Of a stretch of DNA of 64,000 bases, positions 1 to 64,000 are shown piece after piece. Within the stretch, counting starts at the first letter, position 1, and each line of letters opens with the position of its first letter. The translations under genes were made by a program, and so were the position numbers. Under the pieces are notes generated by a model, which was not told the origin of the DNA, did not search any database, and saw nothing but the letters and a program-made list of their open reading frames with translations. Source of the stretch: Armatimonadota bacterium (GTDB taxonomy: Bacteria > Armatimonadota > UBA5829 > DSUL01); NCBI GenBank assembly GCA_025998755.1, contig AP024674.1, positions 1,416,162-1,480,161 of the forward strand, in the 5' to 3' direction.

Positions 1-1318
1 CTTTCGAGACCGCGGCGCACACAACTAAGCTGGCCAGAGCGAGAACGGGAAGAAGATATCGGGTCTGCTGACTGAGGCCGAACCAGATCAGCGTATGCGC
101 CAGCACGATGGCGGCCAGGGCGATTGCCCGGCCCCTCAGGCGCAGCGCCGCGGCCGGCAACAGTGCGGCCAGCGCCGGCCCTGCCGACCCGAACAGGAAA
201 TTGCCGTCAATGAAGCGATGCCCCTGCGCCAGCAGATTCCAGGGGAGCAGCAAAAAGTCGGCCGGAGAACGGCCCGCGCCGAATCCGGTAAAAGCCTGGC
301 GATACATCTCCGCGCCTGCCTCATCCCACCCTTTCCCGCCGAAGACGCTGAAGAGGAAGGGGTAGACGGGATTCCCTGTCAGGACTAGGGATTTGAGATA
401 CCACGGGCAGCAGACGGCGACGGAAGGGATAAGGAATAAAGCCAATTCCTTAACATTTCTATACTCAGACCAAAGCCACAACCCCAGCCAGATTGCACCC
501 AGACCAATCCAGACCAGGCTGAAGGTCTTGGTCCCGGCCGCCATTCCGGCCAGAGAGCCCGCCAGAAGCAGAAGTCGGCGGCGATCTCCTTCCCCCTGCA
601 TCGCCTCGACCAGAGCAAGGCAGGACAGGACCGTATAGGCGGCTGTGGCCAGGTCTATGTAGGCGACGCCAGCCTCCCAGAGAGCCACCGGCATCAGGGC
701 GAAGGCCAGAGCACCCCAGACTCCGACTTGCTTTCCGAACAGCCGCCCGGCCAGCAAACCCGCCCCGGCGGACGCTAGCAGATAATGAAACCAGTGAACC
801 ACCTTGGCAGCAGGGGGCACACCGGCAGCCACTGCAGGAGCGAACAGCATCTCTGTGGCGAATGGAAAGTTGGAGTGGTGGATGAACGGAATCCAGTAGA
901 ATCCCCCGTGCTGCAGGTACAGCCTGGGAACGGCAAGATGGTAGCTCAACCCGTCCCAGTCAGTGACAGGCGCGGCGGCCGGAAGCAGGGTCAACGCGAA
1001 GAGAGCCACCAGCAGGATGGCAGCCACCCAACCGGACAAGCTCCAGCGTGGCGGACGCGGCGGCTGCAGTCCCGCCAGCCAGGGATACGCCAGCCCGCAC
1101 GCGCCAAGCGCGAAGACGATCAGCCGGAGCGCCCCCTCGCTCCAGAGATGCAACGCACCCAGGGCAAACAGCACGAGCGATACAAATCCCAGCCCGCAGG
1201 CCGAGGCGTAGCAGAAGCAACGTAGCCCCCCACCCTGCCGAGGCGCAAGCAGAAGTCCGGGCACAGCCGCTCCGGCGCAGGCGAGCAGGGTGATGAGCAG
1301 CGCGGGCAGGGTGATCAC
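1..1318 (-). CDS. Polytopic membrane protein, glycosyltransferase-39/ArnT-like (3' end beyond window)
   Basis: The frame begins with GTG at 1318, overlaps the stop of the upstream phosphoesterase gene as GTGA, and stays open for 439 codons to the window edge, so the C-terminus is missing. The protein is a succession of hydrophobic helices. Around residues 120-132 it has DWDGLSYHLAVPR, the acidic first-loop signature of membrane glycosyltransferases that use lipid-linked sugars (ArnT/PMT/RgtA-like). A later QTRYLLPVLAL segment also fits that family. It probably transfers a sugar at the outer face of the inner membrane; donor and acceptor cannot be told. The 4-nt overlap implies translation coupled to the phosphoesterase. 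Confidence 0.72.
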   Translation of the reverse strand, partial: MITLPALLITLLACAGAAVPGLLLAPRQGGGLRCFCYASACGLGFVSLVLFALGALHLWSEGALRLIVFALGACGLAYPWLAGLQPPRPPRWSLSGWVAAILLVALFALTLLPAAAPVTDWDGLSYHLAVPRLYLQHGGFYWIPFIHHSNFPFATEMLFAPAVAAGVPPAAKVVHWFHYLLASAGAGLLAGRLFGKQVGVWGALAFALMPVALWEAGVAYIDLATAAYTVLSCLALVEAMQGEGDRRRLLLLAGSLAGMAAGTKTFSLVWIGLGAIWLGLWLWSEYRNVKELALFLIPSVAVCCPWYLKSLVLTGNPVYPFLFSVFGGKGWDEAGAEMYRQAFTGFGAGRSPADFLLLPWNLLAQGHRFIDGNFLFGSAGPALAALLPAAALRLRGRAIALAAIVLAHTLIWFGLSQQTRYLLPVLALASLVVCAAVSK

Positions 1319-2058
1319 GGAGAAATCTCCCGCAGAGGCTCCAGCCGGTAGTCCAGCCGCCAGCGCGGTCCTACTTTCTCCAAACGGCTGATCCCGAAGA
1401 AACGCCCGTGATGCCCTGCCTGCACCACAGGCACCCCTTTGACGATGATGGGCGTCTCCAAGGCATCGTGGGAGTGTCCCCCGATGATGAGGTCCAGCTC
1501 GGGGCATTCGCCGGCCAGTCGCATATCCTGGCCAAGCCCTATGTGCGTCAGGGCGATCAACAGGTCACACGCATTCCGCATCTGGCGCGCAACCAAGGAA
1601 CACACTTCGACAGGATTATCGAAAAGATAGGCTGAGAACGAGGCGACGCGGGAACGCGGAGTTACCATCGGCACCGTCACACCCACGACACCCACGCGCA
1701 CGCCACCGCGATCGAAAAACACCGAGGGTTGACACGGAAGCCTGGCCTCGCGGGCCGGGCGCACATTGGCGCACAGGATTGCATAAGAAGCCTGTGACAA
1801 CTTGGACAGAAAACCCGTCTCTGTGAAGTGAAACTCGCGGTTTCCCACCACCATAGCGTCATAGCCTGCGCGGGACATCCTTTCCAGGACCGGCTCCCCT
1901 CCCGGGCGGAAATACGCGTTGCCGGCCCAGACGGCATCTCCCCCGTCCAGCAGTAGAGTGTTTTCCCCCTCGCTACGAAGGGATGCCAGCTTCCCGGCCA
2001 GACGATCGTCCAGACGGTTATGGAGGTCGTTAGTATGGAAGATGGTGACGGCAGACAC
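1315..2058 (-). CDS. 5'-nucleotidase/UshA-like metallophosphoesterase, single domain
   Basis: 247 aa. It carries the ordered metal-binding motifs of the calcineurin-like/5'-nucleotidase superfamily: HTNDLHNR near residue 8, DGGDAVW near 39, GNREFH near 72, LTHIG near 168 and GGHSHD near 193. Unlike UshA it lacks the C-terminal substrate-specificity domain and has no signal peptide, so the substrate (nucleotide or other phosphoester) is open and it is probably cytoplasmic. It lies downstream of kdsD on the same strand and overlaps the following membrane glycosyltransferase gene by 4 nt. Confidence 0.85.
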   Translation of the reverse strand: MSAVTIFHTNDLHNRLDDRLAGKLASLRSEGENTLLLDGGDAVWAGNAYFRPGGEPVLERMSRAGYDAMVVGNREFHFTETGFLSKLSQASYAILCANVRPAREARLPCQPSVFFDRGGVRVGVVGVTVPMVTPRSRVASFSAYLFDNPVEVCSLVARQMRNACDLLIALTHIGLGQDMRLAGECPELDLIIGGHSHDALETPIIVKGVPVVQAGHHGRFFGISRLEKVGPRWRLDYRLEPLREISP

Positions 2059-2119
2059 GTCGGCAGATCCGGTCAGCTCATCGCCCGAATCAAACTGACA
2101 GGAGGGAAGGCCGGCAGCA

Positions 2120-3094
2120 TCACACCAGCCCCGCCCGGACGACGTCCTTCAGCATCAACACCCCCACCGGCCGCCCATCCTCAATGACCGGGAGGTCGCC
2201 GATCTTGCGCTCCTCCATAACGTGTAGCCCTTCCACCGCCAGATCGTCCGGTCCGATAGTCAACGGATTGGCGGTCATCACCACCTCTGCGGGAGCATCC
2301 AGGGCACCCCCCGAAAGCAGATGCCGGCGGATATCCCCATCCGTAAGGATACCTTTGAAGGAGCCTTCGCCATCCACAATGCACGCCGCCCCGGCGCGGG
2401 CCCGGGTGATGGCGAACATTACGTCCCGCAGGCTGTCCGTTGTCCGGCAGACGGCCATCTCATCGCCGGAGCGCATCAGGTCGCGCGCGCGCAGGATGAG
2501 CCTGCGCCCCAGCGCACCGGCGGGATGGAACAGGGCAAAATCCTCCCGAGTGAAACGCCGCTCGCGCATAACCGCAAGCGCCAGAGCATCCCCTAAAGCA
2601 AGCATGGCGGTGGTGCTGCTGGTGGGCGCAAGCCCCAGCGGACAGGCCTCTTTCTCTACCGTCACATCCAGCACCACATCGCAGAAGCTGGTCAGGGAGG
2701 ATTCCCGTGCCCGCGTAATCCCGATGGAAGCCGCGCCGATCCGCTTGATCACCGGCAAAATGTTGACGATCTCATCCGATTCGCCACTATAGGAGAGGAT
2801 GATGACCACATCATCCCGAGTGACCACTCCCAGGTCACCGTGTACTCCTTCCGCAGGATGCAAGAAGAGCGCCGGTGTGCCTGTGCTGGAAAGGATGCCG
2901 GCCAGCTTGCGCGCGATGGCTCCGGACTTTCCGACGCCGGTGACCACGGTGCGCCCGCGGCAGGAGAGCAGGAGCGATACAGCGCGGTCGAACTCCGGCC
3001 CCAGACGCTCGGCGACGCCAAGCAGCGCCTCGGCTTCAATACGGATGACCTCCCGCGCGAATTGCACTGTTGCGGATGGCTGTTGAGTTTCCAA
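2120..3094 (-). CDS. kdsD: KpsF/GutQ (KdsD) arabinose-5-phosphate isomerase
   Basis: Interconverts ribulose-5-phosphate and arabinose-5-phosphate, the first step of Kdo synthesis for LPS. An N-terminal SIS domain contains VTGVGKSG, SSTGTPALFLHP, EGVHGDLG and SYSGESDEI, all hallmark KdsD segments. Two CBS repeats follow (DLMRSGDEMAVC.. and ..PAEVVMTANPLTIGP), each with a DGDIRR/LKDVVR-like end. I chose the TTG at 3094 (324 aa, close to the 328 aa of E. coli KdsD), preceded by AGGGGAAG although the spacing is short. An in-frame ATG at 3193 would add 33 residues unlike the family. The gene suggests a Kdo-containing outer membrane, but kdsA/kdsB are not in the window. Confidence 0.92.
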   Translation of the reverse strand: METQQPSATVQFAREVIRIEAEALLGVAERLGPEFDRAVSLLLSCRGRTVVTGVGKSGAIARKLAGILSSTGTPALFLHPAEGVHGDLGVVTRDDVVIILSYSGESDEIVNILPVIKRIGAASIGITRARESSLTSFCDVVLDVTVEKEACPLGLAPTSSTTAMLALGDALALAVMRERRFTREDFALFHPAGALGRRLILRARDLMRSGDEMAVCRTTDSLRDVMFAITRARAGAACIVDGEGSFKGILTDGDIRRHLLSGGALDAPAEVVMTANPLTIGPDDLAVEGLHVMEERKIGDLPVIEDGRPVGVLMLKDVVRAGLV

Positions 3095-3276
3095 CTTCCC
3101 CTGAGACGGGACGAAAATATCGCGGAAACGGGCGTTCCCGCAAACCTGGACCCGTCCGCGGGGATTATAGGACCGCGCCGGGACGGCTGTCAAACCACGC
3201 TGCGGCGCTCATCGGGTAAAATGAAGGTAGGCGAAGCCTGCGTTCGCCGGGGTCTGCGTATAAGGAGTCTGCGTCT

Positions 3277-3942
3277 ATGCTCAAGCGACGAAACAGGGGG
3301 TTTACCCTCATCGAACTGCTGGTGGTCATCGCCATCATTGCCATCCTGGCTGCCATCCTCTTTCCGGTGTTCGCTCAGGCCAGGGAGCGCGCACGCCTGT
3401 CCACCTGCGTCAGCAATCTGAGGCAGGTCTACACGGCCATTGTCATGTATGCGGATGACAATCGCGGTTTTCTGCCGCCACGTCCGCGGGCGATCGATCC
3501 CAACTTCAACTCGCAGTATAACGGCTGGTGGAACCTGCAGCCTTATGCCAAGACAGATGGCATCTTTCTGTGCAAGAAAGCCGTCAAGTGGAACGGGGAT
3601 CCCGGCGTCAACAACCGGGGTTACGCCAGGGTGTATGCCGGGCCGCAGGCCACTGGCAACTTCTTGAAGGCCAGCTATCATTTCTGGCCGCACGTGTACG
3701 GCAAACTTCCCTACGATCCGGAGACGCCGGCCAGACTGGACGTTGACCTGGACGACCCGGCCATCGCTTTGAACAATATGGGGTTGACGCCTGCCAAGCT
3801 CCAGCGCGCCAAGGAGCTGGGCGGGCCTCTCGCCACGTGTCTGCTCCACAGCATCAACATCCGGGGGGACGAGGGTATCGTGGCGCTGATGATCAAGGGC
3901 GGCAACGTCCGGTTCGACGCGGCGGACAAATATCCGTGGTAG
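3277..3942 (+). CDS. Type IV prepilin/pseudopilin-like protein with H-X9-DG-type C-terminus
   Basis: 221 aa. Short basic leader MLKRRNRG followed by [12 protein letters not shown], i.e. a prepilin peptidase site (G|F) with Glu at +5, and a hydrophobic helix ending [16 protein letters not shown]. This continuation is characteristic of the large prepilin families of Armatimonadota and Planctomycetes. The rest is a secreted globular domain with pilin-like helix residues ([17 protein letters not shown]). A strong AAGGAG lies about 9 nt before the ATG. It is a single gene with its own terminator and no pilus-assembly neighbours, so it is more likely a stand-alone surface pseudopilin than part of a pilus operon. 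Confidence 0.88.
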
Positions 3943-3969
3943 CTTCCTGAAGACGCGCTTCCTGCGGGA

Positions 3970-3999
3970 CGGCTCCCGGCTTCTGGGAGGAGCCGTTTT
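3970..3999 (+). terminator. Intrinsic terminator of the prepilin-like gene
   Basis: Inverted repeat CGGCTCC (3970-3976) / GGAGCCG (3989-3995) followed immediately by TTTT, 27 nt after the stop codon at 3942. Confidence 0.75.
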
Positions 4000-4103
4000 A
4001 CGGCGCTGGCGGTCCGGGCCGGTTCGGAGGTATACGCCTGAGAGGACGAACGGGAAGCGGCCCGGCATTGTGGACCGCAGCCCTTCGAAGCGGGAGGCCC
4101 AAC

Positions 4104-5108
4104 TTGCCAGTCGTTACCGGACGCCAGTCCGTGCTGGACGTCTATGCCGAAGCCGCCGAAAGAGAGTGGGTCATACCCACCATAAACACCGAATGCCAGA
4201 CTTCCACCGAGGCCATCCTGGCGGCTGCAGCGGAGTTCGCCGCCGAGCACGGCATTCCTGATCTGCCGGTAGGAATTGGTCTGACCAACCTTTACCCCCA
4301 TCGACAGCAGGCACCTCTCTACACGCACACGGGGCTCTGGCGGATAGGGATGAGGATGTTCCTGAACGATCTGGACATCCTGACCGGACCGGATTCGCCC
4401 TTTCACCGGCTCAGGGTGCTGGTGAACCTGGACCACATCCAGTGGGATGCCGACCGGGAGCTGCTGGAGTGGGATCTGAAACGCTTCTCCTCCATCATGT
4501 ATGACGCCAGCCTGCTGCCCTTCGAGGAGAATATTCGCCTGACCGCCCGCTTCCGCGAGCAGCGCGGCGGGGAGCTGGTCATCGAGGGAGCATGCGACGA
4601 GATCCGAGAGGCATCCGAGGAGGGGAGCGGCGATCTGACCACCCCTGAGATGGCTGAGCGCTACGTTCGGGAAACGGGCGTAGACATCATCGTGGCCAAT
4701 CTGGGCACAGAGCACCGGGCCTCCGCGGCCCATCTGACTTATCACGGCGACTTGGCGCGGGAGATCACCCGGCGCGTCGGCCGTCGGCTCTGTCTGCACG
4801 GAACGTCTTCGGTGCCGCACGACCAGGTGCGCGAGCTCTTTCACGACGGCGTCGTCAAGGTGAACATCTGGACGGCCATCGAGCGGGACTCGTCTCCGGC
4901 GTTGCTGGAGGACATGGCGCGAAACGCCGCCAGGGTGGTCGGAACGGTCCACGCCGCACGTCTTCAAAAAGATGGATTGCTCGGACCAGGCGCCGACACA
5001 GCCAGTCCGGCCGACCTCCGCTTCTTCACCACCGCGTACCGGCAGGGCATCGTGTTCGGTGAGATGAAGCGGATCGTTAAGGAGTTTCTGGAGCTCTGGT
5101 ATTGTTGA
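4104..5108 (+). CDS. Class II (zinc) ketose-bisphosphate aldolase family protein, divergent
   Basis: I chose the TTG at 4104 because GGGAGG (4092-4097) stands 6 nt upstream; the in-frame ATG at 4068 has no ribosome site. The 334 aa TIM-barrel keeps class II aldolase landmarks: VNLDHIQ (catalytic Asp plus zinc His), MYDASLLPFEENI, VANLGTEHR (zinc His) and LCLHGTSS (zinc His), then VKVNIWT. Two substrate-loop motifs deviate from FbaA/GatY: GTEHR where GTxHG is usual and HGTSS where HGGSG is usual, so fructose-1,6-bisphosphate may not be the substrate. The next gene is a FadR-type regulator, which suggests an inducible sugar catabolic role. Confidence 0.8.
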   Translation: MPVVTGRQSVLDVYAEAAEREWVIPTINTECQTSTEAILAAAAEFAAEHGIPDLPVGIGLTNLYPHRQQAPLYTHTGLWRIGMRMFLNDLDILTGPDSPFHRLRVLVNLDHIQWDADRELLEWDLKRFSSIMYDASLLPFEENIRLTARFREQRGGELVIEGACDEIREASEEGSGDLTTPEMAERYVRETGVDIIVANLGTEHRASAAHLTYHGDLAREITRRVGRRLCLHGTSSVPHDQVRELFHDGVVKVNIWTAIERDSSPALLEDMARNAARVVGTVHAARLQKDGLLGPGADTASPADLRFFTTAYRQGIVFGEMKRIVKEFLELWYC

Positions 5109-5149
5109 GGCGTGCGTTCACGCCGGGGATGCCGGGCATTCCCCAACTC

Positions 5150-5179
5150 TTGACCGTTTCCCGGCAACGTCGCTAGAAT
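5150..5179 (+). promoter_or_regulatory. Sigma70-type promoter upstream of the FadR-family gene
   Basis: TTGACC (5150-5155), 18-nt spacer, TAGAAT (5174-5179). It lies in the 204-nt gap between the aldolase and the regulator, leaving a leader of about 125 nt. Nothing else was recognised in that gap. Confidence 0.55.
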
Positions 5180-5312
5180 GCAGGAGTGCGCAAGCCGTGA
5201 TGCGTGACCGAGCGCAGAGTTTCACCATCTGATCGAGGGACGGCACGGAATGCCGGTACAGCCGAGCCACATCGAACCTGGTCGCCAGTTACGAAGAGAA
5301 TCGTAGGCCCGA

Positions 5313-6080
5313 ATGTCAGCCGAAATGTCCACCGAGGTCCCGAACAGCAGAACAGTCATCAGGAACCTGATCCAGTTCATCCGGGAGAACCAGATGCGGG
5401 CGGGGGATCGCCTTCCTGCCATTCCCCGTCTGGCTGCGGAGTGGAAGATCAAGCCGAGCGTGGTCCGTGACGGCTTGCTGCAAGCGGAGAGCCTGGGATT
5501 GGTGAGCATTCATCCCAGGCTGGGCACGTTCGTACAGCAGCCTGATCTCACGCCGATGGTGTCGGCTCTCTCAGACGCTCTGGATCTGGCACTGATTATG
5601 GACGACCGGAACCTGGTACACCTGGGAGAAGCCCGGCTGATGGTGGAGCGGGAAGTAGTGGCGCTGGCGGCGGAACGCGCCCAGCCGGAGGATCTACTGA
5701 TCATCCGGCAGCACCTGGAACAGCTTCGGGAATGTCTGGGCAACAGGCCCGCATTTGTCCAGGCGGACGAGGACTTCCACGTCGCAATCGCCCGGGCAGC
5801 CGGCAACCCCATTATGACCACCATCATCCGTGCGCTTCTGGTGGCTCTCCGGCCTTACCGGCAGAGCACGCTCGTTAGGGAGGAGGACGCGGAGCGAATC
5901 GCTGAGAAGCACGTCCTGATCTACCAGGCGCTGACTGAGGGCGACCCGGAGCGGGCCCAGACTCTGATGGAAGAACATTTCGTGGCGGCCAAGGATCTCA
6001 TCCGCCAGAGTCTTGGTCTTCAGCCAGTCTCCCAGCCGGGCACTGAGAGCCGTAGACACAACAATCCGCAATCCCCATAG
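5313..6080 (+). CDS. FadR-subfamily GntR transcriptional regulator
   Basis: 255 aa. The N-terminal winged helix (about residues 12-75) contains the GntR pattern IRENQMRAGDRLPAIPRLAAEWKIKPSVVRDGL and the wing LVSIHPRLGTFV. The C-terminal all-helical FCD domain (about 90-235) has the metal/ligand motif DEDFHVAIARAAGNP and a late EKHVLIYQALTEGDPERA with the expected His. FCD regulators normally bind an organic acid or sugar acid with a divalent metal. Position directly downstream of the aldolase suggests it controls that gene or neighbours. The ribosome site before the chosen ATG is weak. Confidence 0.88.
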   Translation: MSAEMSTEVPNSRTVIRNLIQFIRENQMRAGDRLPAIPRLAAEWKIKPSVVRDGLLQAESLGLVSIHPRLGTFVQQPDLTPMVSALSDALDLALIMDDRNLVHLGEARLMVEREVVALAAERAQPEDLLIIRQHLEQLRECLGNRPAFVQADEDFHVAIARAAGNPIMTTIIRALLVALRPYRQSTLVREEDAERIAEKHVLIYQALTEGDPERAQTLMEEHFVAAKDLIRQSLGLQPVSQPGTESRRHNNPQSP

Positions 6081-6105
6081 ACAGTGACACGCAGTTCCCG
6101 CGGCA

Positions 6106-8868
6106 CTAGTCTCCCAACGGTCGGAAGAACTCCTCGCCGTCCGAGAGTGACCGTGGCGGTCGCCCGTTGACCACGGCCTTCTTCCGCCCCATTGCCGCCA
6201 CCCGGAGCGACTGGTTGCCTCCTTCGCAGGAAAGGCGGACCGTGTCCTCATCGTATGACACGTCAAGCCACCGCACCGTCTGGGAAGCCTCAGCGAGCAG
6301 CCCGCCGTCCTCCAGGCGAGAACCCTGCGCCCATGCGAAGCCCCGCAAGTTGCCTGACGGGTCCCTGCGGACGCACGCAAACCCGCCTTTCAGACGCACA
6401 GGCGCATCTGAGAACGACACTTCTCTCTCCGGGTGGTCCGAAAAAACCACGACGTCCGCGCCCGCGGCAGTTATGATCCTCACACCGCAAGTCTCGACCG
6501 AAGCCTTCCCGGCCGGGGTCAGCGGGGCAGCAGATGCATCCGGAGAAGCTCCCCGGAAAGGATATGCCACTGTGTCCATCCGCACCGGAAGGGTGCCGGT
6601 GACCGACCTGCGCAGGATCAGGGCGGGCTCCAGCTTCTCGTGGACGAACGCGGTATCGCCCTCCTCAAGCACGGAAACCGTTTCGGCGCCCCCCGCCGGA
6701 ATCAGCGCCAGGTTTCCACCGGCCGCTCGGGTGGTGACAGCGATCTGCGTCCGCGGATCCAGGGTGGCTTGGGTGTCCGCGAAGTGGAAGCGCGAGTCCA
6801 CCTGATGCTCACCGCTGCCGCGAACGATGTCTGAGATCACCCAGTAATCCGGCCGCAAGAACGCGATACGCCGCACAGGGCGGATATTCCGTTCCAGGTT
6901 CTGATATGCCGGACCTTCAGCGCACAGATAATCCGCAACATTTCCGGTGAGGAACGTCGTGGGTCCTCCGGCGTTTTCAAGATCAGCTCCGTTCACAGAG
7001 ATGGTGCTGTGTGAACGGGTGGAGATCAGCCGGACCGCCTCTGGAGTTCCATAGATGTAGATCCCCGGGTCGGAGATTAGAAGGTTTCCATAAGCGAAGA
7101 GAATAAAGTTGAGAGCGTCAAAGTGGCCGTGGGCACTGTAGCGTCCGTTCCGCAGGATGAGATACCTGGCATCAGGGCCCCAGTCGCTTCGCATGACGTA
7201 ATAGCCCGAGTGGGGGAATTGCACGGACAGGCGCTCCGGCATCGAGCCCTGCGCCCCGTTCGTGGCCACCCAGAGCATATCTTTGCGGTCGAAAGTCTCT
7301 GCTCCGCGCCTGAGTAGCGGTCTGGCATCGTCCGCCAGGGCGTCTCCGAAAGCAGGACGGAAGCCATCGGGCTGGATGGTGTACAGATGGAACGCCAGCG
7401 CCGCTTCCACCCGGGAGACCAGCTCCTGCGGAATCTCCAGACCGAGCCGCCGGGTGCGCTCCATGATGTCCAGATACTGCCCGTGAACCATCATCTGGTA
7501 ACCTGCGGACTCTCCTATCGGACCGTCGGGCTGCAGGGTCTCGCGCATGTTCGCTTGCAACCCCTCGAACGCCAGGCGACCGTATTCCTTCGAGCGCGCA
7601 AACTCGGGGAACTCGGTGCTGAAGTAGAACAGGTGGTCTAACATCTGGGTGGCCCAGTTTCCGCCCCCTTTCTGGATAGCAAGCACATCCGCCATGTCAC
7701 CCAGATTGAAGATGAACGCCGCTCGCACATCCCATGGGAACTCGGGGGCATCCGCGAACACGGTGTAATAGTAGAATTCGTGCGCCAGTCTGGCCCCGAT
7801 GGCCAGCCCGGACCACAAGGTGCCGCCCGCCAACCCGCCGGGGAAGATAGGAGGGATGTCCCTTGCATCCCGTGAAACAATGCCCGACTTCAGCGGAGAG
7901 GGCAGCTCCGTGAAAAAGGCCTTGAGCATCTCGTTCCAGGCTACCGCATACTTCCGGTCGCCCGTTGCAAGGTAACCGGCGGCGAGATATTTCCGGATCC
8001 CTTCGCGTGTCAGCCCCACCCCGCCCCGTTTCGGCCACCAGCGGAGATGGTTCCAGTTCGGTCCCAGGCTGATGATGTTACCGTCCGGGTCGCGCACTTT
8101 CATATCGGCGGCCAGTTCCGCAAGGGTCATATCGGGGATGCGCAGCTGCCGGGCCTGCTGCGCCATCTCGCGGAACGCCGGCCGGTTCTCGAAGTGCGCC
8201 ACCAGAGCCTTTGCCGCATCCTCCCACTTTTTCTGCTGCACCGCGGCCTTCACCTCTTCCAAGCCGGGATGATCCAGGTCGAACATCGCGAACGCCTCGC
8301 GGTAGGCGGTGTCTCGGTCCCAGTCTGTGTGGACGTAGGTCTGGAAGGCGAAGTCGAAATCCTGCCGTTGGCCATCCACATAAGCGCAACCGGAAGGGTA
8401 GTCGGCGGCGGCCATCATAATCTTGCCAACTTTCCCGTTTCCTCCCTTCGTGGTGAGTTCGTAGTAGTAGGAGCGTCCGGGTTCTGCTTCGGCATCCAGA
8501 GGGAAGACGATGGTCATATCCTCCCATGAACGCCATTCGTACTTCATCTCGAACGCGGCGAGCATCCGCTCTCTGGCGGGGCTGTCATAGAGGGTGAGGA
8601 CCAGGGAGACTCCCTCGCCCCAGTCGGGATTGTAGTGAGGGCTCTGGATGGCGATCCGGGAGATTTTGCGGACGCTGGGACCTGTCGTAAACGTTTGTCC
8701 CAGCCGCCTCTCCGCCGTAAGTTCAACCCCGTCTCGGTCGGACGCGCGCGGGAACGAGGACTGATCCAGCTTGAGGTTGTTGAGGTAAGTATCGAGGAAC
8801 GAAGCCCTTGCGGGAAGCCCTGCGGCAACCATCAAACCGGCCAGAATCAGCAGCGGCAACCAGTTCAT
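6106..8868 (-). CDS. Secreted heparinase II/III-family polysaccharide lyase-like protein
   Basis: I start it at the ATG at 8868, where MNWLPLLILAGLMVAAGLPARAS forms a signal peptide. A GTG at 8922 would put 18 non-hydrophobic residues before it. The mature protein has an N-terminal beta-rich region (about 25-190), an alpha/alpha toroid typical of alginate-lyase/heparinase proteins (NWNHLRWWPKRG, NWATQMLDHLFYF, IGESAGYQMMVHGQY), then the heparinase II/III beta-sandwich with SAHGHFDALNF and LLISDPG. Expected action is beta-elimination on uronate-containing polysaccharide outside the cytoplasm. Substrate is not predictable and no sugar transporter or sulfatase is adjacent. Confidence 0.82.
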   Translation of the reverse strand: MNWLPLLILAGLMVAAGLPARASFLDTYLNNLKLDQSSFPRASDRDGVELTAERRLGQTFTTGPSVRKISRIAIQSPHYNPDWGEGVSLVLTLYDSPARERMLAAFEMKYEWRSWEDMTIVFPLDAEAEPGRSYYYELTTKGGNGKVGKIMMAAADYPSGCAYVDGQRQDFDFAFQTYVHTDWDRDTAYREAFAMFDLDHPGLEEVKAAVQQKKWEDAAKALVAHFENRPAFREMAQQARQLRIPDMTLAELAADMKVRDPDGNIISLGPNWNHLRWWPKRGGVGLTREGIRKYLAAGYLATGDRKYAVAWNEMLKAFFTELPSPLKSGIVSRDARDIPPIFPGGLAGGTLWSGLAIGARLAHEFYYYTVFADAPEFPWDVRAAFIFNLGDMADVLAIQKGGGNWATQMLDHLFYFSTEFPEFARSKEYGRLAFEGLQANMRETLQPDGPIGESAGYQMMVHGQYLDIMERTRRLGLEIPQELVSRVEAALAFHLYTIQPDGFRPAFGDALADDARPLLRRGAETFDRKDMLWVATNGAQGSMPERLSVQFPHSGYYVMRSDWGPDARYLILRNGRYSAHGHFDALNFILFAYGNLLISDPGIYIYGTPEAVRLISTRSHSTISVNGADLENAGGPTTFLTGNVADYLCAEGPAYQNLERNIRPVRRIAFLRPDYWVISDIVRGSGEHQVDSRFHFADTQATLDPRTQIAVTTRAAGGNLALIPAGGAETVSVLEEGDTAFVHEKLEPALILRRSVTGTLPVRMDTVAYPFRGASPDASAAPLTPAGKASVETCGVRIITAAGADVVVFSDHPEREVSFSDAPVRLKGGFACVRRDPSGNLRGFAWAQGSRLEDGGLLAEASQTVRWLDVSYDEDTVRLSCEGGNQSLRVAAMGRKKAVVNGRPPRSLSDGEEFFRPLGD

Positions 8869-8957
8869 CGCTCTGTGAAAAACCCCTCCTTCCGAAAAGC
8901 CTAACCCCAAGCAGATATTCACCCCCGTGCCCGAGACTCCTTCAAGGGTGGACGCGG

Positions 8958-8998
8958 AAAAGAAAAAGCGCCGCCCGCACTCACGAGACGGGCGGCGC
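8958..8998 (-). terminator. Intrinsic terminator of the large secreted protein gene
   Basis: On the minus strand a perfect 10-bp stem GCGCCGCCCG/CGGGCGGCGC (8989-8998 with 8968-8977, 11-nt loop) is followed by a T-rich tract (complement of 8958-8967). It lies 23 nt past the stop at 9021. Confidence 0.85.
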
Positions 8999-9020
8999 CG
9001 CCAAATCCCGATCTATCGCA

Positions 9021-11660
9021 TCAGAACTGATGGATGGTGATGTCGTTCGAGTCTCTCGGGGTGATCACCCGGTAAGCCCTGTTCTGATCAGCATTCCAGA
9101 AGACGGTGGAGACGCCGGTCACCGAGATGAAGCTGCCATCCGCCGCCCCCGTCATGCTGGGGAAGTTGATCAGGATGGGGAAGCCGGATCCATCGTCCAC
9201 ATACTCGAAGAATCCGGACGTGATGGACCAGCGCAGCTTTCCGGTCACCCGGATGAGCAGTCCCGTGGTGTTCAGGCCGCGCGGCTCCTGCGAGGCTACC
9301 TGCGCCGGGTCAACCCCATCATAGGCGTAGGTGTTTCCGCCGTACACGGGCGGCTGGATGCCGGTCTGAACTCCACCAGCGTCCCGAACCAGCACGTGCA
9401 GCGGCTCGGCCACGTCAGACGTGTTCGTCAACGTTACACTGGTGGCATACACCACCGCTTCACCATTCAGCACATCCGTGAAGCCCTTCACCGCGGCACG
9501 CTGGCCGACAGCGCCAATGGGCGCGCCACCCTGCGGGATGACACGGATGCCGCTGGAGCGGTCATCGTCCTGGATGTAGAACGAATCCCCAAGCTGCAGG
9601 GTCACGAGCTTCGGGCTGTCTGTCTCGAACAGGGTGCCAAGCGGCTTGTTCTTGATCCCGGACACTGACGTAGGACCGGGAGCGGTGACGTCCATGCTAT
9701 ACAGGTTGTATGCGCCGGTCACCGGGCTGCAGGTCAGGGCGTAGACCTTGCCATCGCTGAACATAAGCGACACCACTTGGGATCCCGGTTCAGGAGCGCC
9801 GTGATCCTCCCGCGGCGGCCTGGTTCCTGTGAAGCTCAACGGGAAGCTACGCACGCGATCCCAAGGCTCGTATTCGTAGGTCGCCTCGGCGCCATATGCG
9901 TGCCAGCAGGAACCGTCATAAGGGTTCACCGCCAGAGCAGTGATCCAATAGGCTCCCTGGTTGCGCTTGCCCGGAATGGCCGAGTTCAACTCATCATACC
10001 CGTTGACATGCCACATCTTGTAGCTGTTCTGGGTCCCCACTTTTCCGTTCGAGTCGAACATCGCGGGCAGCATCGGATTGCCGTCAAACCGGGTCATGAT
10101 GTTGGACAGGAAATAGTAGGGATCACTTGTGGGCAGCCGGGAGCCATCCAGGTACACCCAGCGCTTGCTGTAGGCTTCGCCCGGACCGGCTTCCCCAAGG
10201 CAGTGAGCCAGCCAGTCGAATGTGACGGTCGCCGTCACTCCACCTGCGGGACCGGGTTCGTCCACCGCGCTGCCCCATTCAAACCAAGATAGCCAGTTCT
10301 TCCCCGTCAGGTAGCCGATGGGGCCCTCGTAGACAACCGATCCGTTCCACGTGGCCTTGCAGGTGCGGGCCTCCGCGTCGATGTAGACATACAGCTCATT
10401 CCAAGCGCCGGGAACCACCGCCCCGAGATCGGCCAGCACTTCCGGCCCACTATTGTTGCTCGTGTAGTACAGGTCCACCAACTTGAAGCGGCCGTTCTGG
10501 ATCTTCAGGGCTACGGCAAGCCCATTTCCGGTGGTGGTGCGACGGGCATTGCCGTAGATCCACATCAGGGTGGTATCGGACCCGAAACTGTCCACGCGGA
10601 ACCGCATCGCCCCCGTCTCCTGGGCGGAGGGTATGCCCGGGTCCGGCCAGTACTTGTTGGGAGGACCGGCCACCGAGACGAACTGCAGCCCCTTGTTGCC
10701 ATCGCCGAGATCCACTACGGTTGCGCCGACGCCCGTCTTGCGCCACTCGGGATACGGAGACTCGCTTCGACCGCCAACCCACATCTTCTTGCGGACGGGA
10801 TCGTAGGCGTTGGCCGTATTCCAACGGCGTCCCCAGGAGGGATTCGAGGTGTTGGAAATGCTGAACTGCGCGGGCGTGGTCCAAGAGATGGGCGTGCACT
10901 GCCACGTGAAGTTGCTGTAGGGCCCCACAATGGCGAACTGATCGTAACCCAGGTATTCCAGGTCCAGCAGGCGATGCACCTCGCCCGGACACTCATCTAC
11001 CACCCCGTTTCGGTTCGGAGCCTCCTCAACGCTCTGAGTGTAAACGTTGTAGCGCCAGAAGAAGTGCTTCCTCCAGTAACTGTTCTGGCCGTTCTGCGTC
11101 CAGTAGATGTTTCCGTCACCGCCAACGGCCATACCGCCGATCTTGTTGACCACTGGACTCAGCCATACATTAGCGCCGTGCGGTCCCGGGGTGTAGATCT
11201 CCGTCACCTGGATGCTGTTGTCCGGCTTAAGTTGCAGCCGCAGGATGTAATCCTGAAACTGGGTATACGTGGTCCACTCCAGGTTGGAGTAGTTGAGCAA
11301 CGCATAGATTGCGCCGTCTCCCCCCTCCACGAGCTTGGTGATGCAGCTACGGTAGCCCAGGGCATTGATGTCCACGTTGGCCGTGCCGCCACCGGCTTTG
11401 AAGACGGTCACGCCACTGCCCTTCCCGAAAAACCCCTCATTCGGGACATACTCGTCAGCATCGTAGCTGCAGCTGACCCAGATGTTTCCCGCGCTGTCCC
11501 GCACCATGCTATTTATCACGGGTCGTTTGCGGTCCATGATCTGGGCCGGATTCTCCACCGTGAACCCGGCGGTGCCAATGTGGGTCCACGTCCCGGCGAA
11601 GGAAGCAGCGGACGCCGCCAGCACACAGATCAGCGTAGCGAGCGCTGTTGCGGGTTTCAT
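9021..11660 (-). CDS. Large secreted protein: beta-propeller-like N-half, lectin-like middle, OB-like C-terminal modules
   Basis: 879 aa with a clear signal peptide (MKPATALATLICVLAASAASFA). I do not recognise an enzyme family. The first half has repeated MVRDSAGNIWVS/MAVGGDGNIYWT-type blades like streptogramin-lyase or two-component-type propellers. The middle (around residues 350-490) resembles a laminin G/concanavalin-type sandwich. The C-terminal 230 residues hold two related stretches, FYIQDDDRSSGIRV and FFEYVDDGSGFPILI, each followed by a V.G strand, resembling OB-fold modules common in secreted proteins of this phylum. GAGGGGA precedes the ATG at 11660 within a small hairpin. Probably an extracellular or cell-surface protein of unknown role. 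Confidence 0.8.
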   Translation of the reverse strand: MKPATALATLICVLAASAASFAGTWTHIGTAGFTVENPAQIMDRKRPVINSMVRDSAGNIWVSCSYDADEYVPNEGFFGKGSGVTVFKAGGGTANVDINALGYRSCITKLVEGGDGAIYALLNYSNLEWTTYTQFQDYILRLQLKPDNSIQVTEIYTPGPHGANVWLSPVVNKIGGMAVGGDGNIYWTQNGQNSYWRKHFFWRYNVYTQSVEEAPNRNGVVDECPGEVHRLLDLEYLGYDQFAIVGPYSNFTWQCTPISWTTPAQFSISNTSNPSWGRRWNTANAYDPVRKKMWVGGRSESPYPEWRKTGVGATVVDLGDGNKGLQFVSVAGPPNKYWPDPGIPSAQETGAMRFRVDSFGSDTTLMWIYGNARRTTTGNGLAVALKIQNGRFKLVDLYYTSNNSGPEVLADLGAVVPGAWNELYVYIDAEARTCKATWNGSVVYEGPIGYLTGKNWLSWFEWGSAVDEPGPAGGVTATVTFDWLAHCLGEAGPGEAYSKRWVYLDGSRLPTSDPYYFLSNIMTRFDGNPMLPAMFDSNGKVGTQNSYKMWHVNGYDELNSAIPGKRNQGAYWITALAVNPYDGSCWHAYGAEATYEYEPWDRVRSFPLSFTGTRPPREDHGAPEPGSQVVSLMFSDGKVYALTCSPVTGAYNLYSMDVTAPGPTSVSGIKNKPLGTLFETDSPKLVTLQLGDSFYIQDDDRSSGIRVIPQGGAPIGAVGQRAAVKGFTDVLNGEAVVYATSVTLTNTSDVAEPLHVLVRDAGGVQTGIQPPVYGGNTYAYDGVDPAQVASQEPRGLNTTGLLIRVTGKLRWSITSGFFEYVDDGSGFPILINFPSMTGAADGSFISVTGVSTVFWNADQNRAYRVITPRDSNDITIHQF

Positions 11661-11664
11661 TTAT

Positions 11665-11825
11665 CGTTTCTCCCCTCGAAGCCACGGCGAAACGAACACA
11701 CAGGCCCGCTCCGCCTGTAATGCAACCGGCGGAAGTCGACGGGAACTACATTCGGTCCCGTCAAAACTCCGCACCTGGTCTCTAATGAGAGCATCCGCCG
11801 GATCACCTCCCTTTCCGACGGATGC
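11665..11825 (-). other. Leader with three hairpins before the large secreted protein gene
   Basis: In the 197-nt gap the minus strand can form three stems: GCATCCG/CGGATGC (11819-11825 with 11791-11797), GACGGGA/TCCCGTC (11756-11762 with 11738-11744) and CGTTTC/GAAACG (11689-11694 with 11665-11670). The last one places the Shine-Dalgarno sequence GAGGGGA (11671-11677) in its loop. No promoter was convincing here. Confidence 0.45.
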
Positions 11826-11829
11826 CCCC

Positions 11830-11857
11830 TAAATAAGGATATCGGCCCAAGTGGCCG
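11830..11857 (-). terminator. Weak terminator-like hairpin after the PEP-CTERM gene
   Basis: CGGCC-ACTTG-GGCCG (minus strand, 11857-11843) directly abuts the stop codon at 11858 and is followed by the T/A-rich ATATCCTTATTT. Confidence 0.45.
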
Positions 11858-12769
11858 TTATGCTCTACGCCTGAGGATCGTCCCTGCAAACGCAGCAAGG
11901 GAGACTCCCAGTGCGGCGAGCGAACCGGGCTCCGGAATCAGATCCGGAGAATCGAAGATCACGTTGTCAAACTGAGACTTGGACCACGGCGTCCCTGCGG
12001 TGTTCAGGTTGGAGCCGATGGCTATACGGGTGAAATCGCGCCCTCCAACGGCCCAGGTGTTAGGATAGATGGATCCCTGGTAGAGAGTCAACCAGCCGGT
12101 CTTGCCGTTGTAGGTCTCCCAGGGCAGGTAGTACTCCACCTTTACCTGGCCCGGCGTGGTGAAGCCATAGTCCAGCCTGAGCGTGATCCACTTGTTCCAC
12201 CACAGAGTATCCGGCGAGACCGCGGATCCCCCGCTGAACTCCTCCATGTACCAGTCCTGCCGCCTTTCGGGCCAGCTGTCGTCAGCAGTGAAGTCGGTGT
12301 AAGCCTGCGCGCCCCGCTGAGGATTGCCGTAAACGGCCACTCCCCACGCGTTGCTGGAAGGCAACACGAAGATTCCCGACCACTGGTTGGTCATGCCAGG
12401 GTATCCCCACGGGAAGCCGCTCAGCGGGCGAAGGTTGGGAATGTAGACGTCCGCCTGAAGCAGCACACGGCTGGTCTTACCGCCGATCAGGTAGGGGGTC
12501 AGGTCGAACTCGGCCGTCGCGCGGGACTGGCTGTCTCCGGGCAGAAAGAGATTGCCACCGCCCACACCGTAGATTCCCTGTCCGGGCACGATCTCAGGCG
12601 GCGCACCCGGGGCGATCCACTCACCCGGGACAGACTGCGGATGCGAGGTAGACCACGTCCATCCCTGCATCCCATCCTCAAAGTCCCAGGTCAAGGCGGC
12701 CTGCGCTCCCAGGGAGCTGAGGGCCAACAGGGCGCACAGGAGCATTGCGCCTTTCGCGTACCTTAACAT
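11858..12769 (-). CDS. PEP-CTERM sorting-domain exported protein
   Basis: 303 aa. N-terminal signal peptide (AMLLCALLALSSLGAQA), a beta-sandwich-like extracellular body beginning TWDFEDGMQGWTW (carbohydrate-binding-module-like opening), and a C-terminal PEP-CTERM tripartite signal: LIPEPGSLAALG, a hydrophobic helix, then RRRA. This signal is cut by an exosortase and links the protein to envelope/EPS maturation; no exosortase gene is in the window. GGAGGAAAG stands just before the ATG. The leader holds a possible pseudoknot and a promoter. Confidence 0.88.
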   Translation of the reverse strand: MLRYAKGAMLLCALLALSSLGAQAALTWDFEDGMQGWTWSTSHPQSVPGEWIAPGAPPEIVPGQGIYGVGGGNLFLPGDSQSRATAEFDLTPYLIGGKTSRVLLQADVYIPNLRPLSGFPWGYPGMTNQWSGIFVLPSSNAWGVAVYGNPQRGAQAYTDFTADDSWPERRQDWYMEEFSGGSAVSPDTLWWNKWITLRLDYGFTTPGQVKVEYYLPWETYNGKTGWLTLYQGSIYPNTWAVGGRDFTRIAIGSNLNTAGTPWSKSQFDNVIFDSPDLIPEPGSLAALGVSLAAFAGTILRRRA

Positions 12770-12791
12770 TATCTTTCCTCCTTCTTCCTTG

Positions 12792-12843
12792 CCGGGCGTC
12801 TGATCCTAGTGCCCCGACTAAGGCGGACGCGCCCGGTCTTAGT
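12792..12843 (-). promoter_or_regulatory. Possible H-type pseudoknot in the PEP-CTERM mRNA leader
   Basis: Minus strand: stem 1 ACTAAG (12843-12838) with CTTAGT (12822-12817). The 15-nt loop contains CCGGGCGCGTC (12836-12826), which can pair with GACGCCCGG (12800-12792) downstream of stem 1: seven continuous pairs plus two after a bulge. The second stem ends about 10 nt before the GGAGG ribosome site. The rest of the 642-nt gap 12770-13411 shows no gene. Confidence 0.4.
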
Positions 12844-12868
12844 GGGTTGTTGAACCATTCTACATTTC

Positions 12869-12897
12869 ACAGTAACACACCTTCCGGCGCGGGTCAA
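12869..12897 (-). promoter_or_regulatory. Candidate promoter of the PEP-CTERM gene
   Basis: Minus strand TTGACC (12897-12892), 17-nt spacer, TACTGT (12874-12869). The -10 box is weak but spacing is ideal, and transcription would begin just before the pseudoknot candidate. Confidence 0.4.
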
Positions 12898-13411
12898 GCA
12901 AAGAATAGAGTCGAATTTCTTCAAGTTAGCGCCACAGCGACTCATCGGCGATGAGCGGCCACGAGGGACTGGCAGGCCGGCTGAGCCATCACCTGCCGCG
13001 CAACCCAATGCGGGCCCGTAGTTGCTCAGTCTTGCAAGCAAACATATTGTCGCAAAAACAATTCTCAAGAAGAGGGAGGAGCAAAGGTTGAATTGCCGTA
13101 TAATCTTTCATGAAGATCCGGCCTCCGCAGCATACCGGCCGGGTCAGGAGTCTGCTGTCGCACCCGCGTCGGCTTGGCTATCCCCCGCGAAGGGTGGCCG
13201 CTTCGGGTGGGCGCGAAGGTGGCGGTTGCCGGAAATGGCCGCCTGACGCGCCGAGCGGGAACGCCCGGTATGACTGTCCGCAGGTGCGCATGGTAGACTT
13301 CCCGAATAAAACGGCGCTTTTCCCGCATGTTGTGGCGGCATTTTCTTTCTGCTGCACACCCTTAGCCCGGGCCGCTGCAGCATTCTGTCAAACAGCAAAG
13401 GAGGGATTGCA

Positions 13412-14161
13412 GTGCGATTGACAGGACACCGGAGAGATTCACTCCGCACGGGCTTCACACTGATCGAGCTGTTGGTGGTTATCGCCATCATCGCCATTCT
13501 GGCGGCGATCCTTTTCCCGGTTTTCTCGCGAGTCCGGAACCAGGCGAAGATCTCGGCATGCACATCAAACATGCACCAGTTCGGGCTTGCCCTTGAGCTG
13601 TACATGAATGACCACAAGGGATACATGCCGATCGCTTACAACATCTGGTATCCCACGGCCTACGGCGGCGGCTGGTACGACGCTTCGGGCAATCCGACTT
13701 TCTCCAACTACTTCGAGGCCCTGGACAAGTACATGAAGAGCCCGCAGGTGGCTATCTGTCCCAGCAAGCCCATTGAGTATATCCGGGACAGCCTTGCGGG
13801 GCTTTGGTACACTGATCCGGCAAACAAGAGGGGCAAGACCAAGTGGTGGGGCGCCGTCTATACCCCTTCGATGTGGACGCATCCCGCGGGTTCCATCGGT
13901 CCGGGATCTTATGCAGAGATCCCGTGGTCGCAGCGCGGAGCACTGGTGAAGCTGGACTCGTATGACTTCGAGGAGAAGGTGAACGCAACGCGCTCCTCGA
14001 CGATCATCCTGTTCTGCATGGCCGGGACCTGGACGTTCTGGGAACCTAGGGAGTGGTGCCCGGACAGGATCTGCCGCGGCTCGCACGACCGGGGGACACC
14101 CGGGCTATTCGCCGATATGCACGTTCAGTTTGTGACCTACGACAAGGTCGGCAAACTCTAG
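13412..14161 (+). CDS. Type IV prepilin-like protein (second copy)
   Basis: 249 aa from a GTG with AAAGGAGG 7 nt upstream. Basic leader, cleavage site [14 protein letters not shown], hydrophobic helix ending [16 protein letters not shown], then [22 protein letters not shown]. The C-terminal part contains a region resembling the H-X9-DG motif ([20 protein letters not shown]), where the loop carries the usual glycine. It shares only the N-terminal module and overall plan with the protein at 3277-3942. Stand-alone gene with a strong terminator; function of the globular domain is unknown. Confidence 0.88.
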
Positions 14162-14192
14162 GCGCCGTTCAAGCGGCTGCAATCCCGGGAGT

Positions 14193-14225
14193 GGGAGGGG
14201 GTTTTTGCGCCCCCTCCCTTCCTGT
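14193..14225 (+). terminator. Strong intrinsic terminator after the second prepilin-like gene
   Basis: GGGAGGGGG (14193-14201) pairs perfectly with CCCCCTCCC (14210-14218), followed by TTCCTGTTT. It begins 32 nt after the stop. Confidence 0.8.
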
Positions 14226-14311
14226 TTCGCCTCCACGCGCGCTCAGGCCAGTCCTGCTGCCCCTTGCTAATACTGCCTGACTACCGCTTACCCATCTCCC
14301 CCGCTTTACGT

Positions 14312-14350
14312 TGGTCGAGTAGCGCGGCGTCAGCCGCGCGTATCGAGACC
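14312..14350 (+). repeat. REP-like palindromic repeat, copy 1
   Basis: 39-nt element whose core GCGCGGC-GTCA-GCCGCGC is a perfect 7-bp stem. It matches 35 of 39 positions with the inverted copy at 42157-42195 and shares its two ends with a degenerate copy at 55698-55736. It lies in the 325-nt gap between the convergent prepilin-like gene and cysteine desulfurase. A second hairpin (GCCGCCC-AAGGC-GGGCGGC, 14378-14396) follows; otherwise the gap is empty. Confidence 0.65.
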
Positions 14351-14486
14351 ACCACCGCAGGGAGTGGTTTCAACTGGGCCGCCCAAGGCGGGCGGCTCAG
14401 TCACCGGAGGGTGAGTTCGGCGAGCAGATACCTGGAACTCTCACGGTTCCGATGAATGTCCAGCAGGAGGAACGGGATGGGAGAGT

Positions 14487-15689
14487 TCACGAGACTGAGG
14501 AACCGGGCGGAATCGGGGACAGCGGGGAAAGATCGCGAAGGCGGGAGAGCATCTCACGGGCCACCTCACGGACTGCGGCACCCGCCCTGCGGGCGGTTTC
14601 CGGGTCCAAGGTCCTGCTGAAACTGAAGCGCACCGAGCACTTCACTTCGGACTCCGGACATCCCAAGGCCTTCAACACGTGGGAGGGCTCCTGAGACCCG
14701 GAAGCGCAAGCGGAGCCGGAGCTGGCCGCGATGCCCATCGTGTCCAGCCGCATCAGGAAAAGCTCGGACTCCAGTCCCGGAAAATGGACATTCACAATGG
14801 AGGGAACCCGCCGAGCTGCCTCGCAGTGAAGCGGAAAATCGCGGAGCGAGGCGAACCCCTCCAGAAACGCATCCCTTGCCGCCTCGACCGCTTCGACGAT
14901 CTGCTGACGCTCCTCCAGGGCGATCTGAGCGGCCCGCCCGAATCCTGCGATGGCAGCCACATTTTCCGTGCCTCCCCGCCGCTCCCGCTCCTGGGCACCC
15001 CCGTAGATGACGGGAACAAGATTCACTCCCTTGCGCACCCAGAGGGCTCCCGCTCCCTTCGGCCCGTAGATCTTGTGTGCCGAAATACTGAGCAGATCCA
15101 CATCCAGATCCGCCGGGTCCAGGCGCAACAGGCCGGCGGCCTGCACCGCATCCGTATGCATTAGCGCGCCGGCCTTTCGCGCCAGCCGGGCCACCTTCGC
15201 GACAGGCATTACTACTCCGGTCTCGTTGTTGACCAGCATGACGCTTACCAGCGCCGTGTTGCGGTCTATGAGACGGGCGGCCTGCTCGATGAGGAGATGC
15301 CCGGAAGAGTTGACCGGTATCTGACACACATCGAACCCGAGGCGTGTCAGGCTCGCGGCCGCGTGCAGCACCGCGTGGTGCTCCACCGCACTGATGACCA
15401 CCCGCCTGCGCTCGGAGGGCGCGGCGAGCGCTCCACCGATGATCGCCAGGTTGTCCGCCTCGGTCCCTCCCGACGTGAAACAGATCTCCGCAGGCTTCGC
15501 GTGAAGCAGTGCCGCCACGCGGTCGCGGGCAAGGTCCACGGCTGCACGAGCCCGCCTGCCGAACGAATGAGTGCTGGAAGCGTTCCCGAAATGCGATGAC
15601 AGCCACGGCACCATCTCCTCCAGAACGCGGGAATCCGGAGGAGTGCTTGCAGCGTAGTCCAGATAAACCGGCGGTTCGAATGGGAGCAT
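14487..15689 (-). CDS. Cysteine desulfurase (NifS/IscS family)
   Basis: 400 aa PLP enzyme that takes sulfur from cysteine for Fe-S clusters or thiolation. Landmarks in order: VYLDYAASTP at the start, FTSGGTEADNLAI, EHHAVL, NNETGV, HTDAVQAAG, the PLP lysine in SISAHKIYGPKG, RRGGTEN and the catalytic cysteine in SSGSACASGS. The short Cys loop is that of IscS/NifS group I. No iscU, nifU or thiI partner is adjacent, so whether it serves Fe-S assembly or tRNA thiolation (MiaB and other Fe-S enzymes are in the window) is open. Confidence 0.93.
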   Translation of the reverse strand: MLPFEPPVYLDYAASTPPDSRVLEEMVPWLSSHFGNASSTHSFGRRARAAVDLARDRVAALLHAKPAEICFTSGGTEADNLAIIGGALAAPSERRRVVISAVEHHAVLHAAASLTRLGFDVCQIPVNSSGHLLIEQAARLIDRNTALVSVMLVNNETGVVMPVAKVARLARKAGALMHTDAVQAAGLLRLDPADLDVDLLSISAHKIYGPKGAGALWVRKGVNLVPVIYGGAQERERRGGTENVAAIAGFGRAAQIALEERQQIVEAVEAARDAFLEGFASLRDFPLHCEAARRVPSIVNVHFPGLESELFLMRLDTMGIAASSGSACASGSQEPSHVLKALGCPESEVKCSVRFSFSRTLDPETARRAGAAVREVAREMLSRLRDLSPLSPIPPGSSVS

Positions 15690-15827
15690 AACGGCGTTCG
15701 TCCACGGTATGATACCCCGACCGGCCTTTCCGCCGAAACAGCGGAAGCAAAAACCACGCGACGGACGTTTGGCATCATAGCCGCGGGGATGATCCGAAGG
15801 TCCTTCCGCAGAACAGGAGTAGCCAAC

Positions 15828-17672
15828 GTGAGACCAAACTCTTCCACGATGGCGCTGGTGGCAGCGCTGCTGACGACGGTGGGCGCTTCAGGTGCGTTTG
15901 CTCAACCGGTAAGTCTGGGAGGCGGCGCAGCTCCAGAAGGCATTGTGCGCCTGGAGGCCGCCGTTCAGAATGAGAGCGTCGCCCCTGGCGACTCCACCGT
16001 GGTGGCCGTCCGGGCCGACGTAGATGACCGGTATCACATCCAGTCCAATGTCCCCTTGGATGAGTTCACCATAGCCACGGAGCTCCGCGTGGAAGCTCCC
16101 AAAGGTTTTCGGGTTGGTCCGGTCTCCTATCCTCAGCACATCCTGAAAGAGTTCTCCTTTGCGAAAGGCCAGAAGGTGGCGGTGCTTGAGGACGGGGCTG
16201 TGATGACCTTCCGGCTTACAGTACCACCGGGAGAGCCGGCGGGGACCGTGCGTCTGAAAGCGACACTCACCTATCAGGCGTGCGACGACCAGCAGTGTCT
16301 GCCACCGGCCGAAGCGGAGGTGGAAATCCCCGTGAACGTCGGAGACAAGACGTCCCCGCCGGCCAAAGACGGACTGTTCGCTGCGACAGGCACGGACGCA
16401 GCGACGCCCGCACGGCTGGAAGTCAACCCGGAGGCGCGGCAGGCGCCCAACTACTTCGCCGGGATTCTGGAGAAGAGGGGATGGGCGTTTCTGCTCGCGG
16501 CTGTGTACGTGGCAGGCCTGGGCCTTAGCTTCACACCCTGCGTTTTCCCGCTGATCCCCATTACGCTGGGATATTTCCGCAATCAGGCCTCCGACAACCG
16601 GCGGCGCACGGTGGGTCTGGCGCTGACTTATGCCGCAGGTATCGCGACGACCTACTCGATCCTGGGTTTCGTGGCGGCTTCGAGCGGCGCTCTCTTCGGC
16701 TCGTGGCTCTCAAGCCCGTGGGTGCTGGGGACGTTGGCGGTCATCATCGCCGTGATGGGATTCGGGATGTTCGGCGCCTTCGAACTCCGGCCGCCTGCAT
16801 TCGTAGCGCAGCGATCGGGGGCGCGCAGCGGCTTCGCCGGGGCATTCGTGATGGGACTCATATTCGGAGTGGTGGCCGCGCCCTGCACGGGACCGGCCAC
16901 CATCGCCCTGATGGCCTTCGCGGGAGCAATGGGGCAGCCCGCGGCCGGACTCTCCCTGTTCTTTGTCCTGGCACTAGGAATCGCCACGCCGCTGATGCTG
17001 CTCGCCATCTTCTCGGCCAACCTTCCGACAGCCGGCCCGTGGATGTCCTGGGTGAAAAAGCTGCTTGGCGCGCTTCTGCTGGGCGTAGCCGTTTGGCTGG
17101 TCAGCCCCGTCATCGGCGGAAAGGCGGCATCCGTGGCCGGCGGAGCGATCGCCGTCGCCCTGGGAATCTGGCTTGGCTTTCTGGAGAAGAGCGGATTCCG
17201 CCCGGCCAGCCTGGGAACGTTCCGGGTTCTTGCCGGCACGCTGGCCATAGCGGGGGGCGCGTGGCTGCTTCTTCCCGCGCCGGAGCGTCCGGGCATCGAG
17301 TGGCAGCCCTATTCCACAGCGCTGGTGGAGCAGGCGGCACGCGAGGGGCGCCCTGTGATCATTGATTTCTCTGCCGAATGGTGCCTGCCGTGCCGCGAGT
17401 TGGAACACGGGGCATTCCGTCACCCGGAGGCTGTTCGTCTCTCGCAGCAGTTCGTCAGATTGAAAGTGGACGCAACGGACAGCCGCCCTCCCGCGGTGCG
17501 CGACGCGCTGAGACAGTACGGCGTCCGGGGAGTGCCGACCGTCGTGTTCCTGGACTCCAACGGAAGAGAGATCCGGGACGCGCGCATCCTCTCCAATGTG
17601 CCCGGCAGCACCCTGGTAGAGCGCATGCGGATGGCGATGGGAGACGGCGGCAGCCGCGTCAGTCGCGAGTGA
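15828..17672 (+). CDS. dsbD: DsbD-type thiol:disulfide interchange protein
   Basis: I start it at the GTG at 15828, 8 nt after AGGAG; the ATG at 15789 lies upstream of that site. 614 aa in the three-part DsbD plan. A signal peptide leads into a periplasmic alpha domain with the CDDQQC cysteine pair. The eight-helix core has TPCVFPLIPI and APCTGPATIAL, each with the conserved Cys-Pro. A thioredoxin-like gamma domain carries EWCLPCRELE and the cis-Pro GVPTVVF. It moves electrons from cytoplasmic thioredoxin to periplasmic oxidoreductases. Divergent from the cysteine desulfurase gene. Confidence 0.94.
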   Translation: MRPNSSTMALVAALLTTVGASGAFAQPVSLGGGAAPEGIVRLEAAVQNESVAPGDSTVVAVRADVDDRYHIQSNVPLDEFTIATELRVEAPKGFRVGPVSYPQHILKEFSFAKGQKVAVLEDGAVMTFRLTVPPGEPAGTVRLKATLTYQACDDQQCLPPAEAEVEIPVNVGDKTSPPAKDGLFAATGTDAATPARLEVNPEARQAPNYFAGILEKRGWAFLLAAVYVAGLGLSFTPCVFPLIPITLGYFRNQASDNRRRTVGLALTYAAGIATTYSILGFVAASSGALFGSWLSSPWVLGTLAVIIAVMGFGMFGAFELRPPAFVAQRSGARSGFAGAFVMGLIFGVVAAPCTGPATIALMAFAGAMGQPAAGLSLFFVLALGIATPLMLLAIFSANLPTAGPWMSWVKKLLGALLLGVAVWLVSPVIGGKAASVAGGAIAVALGIWLGFLEKSGFRPASLGTFRVLAGTLAIAGGAWLLLPAPERPGIEWQPYSTALVEQAAREGRPVIIDFSAEWCLPCRELEHGAFRHPEAVRLSQQFVRLKVDATDSRPPAVRDALRQYGVRGVPTVVFLDSNGREIRDARILSNVPGSTLVERMRMAMGDGGSRVSRE

Positions 17673-18438
17673 ACAGATCGGCAAAGAAGCGCTTCATCGC
17701 GTCCCACGAAGCCCGGTCGGCCCGCTGATGATAGGAGCGGCTTCCGTATTTCGTGAAGGCGTGCTCCGCTCCGGGATAGGACACAATGCTGAAGTTCGCT
17801 TTGGCTTCCAGCATCTCCCGCACGAATGCGGAGACCTCCTCCGGAGGAACCACCGGGTCTGCGCCGCCGTGCAGCACCAGAATGGCAGCCCTCACTGAGC
17901 CGGGAGTGGCAGGCGAAGATGTCCCAAGGGAGCCGTGGAAACTGACGACGCCTTTTACGTCCGCTCCGCTGCGCGCAAGCTCAAGCACGCCCGTGCCGCC
18001 GAAGCAATAGCCGATGGCACCCAGGCGATCCGGATCCACACGGGGATGACGGCGAAGCGTGTCCAGCCCGGCCGAAAGACGAGCACGATACAGAGCCGGC
18101 TCGTTCTTGTACTTCGCTGACTCTGCCGCGGCCTGCTCCGCGTCCGCGGGCCGCACCCCCTTGCCGTAAATGTCCGCCGCCAGGGCCACATAGCCCAACT
18201 CCGCGAGCATCTCGGCGCGCAGGCGCTCATAGTCGTCGATTCCGTCCCAGTCGTGGACCAGCAAAATACCGGGGCAGCGGCCTGCCGAAGGAGCTGGAGC
18301 CACCAGGTATCCTTCCAGGGTCACGTCCCCTTGGCGGTACTCCACCGTCTCGCCCTCCGCGGCGGCGCGTAGCGAAAGGCAGGACCCAGCGGCCACAAGG
18401 GCGGCAACAACACAAGACATCAGCGGCATTGCAGGCAT
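17659..18438 (-). CDS. Dienelactone hydrolase family alpha/beta-hydrolase, exported
   Basis: 259 aa from the ATG at 18438, chosen because AAAGG lies 8 nt upstream and the product begins with a signal peptide (MPAMPLMSCVVAALVAAGSC); the frame extends upstream but that part is not protein-like. Dienelactone hydrolase hallmarks: ILLVHDWDGIDD, the nucleophile Cys in GYCFGG, Asp in HGGADPVVPP and His in GAEHAFT. Many family members act on esters other than dienelactone, so the substrate is not assigned. The last 14 nt overlap the convergent dsbD 3' end. Confidence 0.88.
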   Translation of the reverse strand: MPAMPLMSCVVAALVAAGSCLSLRAAAEGETVEYRQGDVTLEGYLVAPAPSAGRCPGILLVHDWDGIDDYERLRAEMLAELGYVALAADIYGKGVRPADAEQAAAESAKYKNEPALYRARLSAGLDTLRRHPRVDPDRLGAIGYCFGGTGVLELARSGADVKGVVSFHGSLGTSSPATPGSVRAAILVLHGGADPVVPPEEVSAFVREMLEAKANFSIVSYPGAEHAFTKYGSRSYHQRADRASWDAMKRFFADLFTRD

Positions 18439-18504
18439 AGGCATTTCCTTTCGCGGGCACAGGACCGTCCCTGCATGGTTACCCCGTACGGGCAGCGCCG
18501 TAAC

Positions 18505-18540
18505 ATAGAACCGGGGCAGCTCTTTGATGAGCCGCCCCGG
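18505..18540 (-). terminator. Terminator-like hairpin at the end of the dcw cluster (after ftsZ)
   Basis: Minus strand CCGGGGC-G-GCTC / GAGC-T-GCCCCGG (18540-18511): 11 bp with one mismatch and a 6-nt loop, followed by TTCTATG. It lies 28 nt after the ftsZ stop. The T tract is poor but position and stem strength fit the cluster end. Confidence 0.6.
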
Positions 18541-18568
18541 ACACGTCGCAGTCAGCCTGTCGCGGCTT

Positions 18569-19666
18569 TCAGCGCCTGCGCAGGAAGGCCGGGATGTCCA
18601 ATTCGGATTCCGGTACCATCTCCCGGTCTCCCAGCGAGAACCGCAGGGGTTCATCCTTTGGCTCCGGGTGCTTTTCGGGCTCCGGCGCCAGCTTGTGATG
18701 CCGGACGTTGTAATCCGGGGAGTCGAACCCAGTGGCCAACACCGTGATGCGCACCTCGCCCTCGAGTCTCGGATCTATGACCGCTCCAAATATGATGTTG
18801 GCGTCATCCTTGTCTGCGGCGTCGAAGATGACCTGAGCAGCCTCGTTGACATCCGAGATGGTCAGGTCCTCCCCGCCGCAGATGTTGAACAGGATGCCGC
18901 GAGCGCCGGCAACCGTGGTCTCCAGGAGCGGACTGGAGATCGCCGCCTGCGCGGCCATCCGGGCGCTCCCGTCGCCACTCCCGATGCCGATACCCATCAG
19001 GGCGGAGCCGGCGTCCTTCATAATGGCTTTGACGTCTGCGAAATCCACGTTGATGAGCCCCGGCACGGTGATCATATCCGCTATGCCCTGGACTCCCTGG
19101 CGCAGCACCTCGTCCGCCATCCGGAACGAGTCCACGAAGCTCACGCGCCGCTCCACTACAGACAGCAGACGCTCGTTAGGTATGACGATCAGCGTGTCCA
19201 CCTTCTCCTTGAGGAGCTTCACTCCTTGATCGGCAGCCTGGCCTCTTCGCGGTCCCTCGAACAAGAACGGCCGGGTGACCACGGCCACCGTCAGCGCCCC
19301 CGCATCGCGAGAGAGCTCCGCCACCACCGGAGCAGCGCCCGTGCCCGTTCCGCCGCCCATACCGGCGGTGATGAACACCATCTCCGCCCCGTCCACCGAC
19401 CGGGCGATCTCCTGTTTGCTCTCCTCGGCCGCCTGCCGCCCAATCTCCGGGTTGCCTCCCGCTCCCAGTCCGCGGGTCAGTTGTTCACCCAGCTGCACCA
19501 GGTGCATCGCTTTGGAAGCTTCCAGCGCCTGACGGTCCGTGTTCATGCAGATGAACTCGACTCCGTTCAGGCCTCCTTCGATCATCCGGTTGACCGCATT
19601 ACATCCTGCGCCGCCGACGCCAATGACCTTGATCTTGGCGGGACAATCCGACATGCTCTCCTGCAT
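18569..19666 (-). CDS. ftsZ: Cell division GTPase FtsZ
   Basis: 365 aa tubulin homologue forming the Z ring. Nucleotide contacts [13 protein letters not shown] (near residue 17), NTDRQAL and the tubulin signature [14 protein letters not shown] (near 103). T7 loop VDFADVK with the catalytic Asp. A short linker ([15 protein letters not shown]) leads to the conserved tail [13 protein letters not shown] that binds FtsA. It is the last gene of the dcw cluster, 85 nt downstream of ftsA, with a hairpin in between. Confidence 0.98.
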
Positions 19667-19723
19667 CGAAACCCTTCCTTCCGGCTGTTCTCTGTAATCC
19701 GTAAGACTGTATCTGCAAGAAGC

Positions 19724-19748
19724 CTCAGGGGGGTGTCAACCCCCTGAG
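19724..19748 (-). promoter_or_regulatory. Hairpin between ftsA and ftsZ with TTGACA in its loop
   Basis: Minus strand CTCAGGGGG (19748-19740), loop TTGACAC, CCCCCTGAG (19732-19724): a perfect 9-bp stem. The loop contains the -35 consensus; only a poor -10 candidate (GATACA, about 19 nt on) follows. It could be an attenuator, an mRNA processing/stability element or part of an ftsZ promoter. Confidence 0.4.
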
Positions 19749-19751
19749 CCC

Positions 19752-20990
19752 TCAGTCCGTACCCATCAGCGCATCGCGCACTTTGCTGAGCCACGCGCGC
19801 GGACCGCGCAGCCTGCCCGAATTGCGCAGTGCGCCCTCCGATACGCGGTGGTCCCAGGCGCAAAGCGCCAAGCCCACCCCCGTCGCATGCTGCGGGTCAG
19901 AGACCGCGTCCATCAGGCCCCCCACGCCGGAGACCCGCCCGGACCGCACCGGTACTCCAAGAAGCCTCTCTCCCAGCGCCGAAACGCCGGACAACAGCGA
20001 CGTGCCTCCCGTCAGAACGATGCCTCCCGGCAGGCTGCGAAGCGGCGTGTACTGCTCGATGGTCTCGCCCACCAACTGGAAAATCTCGGTCATCCGCGGC
20101 TCCAAAATCTCCGCCAGCAACCGGCGGGGCAACTGACTGGGAGCCGTTGCTCCGGTCCGCTGCACGGATATGGTCTGGGAAGCGTCCACCTGATCCACGC
20201 TGGAGCACCCCGACTGGATCTTCAACTGCTCCGCCGCCGACAGGGAACACTGCAGACCGATGGCCACGTCCTGATCCAGATGCGCGCCGCCCACAGCCAC
20301 CACCGCCGAGTGCACGATGCTGTCGTTCTGGTAGACAGCGACATCCGTCGTGCCGCCACCCATGTCCACCAACGCCACACCCAGGGAGCGGTCCGCTTCC
20401 TCCAGCACGGCGCGCGCCGCAGCAAAACTCTGCAGCACGAATGATTCGATTTCCAGACCCGCCCGGTCCACACACTTGGCTAGGTTCTGCAAGAACGAAC
20501 TCTGGCCGTGGACGATATGGGTCTCCACCTCCAACCGGGAGCCACTCATCCCAACAGGCGACCGGATCCCGTCCTGTCCGTCAATGCAGAAACCCCGCGG
20601 AATCGCGTGGATGATCTCCCGCTCGGGCGGCAGCACCACCAGGCGCGAGCTTTCTATGACCCGGTCCACGTCCTCCTGGCGCACCATCCGCCGCGGATGC
20701 GCGATAGCCACAATCCCTTTGGAGTTCATGGATCGGATGTGTTCGCCGGACACGCCGACAAACACGCTGGACACCTGCACGCCGGCCACCCGCTGCGCCT
20801 TCTCAACCGCCTGTGCTATGGCGTGAGAGGTCTTGTCTATGTCCGTCACCACTCCCTTGCGCATCCCGTCCGACGGGACGAGTCCCTCGCCGATGACCCG
20901 GAGCGCCCCTCCTGGTTCTCCCTCGGCAATAATCATGCAGACTTTTGTGGTGCCGACGTCCAGCCCGGCAACTATCTCCGTGCGACTCAC
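19752..20990 (-). CDS. ftsA: Cell division actin homologue FtsA
   Basis: 412 aa. Actin-fold phosphate loops GLDVGTTKVCMI (residue 9 on) and LVDMGGGTTDVAVY, the adenosine motif GGIVLTGGTSLLSG, and the FtsA-specific 1C domain with FVGVSGEHIRSMNSKG. The C-terminus (RGPRAWLSKVRDALMG) is an amphipathic helix suited to membrane anchoring. It links FtsZ filaments to the membrane. 109 nt separate it from the DUF1290 gene upstream. Confidence 0.97.
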   Translation of the reverse strand: MSRTEIVAGLDVGTTKVCMIIAEGEPGGALRVIGEGLVPSDGMRKGVVTDIDKTSHAIAQAVEKAQRVAGVQVSSVFVGVSGEHIRSMNSKGIVAIAHPRRMVRQEDVDRVIESSRLVVLPPEREIIHAIPRGFCIDGQDGIRSPVGMSGSRLEVETHIVHGQSSFLQNLAKCVDRAGLEIESFVLQSFAAARAVLEEADRSLGVALVDMGGGTTDVAVYQNDSIVHSAVVAVGGAHLDQDVAIGLQCSLSAAEQLKIQSGCSSVDQVDASQTISVQRTGATAPSQLPRRLLAEILEPRMTEIFQLVGETIEQYTPLRSLPGGIVLTGGTSLLSGVSALGERLLGVPVRSGRVSGVGGLMDAVSDPQHATGVGLALCAWDHRVSEGALRNSGRLRGPRAWLSKVRDALMGTD

Positions 20991-21099
20991 TTCAACACCT
21001 CAGACGCTCCGCGGCACTGTGCGCCGCTGCGGGCCACCCCCGGAACGCCGCCCCTCGCGAACGCTTTATGATGGAACGCCTCTTCCCTCTGTAAAAACC

Positions 21100-21462
21100 T
21101 CAAGTCACGTCCCGCCGACGCGACATTGCCGCCTGCGTCAGCCAGTAGCGTCTGATGAGCGAGAGGTTCAGGAACACCCGCCCTCCCAGAGCCACGACCG
21201 CCGCCAGCAGCAGATCAACCCCGATCTGATCGCCAAGCCACGCCAGGCTGGCGGCCAGCAGCGTATTCGCGACAAAACCGGAGACGAATACGTCAGTGTG
21301 AAATTTGCCCTCAAGGCCGGCCCGGATCCCTCCGAACAGCGAATCCAGCCCCGCCAGAGCCGCCAGCGCCAGATAGCTGGCATAGTCCCCCGGGATCGTC
21401 CAGCGCGTCAGCAGGACCAGGGCAAAGCCGAAAATCAGTCCGGCAACCGGCAGCCAGATCAC
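21100..21462 (-). CDS. Small basic protein (DUF1290/Sbp) of the division cluster
   Basis: 120 aa, three to four hydrophobic segments (WLPVAGLIFGFALVLL, YLALAALAGLDSLFGGIRA, LLLAAVVALGGRVFLNLSLIRRYW) and a basic tail. The GIRAGLEGKFH segment and overall plan match the DUF1290 small basic protein found next to DUF881 and ftsA/ftsZ in Firmicutes and Actinobacteria. Begins with GTG one nucleotide after the DUF881 stop, so probably coupled. Molecular role unknown; membrane location clear. Confidence 0.85.
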   Translation of the reverse strand: MIWLPVAGLIFGFALVLLTRWTIPGDYASYLALAALAGLDSLFGGIRAGLEGKFHTDVFVSGFVANTLLAASLAWLGDQIGVDLLLAAVVALGGRVFLNLSLIRRYWLTQAAMSRRRDVT

Positions 21463-21463
21463 T

Positions 21464-22228
21464 TCAGTTCGTCCCTTCCTGCTTCAACGGAACCGGTTTG
21501 GCATACTTCACGGTGGTGGCTCCCGTGAATGCCGGCACCTCGATGAACTGGCCGCGCTCTATCTTCACCCTAATTCCCACACGCATCAGGTCCACCACCC
21601 CGTTCGGGATGTTCAGGGCGCCTTCCAGATCCGCCGGGTTTCCGATGGCTTTGATAACGAACGGCGCAGCCGTTGGCTCTCCGTTGATCATGGCGTTTGG
21701 CCCGACGCACCGGATGGCAGTCCGGGCGACGATGCGATGATCATTGATGGAGATGGCCTCAGCGCCGGCCGCCCAAAGCTCGTTGACCACGTTGCGAAGG
21801 TCGAAGTCGTGGACGATGTACAGGTCGGAGTCTATCTCGCCCACGCGTTTGGACTTATTGTCGTCCAGCGTGACGATGACGCCCGGCCCGCGGGCCGGGG
21901 TCAGGCCGAGCAGGAATTTGACCTCCTGAAGCTCCTTGTTCAGGGAAGAAGACTCTCGGCTGCGCTGCGAAAGCTCCTGCTCATACTCCTCGTTCTTGGC
22001 GCGCAGCTCCGCGATGGTGGCTTTCAGCTTTTCGTTGGTGTCCCGCTGCTCCTTCAGCGCTTCAACCAGCCAGGGCACGCGGCCCGAGCCCGCCGGAAGC
22101 CCAAGTTGCTGTCTCATGGATCCCTGGGTGTTCAGGTTGGCGGCAAGCAACGCTCCCAGCAGAAAGCACATGAGAGTGACGTGGAACAGCCAGTTTTTGG
22201 AGCCCAGACGGCTGAAAACCTGGTTCAT
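21464..22228 (-). CDS. DUF881 membrane-anchored coiled-coil protein of the division cluster
   Basis: 254 aa. One N-terminal membrane helix (WLFHVTLMCFLLGALLAANL), a coiled coil (about residues 58-105, rich in Glu/Lys/Gln), then a soluble DUF881 domain with GPGVIVTLDDN, VHDFDLRNVVNELWAAGAEAI, and IKAIGNPADLEGAL. Topology resembles divisome bitopic proteins. It is located between ftsQ and DUF1290, as in many Gram-positive dcw clusters; function is not established. Confidence 0.88.
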   Translation of the reverse strand: MNQVFSRLGSKNWLFHVTLMCFLLGALLAANLNTQGSMRQQLGLPAGSGRVPWLVEALKEQRDTNEKLKATIAELRAKNEEYEQELSQRSRESSSLNKELQEVKFLLGLTPARGPGVIVTLDDNKSKRVGEIDSDLYIVHDFDLRNVVNELWAAGAEAISINDHRIVARTAIRCVGPNAMINGEPTAAPFVIKAIGNPADLEGALNIPNGVVDLMRVGIRVKIERGQFIEVPAFTGATTVKYAKPVPLKQEGTN

Positions 22229-22243
22229 CCCTGCTAGTCGCGC

Positions 22244-23041
22244 TTACTGGACGGCAGTCGCCCCGTCGCTGCCTTTGGGACGGTAAGCCGGGGCGCCGGG
22301 ATAGCTGACATCCACGTAGAGAATGGTGTTGAGCGGCACCGGCAGCGACTCCAGCACCCGAGTTGCCACAGATATCTTCTGCTCGATATCCTGCGGATAG
22401 CCGGCCCGTATCTTCGTCCCGTTGACGATATTCAAACACATCTCGCCTGCCGGGTCAATAGAAACCTGACTGACTTTGAGATCGCTTTTCCGGGCCTCCT
22501 CCAGACACTTCAAAGCGGCTTCAAGATACGCACTGCGCCAGGGCCGGCCCATCTCAGGCGAGCCTGCCGCGGGAGCGTCTATGAGGGGAAGCGAGCGGTC
22601 GCGCACAGCGGCGCGGATGAATGGCACCATTTCTCGGTCCAGCGTGTAAAAGCTGCCCTTCCACAGCACGCAGACGTAGGGAGAGCGCTCCTCGATACGC
22701 ACAGCCAGCCGCCCGTCCAGTCTGCGGACTACGGCGGCGTGGCGGATCGCCGGATGGGATTGGAGCCGGTCACGCAACCTGCCGCACGGCGCCAGGAAGT
22801 AATTCCCGCCTACAGCCGGGGTCACGGTCCGCAGCGCGTAATCCTGCGTCAATGATCCTGCCCCCTCCAGCGCCACCCCTCTCACGGCAAAGCGGGGGCT
22901 TGTCAGAGCCGCCGCCAGCGCTTCGATGACCAGAGCGGCCAATGCCAGCCGGGTAAAGGTCAGGACCCGGCTGCGAACCAGACGCAGTTTGCGTCTGGCC
23001 TGCTCGACCTGGGCGGCGGTCATATACCTGCGCCGCTTCAA
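22244..23041 (-). CDS. ftsQ: Cell division protein FtsQ/DivIB
   Basis: 265 aa. I start it at the TTG at 23041, which overlaps the ddl stop as TTGA and has GGAGG 7 nt upstream; the frame runs further up but inside ddl. Short basic cytoplasmic tail, one membrane helix (LALAALVIEALAAALT), a POTRA domain beginning FAVRGVALEGAGSLT and the FtsQ beta domain (HPAIRHAAVVRRLDGRLAVRIEER, then FYTLDREMVPF). It bridges early and late divisome proteins in the envelope. Confidence 0.93.
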   Translation of the reverse strand: MKRRRYMTAAQVEQARRKLRLVRSRVLTFTRLALAALVIEALAAALTSPRFAVRGVALEGAGSLTQDYALRTVTPAVGGNYFLAPCGRLRDRLQSHPAIRHAAVVRRLDGRLAVRIEERSPYVCVLWKGSFYTLDREMVPFIRAAVRDRSLPLIDAPAAGSPEMGRPWRSAYLEAALKCLEEARKSDLKVSQVSIDPAGEMCLNIVNGTKIRAGYPQDIEQKISVATRVLESLPVPLNTILYVDVSYPGAPAYRPKGSDGATAVQ

Positions 23042-24084
23042 CGGACGCCCTCCGCCAGTCCGCTCTCGATGATCATCGTGATCATCTCCGAGAACGAAAT
23101 GCGGGCGGCCTGCGCTGCGCGGGGCAGTAGGCTGGTAGGCGTCAGGCCGGGGATGGTGTTTACCTCCAGCACGGTGGGACCATCCGCCGTTATGAAAAGA
23201 TCCACCCGGGACATTCCGCTGCATCCCAGCAGGCGGTGCGTCTCCAGAGCGATCCTCTGAACATCGGCTGTCACGTCCTGCGGCAGGGGAGCCGGGCAGA
23301 GCTTTTCCGTCAGCCCCGCCGTGTACTTGGCCCGGTAGTCGTAGAAGCCACCGGGAGGACGGATTTCAACGACAGGTAAGGCAAGCGGTTCGTCCCCCTT
23401 CTGCAGTATGCCCACCGTCACTTCAGTACCCGACACGAGCTCTTCGATCAGAGCCTGCCGGTCGTAGCGGAGCGCTTCCTGCACGGCCTGTTCCAGGCTC
23501 TCCGGGCCGCGCACAATGCTCGCCCCCACGGTGGATCCTTCACGGTTTGGCTTGACGATGCAGGGATATCCGCAGGCGGAGCAGACCCGCTCTTTCAGTT
23601 CTCTGAATCCCTCGCGGCCGTCACTGCAGGTCCAACGGGGGGTGGGCAATCCGCAGGAGCGGAGCAGCCTCTTGGTGGCGATCTTATCCATCGCCAGGGC
23701 GCTGGCCAGCACCCCGGAACCGGTATACGGGATCTGAAGCAGCTCCAGCAGCCCCTGAACGCAGCCGTCCTCGCCGTAACGGCCGTGAAGGGCGATGAAG
23801 ACCACATCCGGGCGAACCCCCGCCGGAGCGATCTGGTCCAGGAGGAGCGACGCTTCCTCCTCAACAGGAAGTCCTCCTTCCGGACCGGCCGCAACACCCG
23901 CGTCCGACCCGCCCGAGGCGGCCGCCACCCTGGCCAGGCGCAGTGGCAGTTGCAGGTCCACCGGGCGCGGCCTGTAGCGCGAGGTGTCTATAGCCTCCAG
24001 CACGGCCCGACCCGTAACCAGAGACACCTCGCGTTCGGAGGAGCTTCCTCCCATCAGGATGACGACTTCTATCACATCACTCAT
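23038..24084 (-). CDS. ddl: D-alanine--D-alanine ligase
   Basis: 348 aa ATP-grasp enzyme joining two D-Ala for the peptidoglycan stem. Signature GGSSSEREVSL near residue 13, FIALHGRYGEDG, YTGSGVLASALAMDK, IVKPNREGSTVG (ATP lysine and omega region), and the metal-binding LEVNTIPGLTPTSLLP. A 40-residue Gly/Ala-rich stretch after residue 45 is a slightly long lobe insertion. Overlaps murB by 8 nt and ftsQ by 4 nt. Confidence 0.97.
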   Translation of the reverse strand: MSDVIEVVILMGGSSSEREVSLVTGRAVLEAIDTSRYRPRPVDLQLPLRLARVAAASGGSDAGVAAGPEGGLPVEEEASLLLDQIAPAGVRPDVVFIALHGRYGEDGCVQGLLELLQIPYTGSGVLASALAMDKIATKRLLRSCGLPTPRWTCSDGREGFRELKERVCSACGYPCIVKPNREGSTVGASIVRGPESLEQAVQEALRYDRQALIEELVSGTEVTVGILQKGDEPLALPVVEIRPPGGFYDYRAKYTAGLTEKLCPAPLPQDVTADVQRIALETHRLLGCSGMSRVDLFITADGPTVLEVNTIPGLTPTSLLPRAAQAARISFSEMITMIIESGLAEGVR

Positions 24085-25024
24085 CCGGCCATTCCCCGAG
24101 CAGCTTCACTTCATACTCCAGCGTCACCCCTTGTCTCTCCTGCACCAGTCTCCGCACCTTTTCGGCCAACCTGCGCACATCCAACGCGGTGGCTCCCGGA
24201 CTCACCACGATAAAGTTGGCGTGCCGATCTGAGACCCGCGCTCCACCCTCGCACAATCCCTTGAGGCCGGCGGCGTCGATGAGCCGGCCCGCCGAGTCCG
24301 ATTCCGGGTTGCGGAACATGCACCCGCAGCTGCGCCAGTCCAGGGGCTGCGAAGCCCGGCGGGCATCGGCATAACGCGCGATGCGTTCCCGGATGGCAGC
24401 CGGATCCTCCTGCCGCAACCGGAACACCGCCCGCGCCACGAAGACATCACCCTGTTGCTCCTGCAGCGCTGAGTGCCTGTAAGAAAGCGCCAGCTCCGCG
24501 ACGGACGCCTCCCGCACGGATCCATCCCGGCAGACCAGTGACGCGCTTTCCAGTGTGTCGGCCACACATCCGTTACGCGTGCCTGCATTCATGACCACGG
24601 CTCCGCCGACGGTCCCCGGAACGCCGTAGAGAACCTCCAGACCGGCCAGCCCGGCACGCGCCGTTTCGCTGATGGCGCGGCTGAGTGGGCACCCTCCCCC
24701 TGCGACGCACCTGTCTCCCTCGATCTGCAACTCTTGCAGATCGCCGTCCGCCTGCACCACAATGCCGCGCACTCCCGCATCCGCAACCAGCACATTGCTC
24801 CCGCTTCCGAGCGGCGTGACCGGCAGGTTATGCTCCCTCCCGAACAGGAAGACCTGTCGCAGGTCGTCCACGGACAGCGCACGCACGAACAGATCCGCCG
24901 GCCCGCCCAGCCCGATCGTGGTATGACGGGCGAGAGGCTCCCGGACGAGCACCTCGCCCCGTACGCTGGAGCGCAGCGACTCCGCCAGATCCATCAGGCC
25001 GTTAGTGCCTGAATCCCCGCTCAC
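24077..25024 (-). CDS. murB: UDP-N-acetylenolpyruvoylglucosamine reductase
   Basis: 315 aa from a GTG at 25024 that overlaps the murC stop as GTGA, with GGAGG 10 nt upstream. FAD-binding type 4 motifs: RHTTIGLGGPADLFV, LGSGSNVLV, GVPGTVGGAVVMNAG. The active-site region reads SCGCMFRNP, so Cys235 stands where E. coli has the proton-donating serine; Cys is a known variant in other lineages. Only the short type II-like C-terminus (VQERQGVTLEYEVKLLG) is present. Confidence 0.96.
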   Translation of the reverse strand: MSGDSGTNGLMDLAESLRSSVRGEVLVREPLARHTTIGLGGPADLFVRALSVDDLRQVFLFGREHNLPVTPLGSGSNVLVADAGVRGIVVQADGDLQELQIEGDRCVAGGGCPLSRAISETARAGLAGLEVLYGVPGTVGGAVVMNAGTRNGCVADTLESASLVCRDGSVREASVAELALSYRHSALQEQQGDVFVARAVFRLRQEDPAAIRERIARYADARRASQPLDWRSCGCMFRNPESDSAGRLIDAAGLKGLCEGGARVSDRHANFIVVSPGATALDVRRLAEKVRRLVQERQGVTLEYEVKLLGEWPDE

Positions 25025-26436
25025 GCCGGGGATACCTCCGCACCCGCCAGGCGCAGGAACTGCTCCCCGGCGGTAACCACATCGCCGGCGCCCACCGTGA
25101 TGATCACATCTCCGGAACGCACGTTGGACTCCAGCCACGCAGGAACGTCGTGCAGTTGAGGCACATAATGCACATCCGGGTGCCCCATCTGAACAAGGAC
25201 GTTGTAAAGGGCATCCGTTTGCACGCCGCGCCCAGGATCCTCGCGGGCAGCGTAGACATCCGTCAGAACAACGCGCGGGACGTCCTTTAAAGCCGATGCA
25301 AAACCGTGCAGGTGCTCTGCCGTGCGGGAGTACAGATGCGGCTGGAAGATGACCGTCAAGGGGCCGTCATACGCCTCGGCCACAGCCTCCAGAGTGGCCC
25401 GGATTTCGGCAGGATGGTGGGCATAGTCGTCCAGCACCGTCACGTCCCGGACCCGGCCTTTCACCTCCAGGCGGCGGCGCACCCCCCGGAAGTCGTAGAG
25501 GGTGGCGGCAGCCTCCAGTGGATCGCAGCCCAGCTCCACCGCAGCCGCAAGCGCGCCGGCCGCGTTCAACGCCAGATGCCGCCCCGGCAGGGGCAGATGC
25601 ACCCCCACCTTCCAGTCCGGGCCTTCCACTTCGAAGGACTGCTCGCCATCCGAATATGTCAGATAACCCACCCGCACGTCCGACGCCGGGCTGAAGCCGT
25701 ACGTCAACCAGCGGCAGTCCACGCGCGGGCGCAGGGACATAAGGTGCCTGTCGTCGGCGCAGCCCACGACTGCCCCGCCCTCGTCTATCTGCTGCATAAA
25801 CCCGACAAAGCTGTTCTTCACCCTCTCGAAGGTGTGGTACCAGTCCAGATGGTCTTCATCAACATTTGTGATGAGCGCCATACTGGAGCGAAGATGCAGG
25901 AAGGATGAGTATGCTTCGCACGCCTCCGAGACGATGAGCGATGACTTACCCAGCCGCGCATGCCCGCCAAGGTTGATCGCCTCTCCGCCCACCAGCACAG
26001 TGGGATCCTTGCCGCAGCCGGTGAGGATGTGCCCCAGCAGAGCGGTGGTGCTGGTCTTGCCGTGGGTGCCGGTAACGGAGACCCGGGTATCGAACAGGGT
26101 GTAGAGCTCGCCCAGCATCTCGGCGCGCTCCAGGACGGGAAGCCCCATCTGCCGGGCAGCCACCAGTTCCGGGTTATCATCCGGGACGGCCCGGGTGTAG
26201 ACCACGCGCTCCATCTCCCCGATGTTCTTCGGGTCGTGCCCGATGAACACCGGAATCCCCTGGGCCCGCAGCATTTCGACGGTGGGGCTTTCCGAGCGGT
26301 CCGAACCCTGGACACGGCAACCAGCGGCCCGCAGTACCTGTGCAATGGCGCTCATTCCCGCCCCGCCTATCCCTATGAAGTGCGTGGGAGGCTGGATCGC
26401 CCGGTCCCCGCATCCGCAATGTGTCTGATGGGTCAC
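25021..26436 (-). CDS. murC: UDP-N-acetylmuramate--L-alanine ligase
   Basis: 471 aa from a GTG at 26436 overlapping the murG stop as GTGA, with GGGGAG 9 nt upstream. N-terminal Rossmann HFIGIGGAGMSAIA, P-loop VTGTHGKTSTTALLG, NVDEDHLDWY, and VLDDYAHHPAEI followed by FQPHLYSRTAEH are all MurC-specific. It adds L-Ala to UDP-MurNAc. Confidence 0.98.
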   Translation of the reverse strand: MTHQTHCGCGDRAIQPPTHFIGIGGAGMSAIAQVLRAAGCRVQGSDRSESPTVEMLRAQGIPVFIGHDPKNIGEMERVVYTRAVPDDNPELVAARQMGLPVLERAEMLGELYTLFDTRVSVTGTHGKTSTTALLGHILTGCGKDPTVLVGGEAINLGGHARLGKSSLIVSEACEAYSSFLHLRSSMALITNVDEDHLDWYHTFERVKNSFVGFMQQIDEGGAVVGCADDRHLMSLRPRVDCRWLTYGFSPASDVRVGYLTYSDGEQSFEVEGPDWKVGVHLPLPGRHLALNAAGALAAAVELGCDPLEAAATLYDFRGVRRRLEVKGRVRDVTVLDDYAHHPAEIRATLEAVAEAYDGPLTVIFQPHLYSRTAEHLHGFASALKDVPRVVLTDVYAAREDPGRGVQTDALYNVLVQMGHPDVHYVPQLHDVPAWLESNVRSGDVIITVGAGDVVTAGEQFLRLAGAEVSPA

Positions 26437-27557
26437 GTCCTGTAACTCCCCGGCAAGCCCTGATCCCGCTTCGATGCCGTCCCGCGTCCGGCCGCTGCTT
26501 CCAGGGCCAGGCGGGCCACATCGTGCGCCGCGCTGGGCGTCGCCCACTGGCGGATGCGCTCCCGCAGACGCTGAAGCTCCTCGGGGCGGGCGAGGGCATC
26601 CTTTATGAGGTTGATAAAGCGCTGCGGCGTCAGATCCTGCTGATCGGCCAAAATGGCCCGTCCCTCTGACGCCAGAGAAAGCGCATTCAGCCGTTGATGA
26701 TCACCCTGAGCATGCGGATACGGCACCAGTATCGCCGCCGCGCCCTGCAGGGCCAACTCCGCCAGCGTGGAAGCCCCGGCCCTCGAAACCACAAGATCCG
26801 CCGCCGCGAAGGCCCCCGCGACATCCTCGATGTATTCTACCCGCACCCAGCCTGGCACGTCCGGCGCATCCTGCAACGTGTCCCGCGAGCCGGTCTGGTG
26901 AAGAATCTGCACTCCTGCGGCCACAAGAGTGGAGGCGCTTTCGCACACCAGCTGGTTTAAAAACTGCGCGCCCTGGCTGCCTCCCACCACCACCAGCGTA
27001 AAGGCATCCTCCCGCAAGCCGAACGCCCGGCGGCACGCGCCTGTGTCCCGGCAAGCGGCGAACTCCGCCCGCACGGGATACCCGGTGCGAACCACCCGGC
27101 AGCCGGTCAGAGATTTGGCAGCCTCTTCAAAGGCTGTGCAGACGGCGTCGGCCCGCCGGGCCAGCAGACGCACCGTTCGCCCGGGGAGGGCATTTCCATC
27201 TACCAGCACCAGTGGCCGCCGCCGCGCCGCCTGAGCCGCGCACACGGCGGCGCTGGCGAACCCGCCGGTTCCCACGACGCACGCCGGCTGCTCTCGCGCC
27301 AGCATCCGGGCGGCGGCGAGCACGCCTCGCGCCAGATGCGCTGCCGCGCTGAGGGCACCCGCTCCCGAGACCAGCGGCCGTCCGGGCAGACCGGCGAACG
27401 GCAGTCCAGCAGCAACGGCCAGGCGCTCCTCCAGTCCGCCGCTTCTACCTGCGTAGAGCAGCCGGAGACCGGGATGAAGCTCCTGCAGCGCCGATGCCAC
27501 GGCCAGAGCCGGATAGATGTGTCCCCCCGTCCCCCCTCCCGTAATCACGATGTTCAT
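26433..27557 (-). CDS. murG: Undecaprenyl-PP-MurNAc-pentapeptide GlcNAc transferase
   Basis: 374 aa GT28 enzyme making lipid II on the inner membrane face. Starts GGGTGGHIYPALA, has the membrane-associated second loop (PLVSGAGALS..), VGTGGFAS, VVGGSQGAQFLN and the donor-binding SRAGASTLAEL plus PYPHAQGDHQ. AGGGGG lies about 6 nt before the ATG, inside the 3' end of ftsW, with which it overlaps by 113 nt. Confidence 0.97.
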   Translation of the reverse strand: MNIVITGGGTGGHIYPALAVASALQELHPGLRLLYAGRSGGLEERLAVAAGLPFAGLPGRPLVSGAGALSAAAHLARGVLAAARMLAREQPACVVGTGGFASAAVCAAQAARRRPLVLVDGNALPGRTVRLLARRADAVCTAFEEAAKSLTGCRVVRTGYPVRAEFAACRDTGACRRAFGLREDAFTLVVVGGSQGAQFLNQLVCESASTLVAAGVQILHQTGSRDTLQDAPDVPGWVRVEYIEDVAGAFAAADLVVSRAGASTLAELALQGAAAILVPYPHAQGDHQRLNALSLASEGRAILADQQDLTPQRFINLIKDALARPEELQRLRERIRQWATPSAAHDVARLALEAAAGRGTASKRDQGLPGSYRT

Positions 27558-28668
27558 TGGATGCCCCCTGAATCCTGGCCGGAACCTTCCGGGACAGGGT
27601 GTAGAGGAAGGCCATCGCCATGGATCCCGCCAGCAGCGAGGATCCCCCGTAGCTGATGAACGGAAGCGGAACTCCCGTGCAGGGGACGCTGCCAGTCACG
27701 ACGGCGATGTTCAGCAGAGCCTGCCCACAGAGGAAAGCCACAACACCCGCAGCCCCCATCCGGGCAAAAGGGCTCCTTGCAAGACGGGCCACCCTGATTC
27801 CGCTGAGAGCCAAAAGGCTGAAAAGCACCAGAATGAAGAAAGGCCCCAGAATGCCGGTCTCTTCGGCGATTGTGGCGAACACAAAGTCGGTATGCGGAGC
27901 CGGAATGAAATACTTCGCCTGCCCCTGCCCCAGGCCAACACCGTGCCATCCCCCTTGACCGAAGGCGTAGAAGGATTGCACCACCTGATAGGCTTCGTCG
28001 GACTTGTGCTTCCAGGGCTCGAGCCACGCGTAGACCCGCTCCATTCGATAAGGCTGCACGCGGATCAGCACCGCCACTGCCGCGCTCATCCCGGCCAGCG
28101 CCAGAAAAACGTGCCGCAAATGCGCTCCGGCGCAGAAGATGACGGTCAGACCCGTACCCAAGATGACCAGGGCGGTTCCAAGATCGCTCTGCGCCACCAC
28201 CACTGCCGCGGCCATCAGGGTCATCAGCATCGCCACCCCGAAGCCGGGCCAGAACCGCCGGACATTGCCCGCTTGCGAGGAAAGCCAGACAGCCAGGGCC
28301 AGCACCAGCGCCACCTTAAGGAACTCCGACGGCTGCAGTGTCACAGGGCCGAACTTGAGCCAGCGCCGCGCCCCGTTGGCCTCCGCCCCGTAGACCGCCG
28401 TCCAGGCATTGAGTGCCAGGAGCAGCCCGAATGCCGGCAACCCTACTGCGCGCCAGAGTGGCTCCCGGAAACGACGGTAGAGAAAGGAGAACACGGCCCC
28501 CGAGACCAGCAGAAAGACGATGTGCCGGCTGACGAAGTAATAGGGCGTCCCAAGGTTGCGAGCTGCAGACGCATAGCTGGCGCTGGCCATGAAGAAGGTT
28601 CCCAAAACAGCCAGAACTGCGTAAACCACCAGCACCACAGCATCCGGGGACCCCTCCCTGGGTCTCAT
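27445..28668 (-). CDS. ftsW: SEDS glycosyltransferase FtsW
   Basis: 407 aa, ten hydrophobic segments. SEDS landmarks: GANGARRWLKFGPVTLQPSEFLKVALVL, QSDLGTALVILGTG, PHTDFVFATIAEETG and PLPFISYGGSSLL. It polymerises lipid II with FtsI at the septum. ATG overlaps the murD stop as ATGA. After the last helix the frame reads on for about 37 hydrophilic residues inside murG, ending at 27445, which is longer than typical FtsW tails. Confidence 0.95.
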   Translation of the reverse strand: MRPREGSPDAVVLVVYAVLAVLGTFFMASASYASAARNLGTPYYFVSRHIVFLLVSGAVFSFLYRRFREPLWRAVGLPAFGLLLALNAWTAVYGAEANGARRWLKFGPVTLQPSEFLKVALVLALAVWLSSQAGNVRRFWPGFGVAMLMTLMAAAVVVAQSDLGTALVILGTGLTVIFCAGAHLRHVFLALAGMSAAVAVLIRVQPYRMERVYAWLEPWKHKSDEAYQVVQSFYAFGQGGWHGVGLGQGQAKYFIPAPHTDFVFATIAEETGILGPFFILVLFSLLALSGIRVARLARSPFARMGAAGVVAFLCGQALLNIAVVTGSVPCTGVPLPFISYGGSSLLAGSMAMAFLYTLSRKVPARIQGASNEHRDYGRGDGGTHLSGSGRGIGAAGASSRSPAALRR

Positions 28669-30044
28669 GGCTCTGCCTCCCTGCGATATCTCTCCACGAT
28701 CTCCCGGAACACGCGTCCGCGGTGGCGGAAGTCAGAGAATTCATCGAAGCTGGCCATAGCCGGCGCAAGCAGCACGGCGTCTCCCGGCCGTGCCGCGGCC
28801 CTAGCGATCTCCATCGCCTCAGCCAGACTCCGGGCTTCCAATGCATCCCGGCGGCCCGCGTCCTCCAGAGCATTCCTTAGCACATTGCGGTCCCGTCCCA
28901 CGAGTATCACACTCCGGGCGCACTCCGCCACAATCCTGCCCCAGTCCGCATAACCGCACTCCTTCTGAGCGCCGCCAGCGATGAGCACCAGGGGGAATCT
29001 CCCGGCAACCGCGCGCGCAGCCTCCGCGCCAGCCTCCGGGTTGGTGCACATGGAGCTGTTGATCCAGCGCACTCCTCCTGCCATTCCGCAGTCCTCCAGA
29101 CGATGCGGAAGACCCTTGAAGCTCAGCGCAGCCTGGCGGATGCCCTCGGGTGTGGCACCCATCGCAGCGGCCACGCACGCGGCGGCCAGCAGGTTCAACC
29201 GGTCATAAGGCGCCCAGAGAGCCGTCTCGCCGGTTCGGGCGAAAACCTCCTCACGCCCTTCCAGCCGCAGCACCAGCTCGTCTCCCCGCAGGAACGCTCC
29301 TTCCCGCACCTCATCCAGGGCCGAGAACCCAAGCTTCCGGCAGGAGATACGATCCGCCAGCCGCCTCACCAAAGGGCAGTCGACGCCAATGACGGCAAAA
29401 TCCTCGGCGGTCTGCGCCTGGAAGATCCGCATCTTGGCTTCCGCATACTCCTCCACGCTGGAATAGCGGTTCAGGTGATCCTCGGAGATGTTCAGAAACG
29501 CCGCGACCCTAGGCCGGAACGTGAAACAGAGCTCCAACTGAAAGCTGGAGACTTCGGCCACGATGACGTCCTCCGGCCCCGCCTGCATCACCGCGGTGAC
29601 GAAAGGCAGGTCATAACCTTCCGCACTGAGGTTGCCGCCGATGAAACATCGCCGCCCCGACGCTTGAAGCATCCGTCCGGCCAGCACGGTGGTGGTGGAT
29701 TTGCCGTTGGTGCCAGTTATAGCCGCCACGGGTGCGCGGCACAGCAGGGAACCGAGTTCGATCTCACCGATGACAGGCACTTTGCGCCTGCGAAGCATCT
29801 GGAGGGCTGAATGCATCGGGGGAATGCCGGGGCTGGCGACGCAGAAGTCAATGGGCAGGGTGGAAAGGTCCTCCAAGGCAACCGCCGTCCCCACCAGATC
29901 GGCGGGCGCAGCTTTTCCATCGGTCCCAAAGACATCGTCATAGACGTGAATGGAGCACCCGATCTGCCGCGCGGCTTCTGCCACTGCACGACCGGACACG
30001 CCGTAGCCCAGCACCAACAGGCGATTGCCCGGCAGGGCGCTCAC
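28665..30044 (-). CDS. murD: UDP-N-acetylmuramoyl-L-alanine--D-glutamate ligase
   Basis: 459 aa from a GTG at 30044 that overlaps the mraY stop as GTGA and has AGAGGA about 11 nt upstream; an ATG at 30056 has no spacing for a ribosome site. Rossmann LLVLGYGVSGRAV, SPGIPP, P-loop ITGTNGKSTTTVLAG, SSFQLE, NISEDHLNRY and HRLEDCG. The usual NSKATN-type signature is replaced by INSSMCTNPEA, a slight deviation. It adds D-Glu. Confidence 0.96.
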   Translation of the reverse strand: MSALPGNRLLVLGYGVSGRAVAEAARQIGCSIHVYDDVFGTDGKAAPADLVGTAVALEDLSTLPIDFCVASPGIPPMHSALQMLRRRKVPVIGEIELGSLLCRAPVAAITGTNGKSTTTVLAGRMLQASGRRCFIGGNLSAEGYDLPFVTAVMQAGPEDVIVAEVSSFQLELCFTFRPRVAAFLNISEDHLNRYSSVEEYAEAKMRIFQAQTAEDFAVIGVDCPLVRRLADRISCRKLGFSALDEVREGAFLRGDELVLRLEGREEVFARTGETALWAPYDRLNLLAAACVAAAMGATPEGIRQAALSFKGLPHRLEDCGMAGGVRWINSSMCTNPEAGAEAARAVAGRFPLVLIAGGAQKECGYADWGRIVAECARSVILVGRDRNVLRNALEDAGRRDALEARSLAEAMEIARAAARPGDAVLLAPAMASFDEFSDFRHRGRVFREIVERYRREAEP

Positions 30045-31054
30045 GGGAGCAGCCATCCTCTCACGGCCATCGGGAGCAAGATGCCAAGCAGCACGCTCGC
30101 CGCGATAAACCTCATTGTCACGTGAGACTCCGGCCATCCGCAAAGCTCGAAGTGGTGGTGGATGGGAGCCATCCGGAAGATGCGCTTGCCGCCCGTGAGC
30201 TTGAAATACACCACCTGTAGCACCACGGAAAGCGCCTCCAGCGACCAGACGGCCGTCGCCAGAGCCAGCGCCCAGAGAGGCACAAGCAGCAACCCGAAGC
30301 CGGCGATGAAGCAACCCAGCGCGATGGATCCGGCGTCGCCCATGAAAACACGCGCGGGCGGAGCATTGAAGCAAAGAAACGCCAGCAAGGCGCCGGTCAT
30401 TGCGAGCGGAGCGAGGTGCAGGGCCGGGGAAAACGGCCGGGCGACTGACGCAAACAGCACAATGGAGACGACGGCCACAATGCCTTGCCCCGCCGCCAGG
30501 CCGTCCAGCCCGTCAGCGATGTTTGCGGCATTGATGACCCACACGCAGGCGATGAGCGCCAGAACGAAGCTCTCCCATCCTCCGGAATACAGGCTCAAGG
30601 CGGCGTTGCTGGGAAACGAGCCCAACACAGGATGAAAGAGACGAATGCCCGCAAGGAACAGCGCCGAAAAGGCGAACTGAAGAACCAGCTTCTCCCTCGC
30701 CTTCAAGCCCAGGGACTTCCCTCGCTTGATGGAGCGGTAGTCGTCCAGCCAGCCGATGCCAAGGCCCGCAAGGGTGAAAAGCCCGGCCAGCAGAGAATAT
30801 GCGCCCGCCCCCTCTCCTCCCCGTGAGGCAACCCATACACACGCTGCCACGCCCGGAGGGATGAACAGGACGCCTCCCATCGTCGGAGTACCGGCCTTGC
30901 TGCGGTGCGCTTCGGGGCCATCTTCCCGCACGTTTTGCCCGAAGTTCAGGCGGCGCAGCCAGCCGATGCCCGCAGGCATCAGCGCCAGCGTGACCAGAAA
31001 CGCCGCAAGCGCCCCCGTTGCAGCAGCGCTATCCGACCAGACGTTCAACGACAC
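30041..31054 (-). CDS. mraY: Phospho-N-acetylmuramoyl-pentapeptide transferase
   Basis: About 337 aa from the GTG at 31054 (GGAG 7 nt upstream); TTG at 31048 and ATG at 31072 are alternatives. Ten-helix PNPT enzyme: HRSKAGTPTMGGVLFI, the DDYRSIKRGKSLGLKAREK magnesium region, INAANIADGLDGLA, FMGDAGSIALG and the diagnostic FRMAPIHHHFELCGWPE. It makes lipid I. Overlaps the murF 3' end by about 26 nt and murD by 4 nt. Confidence 0.96.
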   Translation of the reverse strand: MSLNVWSDSAAATGALAAFLVTLALMPAGIGWLRRLNFGQNVREDGPEAHRSKAGTPTMGGVLFIPPGVAACVWVASRGGEGAGAYSLLAGLFTLAGLGIGWLDDYRSIKRGKSLGLKAREKLVLQFAFSALFLAGIRLFHPVLGSFPSNAALSLYSGGWESFVLALIACVWVINAANIADGLDGLAAGQGIVAVVSIVLFASVARPFSPALHLAPLAMTGALLAFLCFNAPPARVFMGDAGSIALGCFIAGFGLLLVPLWALALATAVWSLEALSVVLQVVYFKLTGGKRIFRMAPIHHHFELCGWPESHVTMRFIAASVLLGILLPMAVRGWLLP

Positions 31055-32414
31055 GCTCCATCTCCAGGGCACGCGAACCCTTCACAAGAACCAGATCCCC
31101 CGCCCGGACCTCCCCGGCCAGAAACTCCGCCGCCTCCCCACTGGAGGCGAAATGATGGGTTTCGCCGGGATAGCCGCCTTGCAGTGCAGACCGCTGGATG
31201 ATGCGCGAATCCTCGCCCACGGTCACCAGCATAGCCGGGGCGGCTTCGATAACAGCACGCCCGATCCGCTCGTGCTCTGCCTGGCAGACTTCCCCCAGCT
31301 CGCGCATATCGCCGAGCACGGCGATCTTGCGGCCTGCGGATTTCATGGCGGCCAGGCCGCGTAGCGCTCCCTCCATCGCATCCGGGCTGGCGTTGTAGGT
31401 GTCGTCAAAGACCGTCCAGCCAGCCGGAGCCTGCACCACCCTTGAGCGCCTGTCGAAACCTTCGTAGCGCGAAAGCGCCCCCGCCGCTTCTTGCAGGGTA
31501 ACTCCGAATCGCGCCGCTGCAGCCACGGCGGCAGCCGCGTTCAGGGCGTGGAACTCACCAGGGACCCGCAGCGCCACCGGGACACGGTCGCCGCCCCGCA
31601 CAAGAATGAACTGCGCGCAGCCGCTCGCGTCCAGTTGGAGATCTTCAACCCGGAAATCCGCATCCGCCGACGTCCCGAACGTAATGACCGGCCCCGGGGC
31701 CTTCCCGCGCAAAAACCCCGCGAACGCTCCTTCCGCCGGGAGCACGGACCAGGCTCCTGCCGGAAGCCCCTCCAGAAGCTCTGCCTTGGATTCAGCGATA
31801 GCCTGCTGAGATCCGAGAAGCTCCAGATGAGCCAGTCCTATATTAGTGATCAAACCGGCGGTTGGCCGCGCAATGCGGCAGAGCTCCGCAATCTGCCCGC
31901 GTCCCCGCATGGCCATCTCTATGACCGCGCAGTCATGGGTCTCGTCCAGATCCAGCAGAGTGAGAGGGACACCAATCTCGGTGTTGAGATTGGCCGGGCT
32001 GACCAGCGGCCTGTGATGAAGCCGGAGCAAAAGAGCCAGCATCTCGCGGGTGGTGGTCTTTCCCATGCTGCCGGTCAGGCCCACCACGGGAATATCCGCC
32101 AGTTTTCGCGCCCAATGCCCCAGCCGGCCAAGGGCTGCCAACGGGTCATCCACCGAAACGCACGGCCCCGGCAAGGCATCCACCTGACTGCGGTACCAAT
32201 CCCGGCGCACCATAGCGGCAGAGGCGCCCTTCCCGAACGCGGCCCGGACGAACTGGTGGCCGTCGGTCCTCTCTCCCGATAGCGCCACGAACAGCGCGCC
32301 AGGCACGCACTTCCGGGAGTCCGTCACCACGGCGACAACGCGTGTCTGCTCCGCCCCGGCGGGGATATCCCCTCCACACGCGGACGCGATCTCCTGAAGT
32401 GAGAGATCCCGCAT
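31029..32414 (-). CDS. murF: UDP-MurNAc-tripeptide--D-alanyl-D-alanine ligase
   Basis: 461 aa. P-loop GLTGSMGKTTTREML (Ser-Met where many MurF have Ser-Xaa-Gly), NLNTEIGVPLTLL, EMAMRGRGQIAELC, NIGLAHLE and DDTYNASPDAMEGAL are MurF hallmarks. ATG overlaps the murE stop by one base (TGATG). It adds D-Ala-D-Ala supplied by Ddl, encoded six genes downstream in the same operon. Confidence 0.97.
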   Translation of the reverse strand: MRDLSLQEIASACGGDIPAGAEQTRVVAVVTDSRKCVPGALFVALSGERTDGHQFVRAAFGKGASAAMVRRDWYRSQVDALPGPCVSVDDPLAALGRLGHWARKLADIPVVGLTGSMGKTTTREMLALLLRLHHRPLVSPANLNTEIGVPLTLLDLDETHDCAVIEMAMRGRGQIAELCRIARPTAGLITNIGLAHLELLGSQQAIAESKAELLEGLPAGAWSVLPAEGAFAGFLRGKAPGPVITFGTSADADFRVEDLQLDASGCAQFILVRGGDRVPVALRVPGEFHALNAAAAVAAAARFGVTLQEAAGALSRYEGFDRRSRVVQAPAGWTVFDDTYNASPDAMEGALRGLAAMKSAGRKIAVLGDMRELGEVCQAEHERIGRAVIEAAPAMLVTVGEDSRIIQRSALQGGYPGETHHFASSGEAAEFLAGEVRAGDLVLVKGSRALEMERVVERLVG

Positions 32415-33925
32415 CAGCCGGAATCCTCCTTCCTTCCGTAACCGGCTTCGGCCAGAGCCCGCCGGACGGCTTCCCGGTCATCGAACGGTATGGTGCGGTC
32501 CGCAAAGATCTGGTATGTCTCGTGGCCCTTTCCGGCGACCACCACCACATCCCCCTCCTTGGCAAGACTGACAGCCGAAGCGATGGCATTCGCCCGGTCC
32601 AGCTCCACGATGAGTGATCCGCGCCGTTCCTGTGGAATGCCTCTCAGCACATCCTCAGCGATGGCGGCCGGATCCTCCGAACGGGGATTGTCCGAGGTCA
32701 GCACCGCCACATCCGCCAGCCGAGAGGCGATCTCGCCCATCAGCGGCCGCTTGGTGCGGTCGCGATCTCCCCCACATCCAAAGACCACGATGACCCGTCC
32801 GGATGCAAGCCTTCGCGCGCTGGACAGCACGTTCTCCAGACCATCCGGCGTATGAGCATAGTCCACAACACAGGCGAAAGGCTGTCCGCATGAGACCAGC
32901 TCGAAGCGCCCCGGAACACCCGTCGTTTCCTCCAGGCCACGGCAGACAGCATCGATATCCACCCCTCTGCTCAGGCACGCGGCAGCCGCAGCGAGCGCGT
33001 TGCTGATGTTGAACAATCCTCCCAGCTTCAGCCGGACCTTGCGCGACCCAGCCGGACTCTGCAACACGAAGCAAGCGCCGTTGCGGCCAGAGCGAGGATC
33101 TGAAGCATGCACCTCGGCATCCGGAGCCAGACCGTACGTCACCACCCGCCCTCTCGCCATACCTACTAGTCGCTCCCGCCCGCATGGATCATCCACATTC
33201 ACCACCGAGACGAAATCCTCGCCGGCCTCATCCGCGAAGTCCGTGAATAATCGGGCCTTTGCGCAAAAGTACGCCTCCATGGAGCCGTGGAAGTCCAGGT
33301 GATCCCGCGTAAGGTTGGTGAACACGGCGACGCTCACAACGACTCCATCCAACCTGTGTTGAGCCAGGGCGTGGCTACTCGCCTCCATAGCGACCGCCTG
33401 CAACCCCGCTTCCCGCATTCGGGCCAACATCTGCTGAAGATCGCCCGCATACGGCGTGGTGTGGGGGACCTCCAGCCACTCGTCCTGAATGCAGGCTCCC
33501 AGCGTGCCTATCAGCCCCGTGCGCAGTCCCGCCGCCCGGCAGATGCTGCGGATGAGATGGGTGGTGGACGTCTTGCCGTTGGTCCCCGTCACGGCGAACA
33601 CCGACAGCGAGCGGGAAGGATGGCCATAAATGGCCGCAGCGGCAGGACCGTAGGCCTTCCAGGTGTCTTCCACCCGGAACACCGCCACGTCCGGCGGAGC
33701 CTGCGACTCTAGACGCTCCACCAACAGAGCGGCCGCGCCGTTTTTGATAGCATCGGGGATGTAGCGATGCCCGTCCGAGCCCGCTTCGCGGAGGGCGACG
33801 AACATCCCTTCCTCGCTCACCTTGCGGGAATCGTGGGTGATTCCGCGGAGGAGACGATCCCGGGGGCCATCCAGCACAACCCCTGGAATCCTGGCAACCA
33901 GATCACCTGTAAACACGCCTGTCAT
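32414..33925 (-). CDS. murE: UDP-MurNAc-tripeptide synthetase, meso-diaminopimelate type
   Basis: 503 aa. P-loop VTGTNGKTSTTHLIR, HTTP, MEASSHALAQHRLDG, NLTRDHLDFHGSMEAY, DYAHTPDGLENVL and VFGCGGDRDRTKRPLMG. TSDNPRSEDP contains DNPR, the marker for meso-DAP rather than lysine. ATG at 33925 has no clear ribosome site; a GTG three codons on is an alternative. The much longer open frame upstream to 34291 crosses the terminator-like hairpin and the ftsI end and is not part of the gene. First gene of the tightly overlapping block. Confidence 0.96.
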   Translation of the reverse strand: MTGVFTGDLVARIPGVVLDGPRDRLLRGITHDSRKVSEEGMFVALREAGSDGHRYIPDAIKNGAAALLVERLESQAPPDVAVFRVEDTWKAYGPAAAAIYGHPSRSLSVFAVTGTNGKTSTTHLIRSICRAAGLRTGLIGTLGACIQDEWLEVPHTTPYAGDLQQMLARMREAGLQAVAMEASSHALAQHRLDGVVVSVAVFTNLTRDHLDFHGSMEAYFCAKARLFTDFADEAGEDFVSVVNVDDPCGRERLVGMARGRVVTYGLAPDAEVHASDPRSGRNGACFVLQSPAGSRKVRLKLGGLFNISNALAAAAACLSRGVDIDAVCRGLEETTGVPGRFELVSCGQPFACVVDYAHTPDGLENVLSSARRLASGRVIVVFGCGGDRDRTKRPLMGEIASRLADVAVLTSDNPRSEDPAAIAEDVLRGIPQERRGSLIVELDRANAIASAVSLAKEGDVVVVAGKGHETYQIFADRTIPFDDREAVRRALAEAGYGRKEDSG

Positions 33926-33960
33926 GATAGCCGCAACAGCTTGTCCCTGGGCTGGACGCG

Positions 33961-34039
33961 CCACGAAAAGAAAAAAGGACCGCGCGACAGGAAAAAGGCT
34001 CGCCCATAAATCCCCTTCCCCGCTCGTTTCGCGCGGTCC
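33961..34039 (-). terminator. Long-loop terminator or attenuator between ftsI and murE
   Basis: Minus strand: GGACCGCGCGA (34039-34029) pairs perfectly over 11 bp with TCGCGCGGTCC (33987-33977), enclosing a 41-nt loop that itself contains G-rich and CCTTTTTCC stretches able to pair. The stem is followed at once by TTTTTTCTTTTC. It sits in the 149-nt gap after ftsI, in the middle of the dcw cluster. Confidence 0.7.
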
Positions 34040-34074
34040 GCAGCCGGAGGATGCCGGCGGAAAACGGCTGGTTC

Positions 34075-35895
34075 CTATCCTTCTGTTGCCCTTCCGGCTC
34101 CTCCGAAACCCTGCGTCGCGCCACGTCCGGCCACGTGGCTTTTGGCCGCCTTTCCCACGCACCACAGCGCCTTGGCGGCCACCTGGCGGAAAACAGGAGC
34201 GGCCACCGCCGACCCGTGAGTGGAACCCCTGGGCCGCTCCACCGTCACCAGCGCCACCACAGCCGGATCGTCCAGCGGCGCGAAGCCGCAAAAACTGGTG
34301 ATGTACCCGCCCGGTTCAAACCCGCGCCCCCCGGCGGCCGGGATCTGAGCGCTTCCCGTCTTGCCGCCCGTCGGGACCCCCTCGACTGCGGCGTTCTTTC
34401 CCGTGCCGTCTGTCACGACGGCAGCCAGATATTCCTTGAGACGAGCACTCTCTTCAGGCTCCAGTATGCGCCCGAGGATGTCTCGCCGGAACTGCCGCAC
34501 CCGCATTCCCGAAGGATCCCGGATCTCCCGGATGACCTGTGGACGCACCAGCGTCCCCCCGTTGGCCACGGCCGCATAAGCTGCGGTCATTGCCATCCGG
34601 CTGGTAGCCACACCCTGCCCGAACGCCACGTTCGCCAGCCGCATCTGCGACCACCTCTGGTCAGGCTTGCGGGGATCGGGAAGCAGGCCCGCCACCGTTT
34701 TGCCCAGCCCGCGAACTTCCAGCTTGTCCAGAAGACCGAATTTCTCAAGCTCACGGTACAGAGTCTCCGGCCCCATCCGGCGGGCCAGAGTGACGGCTTC
34801 CGTATTGCAGGAATACTGGAGCATCCGCTTCACCGTCACCGGTGCGCCCGGCTCAGAGCGCCTCACGGAGCAGGGGCACCGCACGGTGGCCGATCCCACC
34901 TTGATTACGCCCGTGCATCGGCTGGCGACACCACCCAGCCCGTGCTCCAGGGCAGCTGCGGCGGTGAACAGCTTCACTGTCGAGCCCGGCTCGTACAGAT
35001 GAGTCAGCGTGGACGGCTCGACCCGTCTACTCCTGACATCCTGCGGCTTCAGGTTGTTGGGATCGAACGAAGGATACTCCGCCAGGGCCAGGATCTCGCC
35101 CGTCGAGGGGTCCATCACAATGCAGGAGGCGCTGGATGCACCGAACTTCTTGACCTGTTCCTCCAGAGCCTGTTCCACGGCGAACTGAAGGCGGCTGTCT
35201 AGTGTCAGGACGACGTCCCGTCCCGGACGTGGCGGACGGGTCTTGCGGAGCCGTGTCGGGATGGGTCTCCCACTGCGGTCGAAGTCTGCCTCGATCGACC
35301 CGGGAATTCCTTTGAGCATGTCATTGGCCCACGCTTCCACGCCGGCCACGGGGACTCCGACCGAGTTAACCGCCCCGATGACCTTGGCCCCCAAACTGCC
35401 AAGGGGATAGACCCGCCGCGAGCGGTGCTCCACCTCCACTCCGTTGATACGCGGTGCTGGCCCGAGAGCAAGCAGCTCCTGCCGGAGCCGCACGGCGTTT
35501 TCTACTGGGACGGAGCGGGCCAGAACAAACCGGCGCGAACGGGACGTGAGGCGCGAAAGCACCTCTTCTTCCGCGATCCCCACGTTCCGGGCGATAACTT
35601 TCGCTGCCAGATGCTTGTCCCCGATGATGCGGGGAGTGACGTAGACGGTGCACTCCTCGACGTTGTAAGCGAGGACACGTCCGTTGCGGTCCAGAATGCG
35701 ACCGCGCTCTGCGGGAAGCTCGGTCTCCTGCTTCCGATCCAGGCTAGCGCGGCGGCGGAACTCATCCACCTTGATGGTCTGCAGGTAGCCCGTACGCACC
35801 AACAGTCCGACATAGGCCGCAAGCAGAAGAAAACGGAAAACTCCCGCCCTCCACCTAATCAGCCGTGCCGTCTGCTGCCTGGCCATTCCCGCCAT
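34075..35895 (-). CDS. ftsI: Septal transpeptidase, class B PBP (FtsI/PBP2 family)
   Basis: 606 aa. One N-terminal membrane helix (VFRFLLLAAYVGLLV), a pedestal domain with RGRILDRNGRVLAYN, and a transpeptidase domain with the active serine in EPGSTVKLFT, SxN motif YSCNTE and KTG motif GGKTGSAQ. No PASTA repeats at the C-terminus, unlike Gram-positive PBP2x. It cross-links peptidoglycan at the septum with FtsW. Start supported by GAGG 5 nt before the ATG. Confidence 0.95.
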   Translation of the reverse strand: MAGMARQQTARLIRWRAGVFRFLLLAAYVGLLVRTGYLQTIKVDEFRRRASLDRKQETELPAERGRILDRNGRVLAYNVEECTVYVTPRIIGDKHLAAKVIARNVGIAEEEVLSRLTSRSRRFVLARSVPVENAVRLRQELLALGPAPRINGVEVEHRSRRVYPLGSLGAKVIGAVNSVGVPVAGVEAWANDMLKGIPGSIEADFDRSGRPIPTRLRKTRPPRPGRDVVLTLDSRLQFAVEQALEEQVKKFGASSASCIVMDPSTGEILALAEYPSFDPNNLKPQDVRSRRVEPSTLTHLYEPGSTVKLFTAAAALEHGLGGVASRCTGVIKVGSATVRCPCSVRRSEPGAPVTVKRMLQYSCNTEAVTLARRMGPETLYRELEKFGLLDKLEVRGLGKTVAGLLPDPRKPDQRWSQMRLANVAFGQGVATSRMAMTAAYAAVANGGTLVRPQVIREIRDPSGMRVRQFRRDILGRILEPEESARLKEYLAAVVTDGTGKNAAVEGVPTGGKTGSAQIPAAGGRGFEPGGYITSFCGFAPLDDPAVVALVTVERPRGSTHGSAVAAPVFRQVAAKALWCVGKAAKSHVAGRGATQGFGGAGRATEG

Positions 35896-35932
35896 CCCGC
35901 CCTCAAGAGGCCGCCGGAACCCGTTCCTGATG

Positions 35933-36310
35933 CTATCTCCCGGACGTGGTGTCCGCCGCTTTCGCCATCCTGGCAGGCAGCGGACACGGAACCAGGGCCG
36001 ACGGCTCTACAGGCCTCATGCCCGTGCCCTCGGCAATTTTCTTCAGTCTGTTCGGGAGAATCAGCGCGTCGCGCTCGGCGGCCAGACGGTAGTTGGTCCA
36101 CTCGATCCCGGTGATCTCGGCCTGAAGCGCCGCCCGCCGCGCCGTCGCGTCGTCGAGCTTCATGCAGCCCTGCAAGTAAACCGCTGGGCAAAGGATACAT
36201 AACGCACCGAGCGCCAGAGCGACTGTCACCGCCCGGCCACCCCGCCTTCTCGCGGAGCGGCGCCGGGCAACATGCGCTCTCGAGCCCGCCGCTGGCTTCG
36301 TTGCCACCAC
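35933..36310 (-). CDS. ftsL: FtsL-like bitopic division protein
   Basis: 125 aa from a GTG at 36310, chosen because GGGAGG lies 7 nt upstream; an ATG at 36370 is further up. A very basic cytoplasmic tail (ARRRSARRRGGR), one membrane helix (VTVALALGALCILCPAVYL) and a short coiled coil with NYRLAAERDALILPNRLKKIAEGTGM, as in FtsL/DivIC. Identity rests mainly on topology and on its place between rsmH and ftsI. The sequence itself is too divergent for certainty. Confidence 0.72.
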   Translation of the reverse strand: MVATKPAAGSRAHVARRRSARRRGGRAVTVALALGALCILCPAVYLQGCMKLDDATARRAALQAEITGIEWTNYRLAAERDALILPNRLKKIAEGTGMRPVEPSALVPCPLPARMAKAADTTSGR

Positions 36311-36388
36311 TTTCCTGCCTCCCTTCTTCCGCGGGTCTCTCCGCGGGTGGGTCCAGAGTCTGCCACCCACCTCCAGACGTCCGCCGCA

Positions 36389-37276
36389 TCACCGGAGCCG
36401 TTCGGCTGCCCTCAACCTCGCTGGGCGCGCCCTGGGATTCCGGCGGCACTCCTCTTCGGAAGGCCTGAGCGGCCGGGGAGTCAGCACCTTGAGCCATCCC
36501 TCCCGGCCTGCGCTCCGGAAAAACTGCTTCACCAGCCGGTCCTCCCCGGAATGATAGGAAAGGACCACCGCCCTGCCTCCGGGAACCAGTCTCCGGCAGA
36601 CCGCCTCCAGCGACTGCTGCAACTCCCGCAGTTCCCGGTTGACCTCCATCCTGAGGGCCTGCGCGACGCGGCGCTTCACGTCGTCCCGCAGGCGGTATCC
36701 TCCCGGCAGCGCCTCGTCCACGCATCGCATCAGGTCCCCGACGGTCCTGAGCGGCCTGGCCCGCACAATCCGGGCCGCGATCCTTCTGGAAAACTTCTCA
36801 TCTGAGTTGCGGAACAGGATGTCCGCGATCTCTTTTTCGCCGGCGCGGTTCACGATGTCCGCCGCGCACAGATCCTGCTCTGGGTCCTGCCGCATATCCA
36901 GCGGAGCGTCCAGATCCCTGATCGAGAACCCTGCTCCGCGGTCCAGCTGGTGGCTGGAGACGCCCAGATCCCAAAGAGCGCCCGACACGCTTCCACCCAG
37001 CCGGTCCACCAGATCTCCGGCGCGGCTGAAATGGGCCCGTTCCAGCGCCAGCCGGCACAGACAACCCTTCAGCCTCTCACCGGCCGCCTCCAGCGCAAGC
37101 GGATCCCGGTCTATGCCCAGCAAGGTGGCATCCGGCCCCAGCCTGGCGCAGATCAGCGCCGCGTGCCCCCCTCCTCCAACGGTGCAATCCACCCACAGCC
37201 CGCCGTTTGCGGGCTCCAGCAGCTCCAGTACTTCTCCCGCCATCGCGGGAATGTGATACGGGGCGTCTCCGCCCAA
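36389..37276 (-). CDS. rsmH: 16S rRNA (cytosine(1402)-N(4))-methyltransferase
   Basis: 295 aa, formerly MraW. Start YHIPAMAGEVLELL (usually HxPVLLxE), SAM motif VDCTVGGGGHA, GIDRDPLALE, GALWDLGVSSHQLD, GFSIRDLDAPLDMRQD, and the C-terminal VVLSYHSGEDRLVKQFF then RNPRARPARLRAAER. It methylates C1402 in the ribosomal P site. The start is a TTG 14 nt after mraZ. Confidence 0.96.
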   Translation of the reverse strand: MGGDAPYHIPAMAGEVLELLEPANGGLWVDCTVGGGGHAALICARLGPDATLLGIDRDPLALEAAGERLKGCLCRLALERAHFSRAGDLVDRLGGSVSGALWDLGVSSHQLDRGAGFSIRDLDAPLDMRQDPEQDLCAADIVNRAGEKEIADILFRNSDEKFSRRIAARIVRARPLRTVGDLMRCVDEALPGGYRLRDDVKRRVAQALRMEVNRELRELQQSLEAVCRRLVPGGRAVVLSYHSGEDRLVKQFFRSAGREGWLKVLTPRPLRPSEEECRRNPRARPARLRAAERLR

Positions 37277-37290
37277 GGGACGATCAGCCT

Positions 37291-37782
37291 TCAGGCCGCC
37301 GGGGCCTCCGCGGCGTTCTCTTCACGCCCGGTGCCCGAGAACATCCTGTCCACGGCGGCCTGAACCTCTTCCTGAGTCAGGCTCCCGTCAAAACTGGCCC
37401 ACTTCTTGGCGTTCCACAGCTCCACCCGGTCGCCGATGGCCACCGCCACGATGTTTTCACTCAGCCCTGCAGCCTCTCGCAGGTGCTGTGGGATGACGAT
37501 GCGGGAATTGCGGTCGGGTTCCAGAATGACCGACTGTCCGATGAACCTCCGCCCGACCACCCGGCTGCTCTGGTCCCAAGGAGACTGACGCTCCTTCCAC
37601 TGAGCCACCATCTCCTCAAACGCTTTTTCCGGCATCATCCACAGGCAGTCTTCGATGCCCCGGGTGATGACGATGCTGTTGCCGAGAGTCCGTCTCATCC
37701 TCTGAGGGATGATGAATCTCCCGTCCGGGTCGATCGTGTGGCTGGACGTGCCAACCATAAAGCTGCCGAGTGTGTCTGCCAC
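37291..37782 (-). CDS. mraZ: Division/cell-wall cluster transcriptional regulator MraZ
   Basis: 163 aa with two SpoVT/AbrB-like halves, each with a DxxxR pattern: HTIDPDGRFIIPQRMR and LEPDRNSRIVIPQHLREAAGL. First gene of the dcw cluster; MraZ of other bacteria binds direct repeats at its own promoter and represses the operon. The GTG start at 37782 (GGTGG 7 nt upstream) gives eight residues more than the ATG at 37758, which is where most MraZ proteins begin. The tail after residue 140 is a low-complexity extension. Confidence 0.94.
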   Translation of the reverse strand: MADTLGSFMVGTSSHTIDPDGRFIIPQRMRRTLGNSIVITRGIEDCLWMMPEKAFEEMVAQWKERQSPWDQSSRVVGRRFIGQSVILEPDRNSRIVIPQHLREAAGLSENIVAVAIGDRVELWNAKKWASFDGSLTQEEVQAAVDRMFSGTGREENAAEAPAA

Positions 37783-37790
37783 TTTAGCAC

Positions 37791-37850
37791 CACCGGGCTC
37801 CGGGAGCCCCGTCGACGAAAGCTACCATTGAACTACCATCCAGCTTTCGT
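37791..37850 (-). other. Two hairpins in the mraZ mRNA leader
   Basis: Minus strand: ACGAAAGCT (37850-37842) pairs perfectly with AGCTTTCGT (37823-37815), 18-nt loop, at the predicted 5' end of the transcript. The loop and its edge contain the two TGGTAG repeats. A second hairpin, GGGCTC-CCG-GAGCCC, lies just before the ribosome site region. They may protect the mRNA 5' end or affect MraZ binding and translation. Confidence 0.5.
37822..37838 (-). promoter_or_regulatory. Downstream pair of TGGTAG repeats (candidate MraZ operator)
   Basis: Minus strand TGGTAG at 37838-37833 and again at 37827-37822, spaced 11 nt start to start, just downstream of the -10 box. Direct TGG-type repeats at one helical turn are what known MraZ proteins bind. 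Confidence 0.5.
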
Positions 37851-37857
37851 AGACCTA

Positions 37858-37886
37858 ATGATACAGAAGGCAAAAGCCCCTGTCAA
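37858..37886 (-). promoter_or_regulatory. Sigma70-type promoter of mraZ and the dcw cluster
   Basis: Minus strand TTGACA (37886-37881), exactly 17 nt, TATCAT (37863-37858). Five of six -10 bases match consensus. It is the best promoter in the window, with transcription expected near 37851. Confidence 0.75.
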
Positions 37887-37915
37887 GCAGTATCGGCAAA
37901 GAAAATCGAAATTTT

Positions 37916-37932
37916 TATCCATCTGACTACCA
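37916..37932 (-). promoter_or_regulatory. Upstream pair of TGG-type repeats (candidate MraZ operator)
   Basis: Minus strand TGGTAG (37932-37927) and TGGATA (37921-37916), again 11 nt apart, 30 nt upstream of the -35 box. The two pairs bracket the promoter. Confidence 0.4.
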
Positions 37933-38045
37933 GTAAACTTCGAAGCCAGCGATGGGAACACCTGCGGCAGGAAATGCACCGGAAGTCCGACGGAAGCCGA
38001 ACGGCAATCGGGAAACACACAGAGAGCGATCAACCCCATCAACCG

Positions 38046-38079
38046 GAGCGCCCGCGATCGGGGGTGGTCGCGGGCGCTC
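38046..38079. other. Strong orphan hairpin upstream of the mraZ promoter
   Basis: GAGCGCCCGCGA (38046-38057) pairs perfectly over 12 bp with TCGCGGGCGCTC (38068-38079), 10-nt loop, no T tract on either side. It lies in the 515-nt gap between mraZ and the UPF0182 gene. No gene was seen in that gap. Confidence 0.5.
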
Positions 38080-38224
38080 GCCGATCCGGCCGTCGAAGCC
38101 CTGGCCAAGCCGCAACAGCCGGAAGCCGCACTCTCGCGAATCTCCAGGGAGACACAGACGCGCTTTCGTGCGACTTTACGCGAAGATTCTACCTCAGAGG
38201 GCTTCGTGTGTCAACTGGCGTGAA

Positions 38225-38272
38225 CGGCCGGAGCGCATCCACGGCGGGTAAACCCGTGGCGCGCCCCGGCCG
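38225..38272 (-). terminator. Terminator-like long hairpin after the UPF0182 gene
   Basis: A near-continuous stem: CGGCCGGAGCGC/GCGCCCCGGCCG (one mismatch) outside and CCACGG/CCGTGG inside, starting 26 nt past the stop at 38298. No T tract, so it may act as a roadblock, an mRNA 3' end or a Rho-independent terminator of the G/C-only type. Confidence 0.5.
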
Positions 38273-38297
38273 TAATGTCTGACTGATCTGCGGCCCG

Positions 38298-41063
38298 TCA
38301 GTCCCGGCCGGCCGCCTGTCTCAACAGCTCGCCCAGCTCCTTCTGCCGGCGGCCATACTCCGCCCAGTCCCCGCGCCTCTGCGCCTCTACAGACTCGTTG
38401 TAAGCCTTCAGCGCCCGGATGATCAGCTCACGGCCCGCAGCGGGTGCGCGCTCAGCGGTGGCGGGCGCAGGAGAGGCTCCGGCGGCTTCCCTGCGAGGCA
38501 CTGATCCTCCCCTTCTGCCCACCAGAAGGTCCAGCGCTTCCGCCAGCGTGGGCTGCATGGTGATCTCATTGCCGAGAGCCACGATCACCCGCTTGAACTC
38601 GGGGATCTTGGCATTGGTGGATTGAAGGTAAATGGGCTCAATGTAGAGCAGCGCGTCCTCTATGGGGATGACCAGCAGGTTCCCCCGGTAAACGTTAGAT
38701 TTCTGCTGGTTCCACAGCGTCATCTGCTCCGATATCTCGGTATTCTGATTGGCGCGCGCCTGGATCTGAGCGGGTCCGAAGAACTGCTCGCCCTTGGGGA
38801 ACTCATAGAGCAGCAGACGGCCATAGTTAGGACCATCGCAGCGTGCCGCCATCCAGGCCACCATATTGTCCTTGTTCGCCCGGCTGAACGGCATCAGCAG
38901 GATGAACTCCTCCCGCGCCGCGCCCGGGAGCTTCATAATCACGTAGTACGGCTCCATAGCAGCCCGGCCACCACCGTTGTCGTCCTGCTGCTCCAAGGTG
39001 GGGATCGCCCAAACGTCCCCCTTGTTGTAGAACTGCTGGACGTCAGACATATGGAACGTCTGGAACACGATGGTCTGGAGGCGGAACAGATCTTCCGGGT
39101 AGCGCACGTGCTCGCGGAGGGTCGCTGGCATCTCGGAGGCGGGGCGGAACATGCGCGGAAACGCGCGGGAGTAACACTTTAAGACAGGGTCCTGTTCGTC
39201 GAACCCGTAGAACGACACTTCGCCCGTATAGGCGTCGACAACGACCTTTACGGAGTTGCGGATGTAGTTCACACCGATCGGTGGGAGCATTCCTCCGTCA
39301 TCCCGCCGCAGCCAGGTCATCCGCGAGTAGGGATAGCGGCCTGAAAGCGTGTAGGCATCCTGTATCCAGAAGATGCGGCCTTCGGAGACCACGATATACG
39401 GGTCCGAATCCAGCCGGAGGAACGGCGCCAAGGCGGACACCCGCTCCTGGACGTTGCGGCGGAACAGGATCCGACTGTCCGGTCGGATGTTGCCCGAAAG
39501 AGCGATGTTGAGGTCCGCGAAGCGCGCCGCCAGTAGGGTCTTGCGCAGATACCCCCCCACCGGCACCCCGGAATCGGCCTGATAGGTGGTGTAGACTCCT
39601 TCGGAACCCCGGGGGTAGTCGAACTCTTTCACCCGGGTGTTGACGATGACGTAGCCGTCAGTTTTCTCGCCGAAATAGATCTGCGGGCGGTCTATCTTCA
39701 CGCCCACGGGGCTGACCGGAGGAATGTCCCTCACAAAGAAGCGGGGCAGTCCCTCCTCCGTGACCTCATTGACCGGACTCATGGCGATGCCGAATCCGTG
39801 GGTGTACTTCAGCCGTAGGTTGATCCAGGTCTGGGCGTCGGCGGGAAGCGCGCTCTGGTCTATCTCGCGGGGTGAGAGCATGACCTGGCGGTAGACGCCG
39901 TTGATGGTGTAGCGGTCTATGTCCACCTCGGTGAACTTGTAATACTGCTGGATGTCCTGAAGCTGCGAGTAAGCCGCCTGCAGCGGCCGGTAATCCCAGA
40001 GACGGACGCTCTGGAGGGTGACGCTGTTCTTCTCCAGGTCCCGAGGAGTTAGGGTACCGGAAAAATCCACCTCTCGGCGTTCAACATTGTGCAGCCCGTA
40101 CGCCTCCTGAGTGGCCTTGATGTGCCTTGCCAGATAAGGGGTCTCCTTGTTCAACTCATCCGGCTGAACGACGAGGCGCTGCACCACGGCCCCGCCCAGC
40201 TGCCCGATGACAAACTTGACCGCTATCCCCAGTAGCAACCCTGTCACCGCAAGGGACAGACTGCGCCGCCGCGCGGCCAGAAGCACCAGAACTGCCCCGA
40301 TTAGCGAAGCCACAATAGCGATGTTGAGAGCCAGCAGGCGGACCTTGATGTCCGTATAGCCCGGACCGGCAAGGGCACCGCCCTGCACGAACAGCAGCTC
40401 ATAGGAGCTCAGCCGGAAGCCGACGGCCTGCAGGCCCGCGATGAGCGCCAGAAGCAGGCCCAGGTGCCCGGCGGCCACCGCGGTGATCCGCAGCTTGCCC
40501 GCCAGGATGTCCACCGTCCGGCTGAGATAAAGGATGGCTGCCCCGGCCACCACCGCCGCCACCAGCGCAAGCTGCACGGTTCGATACAGGAACTGCACGA
40601 AATCCAGCCGGAAGACGTAAAACCCGATGTCAATATTGAAGACAGGATCGGTCTGCCCGAATGGAACGGCGTTCCGAAACGTGAGGAACGACTCCCAGTG
40701 GGTGCTTGCCTCCAGCCCAGCCAGGACCGACACCACCACAGCTCCGGCCAGCACCATGAACTGCACCCCCCTCCGCACCATCCGGTCCAGAAAGATGGGA
40801 AGGTTGACATCCATGGTGTAAAGTTCCAGCTGCCCGGCGTTGCTGCGCAGGGCGTAAACCGCACTTCCCCACACCAGCACGAAGAACACCAGCCCCGTCA
40901 CCACTCCCAGAAGCACGCGGGAAGCGAGAATGGTGGTGAAGATCCCCGCGTAACCCAGATCCTGGAACCACAGCCAGTCCACGTATAGCGGCAGCAGGGC
41001 AAGAAGTCCGAACAGGATCAGGGCGATCAACACATATCCGGCTACTTGAGCTGCACTGCGCAT
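38298..41063 (-). CDS. UPF0182 (COG1615) family large membrane protein
   Basis: 921 aa. Seven membrane helices in the first 300 residues, starting with VLIALILFGLLALLPLYVDWLWFQDLGY, an opening typical of UPF0182. A large soluble domain follows, with conserved ETPYLARHIKATQEAYGL, NGVYRQVMLSPREID, HGFGIAMSPVNEVTEEGLPRF, PQIYFGEKTDGYVIVNT and LWNQQKSNVYRGNLLVIPIEDALLYIEPIYLQ. The C-terminal tail (815 on) is Ala/Arg-rich with predicted helices. Role unknown; the family is best known from Actinobacteria and Cyanobacteria. GGAAGGA lies before the ATG. Confidence 0.92.
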   Translation of the reverse strand: MRSAAQVAGYVLIALILFGLLALLPLYVDWLWFQDLGYAGIFTTILASRVLLGVVTGLVFFVLVWGSAVYALRSNAGQLELYTMDVNLPIFLDRMVRRGVQFMVLAGAVVVSVLAGLEASTHWESFLTFRNAVPFGQTDPVFNIDIGFYVFRLDFVQFLYRTVQLALVAAVVAGAAILYLSRTVDILAGKLRITAVAAGHLGLLLALIAGLQAVGFRLSSYELLFVQGGALAGPGYTDIKVRLLALNIAIVASLIGAVLVLLAARRRSLSLAVTGLLLGIAVKFVIGQLGGAVVQRLVVQPDELNKETPYLARHIKATQEAYGLHNVERREVDFSGTLTPRDLEKNSVTLQSVRLWDYRPLQAAYSQLQDIQQYYKFTEVDIDRYTINGVYRQVMLSPREIDQSALPADAQTWINLRLKYTHGFGIAMSPVNEVTEEGLPRFFVRDIPPVSPVGVKIDRPQIYFGEKTDGYVIVNTRVKEFDYPRGSEGVYTTYQADSGVPVGGYLRKTLLAARFADLNIALSGNIRPDSRILFRRNVQERVSALAPFLRLDSDPYIVVSEGRIFWIQDAYTLSGRYPYSRMTWLRRDDGGMLPPIGVNYIRNSVKVVVDAYTGEVSFYGFDEQDPVLKCYSRAFPRMFRPASEMPATLREHVRYPEDLFRLQTIVFQTFHMSDVQQFYNKGDVWAIPTLEQQDDNGGGRAAMEPYYVIMKLPGAAREEFILLMPFSRANKDNMVAWMAARCDGPNYGRLLLYEFPKGEQFFGPAQIQARANQNTEISEQMTLWNQQKSNVYRGNLLVIPIEDALLYIEPIYLQSTNAKIPEFKRVIVALGNEITMQPTLAEALDLLVGRRGGSVPRREAAGASPAPATAERAPAAGRELIIRALKAYNESVEAQRRGDWAEYGRRQKELGELLRQAAGRD

Positions 41064-41103
41064 GGTCCTTCCTTTCCGTGGGCCGAGGCACGAGACAGGC
41101 GCC

Positions 41104-41979
41104 CTACATTTGGGAGAGAGTGTCTCTCAGAGTCAGATAATCCTGCAGTCCCAACAGGTCCTTCACTTCGTCGAACGACGCCATCCGGTCGCGGATGGAC
41201 TCCAGGGAGCCCTCCTGAAGTAGGGTCCGGGCAAGCATCCTCACCGCGTGCATCGTGACCAGCAGACTCTCAATGGGAAATACGGCGATCCGGTAACCCA
41301 TCTCTTCAAGAGCGTGAACGGGCAGGATGGGAGTTGCCCCACCCGTCAGCATATTCACCAGCAACGGGTGATGTACGCGCCGCGGAATGAGCTCCAGCTC
41401 CTCAAGGGAACGGGGCGCTTCGATGAACACGCAATCCGCCCCTGCATCTCCGTACCGATTGGCGCGATTGATCGCCTCGTCCAACCCCAGGGGCTCCCGG
41501 GCATCCGTGCGGGCGATGATCACGAAGTCTGGGTCGCTGCGGGCCCGCAGGGCGGCCTTCAGCTTAAGGACCATATCCGCGGCCGGAATAACCTCCTTGC
41601 CCACGAAGTGCCCGCATCTCTTGGGAGCCACCTGATCCTCCAGCAGGATGCCCGCCGCTCCGGCTGACTCGAACTCGCGCACGGTGCGCATGACATTCGC
41701 GATGTCTCCGTGCCCTGTGTCGCCATCCGCCACGACCGGAATGCTGACGCAAGCGGACATGCGGCGGACTGCGTCGGCCATCTCTGTCATGGTTATCAGG
41801 TTCAGATCCGGCATACCCAGCCTGCTGGCCGAGGTGCCGAACCCGCCTATGAAAACCGTTTCGAACCCTTCCCGCTCCACGATGCGAGCCGTGAAGCAGT
41901 CGTGCGCGCCCATGCTGCGCACGATGCCCGGGCGGGCAAGCAGCTCTCTGAATACGAAGGTTGTGCGTGTCTGAGCCAT
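41104..41979 (-). CDS. Isocitrate lyase/PEP mutase family protein, PrpB-like
   Basis: 291 aa TIM barrel. VADGDTGHGDIANV (metal Asp), LEDQVAPKRCGHFVGKEV with the KRCGH catalytic Cys motif of 2-methylisocitrate and isocitrate lyases, ARTDAREPLGLDEAI, and VNMLTGGATPILP. Presence of the KRCGH loop argues for C-C bond cleavage (2-methylisocitrate lyase or dimethylmalate lyase type) rather than PEP mutase. No prpC/prpD gene is adjacent. It lies 40 nt upstream of... the 5' side is free, and UPF0182 follows on the opposite side of a short gap in the same direction. Confidence 0.85.
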   Translation of the reverse strand: MAQTRTTFVFRELLARPGIVRSMGAHDCFTARIVEREGFETVFIGGFGTSASRLGMPDLNLITMTEMADAVRRMSACVSIPVVADGDTGHGDIANVMRTVREFESAGAAGILLEDQVAPKRCGHFVGKEVIPAADMVLKLKAALRARSDPDFVIIARTDAREPLGLDEAINRANRYGDAGADCVFIEAPRSLEELELIPRRVHHPLLVNMLTGGATPILPVHALEEMGYRIAVFPIESLLVTMHAVRMLARTLLQEGSLESIRDRMASFDEVKDLLGLQDYLTLRDTLSQM

Positions 41980-42156
41980 CGCCAGGGTCTCCCTGCGCCG
42001 ATTGAAGCAGAGTATAGCACACGCCAGGAAAGGGAATCCGGCCAGGCTCGCGGAGACCCATCAGCGGATCGCCGCCGCGGCGGAGCCGCCCGGAGAAGCC
42101 CGCTCCTGCTGAGACACCGGCCGGACCCCGGGAGTGCAAACCGCTCAGCAAAATGC

Positions 42157-42195
42157 GGTCTCGATACGTACGGCTGACGCCGCACTACTGGACCA
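42157..42195 (-). repeat. REP-like palindromic repeat, copy 2 (inverted)
   Basis: Reverse complement of this stretch matches the element at 14312-14350 at 35 of 39 positions, including the TCAG-type loop and both outer arms. The core stem GTGCGGC/GCCGTAC has one mismatch. It lies in the 368-nt gap between the lyase and the aldo/keto reductase, which start in opposite directions. Confidence 0.65.
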
Positions 42196-42279
42196 CCAGA
42201 AGTCCGCGATGGCGCACCCGGTGATCATACCCGACAATACCCGCCGGCTTCGTCTGCCTTACCCGCGGTGTCGCAAGGC

Positions 42280-42285
42280 TATAAT
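42280..42285 (+). promoter_or_regulatory. -10 box TATAAT upstream of the aldo/keto reductase gene
   Basis: Perfect TATAAT, 63 nt before the start codon. The -35 region is poor (TGCCTT with 19-nt spacing), so the promoter is only tentative. Confidence 0.35.
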
Positions 42286-42347
42286 ACCGGCGGCTGGAGG
42301 TGAAATGCCGCCGACACCCTATTGGGTGTCCAAGGAGGAACCTGAGG

Positions 42348-43319
42348 ATGAAATACGCTTATCTGGGACGCACCGGGCTAAAGGTCAGCCGCCTGTGTCT
42401 GGGAACGATGAACTTCGGTCCCCAGACATCCGAAGAAGACAGCCACGCCATCATGGACCGCGCACTGGAGCTCGGCCTCAACTTCTTCGACACGGCAGAT
42501 GTCTACGGATGGAAGAGGGGCGAGGGCTGGACCGAGCAGATCATCGGTCGCTGGTTCGCCAAAGGCGGCGGGCGGCGGGAGAAAGTTGTCCTGGCCACCA
42601 AGGTCTACGGCGACATGGGAGACTGGCCCAACCAGTCGAGACTGTCGGCCCTGCACATCCGCAAAGCATGCGAGGACAGTCTACGCCGCCTGCGGACCGA
42701 CTACATAGACCTCTATCAGATGCACCACATCGACCGGAACACACCGTTCGAGGAGATCTGGCAGGCGATGGAGCAGCTGCACCGCGAGGGGAAGATCCTC
42801 TACGTGGGAAGCAGCAACTTCGCGGGATGGCACATCGCAAAGGCACAGGAGATGGCCCGGAACCGCAATTTCCTCGGGCTGGTCTCGGAACAGAGCCTGT
42901 ACAACCTGAACGCCCGGATGATCGAGCTGGAAGTTATCCCCGCCTGCCGGGAATACGGCATCGGCATCATTCCGTGGAGCCCGCTTGCAGGTGGTATCCT
43001 GGGCGGTGTGCTGAAGCAGGCGGAGGGCGGCCGGCGCTTCTCGGACCACGCCCGCAGGAGCATCCAGCAGCATCGCGAACGTCTGGAGAAATGGGAGGCT
43101 CTGTGCGAAGAGATCGGCGAGCGGCCGGCGGACGTCGCCCTTGCCTGGCTGCTCCATCAGGACGGTGTGACCGCCCCGATCATCGGACCGCGCACCATGG
43201 AGCAACTGGAAGGAAGCTTGCGGGCTCTGGAGTTGGAGCTGAGCGAAGAGATCCTCAAGAAGCTGGATGAGATCTTCCCGGGACCGGGCGGACCTGCTCC
43301 GGAAGCATACGCCTGGTGA
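42348..43319 (+). CDS. Aldo/keto reductase (potassium channel beta/YghZ-like group)
   Basis: 323 aa from the ATG at 42348 with GGAGG 9 nt upstream. Starts YLGRTGLKVSRLCLGTMNFG. Catalytic tetrad visible as Asp and Tyr in NFFDTADVYG, Lys in VVLATKVYG, His in DLYQMHHID. NADPH contacts GSSNFAGWHIA and IIPWSPLAGG, then VTAPIIGPRTMEQLEGSL. Likely reduces a sugar or aldehyde; substrate unassigned. Its end is 7 nt from the convergent epimerase gene. Confidence 0.92.
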   Translation: MKYAYLGRTGLKVSRLCLGTMNFGPQTSEEDSHAIMDRALELGLNFFDTADVYGWKRGEGWTEQIIGRWFAKGGGRREKVVLATKVYGDMGDWPNQSRLSALHIRKACEDSLRRLRTDYIDLYQMHHIDRNTPFEEIWQAMEQLHREGKILYVGSSNFAGWHIAKAQEMARNRNFLGLVSEQSLYNLNARMIELEVIPACREYGIGIIPWSPLAGGILGGVLKQAEGGRRFSDHARRSIQQHRERLEKWEALCEEIGERPADVALAWLLHQDGVTAPIIGPRTMEQLEGSLRALELELSEEILKKLDEIFPGPGGPAPEAYAW

Positions 43320-43326
43320 GGATCCT

Positions 43327-44382
43327 TCAGAAGAAGCGTTTCGCCAGCGAAAGGATCCCCTGCTTCCACGGAACCCTGTGCGAAATGCCACTCTGACCGC
43401 GCAGGCGCTCCCGGTTCGCAAGATACCATTCGAAGTTGCGCACCAGAGCGTCGCGGTTGGAATGAACGGGTCTGAAACCAAGCACGCGCTCCGCCTTCTC
43501 GATGGAGACGAAGGAGTCCTTGCCTGCCGTCTCGTACACCCAGGCATAAAGGGGCGAGAGGCGGAGCGCCTCCAGCACTCGCAGGGCAAAAATGGCCGGT
43601 GCGGCGGGCAAAGACCGGACCCTCTTCCCGAAGCCGGCCCGGTCCAGGACGGCCTGATAGTCTTCGCGGACCGTCCCGAACTCCGCCGCGCCGACGTTGA
43701 ACACGTCGTTCACCCGCTCCCGGTCCAGCGTGCAACAGAGCCAGATGGCCTGGCACAGGTCTTCCACATCCAGTAACTGATAGCGGTTATTCCCCCTGCC
43801 CAGCACCGGAAACGAGCGTCCGTCCGCAGCCCATTCGTAGAGCAGCGCGAAGACGCCCAGCCTCTCCGGCCCGATGAACGTCTTGGGACGCAACACCGGG
43901 ACACACAGACCCATTGCGCGATACTCGGCGGCCACCTGCTCGGCCATCACCTTGGCCTGGCCGTAAGGACCGACACCACGGAGGGGGTCTTCCTCTCGAA
44001 TGGGGTGATGGTCAGGAATGCCGTAGACCGCAGTGGAGGAGATGTGGATCACTCGCTCCACGCCAGAATCCAGCGCCGCCTGCAGGACGTTGCGTGTTCC
44101 GTCCACATCCGTGGAGAAAATGTCTTCCTCGCGGTACAACGGCAGAGCCGCCGCCGCGTGCACCACCAGGTGCGCCCCGGCCATGGCCCGCCGCAGCGTA
44201 TCCGCGTCCCGGATATCGCCCCGCGTGTGCCTGACCCGGTCAGCTTCCGGATAGTCGAAGGGAGCAAGGTCGAAAGTCGCCACAGCCTGGCCGCGCTCCA
44301 GAAGAGACCGGACCAGGTTGATGCCCAGGAACCCCGCTCCGCCCGTGATGAATACTGTGCGTCCCTTCTCTTCGCCTGACAT
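43327..44382 (-). CDS. NAD-dependent epimerase/dehydratase (extended SDR)
   Basis: 351 aa from the ATG at 44382. Rossmann motif FITGGAGFLGINL at residue 11, Asp (FDLAPFD) for NAD binding, HAAAALPLY, catalytic ISSTAVYG Ser and YGQAK (Tyr-x-x-x-Lys), RPKTFIGPERLG. Likely acts on a nucleotide sugar or steroid-like 3-beta-hydroxy compound. The open frame continues for 600 codons upstream but only as the antisense of the alpha-mannosidase. The C-terminus (VPWKQGILSLAKRFF) is amphipathic. Confidence 0.9.
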   Translation of the reverse strand: MSGEEKGRTVFITGGAGFLGINLVRSLLERGQAVATFDLAPFDYPEADRVRHTRGDIRDADTLRRAMAGAHLVVHAAAALPLYREEDIFSTDVDGTRNVLQAALDSGVERVIHISSTAVYGIPDHHPIREEDPLRGVGPYGQAKVMAEQVAAEYRAMGLCVPVLRPKTFIGPERLGVFALLYEWAADGRSFPVLGRGNNRYQLLDVEDLCQAIWLCCTLDRERVNDVFNVGAAEFGTVREDYQAVLDRAGFGKRVRSLPAAPAIFALRVLEALRLSPLYAWVYETAGKDSFVSIEKAERVLGFRPVHSNRDALVRNFEWYLANRERLRGQSGISHRVPWKQGILSLAKRFF

Positions 44383-44481
44383 CGCGGACAGTTTACCCCA
44401 CCCCGCCACCCCCTCTTGCCTTCCCTCACGCCGTGTGCCACAATCGCCGGGACACACCAAATACCGGAGCTTTTGCACAAC

Positions 44482-47151
44482 ATGGGATACAGACTGCACG
44501 TCGTTTCGCACACGCACTGGGACCGGGAGTGGTACCAGCCTTTCGAGATTTTCCGCCTTCGCCTGGTGGATCTGATAGACCGCCTGCTGGATCTGATGGA
44601 GTCCGACCCCGGTTTCCGTTATTTCAACCTGGACGGACAGGGGATCGTGCTGGAGGATTATCTGAAGATCCGTCCTGAGAACGAGGAGCGCCTCCGGCGG
44701 CTCATCCAGGAGGGACGGATCACCATCGGGCCCTGGTATGTGCTGAACGATGAGTTCCTGGTCAGCGGCGAGGCGACTGTGCGCAGTCTTCTCTTCGGGC
44801 ACAGCGTGGTTGAGCGGTTCGGCCCTGTGATGAAGGTGGGCTACCTGCCGGACCAGTTCGGGAACATCGGGCAGATGCCACAGATCCTGAGGGGGTTTGG
44901 CATAGACAACTGCATCTTCGGGCGGGGCTGGCAGGCTGTTGATGGCCGGAAGATGGAATTCGAGTGGATTGCGCCGGACGGCAGCAGCGTTCTGGCCAGC
45001 CTGATGGCCTTCTGGTACAACAATGCCCAGGACGTCCCCGAGGACGCGGAGGCCGGAGCCAAATGGGCGAGGGAGATCCGTGAGCGGATGGCTGCAGTAT
45101 CGGGCTCCCGGCATCTGCTGTTGATGAACGGGGTGGATCACCTGGAGCCCCAGTATAACCTGTCCCGCGCGCTCGAAAGCATCAACGGAGCCCTGAAAGA
45201 GGACATGATCGAGCACAGCACGCTCCCGCGCTACGTGCAGGCGCTCCGGGAAGAGGTGCAGGCTGGAGAACTGAAGCCAGAACCGTTCCGCGGTGAGCTC
45301 CGGGAAGACCGCTGGGGAAGCATTCTCGCGGGAACGCTCTCCAGCCGGGTGTATTTGAAGCAGGCAAATGAGCGTTGCCAGCGCCTGCTCGAAAAGTTCG
45401 CCGAGCCGGCCAGCGTGTGGGCTTCCCTGGTGGGCGACGGATGGAAGTACCCGGACGGCGAACTGCGGTACGCCTGGAAGCTGCTGATGGAGAATCACCC
45501 GCACGACTCCATCTGTGGATGCTCGCTGGACGAGGTCCACGACGAGATGATGACGCGCTTTGCGAAGGTGGAGCAGCTCGGGGAAGCGCTCGGAGAGCGG
45601 GCATTCCGGCACATTGCCGACCGAGTGGACGTGGATGGGCTGGCGCTGGTGGTGTTCAACCCGCTGACCTGGCCACGCACGGATGTGGTGAGGGCCACCA
45701 TTGACGTGCCTCTGGGAGAACCCGCGCGAATGGCACCCTTGGCCGATCCGTCCCTGGACTGGGCGGCACTCGAGATCATGGATGCGGACGGCGCGGGCGT
45801 GCCTTACACGCTGGTTTCCAGCATCAAGACGACGCGATCGGTCAATCACCCCGAAAGGCTGCCGATGGTCCAGTGGGTTCGGCGCTTCGAGGTGGAGTTC
45901 ATCGCTTCGGACGTCCCGCCCATGGGGTATCGCGTCTACCGGCTCCGGAAGGCGGAGCGGATGCCGGACTTCGGCCCTCCGATGAACGCGCGGGATCGGG
46001 CGTCGGTCTTTGCGGAGACCGGTACTCTGGATGTTTGCCCGGGCAGCTCTCCCGAGCTGACCCTGCTGTCCGACGAAAGCGCCGTCTTCATACCGTCGCT
46101 GGCTGCCCTGGAAGATGTGGGAGACGTGGGCGACGAGTACAACTACCGCCGGCCGATCCGGGATGTCCGCATCCTGGCAGATGCTGGAGCCGGGCAACGG
46201 CGCTGGCTGGTGGAGGGACCGGTCTCCTGCACGGCGGAGGTGCGCTCTTCCCTACGGCTGCCCGAGTCGGCCTCCTCGGACGGCCTGGGCCGCTCCGAGC
46301 GGACGGTGGATTGCCCGGTGTCGTTGAAAGTGCGGGCGTATCGAGGCGTGCCTCGTGTGGAAGTGGAGTTGCAGGTGGAAAATCGAGCCCGCGACCATCG
46401 GCTTAGAGCGCTTCTTTCCTCGGGCGCAGAGGGCGCGGAGGCTTCCGTGGCCGGGGGAGCATTCGAAGCGGTCCGGCGCCCCCTGCATCTGCCAGCCGAC
46501 TGGCCGGCCACTCCCCCGCCGTCTCCTTTCCACCCGATGGACGGCTGGGTGGATGTCTCGAACTCAGGAAAGGGGCTGGCGGTGCTGGTGGACGGCCTGC
46601 GCGAATACGAGCTGTGTGACGACGAGGAGCGCACGCTGGGAATCACTTTGCTCCGATGCGTGGGAGTCCTCTCCGGAGGGGAAGAGATCCCTCACGTCCA
46701 GCACACTCCCGGTGCGCAGTGCCAGGGAGAACACACGTTCCGGTATGCTCTCTATCCGCACAAGGGCGACTGGCTGCAGGCGAAGGTCTGGCGGCACGCG
46801 CTGGATTACCAGACCGGGCTGACGGCCGTGCAGGTGGGCGACCTTGAGCGTTCCCGCTCCATCGAGCGTCCTCTCAGGACGTTGCCTATGGTGCATAGCT
46901 TCGTGTCAATATCGGACGACCGGCTTGTGCCCAGCGCGCTGAAACGGGAAGAGAAAGGCGGCGGCCTGGTTCTCCGGTTCTACAACATCACGCAGGAGGA
47001 GATCGGCGCCAGGGTGACGGTGGCCGGAGCGAAGCGGGCGTGGCGGAGCAATCTGGCGGAGGAGCGGCTGGAAGAGCTAACGGTGACGGAGGGCGGGGTG
47101 CAGTACTGCGCCCGAACAGCGGAGATCGTGACGCTGATCTTCGAAATATGA
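44482..47151 (+). CDS. Glycoside hydrolase family 38 alpha-mannosidase
   Basis: 889 aa from the ATG at 44482 (upstream ATG at 44416 gives a non-conserved extension). Cytoplasmic, no signal peptide. HVVSHTHWDREWY holds the zinc-binding HxHWD. GYLPDQFGNIGQMPQIL contains the nucleophile Asp. LLMNGVDHLEPQYNL and ENHPHDSICGCSLDEVH supply further zinc and substrate residues. Large beta-domain follows (from about 390). Acts on alpha-mannosides, perhaps 2-O-(6-phospho-mannosyl)-glycerate or host/plant glycans. It stands alone between divergent and convergent neighbours. Confidence 0.92.
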   Translation: MGYRLHVVSHTHWDREWYQPFEIFRLRLVDLIDRLLDLMESDPGFRYFNLDGQGIVLEDYLKIRPENEERLRRLIQEGRITIGPWYVLNDEFLVSGEATVRSLLFGHSVVERFGPVMKVGYLPDQFGNIGQMPQILRGFGIDNCIFGRGWQAVDGRKMEFEWIAPDGSSVLASLMAFWYNNAQDVPEDAEAGAKWAREIRERMAAVSGSRHLLLMNGVDHLEPQYNLSRALESINGALKEDMIEHSTLPRYVQALREEVQAGELKPEPFRGELREDRWGSILAGTLSSRVYLKQANERCQRLLEKFAEPASVWASLVGDGWKYPDGELRYAWKLLMENHPHDSICGCSLDEVHDEMMTRFAKVEQLGEALGERAFRHIADRVDVDGLALVVFNPLTWPRTDVVRATIDVPLGEPARMAPLADPSLDWAALEIMDADGAGVPYTLVSSIKTTRSVNHPERLPMVQWVRRFEVEFIASDVPPMGYRVYRLRKAERMPDFGPPMNARDRASVFAETGTLDVCPGSSPELTLLSDESAVFIPSLAALEDVGDVGDEYNYRRPIRDVRILADAGAGQRRWLVEGPVSCTAEVRSSLRLPESASSDGLGRSERTVDCPVSLKVRAYRGVPRVEVELQVENRARDHRLRALLSSGAEGAEASVAGGAFEAVRRPLHLPADWPATPPPSPFHPMDGWVDVSNSGKGLAVLVDGLREYELCDDEERTLGITLLRCVGVLSGGEEIPHVQHTPGAQCQGEHTFRYALYPHKGDWLQAKVWRHALDYQTGLTAVQVGDLERSRSIERPLRTLPMVHSFVSISDDRLVPSALKREEKGGGLVLRFYNITQEEIGARVTVAGAKRAWRSNLAEERLEELTVTEGGVQYCARTAEIVTLIFEI

Positions 47152-47157
47152 TCCTTC

Positions 47158-48129
47158 TCAGAAGTGCTTCCAGCCGGGAAGCCGGCGGCACAACACGGAT
47201 GCCAGGTAATTGCGGACTTCCACCTTGAGACCGGAGCGGCCGGAATGCCGCTTGTAGATGGCATTGCATCGGGCAAGAAGCTCAGGACGCAGTTGCTCCA
47301 GGCTACGCATCTCCTCTTCGGTCATCGGCTGAAACGCGCTGGCCACGCGGACGTTGGATTCCACGTCGGCAATGCTGCGGCAGGACACGATGGCCACCGA
47401 CACCGGCCAGGAGAGCGCGTAACGCAAAAGCGCGGCAGGATCCATGCCCTCGTGCGTCAGCAGACCGGCTCCCATCACTTTCATGGCCACGACGCTGGCA
47501 CCGGTTTGCCGCGCGACTTCCAGGGTATCCGAAGTGAAGCTGTACGAAAGCGGATCCGCCGGGTTGACGGGGATGAGCACGGAGTCGAAGGGATAGCGCC
47601 GCAGCATCTCCGAGAGCACGGACGGAACGAAATGCCCTGTAATACCGACGTGCCGGATGATGCCCTCCTCCCGAGCCTTCTCCACCATCCTGATGACTCC
47701 GTCCCGCGCGAAGACGGCATCTACTTCCGCAGGATGCATCAGGCAGTGGAGCTGATAGTTGTCCACATAGTCCGTGCGGAGACGCTGAAGAGAACGCTCC
47801 AGGCTGCGGCGCGCGCTGGATGCGCGGCGGTAGACCGTCTTCGTGGCCAGAAAGATCCGCTCGCGCATTCCCTCGACAGCTTTGCCGATGCGCACCTCGC
47901 TTTCACCGTAAAGCGGCGCAGTATCGATGTAGCGGATGCCAAGCTCGACAGCGCGGCGGATCATCTCCACGGCGCTGTCCTCGTGGGGAGCATTCTGGAT
48001 CAGGCTCTGGCCACCAAGCCCAAGGACGGGCAGCATCTCCCCTCCCCGGCCGAAAGGCCGGAGCGGCAGCGCGGAAACTGCCATCGGTGAAGCAGAAGCA
48101 TTGAGAACGGCGCTGCTGTCCACGGTCAT
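47158..48129 (-). CDS. Aldo/keto reductase, second copy
   Basis: 323 aa from the ATG at 48129. GAGAGG directly abuts that ATG; a GTG two codons on has better spacing. Tetrad: Asp/Tyr in RYIDTAPLYGESE, Lys in IFLATKTVYR, His in NYQLHCLMH. Then HVGITGHFVPSV and ALSWPVSVAIVSCRSIADVESNV. It is not closely similar to the reductase at 42348. Convergent with the mannosidase (6 nt apart) and divergent from miaB. Confidence 0.9.
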   Translation of the reverse strand: MTVDSSAVLNASASPMAVSALPLRPFGRGGEMLPVLGLGGQSLIQNAPHEDSAVEMIRRAVELGIRYIDTAPLYGESEVRIGKAVEGMRERIFLATKTVYRRASSARRSLERSLQRLRTDYVDNYQLHCLMHPAEVDAVFARDGVIRMVEKAREEGIIRHVGITGHFVPSVLSEMLRRYPFDSVLIPVNPADPLSYSFTSDTLEVARQTGASVVAMKVMGAGLLTHEGMDPAALLRYALSWPVSVAIVSCRSIADVESNVRVASAFQPMTEEEMRSLEQLRPELLARCNAIYKRHSGRSGLKVEVRNYLASVLCRRLPGWKHF

Positions 48130-48328
48130 CCTCTCTGGCTCATGGTCAGAAGGCAAGATCTGCCAACTCGAACGGAGATGCCCGGCATCCTGTTCCCCGC
48201 GCGGCCCGGAATCATCGTACCTTTTTACACTGCACTCGAAATGCGAAGGGTTTGCGCGAAGAGCGGCTTGCGGGCAAAATGCTCTTGCCAACCGGACTCT
48301 TCCGCCGGACAGATTTCCAATAGCCAGA

Positions 48329-49675
48329 ATGAAGAGCGTTTACATCGAGACATACGGTTGCCAGATGAACGTTGCGGACTCCGAGACCGTCGGGGGTCTG
48401 CTGAGCCAGCGCGGCTACTCGCTGGCGGCCACTCCGGACGAGGCGGATGTGATCCTGCTGAACACCTGCGCGGTCCGGGAGCATGCGGAGGATCGGGTGC
48501 TGGGACGGCTGGGCGAGATGGCCCGCTACAAGCACATGCGTCCAGGTGTGGTTCTGGGAGTGCTGGGATGCATGGCTCAGCATCTGAAGGGCCGCCTGCT
48601 GGAGCAGAACCGCTTCGTGGATCTGGTGGCCGGTCCGGATTCCTACCGCCGTCTGCCCGACCTGCTGGAGCAGGCCGCAAACGAGCGCATCGTGGACGTG
48701 CGCCTGGATCACGCGGAGCTGTATGACGGCATTGAACCGGCCCGGCAGGACGGCGTCACCGCCTGGATCACCGTCCAGCGCGGCTGCGACAAACACTGCA
48801 CGTTTTGTATCGTGCCGGCGGTGCGCGGCCGCGAACGCTGCGTCCCGCTGGAGGACGTGGTGCGGGAGGTGGAATCGGTGGCGGCCAGGGGAGTCCGCGA
48901 GGTGTGCCTGCTGGGTCAGACGGTCAACTCGTACCACGACGGAAGGCATGACTTCGCGGACCTGCTCAAAGCGGTGGCGCAGGTGCCGGATCTATTGCGA
49001 ATCCGCTTCACCTCCCCCTACCCTACCGACTTCAATGACCGCACCATCGAGGTGATGGCCTCAGAGCCCAAGATCGCCCGGCACGTCCACCTGCCGCTTC
49101 AGTCGGCCAGCGACCGCGTTTTGATGAAAGCCCGCCGCAGGTACAATATCAGCGGATTCGATGCGGTCCTCCGCCGGATCCGGGAGGCGATTCCCGGCAT
49201 CGCCGTTTCCACCGATATCATCGTGGGCTTCCACGGCGAGGACGAGGATGCGTTCCGGGAGACCTGCGACTACCTGGAGCGCGCGCGGTTCGACTTCGCC
49301 TTCTTGTTCAAGTATTCCAAGCGCTCGCAGACCGCCGCCTACCGGTGGAAGGAGGAGATTGACGAGCAGACGAAGACACAGCGCCTGCAGAAAGTCATCG
49401 AGATTCAGGAGCGCATCAGCAAGGAGATCCAGCAGGCTTGCGTGGGACAGACGGCGAAGGTATTGGTGGAGGGAACGTCCAGGAAGTCCGGGGAGCGCCT
49501 GTTCGGTAAGACGTCGGAGTTCCGGCAGGTGGTGTTCGACGCCCCACCAAGCGCGGGCCGGGAGATCCGACCGGGAGACCTTGTGACGGTGCGCATCGAG
49601 TCGGCCACCGGACACACCCTGCTGGGCCGGTTGGAAGAGGGGGATGGTCATGAAGATCTACACCAGAGGCGGTGA
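48329..49675 (+). CDS. miaB: tRNA-2-methylthio-N6-dimethylallyladenosine synthase
   Basis: 448 aa radical SAM methylthiotransferase acting on A37 of tRNAs. N-terminal UPF0004 cysteines in TYGCQMNVADSE, NTCAVREHAED and GVLGCMAQ bind the auxiliary cluster. Radical SAM motif RGCDKHCTFCIVP. Then LGQTVNSYHDG, HLPLQSASDRVL and STDIIVGFHGE, and a C-terminal TRAM domain (KVLVEGTSRKSGE). The ATG at 48329 begins the conserved YIETYGCQMN; the long upstream frame is spurious. Overlaps the adenosyltransferase start by 26 nt. Confidence 0.96.
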   Translation: MKSVYIETYGCQMNVADSETVGGLLSQRGYSLAATPDEADVILLNTCAVREHAEDRVLGRLGEMARYKHMRPGVVLGVLGCMAQHLKGRLLEQNRFVDLVAGPDSYRRLPDLLEQAANERIVDVRLDHAELYDGIEPARQDGVTAWITVQRGCDKHCTFCIVPAVRGRERCVPLEDVVREVESVAARGVREVCLLGQTVNSYHDGRHDFADLLKAVAQVPDLLRIRFTSPYPTDFNDRTIEVMASEPKIARHVHLPLQSASDRVLMKARRRYNISGFDAVLRRIREAIPGIAVSTDIIVGFHGEDEDAFRETCDYLERARFDFAFLFKYSKRSQTAAYRWKEEIDEQTKTQRLQKVIEIQERISKEIQQACVGQTAKVLVEGTSRKSGERLFGKTSEFRQVVFDAPPSAGREIRPGDLVTVRIESATGHTLLGRLEEGDGHEDLHQRR

Positions 49676-50192
49676 CATGGGCGAGACAGGGACGCTGGGC
49701 CCGGAGCGTGTTCCCAAGGATGATCCGCGGATGGTGGCGTGCGGCGATGTGGACGAGCTGAACGCCGCGATCGGATGCGCACTGGCCGGCAATATCTCGC
49801 CCGAGGTGGCAGTGGTGCTGAAGCGCGTGCAGAACGAGCTGTTCCATCTGGGCATGGAACTGGCCAAGACGGCCCGTGATGGACAGAATCTGGCCTGCCC
49901 CCTTACGCTGGAACACGTGGGACGCCTGGAGGTGGACATTGACCGTCTCTCGCGCCACCTGGAAGAGCTGAGCGAGTTCATCCTGCCCGGAGGAGACGCC
50001 TGCGCCGCGCAGCTGCACCTGGCCCGGACGGTCTGCCGTCGCGCGGAGCGTTCGATCGTGGGATTACATCGCAGGAATCCGCTGCCGGCGGCTTGTCTGG
50101 GCTACATCAACCGTCTCTCCGATCTCCTTTTCATAATGGCGCGCTATCAGAACAGGCACAGCGGCAGGCATGAGGATGTCTGGCAGAAATAG
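49650..50192 (+). CDS. PduO-type cob(I)yrinic acid a,c-diamide adenosyltransferase
   Basis: 180 aa from the ATG at 49650, 6 nt after a purine-rich GAGGGGG. KIYTRGGDMGETGTLGPERVPKD is the PduO-type ATP-binding N-terminus. CGDVDELNAAIG, LSEFILPGG and ARTVCRRAER (metal/ATP contacts), then YINRLSDLLFIMARY. It adenosylates cobalamin. Start lies inside the miaB 3' end, so translation is probably coupled. Confidence 0.93.
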   Translation: MKIYTRGGDMGETGTLGPERVPKDDPRMVACGDVDELNAAIGCALAGNISPEVAVVLKRVQNELFHLGMELAKTARDGQNLACPLTLEHVGRLEVDIDRLSRHLEELSEFILPGGDACAAQLHLARTVCRRAERSIVGLHRRNPLPAACLGYINRLSDLLFIMARYQNRHSGRHEDVWQK

Positions 50193-50225
50193 CGCGCCTC
50201 CCGCATCCGGAAGAGCATCATTCCT

Positions 50226-50585
50226 TTGAAGGTCCTGGTGTTCGAGGACAACCTGTTCTTTGTCACACGTCTGGAGGCCGCTCTCCGGAATGCCGGCCAC
50301 GAGGTGCGGCTGGCGTCTGCTTCAGAAGAAGCAATTACCGAGCTGCAGGACGGGCCGGATGCTGCCGTGGTGAGTCTTCACGCTCCCGGAGCTTTGGAGT
50401 TCGTGCGCCGGGCGAGCGGGAACGGCACACCAGTGGCGGCATACTGCGGACATGCGGAAGTGGAGCTGAGACGTCAGGCTAAAGAGGCAGGAGCGGGACT
50501 GCTTCTATCGAACTCCGAGATCCCCGGGTCGCTGGACCGCGCCTTGAGGCACATTACAGGAGCCGTAGGGAGACCGGCACAGTGA
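50226..50585 (+). CDS. Receiver-like domain protein lacking the phosphorylation residues
   Basis: 119 aa from TTG. MKVLVFEDNLFFVTRLEAALRNAG has the acidic pair of a response-regulator receiver, and the alternating beta-alpha pattern fits the fold. The phospho-acceptor Asp position is Ser50 (PDAAVVSLHAPG), the Thr/Ser switch is replaced (AAYCGHAE), and the usual Lys site reads LLLSNSE. No output domain. It is either a pseudo-receiver working by binding, or a divergent fold. Its stop overlaps the next gene as GTGA. Confidence 0.6.
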   Translation: MKVLVFEDNLFFVTRLEAALRNAGHEVRLASASEEAITELQDGPDAAVVSLHAPGALEFVRRASGNGTPVAAYCGHAEVELRRQAKEAGAGLLLSNSEIPGSLDRALRHITGAVGRPAQ

Positions 50586-50968
50586 TACTGCAGTTCGAGA
50601 AGCATTTCACTCTGGAGGAAGCGCGGGCGCTGGTGCCATACGTGCGCGAGCAGTTCCGCAGGCTGGAGGAGATCCGCGCGAAGCTGGGACTCACCCCGGA
50701 GCAGATGCAAGAGCTCACCCGCTCGGCCGGCGGCAACGGGGGCGGCAAGAAGTCGGCGGAGTATCTGGAGAACATTCTGAAAGCCAACTCCATCATCCAG
50801 GAGATGCTGGACAGGGGTATCCTGGTGAAGGACGTGAACACCGGTCTGGTGGACTTCCCCCATCTGCGGGACGGCCGCGAGGTATTCCTTTGCTACCACG
50901 TGGGGGAAGAAACTGTAATGTATTACCACGAGCTTGACGCGGGCTACGCCGGCCGGCGGCCGGTTTAG
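50582..50968 (+). CDS. DUF2203 domain protein
   Basis: 128 aa from GTG. Opens KHFTLEEARALVPYVREQFRRLEEI, a typical DUF2203 start. A flexible Gly-rich linker (SAGGNGGGKKS) splits the helices, and the C-terminus holds GILVKDVNTGLVDFPHLRDGREVFLCYHVGEETVMYYHELDAGYAGR. The function of the family is not established. Overlaps the receiver-like gene by 4 nt and precedes the URO-D family gene by 18 nt, so the three form an operon. Confidence 0.85.
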   Translation: MILQFEKHFTLEEARALVPYVREQFRRLEEIRAKLGLTPEQMQELTRSAGGNGGGKKSAEYLENILKANSIIQEMLDRGILVKDVNTGLVDFPHLRDGREVFLCYHVGEETVMYYHELDAGYAGRRPV

Positions 50969-50986
50969 GACAGGGCGCAAACCACC

Positions 50987-52162
50987 TTGACGGGCAGAGA
51001 AAGAATCCGGGCGGCGATGGCGCATCAGCCTTGCGACAGGACTCCGGTGATGTGCCAGCTAGCCATCGGGCACTATCTGTTGAACACGGACGTGTCTCCG
51101 GCTGAGCTCTGGTTCTCCAGCGAAGGGTTCGCGCGGGCACTGGTGGAACTGGCGCGGCGATACCGGTTCGATGGCATCCTGATCAACTTGCCCGGACGGC
51201 CCGTCAACTGGCGGGAGCAGATGGATCGCATCGAGCGCCTGCCTGACGGCACAGAGATGGTGTACTGGCCGAACGGCGAAATCACCCGCTGCCCGCCGGA
51301 TGACAACCCGCAGCACCTGGCTCCGGGACGAGGCAAGCCGGCGCTGGAGGATGTGAACCCGGACTGGCTTCACTACGATGATCCACACGTGCCGTGCGGG
51401 CTGAAGTATCCGTTCTCCTTCGAGCCGGAGGCTCCATCCGGTCCACCGTCCCGCGATTGGCCGCCCTATCTGTTCCGGACCATCGAGCTGGTGCGCGAAG
51501 CCACAGGCGGGGAGCTTTCGGTCCACTCCGAGGTGTTCTCGCCTTTCACTCAGTTTCTGGAGCTCTTTGGATACCAGAATGCGCTCATCTATCTTCTGGA
51601 GCAGGAGGAGCGTTGCCATACCATTCTGCAAGCTTATGCCGCCGGGGCGGGAGATCTGGCTGCGGCGCAGGCTCGTCACGGGGTGGATGCAGTGCTCATC
51701 TCATCGGCGTTCGCAGGAGCAGGGTTCATCTCGCGGGAGCAGTATCGCGAGTTTGTCCTGCCCTATGAAAGCGAGGTCGTTCGCCGGGCGAAAGAAGGCG
51801 GCGCGCCGTTCGTCTATACCCACACGTGCGGGGCCATCGGCGACCGGCTGGACCTGATGGTGGAGACGGGGACCGACGGGATAGACACGCTGGACCCGCC
51901 GCCGCTCGGCACGGTGGATCTCGCAGAAGCAAAAGAGCGTTATGGAGACCGGGTGTTCTTCAAAGGAAACATGGACTCCGTCAACACGCTGTTGAATGGC
52001 GACGTGGAAACGGTCCGGAAGGATGCGGAGATGCGGGTGCGCATCGGGAGCCGGGGTTCCGGCTATATTCTGTCCTCAGCGTGCAGTGTGGCTCCGCGGG
52101 TGCCGCCGCAGAACCTGATGGTTCTTGAGGAGGTGGCGGAAGCCGCCGGTCCCGTGCGATAA
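50987..52162 (+). CDS. URO-D/methyltransferase-like family protein
   Basis: 391 aa from TTG. Start TGRERIRAAMAHQPCDRTPV is standard for the uroporphyrinogen decarboxylase superfamily; the C-terminal half has HGVDAVLISSAFAGAGFISREQYREFVLPYESEVV, FVYTHTCGAIGDRLDLMVETGTDGIDTLDPPPLGTVDL and FKGNMDSVNTLL. In MtaA-type corrinoid methyltransferases this region (HxCG) binds zinc; the THTCG motif fits that branch better than HemE, which lacks it. 40 nt upstream of the encapsulin cargo gene. Whether it belongs functionally with it is unknown. Confidence 0.8.
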   Translation: MTGRERIRAAMAHQPCDRTPVMCQLAIGHYLLNTDVSPAELWFSSEGFARALVELARRYRFDGILINLPGRPVNWREQMDRIERLPDGTEMVYWPNGEITRCPPDDNPQHLAPGRGKPALEDVNPDWLHYDDPHVPCGLKYPFSFEPEAPSGPPSRDWPPYLFRTIELVREATGGELSVHSEVFSPFTQFLELFGYQNALIYLLEQEERCHTILQAYAAGAGDLAAAQARHGVDAVLISSAFAGAGFISREQYREFVLPYESEVVRRAKEGGAPFVYTHTCGAIGDRLDLMVETGTDGIDTLDPPPLGTVDLAEAKERYGDRVFFKGNMDSVNTLLNGDVETVRKDAEMRVRIGSRGSGYILSSACSVAPRVPPQNLMVLEEVAEAAGPVR

Positions 52163-52202
52163 CTGTTCTCAAAGAAGAAAAGGCTGTGGAAAGGAGCGGA
52201 GA

Positions 52203-53156
52203 GTGACGGACGAACAGAGACAGGCGGATCTGCAACTGCTCGCCGAGCTTGCCGCTGGCGAACATGCGGCCATCGTCCAGTATATGATTCACCGATTCTA
52301 CTGCGGGGAAGGAGAGATCGGCTGCGAGATCGAGGAGGTAGCCCGCCGGGAGATGGTGCACTGGAAATGGCTGAACGAGCGGATCGTGCAGCTCGGCGGA
52401 TCTCCAGCGCTGGAGCGCGGCGAGATGATGATCGGAGGTCCCTCCCTGGCGGATATGATCCGGAAGGATGTGGAACTCGAGGAGCACTGCATCCAGGAAT
52501 ACAGCGCCGCCATCGAGCGGACATCCAATGAGGTGCTGAAGCGGCAGTTCCGGATGCATCTGGCGGATGAGCAAAGGCATCGCGAGACGTTTCTGGAGCT
52601 TCTGCGCGAAGCCGAAGAGCTGCAGGACTCGGGAGAGACGCCCCACACACCCACAGAGCAGGAAGAGTCCTTCATCCGGATGCTGAACGGCAATGTGGGA
52701 CACGAGTATGGCGCGGTGCTGCAGTATCTGCATCAGTCGCACGCCACGAAGGATATCGAAATGTCTCGCGCCACGCTGAACGCGGCCATCGATGAGATGA
52801 AACACATATCCTGGTTCGCGGACGCGGTGGTGGAGCTGGGTGGAGACCCGGTGATGGAGCCGGCTGAGGTGGTGCGCGCCGAGACGGACGAGGGACGCAT
52901 GCAGGCGAACATCCAAGACGAGGCTCACGCCCGGCAGATGTACGCCGAACAGATTGCGCGCTTCAAAGAGGCCGGGCGCGAAGACCTGGCCGAGTTGGTG
53001 GCCTTTGTCCGGGATCAGGAAACGTTCCATCTGGAGGACTTTCAGCATCTGCTGGAGCAACTGAAGGAGGCCGGGGACGTCCAGGCTGACAAGGAAGAGG
53101 TCAGGAAGTTGAAATTGACCGTCGGATCCCTGTTCGGCGAGCCTCAGGGACGTTGA
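52203..53156 (+). CDS. Tandem ferritin-like protein with C-terminal encapsulin-targeting peptide
   Basis: 317 aa from GTG with AAGGAG 6 nt upstream. Two four-helix ferritin-like domains in one chain. Domain 1 (about 8-140) has candidate ligands E20, E50xxH53, E94, E123xxH126. Domain 2 (about 150-290) has E168, E198xxH201, E240, E273xxH276. Both sets follow the E...ExxH...E...ExxH diiron pattern, so neither half looks dead. After a charged linker (DVQADKEEVRKLK) the protein ends LTVGSLFGEPQGR, whose LTVGSL core matches targeting peptides of encapsulated ferritins. The next gene, 46 nt on, is the encapsulin shell. No rubredoxin CxxC, so not a rubrerythrin. Expected role: iron oxidation/storage inside the shell. 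Confidence 0.87.
   Translation: MTDEQRQADLQLLAELAAGEHAAIVQYMIHRFYCGEGEIGCEIEEVARREMVHWKWLNERIVQLGGSPALERGEMMIGGPSLADMIRKDVELEEHCIQEYSAAIERTSNEVLKRQFRMHLADEQRHRETFLELLREAEELQDSGETPHTPTEQEESFIRMLNGNVGHEYGAVLQYLHQSHATKDIEMSRATLNAAIDEMKHISWFADAVVELGGDPVMEPAEVVRAETDEGRMQANIQDEAHARQMYAEQIARFKEAGREDLAELVAFVRDQETFHLEDFQHLLEQLKEAGDVQADKEEVRKLKLTVGSLFGEPQGR
53115..53144 (+). other. Encapsulin cargo-loading peptide coding segment
   Basis: Encodes LTVGSLFGEP, near the C-terminus of the ferritin-like protein; the last three residues (QGR) follow. It is the segment expected to dock on the inner face of the shell. Confidence 0.75.
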
Positions 53157-53202
53157 GCAGGCAGTTAACGAAAGACGGATAGAGACGGGGGACTGAAACA
53201 CG

Positions 53203-54051
53203 ATGTCGGATTATCTAATGAGGGACGCAGCTCCGCTGACCGAGGCGGAGTGGGAGAGCATTGACAGCACTGTCTTGGCGGTGGCGAAGCAGCAGCTGGT
53301 TGGCCGCCGCGTTCTGCACATCTTCGGACCGCTGGGCGCGGGCATCCAGTCCGTGCCGACTGAGCGGCTAGCCGCGCCATCGCCCGGCTCCATCAGCTTT
53401 GAGGGATCGGAGGATGCAGCTATCGAGGTGGCGGGGCGTGACCAGACGCCGCTGCTGATGGTGCACAAGGATTTCTGCCTGAACTGGCGGGCACTGGAGA
53501 CCAGCCGGCAGATGGGACTGCCTCTGGACACGGGAGCGGCGGCCGCCGCGGCGGCGGTGACAGCCAGAGCGGAAGACCGCCTCATCTTTCTGGGAGACCA
53601 GGAAGCCGGCGTGGAGGGCCTGCTGACCGCAAAAGGCCGGCGCACCCTTGCCCTCTCGGATTGGAGCGAGTGTGGGTCGGCGTTCGACAACCTGGTAAAT
53701 GCGGTGGCCGTGCTGAGCGGCGCGGGATACACTCCGCCCTATGCCGCGGTCCTGAGCCCGGACCTGTTCGCTTGCCTGCTGCGGGTCTACAAGGACTCGG
53801 ATACGCTGGAGCTCACGCATGCGAAAGAGGCTCTGACGGGCGGCGTTTACGAGTGTCCGGTGCTGGGACAGAAGCAGGGGGTGGTTCTGGCTCTGGGACG
53901 GCAATACTTCGACCTGGCCGTGGGGCAGGATCTTGCGACAGCGTATCTGGAGTCGCGGAACCTGAACCATTACCTGCGGGTGATGGAGACCATTGCGCTG
54001 CGCATCAAGGATCCCGGGGCCATCTGCGCTCTGACGAAGGGCGGCAAGTGA
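53203..54051 (+). CDS. Family 1 encapsulin (linocin M18-like) nanocompartment shell protein
   Basis: 282 aa, HK97-fold shell. The start YLMRDAAPLTEAEWESIDSTV with VGRRVLHIFGPLG matches the N-terminal helix and first strand of encapsulins. Middle: FLGDQEAGVEGLL (as in RGCEKSGVKGLL of the Thermotoga protein), then YAAVLSPDLFACLLRV. The end FDLAVGQDLATAYLESR followed by RVMETIALRIKDPGAICAL fits the A-domain to C-terminal part. A run of eight alanines with glycine (TGAAAAAAAVTARA) lies in the E-loop/spine region. GGGGGA precedes the ATG. The cargo gene is directly upstream and a palindromic terminator directly downstream, so the two form a compact pair. Confidence 0.93.
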   Translation: MSDYLMRDAAPLTEAEWESIDSTVLAVAKQQLVGRRVLHIFGPLGAGIQSVPTERLAAPSPGSISFEGSEDAAIEVAGRDQTPLLMVHKDFCLNWRALETSRQMGLPLDTGAAAAAAAVTARAEDRLIFLGDQEAGVEGLLTAKGRRTLALSDWSECGSAFDNLVNAVAVLSGAGYTPPYAAVLSPDLFACLLRVYKDSDTLELTHAKEALTGGVYECPVLGQKQGVVLALGRQYFDLAVGQDLATAYLESRNLNHYLRVMETIALRIKDPGAICALTKGGK

Positions 54052-54086
54052 TCTCTGGCGGAGGCCGCAACCTCCAGCCTGTTGCG

Positions 54087-54120
54087 AGGCACGCCGGCCC
54101 GGGCCGGCGTGCCTCCTTGT
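54087..54120 (+). terminator. Perfect 28-nt palindrome, terminator of the encapsulin operon
   Basis: 54087-54114 is its own reverse complement (arms AGGCACGCCGGC...GCCGGCGTGCCT), followed by CCTTGTTG. It begins 35 nt past the encapsulin stop and is the strongest hairpin in the window. Confidence 0.75.
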
Positions 54121-54163
54121 TGAGAGGGCGCCGGAGACTGAGGTCTGAAAAGAGGCGGAAAGC

Positions 54164-55609
54164 GTGGCTTACAGGGATCTGAAGGAGTTCATAGAACGAT
54201 TGAAGGAAGCCGGCGAGCTGAAAGAGATCAGCCGGCCGGTTGACCCGCATCTGGAGATCACGGAGATAGCCGACCGCGCGGTCAAACGCGGCGGTCCCGC
54301 TCTTCTATTCACCAACGTGACAGGGCACTCGATGCCGGTGCTCATCAACGCTTTCGCCTCCCGGCGCAGGATGGAGCTGGCGCTTGAGACCGACGACATT
54401 GACGCCATCGCCGCTGAGATCGACGCCCTGTTGACCCCTGAAGTCCCGCGCAGCGTTTTGGACAAGCTGAAGATGATTCCCGTTCTGGCGCGGCTGCAGG
54501 ATCTTGCCCCCCGAGAGGTCCGCTCGGGACCGTGCCAGGAGATCGTCCGGACGCAAGACGCCAGCCTGGACGAGTTGCCCATCATCACCTGCTGGCCGGG
54601 AGACGGCGGCCCGTATATCACGCTCGGCCAGGTGTTCACCCGGCACCCGGAGAAGGGCACGCTGAACATCGGAATGTACCGCTTGCAGAAGTTCGACTCG
54701 CGGACTCTGGGAATGCACTGGCAGCGCCACAAGGGCGGCGCAGAACATTACCGGGTGGCTGAACAGCGCGGTGAGCGGCTGGAAGCGGCCATCGTTCTGG
54801 GGCCGGACCCGGCGATGATCTACGCCAGTACGGCGCCCCTGCCGGAGGAGGTCAGCGAACTGATGCTGGCCGGATTCCTGCGCCGGAAGCCCGTGGAGAC
54901 TGTGAAGTGCGTGACTGTGGATCTGCGCGTCCCGGCCAACAGCCAGATCGTGCTAGAAGGCTATGTGGAGCCGGGTGAGCGCCGACTGGAGGGCCCATTC
55001 GGCGACCACACCGGATTCTATTCGCTGGCGGATATGTATCCTGTGTTCCACCTGACGGCGATAACCACGTGCCGCGACCCGGTCTATCCCACGACCATCG
55101 TCGGCAGGCCGCCAATGGAAGACGGATGGTTGGGCAAGGCGACGGAACGGATCTTCCTGCCGCTCATCCGAAAGACTCTGCCTGAAGTGGTGGACATCAA
55201 CCTGCCGGTGGAAGGGATCTTTCACAACTTCGCCATCGTCAGCATCCGCAAGCGCTATCCCGGGCACGCTCGCAAGGTGATGCACGCTCTCTGGGGCTTG
55301 GGGCAGATGATGTTCACCAAATACATCATCGTTCTGGACGAGCACGCTAATGTGCACGACTTGCAGGAGGTCATCTGGCGGCTTGGAACCGCCACCGACC
55401 CGCGGAGGGATATTGAGATCGCCAGCGGTCCAACCGACGTGCTGGACCACGCCGCAGCCATCCCTGATTTCTCCGGCAAACTGGGCTTCGACGCCACTCG
55501 CAAATGGCCCGATGAAGGCTACGACCGTGAGTGGCCGGAGGAGATCGTGATGAGTCCGGAGATCAAGGCCAGGGTGGACGCCTACTGGGACGAACTGGGA
55601 ATCGGATAG
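54164..55609 (+). CDS. UbiD-family decarboxylase, probably menaquinone biosynthesis
   Basis: 481 aa from GTG (GAGG 8 nt upstream). UbiD features: DLKEFIERLKEAGELKEI start, PALLFTNVTGHSMPV, ITLGQVFTRHPEKGTLNIGMYRLQ, GMHWQRHKGGAEHYR, GPFGDHTGFYSLADMYP (the Glu-Asp catalytic region and Mn/prFMN contacts) and PMEDGWLGKATERIFLPLI. It uses prenylated FMN, so a UbiX partner is needed and is not in the window. Placement before mqnE and mqnC makes the 1,4-dihydroxy-6-naphthoate carboxy-lyase role likely. Confidence 0.87.
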   Translation: MAYRDLKEFIERLKEAGELKEISRPVDPHLEITEIADRAVKRGGPALLFTNVTGHSMPVLINAFASRRRMELALETDDIDAIAAEIDALLTPEVPRSVLDKLKMIPVLARLQDLAPREVRSGPCQEIVRTQDASLDELPIITCWPGDGGPYITLGQVFTRHPEKGTLNIGMYRLQKFDSRTLGMHWQRHKGGAEHYRVAEQRGERLEAAIVLGPDPAMIYASTAPLPEEVSELMLAGFLRRKPVETVKCVTVDLRVPANSQIVLEGYVEPGERRLEGPFGDHTGFYSLADMYPVFHLTAITTCRDPVYPTTIVGRPPMEDGWLGKATERIFLPLIRKTLPEVVDINLPVEGIFHNFAIVSIRKRYPGHARKVMHALWGLGQMMFTKYIIVLDEHANVHDLQEVIWRLGTATDPRRDIEIASGPTDVLDHAAAIPDFSGKLGFDATRKWPDEGYDREWPEEIVMSPEIKARVDAYWDELGIG

Positions 55610-55697
55610 CACAGCGCCGGAGGCCGCGACAGGTCCCGGGCAGGAGGGAGCTCGCCAGGCGGCCGCGTCTCCGGACTGATGCTCCATTTGAACCAGA

Positions 55698-55736
55698 TTG
55701 GTCGGGCGGCACGCCGCAGGTGCGCGTATCAAGGCC
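55698..55736 (+). repeat. Degenerate REP-like repeat, copy 3
   Basis: Begins TTGGTCGGG and ends GCGCGTATCAAGGCC, against TTGGTCGAG and GCGCGTATCGAGACC in copy 1, with a different hairpin core (GCGGC-AC-GCCGC). It lies in the 403-nt gap between the UbiD gene and mqnE. The remainder of the gap shows only a weak ACCACAG/CTGTGGT stem and no gene. Confidence 0.4.
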
Positions 55737-56012
55737 CATTCCCGTGGTCGGCGGCTTCGGCTCCCACGCCATAGGCGGGCGGCCCAACCACAGAGGGAGA
55801 AGCGTTCGGGGACTGTGGTTCTGGAACACCAAAGGCCGACAACCCGATACTTGCCGCGCGGGCCACAGGGACGCGCGTCTTGTGAGGCTGGCTTCCTGCA
55901 AATGTGTGGCTATAAGGCAGCAGCGTGGGCTAAGATGGAGGTGATAGAGCCCGCGCGGGTCCGGCCGTGGCCGACCCTCTGACGAGCCGACAGGAGCTCA
56001 CCACTGAAGACC

Positions 56013-57131
56013 ATGCATCCTGACCGCAGACGCTTCGCAGAAGCAGGACTTGACGACATCTACGACCGGGTGATCTCTGGAGATCGCCTCTCCGAAGAAG
56101 ACGGGATCCGGCTGTTCGAAACCCCCCACCTGGGGCTGGTTGGCAGGCTGGCCAACCACGTGCGCGAAGCCAGGCACGGCAACAGGGCCTACTATATCCG
56201 CAACCAGCATATCAACTACACCAACATTTGCAACAAACGCTGCCGGTTCTGCAGCTTCTACGCGAAGAAAGGCGGGCCCGAACCTTATACCCTCAGCCCC
56301 GAAGACGTCCGCCAGAAGCTGGAGAGCTATCGCCACGTGCCCATCACGGAGGTGCATATCGTCGGCGGGGTGAACCCTCGTCTGCCGTTCTCCTACTATG
56401 AGGAGTTGCTTCGTGTGGTCCGGCAGACACGGCCCGAGGTCACCATCAAGGCGTTCACGATGATCGAGCTTGAGGCGATCGCCGAGGCCGGTGGTCTTCC
56501 GCTGGAAGAGTCTATCCGGCGACTGATGGACTGCGGTCTGGGAATGGTGCCCGGGGGCGGAGTGGAGGTTCTGTCCGATCGTCTGCACGAGGAACTGTTT
56601 GGGCGGAAACTGGACGGAGATTCCTGGCTGAGGGTGGCTCGAACGGCTCACGGGCTCGGGCTGAAGTCGAACGCCACGTTGCTCTACGGCCACCTGGAGA
56701 CGAACGAGGAGCGGGTACGGCATTTTATCCGGTTGCGCGAACTGCAGGATGAGACGGGCGGGTTCCTGGCGTTCATTCCCCTCGCCTTCCATTCTGAACG
56801 GACGGAGCTGGACGGTCTGCCTCACACCACCGGGATGCTGGACTTGAGGATGATCGCTGTGGCACGGCTGATGCTGGACAACTTCCCGCACATTAAGAGC
56901 TTCTGGGTTATGGTGGGTCCCCAGGTGGCCCAGACGGCCCTCTGGTATGGCGCGGACGACATCGACGGCACCATCCTGGAATACGAGATCACCCGGGAGG
57001 AGATCCACGCCACACGTCAGGAGCTGACGCGGGATGAGCTGCTGGCGCTCATCCGGGAGGCCGGACGGGACCCGGTGGAGCGGGACTCGTTCTACCACCC
57101 AGTGGGACAGATGGCGGAGGCGCTGGCATGA
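56013..57131 (+). CDS. mqnE: Aminofutalosine synthase
   Basis: 372 aa radical SAM enzyme of the futalosine menaquinone route. INYTNICNKRCRFCSFYAKKGG has the CxxxCxxC cluster motif with MqnE-type spacing. VHIVGGVNPRLPFSYYEELL, GGGVEVLSDRLHEELF, ATLLYGHLET, GGFLAFIPLAFH and YEITREEIHATRQELTRDEL follow. AGGAG is 16 nt from the ATG, but 7 nt from an in-frame CTG at 56004, so an unusual start is possible. Overlaps mqnC as ATGA. Confidence 0.94.
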   Translation: MHPDRRRFAEAGLDDIYDRVISGDRLSEEDGIRLFETPHLGLVGRLANHVREARHGNRAYYIRNQHINYTNICNKRCRFCSFYAKKGGPEPYTLSPEDVRQKLESYRHVPITEVHIVGGVNPRLPFSYYEELLRVVRQTRPEVTIKAFTMIELEAIAEAGGLPLEESIRRLMDCGLGMVPGGGVEVLSDRLHEELFGRKLDGDSWLRVARTAHGLGLKSNATLLYGHLETNEERVRHFIRLRELQDETGGFLAFIPLAFHSERTELDGLPHTTGMLDLRMIAVARLMLDNFPHIKSFWVMVGPQVAQTALWYGADDIDGTILEYEITREEIHATRQELTRDELLALIREAGRDPVERDSFYHPVGQMAEALA

Positions 57132-58231
57132 CAGGAACCACCCTTCTGAACGGCCGTGCTGCCGATGTGAGCGACATTGCCGCAAAGGTGGACCGCGGAG
57201 AGCGCATCACGTGCGAGGATGCGCTCCGTCTGCTGGCGTGCCCGGACCTGGGCGAACTCTCCCGGATGGCCGACCAGGTGCGTAGGAGGCTGCATCCGGA
57301 GCCGGTCGTCACCTATATCGTGGGGCGGAACATCAACTACACCAATGTGTGCTGGGTGCGTTGCAAGTTCTGCGCCTTCTACCGGCCGCCGGGAGACCCA
57401 GAAGGATATGTGCTGCCGGACGAGGAGATCTTCCGGAAGATTCAGGAAATGGTGGACGTCGGCGGCATTGAGATACTGCTGCAAGGCGGACTGAACTCCA
57501 CTCTAAAGCTGGACTACTTCGAGCGGCTGTTCCGAGAGATCAAACGACGCTTTCCCGGAACGCATCTCCACGCGCTCAGTCCGGCGGAGGTCCTTTATCT
57601 GGCCAAGATGAGCCGGCTGAGTGTGCGGGACACCCTCCTGCGCCTGCGGGATGCAGGAATGGATACCCTGCCCGGCGCGGGGGGAGAAATTCTGGTGGAC
57701 GAGGTGCGACAACGGATCGCCTTCCGCAAAGACACGGCGGATGAGTGGATCGGCGTGATGCGCGACGCTCATTCCATAGGAATGCGCACCAGCGCCACGA
57801 TGATGTACGGAAGCGTGGAAAGCCTGGAAGATCGTGTGGAACACCTCCGGCGCATCCGCGATCTGCAGGATGAGACAGGAGGCTTCACGGCATTCATCGC
57901 TTGGAACTTCCAGCCCGACGGGACGGAGCTGGCCCGGGAGGTCGCCGTGCGCAAGACCGGCGCTGTAGACTATCTCCGCACGATCGCAACTGCGCGCGTC
58001 TTCCTGAATAACATTCCGAATATCCAGGCGAGCTGGGTGACGCAGGGACCGAAGATCGGGCAGATCTCTCTGTCATACGGTGTGAACGACTTCGGGAGTA
58101 CGATGCTGGAGGAGAATGTGGTCAGCGCGGCGGGCACCACCTACCGGATGACGATTGAAGAGATCGAGCGGCTGATCCGCGACGCGGGCTATCACCCTCG
58201 CCGCCGCAACACGCTTTACCAGCCGGTCTAG
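57128..58231 (+). CDS. mqnC: Cyclic dehypoxanthinyl futalosine synthase
   Basis: 367 aa radical SAM enzyme that follows MqnE (after MqnB) in the pathway. INYTNVCWVRCKFCAFYRPPGD is the MqnC-type cluster motif. ILLQGGLNSTLKLDYFERL, TLPGAGGEILVDEVRQRI, MMYGSVESLEDRVEHL, GGFTAFIAWNFQPDGTEL and GSTMLEENVVSAAG complete the family pattern. mqnA, mqnB and mqnD are not seen in the window. Confidence 0.95.
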   Translation: MTGTTLLNGRAADVSDIAAKVDRGERITCEDALRLLACPDLGELSRMADQVRRRLHPEPVVTYIVGRNINYTNVCWVRCKFCAFYRPPGDPEGYVLPDEEIFRKIQEMVDVGGIEILLQGGLNSTLKLDYFERLFREIKRRFPGTHLHALSPAEVLYLAKMSRLSVRDTLLRLRDAGMDTLPGAGGEILVDEVRQRIAFRKDTADEWIGVMRDAHSIGMRTSATMMYGSVESLEDRVEHLRRIRDLQDETGGFTAFIAWNFQPDGTELAREVAVRKTGAVDYLRTIATARVFLNNIPNIQASWVTQGPKIGQISLSYGVNDFGSTMLEENVVSAAGTTYRMTIEEIERLIRDAGYHPRRRNTLYQPV

Positions 58232-58259
58232 CACGGCCGGCCCTCACGGAGGCTTCCTG

Positions 58260-59507
58260 ATGCTGGGTGTGACGAAAGTGCTCTGCGGGACAGCAACCCC
58301 CGGCGACGCCCTGCGCTACGGCCGCAAGACATCCCGCCTGCCCGCACATTTGCTGCACTATTCCGCCGACAAAAAGCCGATTGTGGTCTGGAACATCACC
58401 CGGCGATGCAACCTGCGGTGTGTGCACTGCTACTCAGACTCCTGTGATCAGGAGTACGTAGGCGAACTGTCCACTCGGGAGGGATTGCGGCTGATTGACG
58501 ACCTTGCGGACTACGGAGTCCCGACCCTGCTGTTCTCCGGAGGCGAGCCGCTGCTCCGGCAGGACATCTGGGACTTGGCTGCCTATGCCCGGCAGAAGGG
58601 GCTGCGGACCGTGCTTTCCACGAACGGAACGCTGATCGGCCCGGAGGAGGCGCGGCGGATCCGGGAGGCGGGCTTCAGCTATGTGGGAGTCAGTATCGAC
58701 GGCACGGGCGAAGCGCACGACCGGATCCGCGGGAAGAAGGGCTCTTTTCAAAAGGCGATCCTGGGCATCCGCAACTGCCAGGCCCAGGGGGTGCGCACCG
58801 GACTCCGCTTTACGGTGCACCGCCTGAACGTGGAGGAGCTTCCCGCCATCTTCCGCCTTCTGGAGGAAGAGAACATCCCCCGGCTCTGCGTCTACCACCT
58901 GGCATACGCAGGGCGGGGAGACAGGATGCAGCGCACCGACCTGGACCCGCCGGAGACGCGGCGGGTGGTGGATGCCATCTTCTCGGCCGCGTTGGATCTG
59001 CACCGGCGAGGAGTTGAGAAGGACATCCTGACCGTCGACAACCACGCCGACAACGCCTACGCCTGGATGCGGGTGCTGCAAGACGAGCCGGAGCGGGCGG
59101 ACGATGTGAGAAAGATGCTGGAGTGGAACGGGGGAAATCAGTCGGGCATCGCGATCGCCTGCGTGGACAATGTGGGCGAGGTGCACGCGGATCAGTTCAG
59201 TTGGCACTACTCTTTCGGCAACGTCCGTGAGCGCCGCTTCGGAGAGATCTGGGAAGACCGTTCCGACCCGGTGATGGAGATCCTCAAGGATCGCTCATCG
59301 CGGCTGAAAGGCCGCTGCGGCGGGTGTCGCTTCCTGAAGATGTGTAACGGAAACCTGAGGGTTCGGGCCGAGCGCTATTGGGGAGACTGGCTGGCGCCGG
59401 ACCCCGCTTGTTACCTGACCGACGAGGAGATCGGTGTGGCCGGCACAGCCTGGCAGCATTATGAGCCTCCGGCCGAAAAGCAACTTCTGTGTGATAAAGG
59501 CCGCTAG
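58260..59507 (+). CDS. ahbC: AhbC/NirJ-family radical SAM protein of alternative heme biosynthesis
   Basis: 415 aa from an ATG 7 nt after GGAGG. Radical SAM motif [112 protein letters not shown] and a SPASM-type tail [19 protein letters not shown]. These match AhbC (12,18-didecarboxysiroheme deacetylase) and NirJ1 more than AhbD. It follows mqnC by 28 nt. AhbA/B and AhbD partners are not in the window, so which substrate it uses is inferred from family only. Confidence 0.82.
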
Positions 59508-59698
59508 ACTCTTACAAGGATGCATTATCTGTCTCGCCGGCACACGCTCCCGGCAAAAAAGTTATCCGATCCGCCCTTGCCGGCACTCGAACGATTGGGA
59601 AGCGGCCGAGCGTCAATGATGGTAGAATGCGCCGGGATGGTGCGTCCTGCTCTCCATCATCGGCCGCGGCACCTGCAGACAAGGAGGAGCAAAGTTAT

Positions 59699-61447
59699 AT
59701 GACGCCCGACAACATGCCGGATTCTCCTTATCCGGCTGCGACTTCCACGAGGGGACCGAGTAAGATCACCATGAGAAGCGACCGGATTAAGAGGGGACTG
59801 GACCGCGCCCCGCATCGAAGCCTTCTGAAAGCCACAGGCGTGACCGACGCCGACTTCGACAAGCCGTTTATCGCCATCGCCAATTCCCACGTAGACATCG
59901 TCCCGGGACACGTGCACCTGCAGGAGTTCGGGAACGCCATAAAGGAGGCGGTGCGCGAGGCAGGTGGAGTACCGTTCCTCTTCAACACCATTGGCGTGGA
60001 CGACGGCATCGCGATGGGACACATCGGGATGCGTTACTCGCTGCCTTCGCGCGAGCTGATCGCCGATTGCGTGGAGACGATGATCAACGCGCACTGGTTC
60101 GACGGCATGATCTGCATCCCGAACTGCGACAAGATCGTTCCTGGAATGCTGATGGGCGCGATGCGCGTGAACATCCCCACCATCTTCATCAGCGGCGGGC
60201 CGATGAAGGCGGGAAAGACCCCGTCCGGCAAAACGGTGGACCTGATTTCCGTCTTCGAGGGCGTCGGAGCGCGCATTGCCGGAAAGATCACGGACGAGGA
60301 GCTGAAGGAGCTGGAGGATCACGGCTGCCCCACTTGTGGTTCCTGCAGCGGCATGTTTACGGCCAACTCCATGAACTGCCTCTGCGAGGCGCTGGGTATG
60401 GCGCTGCCCGGCAACGGGACGGTGCTGGCGGTGGATCCGAAACGGGTTGAACTGGCCCGAGCAGCTGCAAGGCAGATTCTGACCCTGGTGGAAAAAGACA
60501 TCAAGCCGCGCGACATCGTCACTCCGGAGTCCATCGACAACGCCCTGGCACTGGACATGGCGATGGGCGGTTCCACGAACACGATTTTGCACACCCTGGC
60601 GCTGGCGCGCGAGGCAGAGGTGGACTATCCGCTGGAGCGCATCAACCGGCTTTCGGATATGGTCCCCAACATCTGCAAGGTAAGCCCCTCGCGCCCCGAC
60701 GTGCACGTGGAGGACGTGGACCGCGCTGGTGGCATCTCCGCCATCCTCAAGGAGTTGTCGCGCAAGCCGGGGGTTCTCAACCTGGACTGTTTGACGGTCA
60801 CGGGCAAGACGCTGGGAGAAAATATCGCGGATGCGGAAGTGCTTGACCGCGACGTCATCCGGTCAGTGGAGGAGCCGTTCAGCCCGACAGGCGGGCTGGA
60901 CATTCTGTTCGGTAATCTCGCGCCGGACGGCTCGGTCATCAAGAGCGCTGGAGTGGACCCGGAGTGCCGCGTCTTCGAGGGTGAGGCTATTGTTTTCGAG
61001 TCTCAGGATGAGTGCCTGGAGGGCATCAACAACGGCGCCGTCAAGCCCGGGCACGTGGTGGTCATCCGGTATGAGGGTCCGCGAGGAGGGCCGGGAATGC
61101 CGGAGATGCTGGCGCCGACGTCGGCCATCCAGGGGATGGGGCTGGGCAAGGAGGTGGCGCTGATCACTGACGGGCGATTCTCCGGCGGGACGCGCGGCAT
61201 CTGTCTGGGGCACATTTCGCCGGAGGCGGCGGAGGGCGGTCCCATCGGACTGGTGCGCAATGGCGACCGTATCCGGGTGGACATTCCTAACCGCCGCGTG
61301 GACCTGCTGATCTCGGACGCCGAAATGGAAGAGCGGCGCCGCAACTGGAAGCAGCGGGACTACAAGATCACGACGGGCTGGCTGGGGCGCTACACCCGGA
61401 TGGTCACCTCGGCCAGCACGGGCGCCATTCTGACTCTGCCGAAGTAG
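59699..61447 (+). CDS. ilvD: Dihydroxy-acid dehydratase
   Basis: 582 aa from the ATG at 59699, with AAGGAGGAG upstream. Dehydrates dihydroxy-isovalerate and -methylvalerate in valine/isoleucine synthesis. Cluster and metal cysteines: [18 protein letters not shown], then [42 protein letters not shown] and [20 protein letters not shown] complete the pattern. No other ilv gene nearby. 190 nt separate it from the radical SAM gene. Confidence 0.97.
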
Positions 61448-61458
61448 CACGAAGCCCG

Positions 61459-62241
61459 ATGGACAAGACGCTCGAAAGCCAGACCACCGAAGCGCCTGAG
61501 ATTGTGCGCGTGCCAGAGATCCGGCTCATTGCGTTCACGGAGTTCTCTCATCCGGGGGACGTGCCGTGGGAGACGGATACGCCGGTGGCGTCCGAAAAGC
61601 TGATCGAATATGCCGGCCGGATGTGCTACCAGTCCTGGTCCAATCCGGCTGGCCGGACCAACCGCGAATATATCGCCAACATGCTGGACCACGGTCACCT
61701 TTCGGTGATTGAGCACGCGAGCGCCTCGTTCAGCATCCGCGGCGTGTCCCGTTCCTGCACCCACGAGCTGGTGCGTCATCGGCATTTCTCCTTCTCTCAG
61801 GTCTCGCAGAGATATGTCTCTGAAGAGGATTCCCGGATGGTGGAGCCGGACTGTATTGCTCAGGATCCGGAATGCCACCGCATCTTCATGGAGGCCGTGA
61901 CGAAGGCCAGGGAGGCGTATCGCGAGCTGTATGAGCGCCTGGCCGGGAAGTTCGAAAACGTGGAAAGCCGCACGCTGCGCCGGAAGCTGGCCCGCCAAGC
62001 CGCGCGCAGCGTGCTGCCGAACGCGGTGGAAACAGCGCTGGTGATGACCGGGAACTTCCGGGCCTGGCGGCATTTCATCCGGATGAGGGCAAACGAGCAT
62101 GCGGACGTGGAGATCCGAGCGGTGGCGGTGGAGATTTGCCGCCAGCTGCAGCAGTTGAGCCCTGCAGTCTTTAGCGATTTCACCATCTCCGCGCTGGAGG
62201 ACGGCACCGAGGTAGCTTCCACCCACTATATCTACGAATGA
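61459..62241 (+). CDS. thyX: Flavin-dependent thymidylate synthase
   Basis: 260 aa. ThyX motif [13 protein letters not shown] (RHRxxSxxxxSQR) with upstream [14 protein letters not shown] and downstream [27 protein letters not shown]. It makes dTMP using FAD and methylene-THF. The first 20 residues before PEIRLIAF are a variable extension. 11 nt after ilvD and ATGA-coupled to the hydrolase gene. Confidence 0.97.
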
Positions 62242-62888
62242 CGGCGGTTCCACACATTATCCAGATGGCAGCCGGGCCGCTGGAGACCAACTGCTACGCC
62301 GTGATCTGTCCCGAGACCGGCGAGGTGGCGATAATTGATCCGGGGGCCGGAGCCGAAGCAATTCTCAGCCGCCTTCCCGATGAAACCACGGTGCGGATGG
62401 TCCTGTTGACTCATGGACACTTCGATCACGTGGGAGCAGTGCGGGAAGTGGCCCAGGCGACAGGAGCGCCGGTGGGCATCCATCCCGATGACGCGCTGCT
62501 GATGTCACAGGCTCCGGCGATGGCCCGGTTGTTTGGCGTGGAGATGACCGCTCCGCCCGCTCCGGACTTTCAACTGCAGGATGGGCAGAAGCTGCAGGTG
62601 GGACGACTCACCCTGGAGGTGCTGCATACTCCTGGCCATTCCGCGGGTGGGGTGACCTTCGCACTGCCGGGGACCGCCATTGTGGGTGATTGCCTGTTTG
62701 CCGGGTCTATAGGAAGGACCGACCTTCCCGGATCCGACTACAGGACGCTGATGCGCTCCATCGTGGACCGGATCCTGTCGCTGCCGGATGAGACCCGTGT
62801 GCTGCCTGGACACGGCCCGTCCACCACCGTAGGCCGCGAGAGGCAGACCAACCCATTCATTTCGGATTATCTGTCAGATCCTCTCTGA
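62238..62888 (+). CDS. MBL-fold hydrolase, glyoxalase II-like
   Basis: 216 aa metallo-beta-lactamase fold. Metal motif [11 protein letters not shown] (HxHxDH), [26 protein letters not shown] and [19 protein letters not shown]. Size and SxGRTDLPG loop match the short YcbL/GloB-like subgroup that hydrolyses thioesters. Starts inside the thyX stop (ATGA). The 189-nt gap to the next gene contains no recognised feature. Confidence 0.9.
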
Positions 62889-63077
62889 CACGAAACACCG
62901 CATACGGCGCATAGCCGTTTGACGCCGCCTCCGACACGCACCCCCTGCCGCGGCACACAGGTGCCGTGCCCTCCTGCCGCCTCCCTGGCGCGGAAACCCA
63001 GCAATCTGCCTCTTGAAGGAAACGCCGCGCCCGGCACTCAAACACACTGAACGCCTTTTACGGAGATTCCAAAGGAA

Positions 63078-64000
63078 ATGCCGAGACAGATCAGGCCGAA
63101 GCGCGGAGCGGCACACGCCGTTGCAGGTGTTATCGCGGTGGCCGTTCTCGCGGCCGCATTTGCCGCTCAAGGAGCAGCCCCGGACATCCGGCTGGAGACC
63201 CGCGTGCTGGGTCAGGACCAGTGGTTGAAAGGCAGCCAGGCGGCACTGCGCATCATTACGCTGGACCACTACACGGAAAGGCCGCTGGCGGGGACTCCTG
63301 TCCAGGCGGTGCTCAGGCCTCGCGACGGAGGGAATGCCACCCTGCTGTATCGTGGCCGAACCAACGGTCAGGGCACGGTGGATGCCACGTTCCCTGTCCC
63401 CGACCTGCCGGAGGGACAGTACACCCTGGAGGTGACAGCAAAGGCTCTAGGGGAGACGGATGAAATCACCGCTTCCGTTCGCATCAAGCGCCAGCTCCGG
63501 GTGCTGCTCACCACGGACAAGCCGCTTTATCAGCCCGGGCAGACGATGCATATCCGCGTGCTGGCTCTGCAGATCCCATCACTGAAACCGGCATCCTCGG
63601 AGCGGTGCATCCTAGAGGTGATGGACGCGAAGGGCAACAAGGTCTACAAGAAATCGCTGGCGCTCTCGGAGTTCGGCGTGGTGGGATCCACTTTCCAGCT
63701 CGCCACGGAGGTGAACAGAGGAGCCTGGACGGTGCGGGCCATCGTGGGAGATGAAGAGACGGAAAAGCAGGTCACCGTGGACCGCTACGTTCTGCCCAAG
63801 TTCAAGATCAGGCTTGAAACCCATAAGAAGTTTTACCTTCCCGGCGAGAAGGTGAGCGGAACGGTCCACGCGGACTACTTCTTCGGGAAGCCTGTGGACG
63901 GGGCGAAAGTGGTTGTAAGGCTTGCGACCTTCGACGTCGGTTACAACGACTTCGCCGAGATCATCGGGACCACCGACAAAGCCGGTGTGTTCAACTTTGA
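63078..64000 (+). CDS. Alpha-2-macroglobulin-like exported protein (3' end beyond window)
   Basis: 307 codons are visible and the frame is open at the edge. ATG is preceded by AAAGGA. Signal peptide AVAGVIAVAVLAAAFAAQGA with no lipobox Cys. An MG1-type domain starts near residue 40. MG2-type LLTTDKPLYQPGQTMHIRVLAL near residue 145 is the classic macroglobulin signature, and DRYVLPKFKI near 236 marks the next MG domain. The bait region and thioester (if any) lie beyond the window. The family traps proteases. Confidence 0.85.
   Translation, partial: MPRQIRPKRGAAHAVAGVIAVAVLAAAFAAQGAAPDIRLETRVLGQDQWLKGSQAALRIITLDHYTERPLAGTPVQAVLRPRDGGNATLLYRGRTNGQGTVDATFPVPDLPEGQYTLEVTAKALGETDEITASVRIKRQLRVLLTTDKPLYQPGQTMHIRVLALQIPSLKPASSERCILEVMDAKGNKVYKKSLALSEFGVVGSTFQLATEVNRGAWTVRAIVGDEETEKQVTVDRYVLPKFKIRLETHKKFYLPGEKVSGTVHADYFFGKPVDGAKVVVRLATFDVGYNDFAEIIGTTDKAGVFNF

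Follow-up and report, generated by a model that had tools for sequence, protein, structure and literature searches.

Di Nocera et al. (2013; PMC3733652) describe short palindromic REPs that occur together with RAYTs, carry a GTAG tag and lie between genes, often as inverted pairs. REPINs are units of ca. 100 bp in which two REPs face each other across a short spacer (PMC3116915). Another type of REP carries a CGTC tag. According to the 2013 survey (PMC3733652), no transposase genes are associated with the CGTC repeats, CGTC-1 of the Neisseriae is dRS3, and A. lipoferum and S. meliloti are listed; GIY is not mentioned in the text. No paper linking GIY-YIG with REP, REPIN or dRS3 was found in a search whose scope left out preprints and most subscription journals. 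The repeats analysed here probably belong to a REP family that is partnered by a GIY-YIG endonuclease and not by a RAYT, and would be its ORF-less form.

Paired hairpins in the window and its genome

The window, i.e. the whole stretch of 64,000 nucleotides analysed here (G000:C1:1416162-1480161), belongs to a genome of 3.29 Mb (G000) that is a single contig and 98.95% complete. The original prediction placed three copies of a dispersed, REP-like element of 39 nt in it. Copy 1 does match copy 2, read as its reverse complement, at 35 of 39 positions (90% identity over 39 nt), and the siting of all three copies between genes was borne out by our own codon-usage gene caller, with copy 1 in a convergent, copy 2 in a divergent and copy 3 in a tandem gene pair. 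The family is real, but the 39 nt are only about one third of a larger unit of ca. 105 bp that contains two REPs. In this unit, arm A (5' GGTCGAGTAG, 7-bp stem, GTATCGAGACC 3') is followed by a spacer of ca. 12 nt and by arm B, which is an inverted and diverged REP (GGTTGAG, stem, TCGAAACC); the full unit reads CTACGnTGGTCGAGTAG-stem-GTATCGAGACCAC, spacer, GTGGTTTCGACTCG-stem-CGGCTCAACCACCGTAG. Two models were used, the covariance model R1, built from 20 exact copies, and the pair model R2, built from 20 copies with the three of the window excluded. The features of the window are as follows.

14306 to 14352, plus strand: arm A (REP) of copy 1, TACGnTGGTCGAGTAG - stem-loop - GTATCGAGACCAC, with exact arms
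14364 to 14410, minus strand: arm B of copy 1, a diverged inverted REP (...GGCTCAGTCACCGG), from the R2 pair model
14415 to 14438, plus strand: tentative, degenerate tail hairpin module of copy 1 (GTTCGGCG..CTGGAAC), matched by eye to GTTCCGGGAACAAGTTCCCGGAACACC of other copies
42099 to 42142, plus strand: arm B of copy 2, strongly degenerate, from the R2 pair model
42155 to 42201, minus strand: arm A of copy 2 (R1 49.3 bits, E 4.3e-9 genome-wide)
55693 to 55738, plus strand: arm A of copy 3, degenerate (R1 19 bits, E 0.40 genome-wide)
55752 to 55797, minus strand: arm B of copy 3, from the R2 pair model

Arm A of copy 1 scored 75.2 bits with R1 (E 1.4e-17 in the window, 7.2e-16 genome-wide), and the full pair (14306-14410) scored 84.6 bits with R2 (E 1.4e-21). 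The DNA fold of this arm has a z of -3.4, and copy 1 as single-stranded DNA has a fold z of -5.3. The full pair of copy 2 (42099-42201, minus strand) reached 36.5 bits with R2 (E 4.1e-08). Copy 3 was at one stage doubted as a chance similarity, its arm A being weak as a single REP (R1 E 0.0079 within the window alone); this doubt was overturned by the R2 score of the full pair (55693-55797; 63.4 bits, E 1.2e-15). All three window copies are thus REP pairs, and copy 3 is therefore genuine as well. Proteins that we take to be prepilin-like are encoded near 3.3 and 13.4 kb of the window and would be in keeping with Armatimonadota.

Genome-wide, the pattern GGTCGAGTAGN{5,35}GTATCGAGACC gave 20 exact matches, against 0 for the reversed pattern. 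R1 gave 70 matches at E<=1, six of which are the second arm of an already counted pair, and 61 at E<=0.01; these counts are lower bounds because 150 of 4097 candidates were scored. The family thereby exceeds the roughly ten copies that had been set as the minimum, chance similarity is ruled out, and the label REP-like is apt for repeats that are short, palindromic, GTAG-tagged and intergenic. The three repeats of the window belong to a genome-wide family of paired DNA hairpins. Arm B was found behind 49 of 63 arm-A copies, compared with 2 of 63 upstream control stretches, so that, together with the R2 matches in the window, the arrangement of two inverted REPs at a short distance described for REPINs is present. 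The stems covary, with four pairs changed on both sides (20 cells) against 0 to 6 cells in slid controls, and a stretch like the tail hairpin GTTCCGGGAACAAGTTCCCGGAACACC follows 14 of 63 copies (control, 3 of 63). As expected of REPs, which are imperfect palindromes of 20-40 bp repeated many times outside genes, 57 of the 64 listed copies lie between called genes, while five lie inside genes and two at a locus edge; 21 are in convergent, 27 in tandem and 9 in divergent settings. The GTAG tag, which is unpaired in the GTAG superfamily, stands at the 5' stem end, although its last G pairs in the fold, and its column frequencies over 63 copies are G.84, T.83, A.86 and G.89, with seven right-arm rows dropped and the 20 exact copies carrying GTAG by choice of the pattern. 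In the alignment, the family does not have the terminal CGTC with AT at the stem start that marks CGTC REPs.

Most copies have TACG at the left end and CGTA at the right end. Three sites with a REP pair in the window's genome (L033, L029 and L048) were aligned with their orthologues in the sister genome G001 (L283, L282 and L281), where the element is absent; the flanking genes are ca. 90% identical and the whole intergenic stretch differs, and no clean insertion boundary or target duplication was seen at these three sites. At another site, where the window's genome has a single pair (L063), the REP pair of the sister genome (L274) is duplicated in tandem, the two being ca. 320 bp apart. The genes beside dense REP clusters in both genomes were, judging by eye from their translations, host genes, with no transposase among them.

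Two further features were observed. A mosaic of ca. 415 bp strings together several dispersed repeat types, in that a REP pair and the tail hairpin are followed by repeats of a second family (CCCCTCATCC..CTTCTCCC ... CCCTCTCCC..GGGAGAGGGTCTGGGTGAGGG) and by one more arm A, at the following sites.

L261:8306-8708, mosaic
L265:465-882, mosaic
L266:859-1260, mosaic
L274:5719-6111, mosaic
L263:10922-11213, mosaic

In addition, two genes that are related to each other have an arm A immediately behind their stop codon (G000:C1:2007664, L026, and 3248880, L046); the C-terminus of their products reads like what we assume to be a PEP-CTERM tail.

Distribution of the family and the RAYT question

Among 61 genomes (the window's own and its relatives), matches at E<=0.001 were found only in the window's genome (53) and in the sister genome (26), which together make up one genus; the other 59 are without the family. 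The sister genome carries the identical pair architecture. When named bacterial genomes were scanned with the arm pattern, at least 120 stretches matched, those listed being all from Actinomycetota or Chloroflexota as the records name them, and 50 of 50 genomes held exact arm copies (1 to 170 per genome by pattern, 0 for the control pattern). In these carriers from other phyla, the arms are fixed and the stem-loop varies between genomes; 41 of the 174 exact copies in the carrier loci listed have an inverted partner within ca. 75 bp. The patchy distribution, together with the identity of the arms, suggests horizontal transfer. The original prediction knew of no described family in this phylum. 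This holds insofar as no paper was found in the literature on Actinobacteria and Armatimonadetes, but the family is not confined to the phylum. The papers listed as matches to the arm sequences were judged, by title or abstract, to contain primers or to be unrelated.

Other arrangements were seen in individual carriers. Leifsonia has arrays of a minimal GGTTGAGCTTGTCGAAACC unit without the long stem (L097:1824-1959 and L334), the one at L334 surrounding a GIY-YIG gene of clade A (see below), and Agromyces bracchium (L147:2166-7517) has four inverted REP pairs at steps of ca. 1 kb and 3 kb.

By analogy with other phyla, the repeats had been expected to be mobilised by a RAYT (Y1) transposase. 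This was not supported, the Y1_Tnp domain being absent from the genome, from its sister and from 31 of 31 Actinomycetota carriers. A search for PF01797 gave nothing at E<=1 in the window's genome, with 10 of 14 control genomes positive, and none in the sister genome; a Y1 protein is present in 42 of 61 relatives. Of 47 carrier genomes, the 16 positive for PF01797 were the 16 Chloroflexota, as against 0 of 31 Actinomycetota (taxa as the records name them). Copies of the family lay within ca. 1.5 kb of Y1 genes at 0 of 20 loci of the phylum (L211-L230) and at 3 of 30 Chloroflexota carrier loci (L231-L260), and the ORFs of four Y1 loci resemble IS200 TnpA or Y1 proteins of other kinds. A RAYT partner flanked by REPs, as in the GTAG superfamily, was therefore not seen, and a RAYT as disseminator was rejected for the window's genome and the Actinomycetota carriers, which have no Y1 gene. 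As a separate observation, Chloroflexota have ORFs of ca. 400-590 aa with a Y1_Tnp domain (L243:1462-2685, L239-L241, L244, L245, L250 and L251), which in L243:1462-2685 is at the C-terminus.

A classical REPIN left behind after the genome lost its RAYT is accordingly improbable. The GTAG tag and the inverted-pair build do fit GTAG REPs and REPINs (PMC3733652), and Y1 proteins are common among the relatives; against this, such a loss would have to be set beside 31 Actinomycetota carriers devoid of Y1 and the scarcity of copies near the Y1 genes that do exist.

GIY-YIG genes between REPs

The starting point was a 94-aa GIY-YIG protein encoded between two REPs in Nocardioides (L177). PF01541 was searched in 48 carrier genomes, chosen for holding the REPs, and the loci read were the best match in each of 30 of the 48. 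In 23 of these 30 loci, the gene belongs to one clade (clade A, VGST motif) of stand-alone proteins of ca. 95 aa. When a GGT[CT]GAG core was required within 200 bp on each side of the gene, 20 of the 23 clade-A genes passed, compared with 39 of 609 genes in REP-selected loci (Fisher p 1.3e-19) and 3 of 134 neighbour and Y1-locus genes (Fisher p 3.1e-19), while 0 of 6 YhbQ-like genes and 0 of 1 other GIY gene of the same 30 loci did so. The arms of the family thus flank a clade-A gene in some carriers. Two of the failing genes (L321 and L334) are nevertheless flanked by REPs, one of which overlaps the gene end and one of which is near the limit; the third (L320) has REPs on one side only. A free inverted-repeat score over 200-bp flanks was at least 14 for 23 of 23 clade-A genes and for 14 of 552 genes in REP loci, and 20 was reached by 17 of 23 and by 4 of 552 controls, one of which is the L177 nuclease itself. 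At L317 and L337, the nuclease gene lies between two whole heterotypic pairs built as in the window.

The clade-A proteins have 27 invariant columns in common, and Y5, YVG, R25, H29 and E62, presumably the GIY-YIG catalytic positions, are invariant in 23 of 23. They match PF01541 (E 5.4e-20), no NCBIfam model matched them above its cut-off, and the nearest solved structures are the UPF0213 proteins PDB 1zg2 (E 8.7e-21) and 1ywl (E 1.6e-15). In the 120 carrier loci listed, 9 genes lay between two REPs, and no other family recurred among them; the genes adjoining REPs in these loci included no recurrent family beyond small groups, e.g. four HNH-type proteins. These four related proteins (L120:1898-3202, L126, L160 and L193), which we take for DUF222/HNH endonucleases, adjoin REPs, and one of them lies between two. 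In 9 of the 48 carriers, PF01541 occurs only in ORFs of at least ca. 580 aa, and three of these nine hold 85, 103 and 115 exact copies; the nuclease is therefore not needed for the upkeep of the REPs.

GIY-YIG genes of the phylum and of plasmid records were found by protein search alone, with the repeats disregarded. For a second clade (clade B, YxGVT), GTCAT[CT] cores were present on both sides in 15 of 22 genes of the phylum against 5 of 134 controls (p 6.9e-12) and in 7 of 12 plasmid records (p 2.2e-06), where neither p value is corrected for relatedness among the genes and some of the loci had already been viewed when the core rule was drawn up. By eye, 10 of the 12 plasmid loci have hairpin repeats on both sides, that of Photobacterium on one side and that of Rhizobium tumorigenes on none; at the Aeromonas plasmid locus, the two flanking repeats are in direct orientation. 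A small GIY-YIG gene lies between CGTC-type REPs in Azospirillum lipoferum (L374), in Neisseria (L377) and at L370 and L373. Examples of the repeats are given below.

Azospirillum lipoferum (L374), clade-B repeat: CGTCATCCCCGCGAAGGCGGGGATCCAG
Neisseria gonorrhoeae, clade-B repeat: CGTCATTCCCGCGCAGGCGGGAATCTAG

YxGST genes of the phylum had GGT[CT]GAG on both sides in 0 of 16 testable cases. By inverted-repeat score, three of them carry another REP type and the rest none; the other repeats at YxGST genes read CCTGAG..GTCGAAGG at both L293 and L353, and those of L351 (CCTCGAGTAG..GTAACGAGAGG) have an inner code common to the window's family. Across the GIY loci of the phylum, only 14 of 40 reached an inverted-repeat score of 14 (controls, 5 of 68). 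In a tree of 86 GIY-YIG proteins, which has few columns and many open forks, the flank label required 19 changes, compared with a mean of 37.8 after shuffling, and none of 200 shuffles was as low. Three genes of the phylum (L339, L301 and L341; family f27) fall inside the REP-linked clade A and have no adjoining REPs. No inverted repeat flanks the yazA gene of Bacillus subtilis.

These observations show that two GIY-YIG clades each lie between their own REP type in Actinomycetota, Chloroflexota, Pseudomonadota and the window's phylum. The putative REP code is GGTYGAG...TCGARACC for clade A and CGTCAT...ATCCA, including dRS3, for clade B. That the hairpins of the window flank a GIY-YIG gene in other bacteria suggests that a large class of bacterial repeats has a partner which has been overlooked.

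Proposed role of the nuclease and comparison with known systems

GIY-YIG enzymes hydrolyse DNA. To our knowledge, none is known as a transposase. From the association described above, we infer that the GIY-YIG nuclease may spread the REPs. In carriers, its gene sits between inverted REP copies as a RAYT does in a REPtron. In the most likely mechanism, the nuclease would recognise the REP pair in its folded state, along with the fixed outer arms, and cut by hydrolysis at the pair or at target sites, and host repair would copy the element into new places, ORF-less pairs moving in trans. The window's genus has probably either lost the nuclease or acquired the REPs alone, so that the copies would no longer multiply and would be decaying. 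It is possible, although we rate it somewhat below an even chance, that a second great class of bacterial REPs has its missing disseminators in stand-alone GIY-YIG nucleases, in parallel to RAYTs, with one REP code per clade and, unlike HUH and DDE enzymes, spread of ORF-less pairs by hydrolytic cutting and repair, and that the window's genus has an orphan population left by such a nuclease.

PF01541 matched only one 652-aa ORF (UvrC size) in the window's genome and nothing in the sister genome, which means that neither has a small GIY-YIG gene. The clade-A profile (A6, 23 nucleases), run here without a positive control of its own, gave nothing at E<=10 in these two genomes; it matches 44 of 291 genomes of the phylum. 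Nuclease and repeats were accordingly not found together in either genome of the genus. Because the genus is without the nuclease, the window copies look like orphaned, decaying remnants. Both arms are exact in 20 copies against 61 matches at E<=0.01, which fits decay, though active families also vary.

The main rival explanation, unlikely in our view, is that the GIY-YIG gene homes as a parasite into REPs that are already there and that something else spreads. If it inserted into the spacer of a pair, the outcome would likewise be REP, ORF and inverted REP; the REPs thrive in the nine carriers that have no short GIY-YIG ORF; and insertion of an IS into REPs is already on record (PMC1525189). 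However, no other disseminator was found, Y1 being absent from the 31 Actinomycetota carriers and both genomes of the genus and no other family recurring between two REPs, and the nucleases of L317 and L337 are flanked by whole pairs, not halves. A DDE-transposase MITE that duplicates a TA target and has the ends nTACG...CGTAn is very improbable: TACG and CGTA do end most copies, but the arms are hairpins in their own right, each with ends that are asymmetric, and none of the three orthologous sites offered a clean empty site to show the duplication. Least probable of all is an element with a host function (terminator or mRNA stabiliser) kept by selection, for which the strong fold (z -5.3) and the convergent setting of 21 of the 64 listed copies speak, since there is no T-run and since absence from 59 of 61 relatives and identical arms in distant lineages fit a mobile element better; the copies could still have a secondary host role alongside mobility.

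The partnership of the REPs with a GIY-YIG endonuclease would matter in that this nuclease is unrelated to RAYT and is not HUH. If the association is causal, a partner is named for some of the commonest dispersed bacterial repeats, and their movement becomes testable in the laboratory.

Compared with GTAG-tagged REPs as presented in PMC3733652, the window's family is likewise a short, GTAG-tagged, intergenic palindrome often found as inverted pairs, but it has longer fixed outer arms (GGTCGA...TCGAGACC) and, with no RAYT here or in the Actinomycetota carriers, its apparent partner is GIY-YIG. It shares with REPINs (PMC3116915) the two inverted REPs, the short spacer, the length of ca. 100 bp and, for the window's family, a putative movement of the unit in trans; unlike REPINs, its arms are heterotypic and it has no RAYT. 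The nuclease has its family and length in common with the stand-alone GIY-YIG proteins of the UPF0213/YhbQ type (PDB 1zg2, 1ywl), but 0 of 6 YhbQ-like genes of the same carriers are flanked by REPs, unlike clade A. CGTC-tagged REPs, including the dRS3 of Neisseria (PMC3733652), were found in this analysis to bracket a small GIY-YIG gene as well, and they differ from the window's family in their CGTC tag (GTCATCC..GGAT) and in the GIY-YIG clade between them.

Follow-up and report, generated by a model that had tools for sequence, protein, structure and literature searches.

A tandem cargo gene lies upstream of an encapsulin gene

We analyzed a 64,000-nucleotide stretch of DNA (the window) in which an intact open reading frame with a GTG start (positions 52203 to 53156, forward strand) encodes a 317-aa protein. 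Its residues 1 to 141 (52203 to 52625) make up a ferritin-like four-helix bundle, unit 1, and residues 152 to 292 (52656 to 53078) make up another, unit 2. In the secondary structure of the model described below, the bundles are separated by a linker of about 10 residues (142 to 151; 52626 to 52655). The C-terminal tail (residues 293 to 317; 53079 to 53153) was modeled at low confidence, with pLDDT below 50, and is presumably flexible. Within it lies a predicted encapsulin targeting peptide, LTVGSL, at residues 305 to 310 (53115 to 53132).

The next gene starts 46 bp downstream on the same strand (53203 to 54051) and encodes a 282-aa family-1 encapsulin shell protein (PF04454, E value of 2.5e-70; NF041155, E value of 6.2e-80), the sole PF04454 match in this genome. 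Cargo gene and family-1 shell gene are a two-gene unit. A single LTVGSL targeting peptide and an encapsulin partner are also what an earlier, sequence-only reading of this DNA had described. An Rfam scan of the window found no RNA families. The same genome also encodes a second, single-bundle bacterioferritin-like protein that lacks a targeting peptide (L029 1492-2004; G000:C1:502436).

The cargo consists of two ferritin-like bundles

The Pfam Ferritin family (PF00210) matched the 317-aa protein as two stretches, with an E value of 1.2e-20. Compared with each other, the two halves matched in both phmmer (E value of 1.4e-12) and blastp (26% identity, E value of 2e-10), so the repeat did not arise by chance. 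An AlphaFold2 model, built on an alignment of only 5 sequences, had a mean pLDDT of 83 and a pTM of 0.73. It contained four helices in unit 1 (residues 3 to 34, 38 to 63, 82 to 106, and 110 to 141) and four in unit 2 (residues 152 to 181, 185 to 211, 229 to 256, and 260 to 293). The double Pfam match, the homologous halves, and this prediction for the full chain confirmed that one chain holds two four-helix units, as first read from the sequence.

The nearest solved single chains to the model in a Foldseek search were bacterioferritins, with TM-scores by target length of mostly 0.7 to 0.85. The 50 matches that Foldseek listed, from a library extending to April 2026, did not include PDB entry 9viw, a sequence match treated below. 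The window protein scored 38.3 bits against the NCBIfam bacterioferritin model TIGR00754, far under the cutoff of 125.55. Its TIGR04535 and EncB family scores were also below cutoff (21.9 versus 125 bits and 29.7 versus 90 bits). Taken together, the fold and the targeting signal are well supported.

We also considered EncFtn. Proteins of this type are encapsulin cargos with a TVGSL- or TIGSL-type tag and a diiron ferroxidase, and the window protein shares the first two features and is predicted to share the third. However, EncFtn chains are short, about 130 aa in the phylum of the window, and it takes two of them together to make up the diiron site. Length, the presence of eight helices instead of a short two-helix chain, and the scores under cutoff ruled out this assignment.

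Tandem cargos occur in two phyla

Among 291 genomes of the window's phylum, we found five full-length tandem proteins, all TVGSL-bearing and all encoded directly upstream of an encapsulin. The architecture and tag proposed in the sequence-only reading thus stand beside encapsulins in other genomes as well. The rest of the encapsulins in this phylum mostly had an EncFtn-length cargo, or no ferritin-like gene was found beside them; the encapsulins at L061 to L063 and L069 (genomes G018, G042, G020, and G233) had no ferritin-like gene detected alongside. Three genomes of the phylum, grouped as f42 (G253 at L081 and L182, G254 at L083, and G252 at L085), encode a single-bundle bacterioferritin-like cargo directly upstream of the encapsulin. 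This cargo is 164 to 169 aa long, with complete diiron ligands and PTVGDL or PTVGDM near the C terminus. In G253 (L182 47-2003), the genes downstream of this cargo and its shell include ones whose N termini read as flavodiiron-protein-like and peroxiredoxin-like, gene neighbors that suggest an oxidative-stress setting.

A tandem-profile match was present in 74 of 136 genomes of a second phylum, centered on genome G299; most matches were full length and a few were partial. Judged from its small genomes and from a mention of Aquificae in published work, this phylum is likely Aquificota. Of its tandem-bearing genomes, 69 were checked and 66 of these had an encapsulin, versus 0 of 7 genomes without a tandem protein, which were hand-picked rather than random. 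We read 70 tandem loci in this phylum (L104 to L173) and detected a shell gene beside the cargo in only 8, so the shell gene lies elsewhere in most such genomes.

Searches for relatives on plasmids and in viral contigs found none, and a scan of genome contigs found only the relative from the window's own genus. Two other phyla, sampled by 82 genomes around G334 and 9 genomes around G325, yielded no tandem protein. A sweep of 397 genomes returned one single-bundle protein and no tandem protein. The single-bundle protein, which is bacterioferritin-like and comes from another phylum (G347; L100 1375-1908), has an apparent twin-arginine (Tat-type) N terminus (SRRGFVKQATLGAAALG).

For the comparisons below, we used 75 tandem proteins from the two phyla, which are not independent of each other: once clustered at 60% identity, they amount to an effective number of about 10. 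A tag-like C terminus, similar to that of the window protein, was present in 72 of the 75. On a tree of the single domains, all unit-1 sequences fell on one side of a branch (support 93/91), and all unit-2 sequences fell on one side of another (92/91). The units of the window protein lay inside the same two groups as those of the other tandem proteins. Since unit 1 and unit 2 each make one group, a single old fusion is the simplest reading for all tandem proteins seen. The single-bundle f42 cargos joined unit 2 (93/91); their form may have preceded the fusion or may have lost unit 1. Unit 2 of 9viw was on a long branch, its exact position being unsure. An alignment that mixed single with double proteins misplaced units and was left out of the results.

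A complete second diiron ligand set is rare

Both units of the window protein carry the bacterioferritin diiron pattern E, ExxH, E, ExxH. By alignment, the ligands are E20, E50, H53, E93, E123, and H126 in unit 1 and E168, E198, H201, E240, E273, and H276 in unit 2. The claim of two complete sets therefore stood in the main, except for one residue. The ligand that helix C of unit 1 contributes had been given as E94 and is E93, which is invariant across the 75 tandem proteins and falls, in the alignment, on the helix-C glutamate of other proteins of the bacterioferritin type.

The unit 1 set (EEHEEH) was complete in all 75 tandem cargos. That of unit 2 was complete in three, namely, the window protein, a relative from the same genus, and one from the same family, and at least one ligand was lost in the other 72. 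The helix-B glutamate of unit 2 is replaced by serine in 47 of the 75 proteins and the helix-D glutamate by serine in both f6 genomes, while the remaining proteins with an incomplete unit 2 show several ligand losses. In one genus (L171 to L173; genomes G537, G538, and G536), unit 2 is shortened and most of its iron ligands are gone, with the heme-position methionine and an FTIGDL tag retained.

Ligand sets were complete in the single-bundle relatives used for comparison, among them the f42 cargos and the solved bacterioferritins. Because these are complete and the losses in unit 2 differ, the full ligand set is probably ancestral. On the alignments, the full unit 2 set was probably kept in the family of the window and lost more than once elsewhere. 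The variant with two intact centers is thus rare among the homologues sampled, whose tandem proteins came from two phyla only.

A methionine pair is invariant in tandem cargos

In bacterioferritins, the heme methionine holds the heme between two subunits. It is described as a strictly conserved residue of mini-bacterioferritins that most bacterioferritins also have and that the other members of the ferritin family lack (PMC13168243). In the window protein, Met51 and Met199 sit at this position, within the first ExxH of each unit, after the Glu and before the His. Both were invariant in the 75 tandem cargos, also where unit 2 had lost iron ligands. The only invariant residues of unit 2 were Y169, A195, and M199, and the iron ligands varied. 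In the alignment used for the tree, several single-bundle relatives have V, T, or L in place of this methionine.

The heme propionates of mini-bacterioferritin contact Arg13 and Tyr28 (PMC13168243). Judged by eye on the printed alignments, these contacts are apparently not kept in the tandem proteins, so the heme pocket is not fully conserved. Still, the methionine pair suggests that a heme probably lies between the units. The simplest reading of the sequences is that unit 2 was kept partly for its half of an intramolecular heme site.

The window protein resembles a described cargo type

Andreas and Giessen in 2021 (PMC8346489) had already reported "bacterioferritin" cargos that consist of two bundles and carry targeting peptides. 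Eren et al. in 2024 (PMC11202242) named this cargo "Bfr-like FLP," earlier "Flp + Flp," and showed a structural model; "Bfr" is another name in use for it. Giessen and Silver 2017, as far as it is cited in later work, also concerns this cargo. In the papers found, the tandem cargos were predicted from sequence and models, and their function was called unknown.

Like the window protein, a Bfr-like FLP is one chain in which a linker connects two successive four-helix bundles, and it has a long disordered C terminus and a family-1 targeting peptide. It is likewise encoded with a family-1 encapsulin and has a conserved diiron site in bundle 1. The difference lies in the second center: the diiron center is described as generally conserved only in the first bundle, with the second varying (PMC11202242), whereas unit 2 of the window protein is complete. 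This description holds in general and does not strictly define the type.

PDB entry 9viw (306 aa), deposited as Bacterioferritin, is a full-length match to the window protein. Its sequence is that of the tandem protein of genome G535, including a tag-like end, FTIGGL. Searching the literature for 9VIW brought up no paper on this entry. In unit 2 of 9viw, serine replaces the helix-B glutamate (ESHEEH), while that unit of the window protein is complete. Mini-bacterioferritin (9qq4) and classical bacterioferritins share the EEHEEH pattern and the heme-position methionine with the window protein. However, these have a single bundle per chain and no targeting peptide, and their dimer forms between chains and not within one.

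The sequence-only reading had proposed a new cargo class, and the same fusion turned out to be already described as an encapsulin cargo (PMC8346489 and PMC11202242). The published architecture, tag, and shell association, the solved structure of a homologue, and the shared tree groups all argue against a new class. In its favor, two complete centers fall outside the published general description and were seen in only 3 of the 75 homologues. We regard a new class as very improbable. What survives of the novelty claim is an unusual variant whose second diiron site is intact in its ligand residues, a feature that those reports do not describe.

A proposed single-chain bacterioferritin dimer within the shell

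Our explanation, which we hold with good confidence, is that the window protein is a known tandem bacterioferritin-like cargo, i.e., a single-chain dimer that would have a ferroxidase center in unit 1 and, in this lineage, another in unit 2, probably binds heme, and has its iron mineralized in the shell. The two bundles would pair within one chain as an antiparallel dimer of the bacterioferritin kind, and the tag would dock this chain in the interior of the shell. Incoming Fe(II) would be oxidized at the diiron centers and mineralized in the lumen. With less certainty, and by analogy to bacterioferritins, Met51 and Met199 may hold one heme across the internal pseudo-twofold axis, and this heme may carry the electrons needed to release iron. 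Most relatives have lost the unit 2 diiron center and kept the methionine; in these, unit 2 would act as heme partner and scaffold. In the family of the window, where unit 2 keeps the full ligand set, one tag would bring two ferroxidase centers, although a working second center is less certain.

One alternative is that unit 2 has no working ferroxidase and is mainly structural or a heme partner, its intact set being a remnant. The 72 of 75 homologues that lost at least one unit 2 ligand, together with invariant Met199, imply that the class needs no second iron center. However, three genomes from two genera retain all six ligands even though their tandem proteins have clearly diverged, with 57% identity over the whole protein between the genera. 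This suggests continued selection, and we consider a remnant unlikely. An oxygen or peroxide scavenger in the shell, with a rubrerythrin-like or peroxidase role and no iron storage, seems more doubtful still. The Pfam Rubrerythrin family also matches the window protein, and the single-bundle version with its shell at L182 lies beside the flavodiiron-protein-like and peroxiredoxin-like genes. Yet the Ferritin match is the stronger of the two, bacterioferritins are the nearest structures, and no rubredoxin domain was found.

The tag may also place a 12-subunit cage of the protein's own inside the shell, a cage in a cage, an arrangement that Eren et al. 2024 (PMC11202242) put forward on the basis of modeled relatives. 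This idea extends the single-chain dimer explanation rather than opposing it, and we see it as possible at somewhat less than even chances. We are similarly tentative about the fullest form of the explanation, an encapsulated single-chain heme bacterioferritin with two working ferroxidase centers, a heme between Met51 and Met199, and possibly a 12-subunit cage. In it, the class would have kept unit 2 for its heme half-site while the iron center decayed, the lineage of the window excepted.

That lineage offers a natural comparison of two intact centers versus one in many relatives of the same architecture. With the invariant methionine pair, there is a concrete reason for keeping a degenerate unit 2, namely, a shared heme site, which, if true, would bring heme-assisted iron release into encapsulins. 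Our survey also suggests that tandem cargos are common in the G299-centered phylum and that their genes often lie apart from the shell gene. Andreas and Giessen (PMC8346489) sought cargo up to 5 kb from the shell gene, and a neighborhood search of that size would therefore miss many of them.
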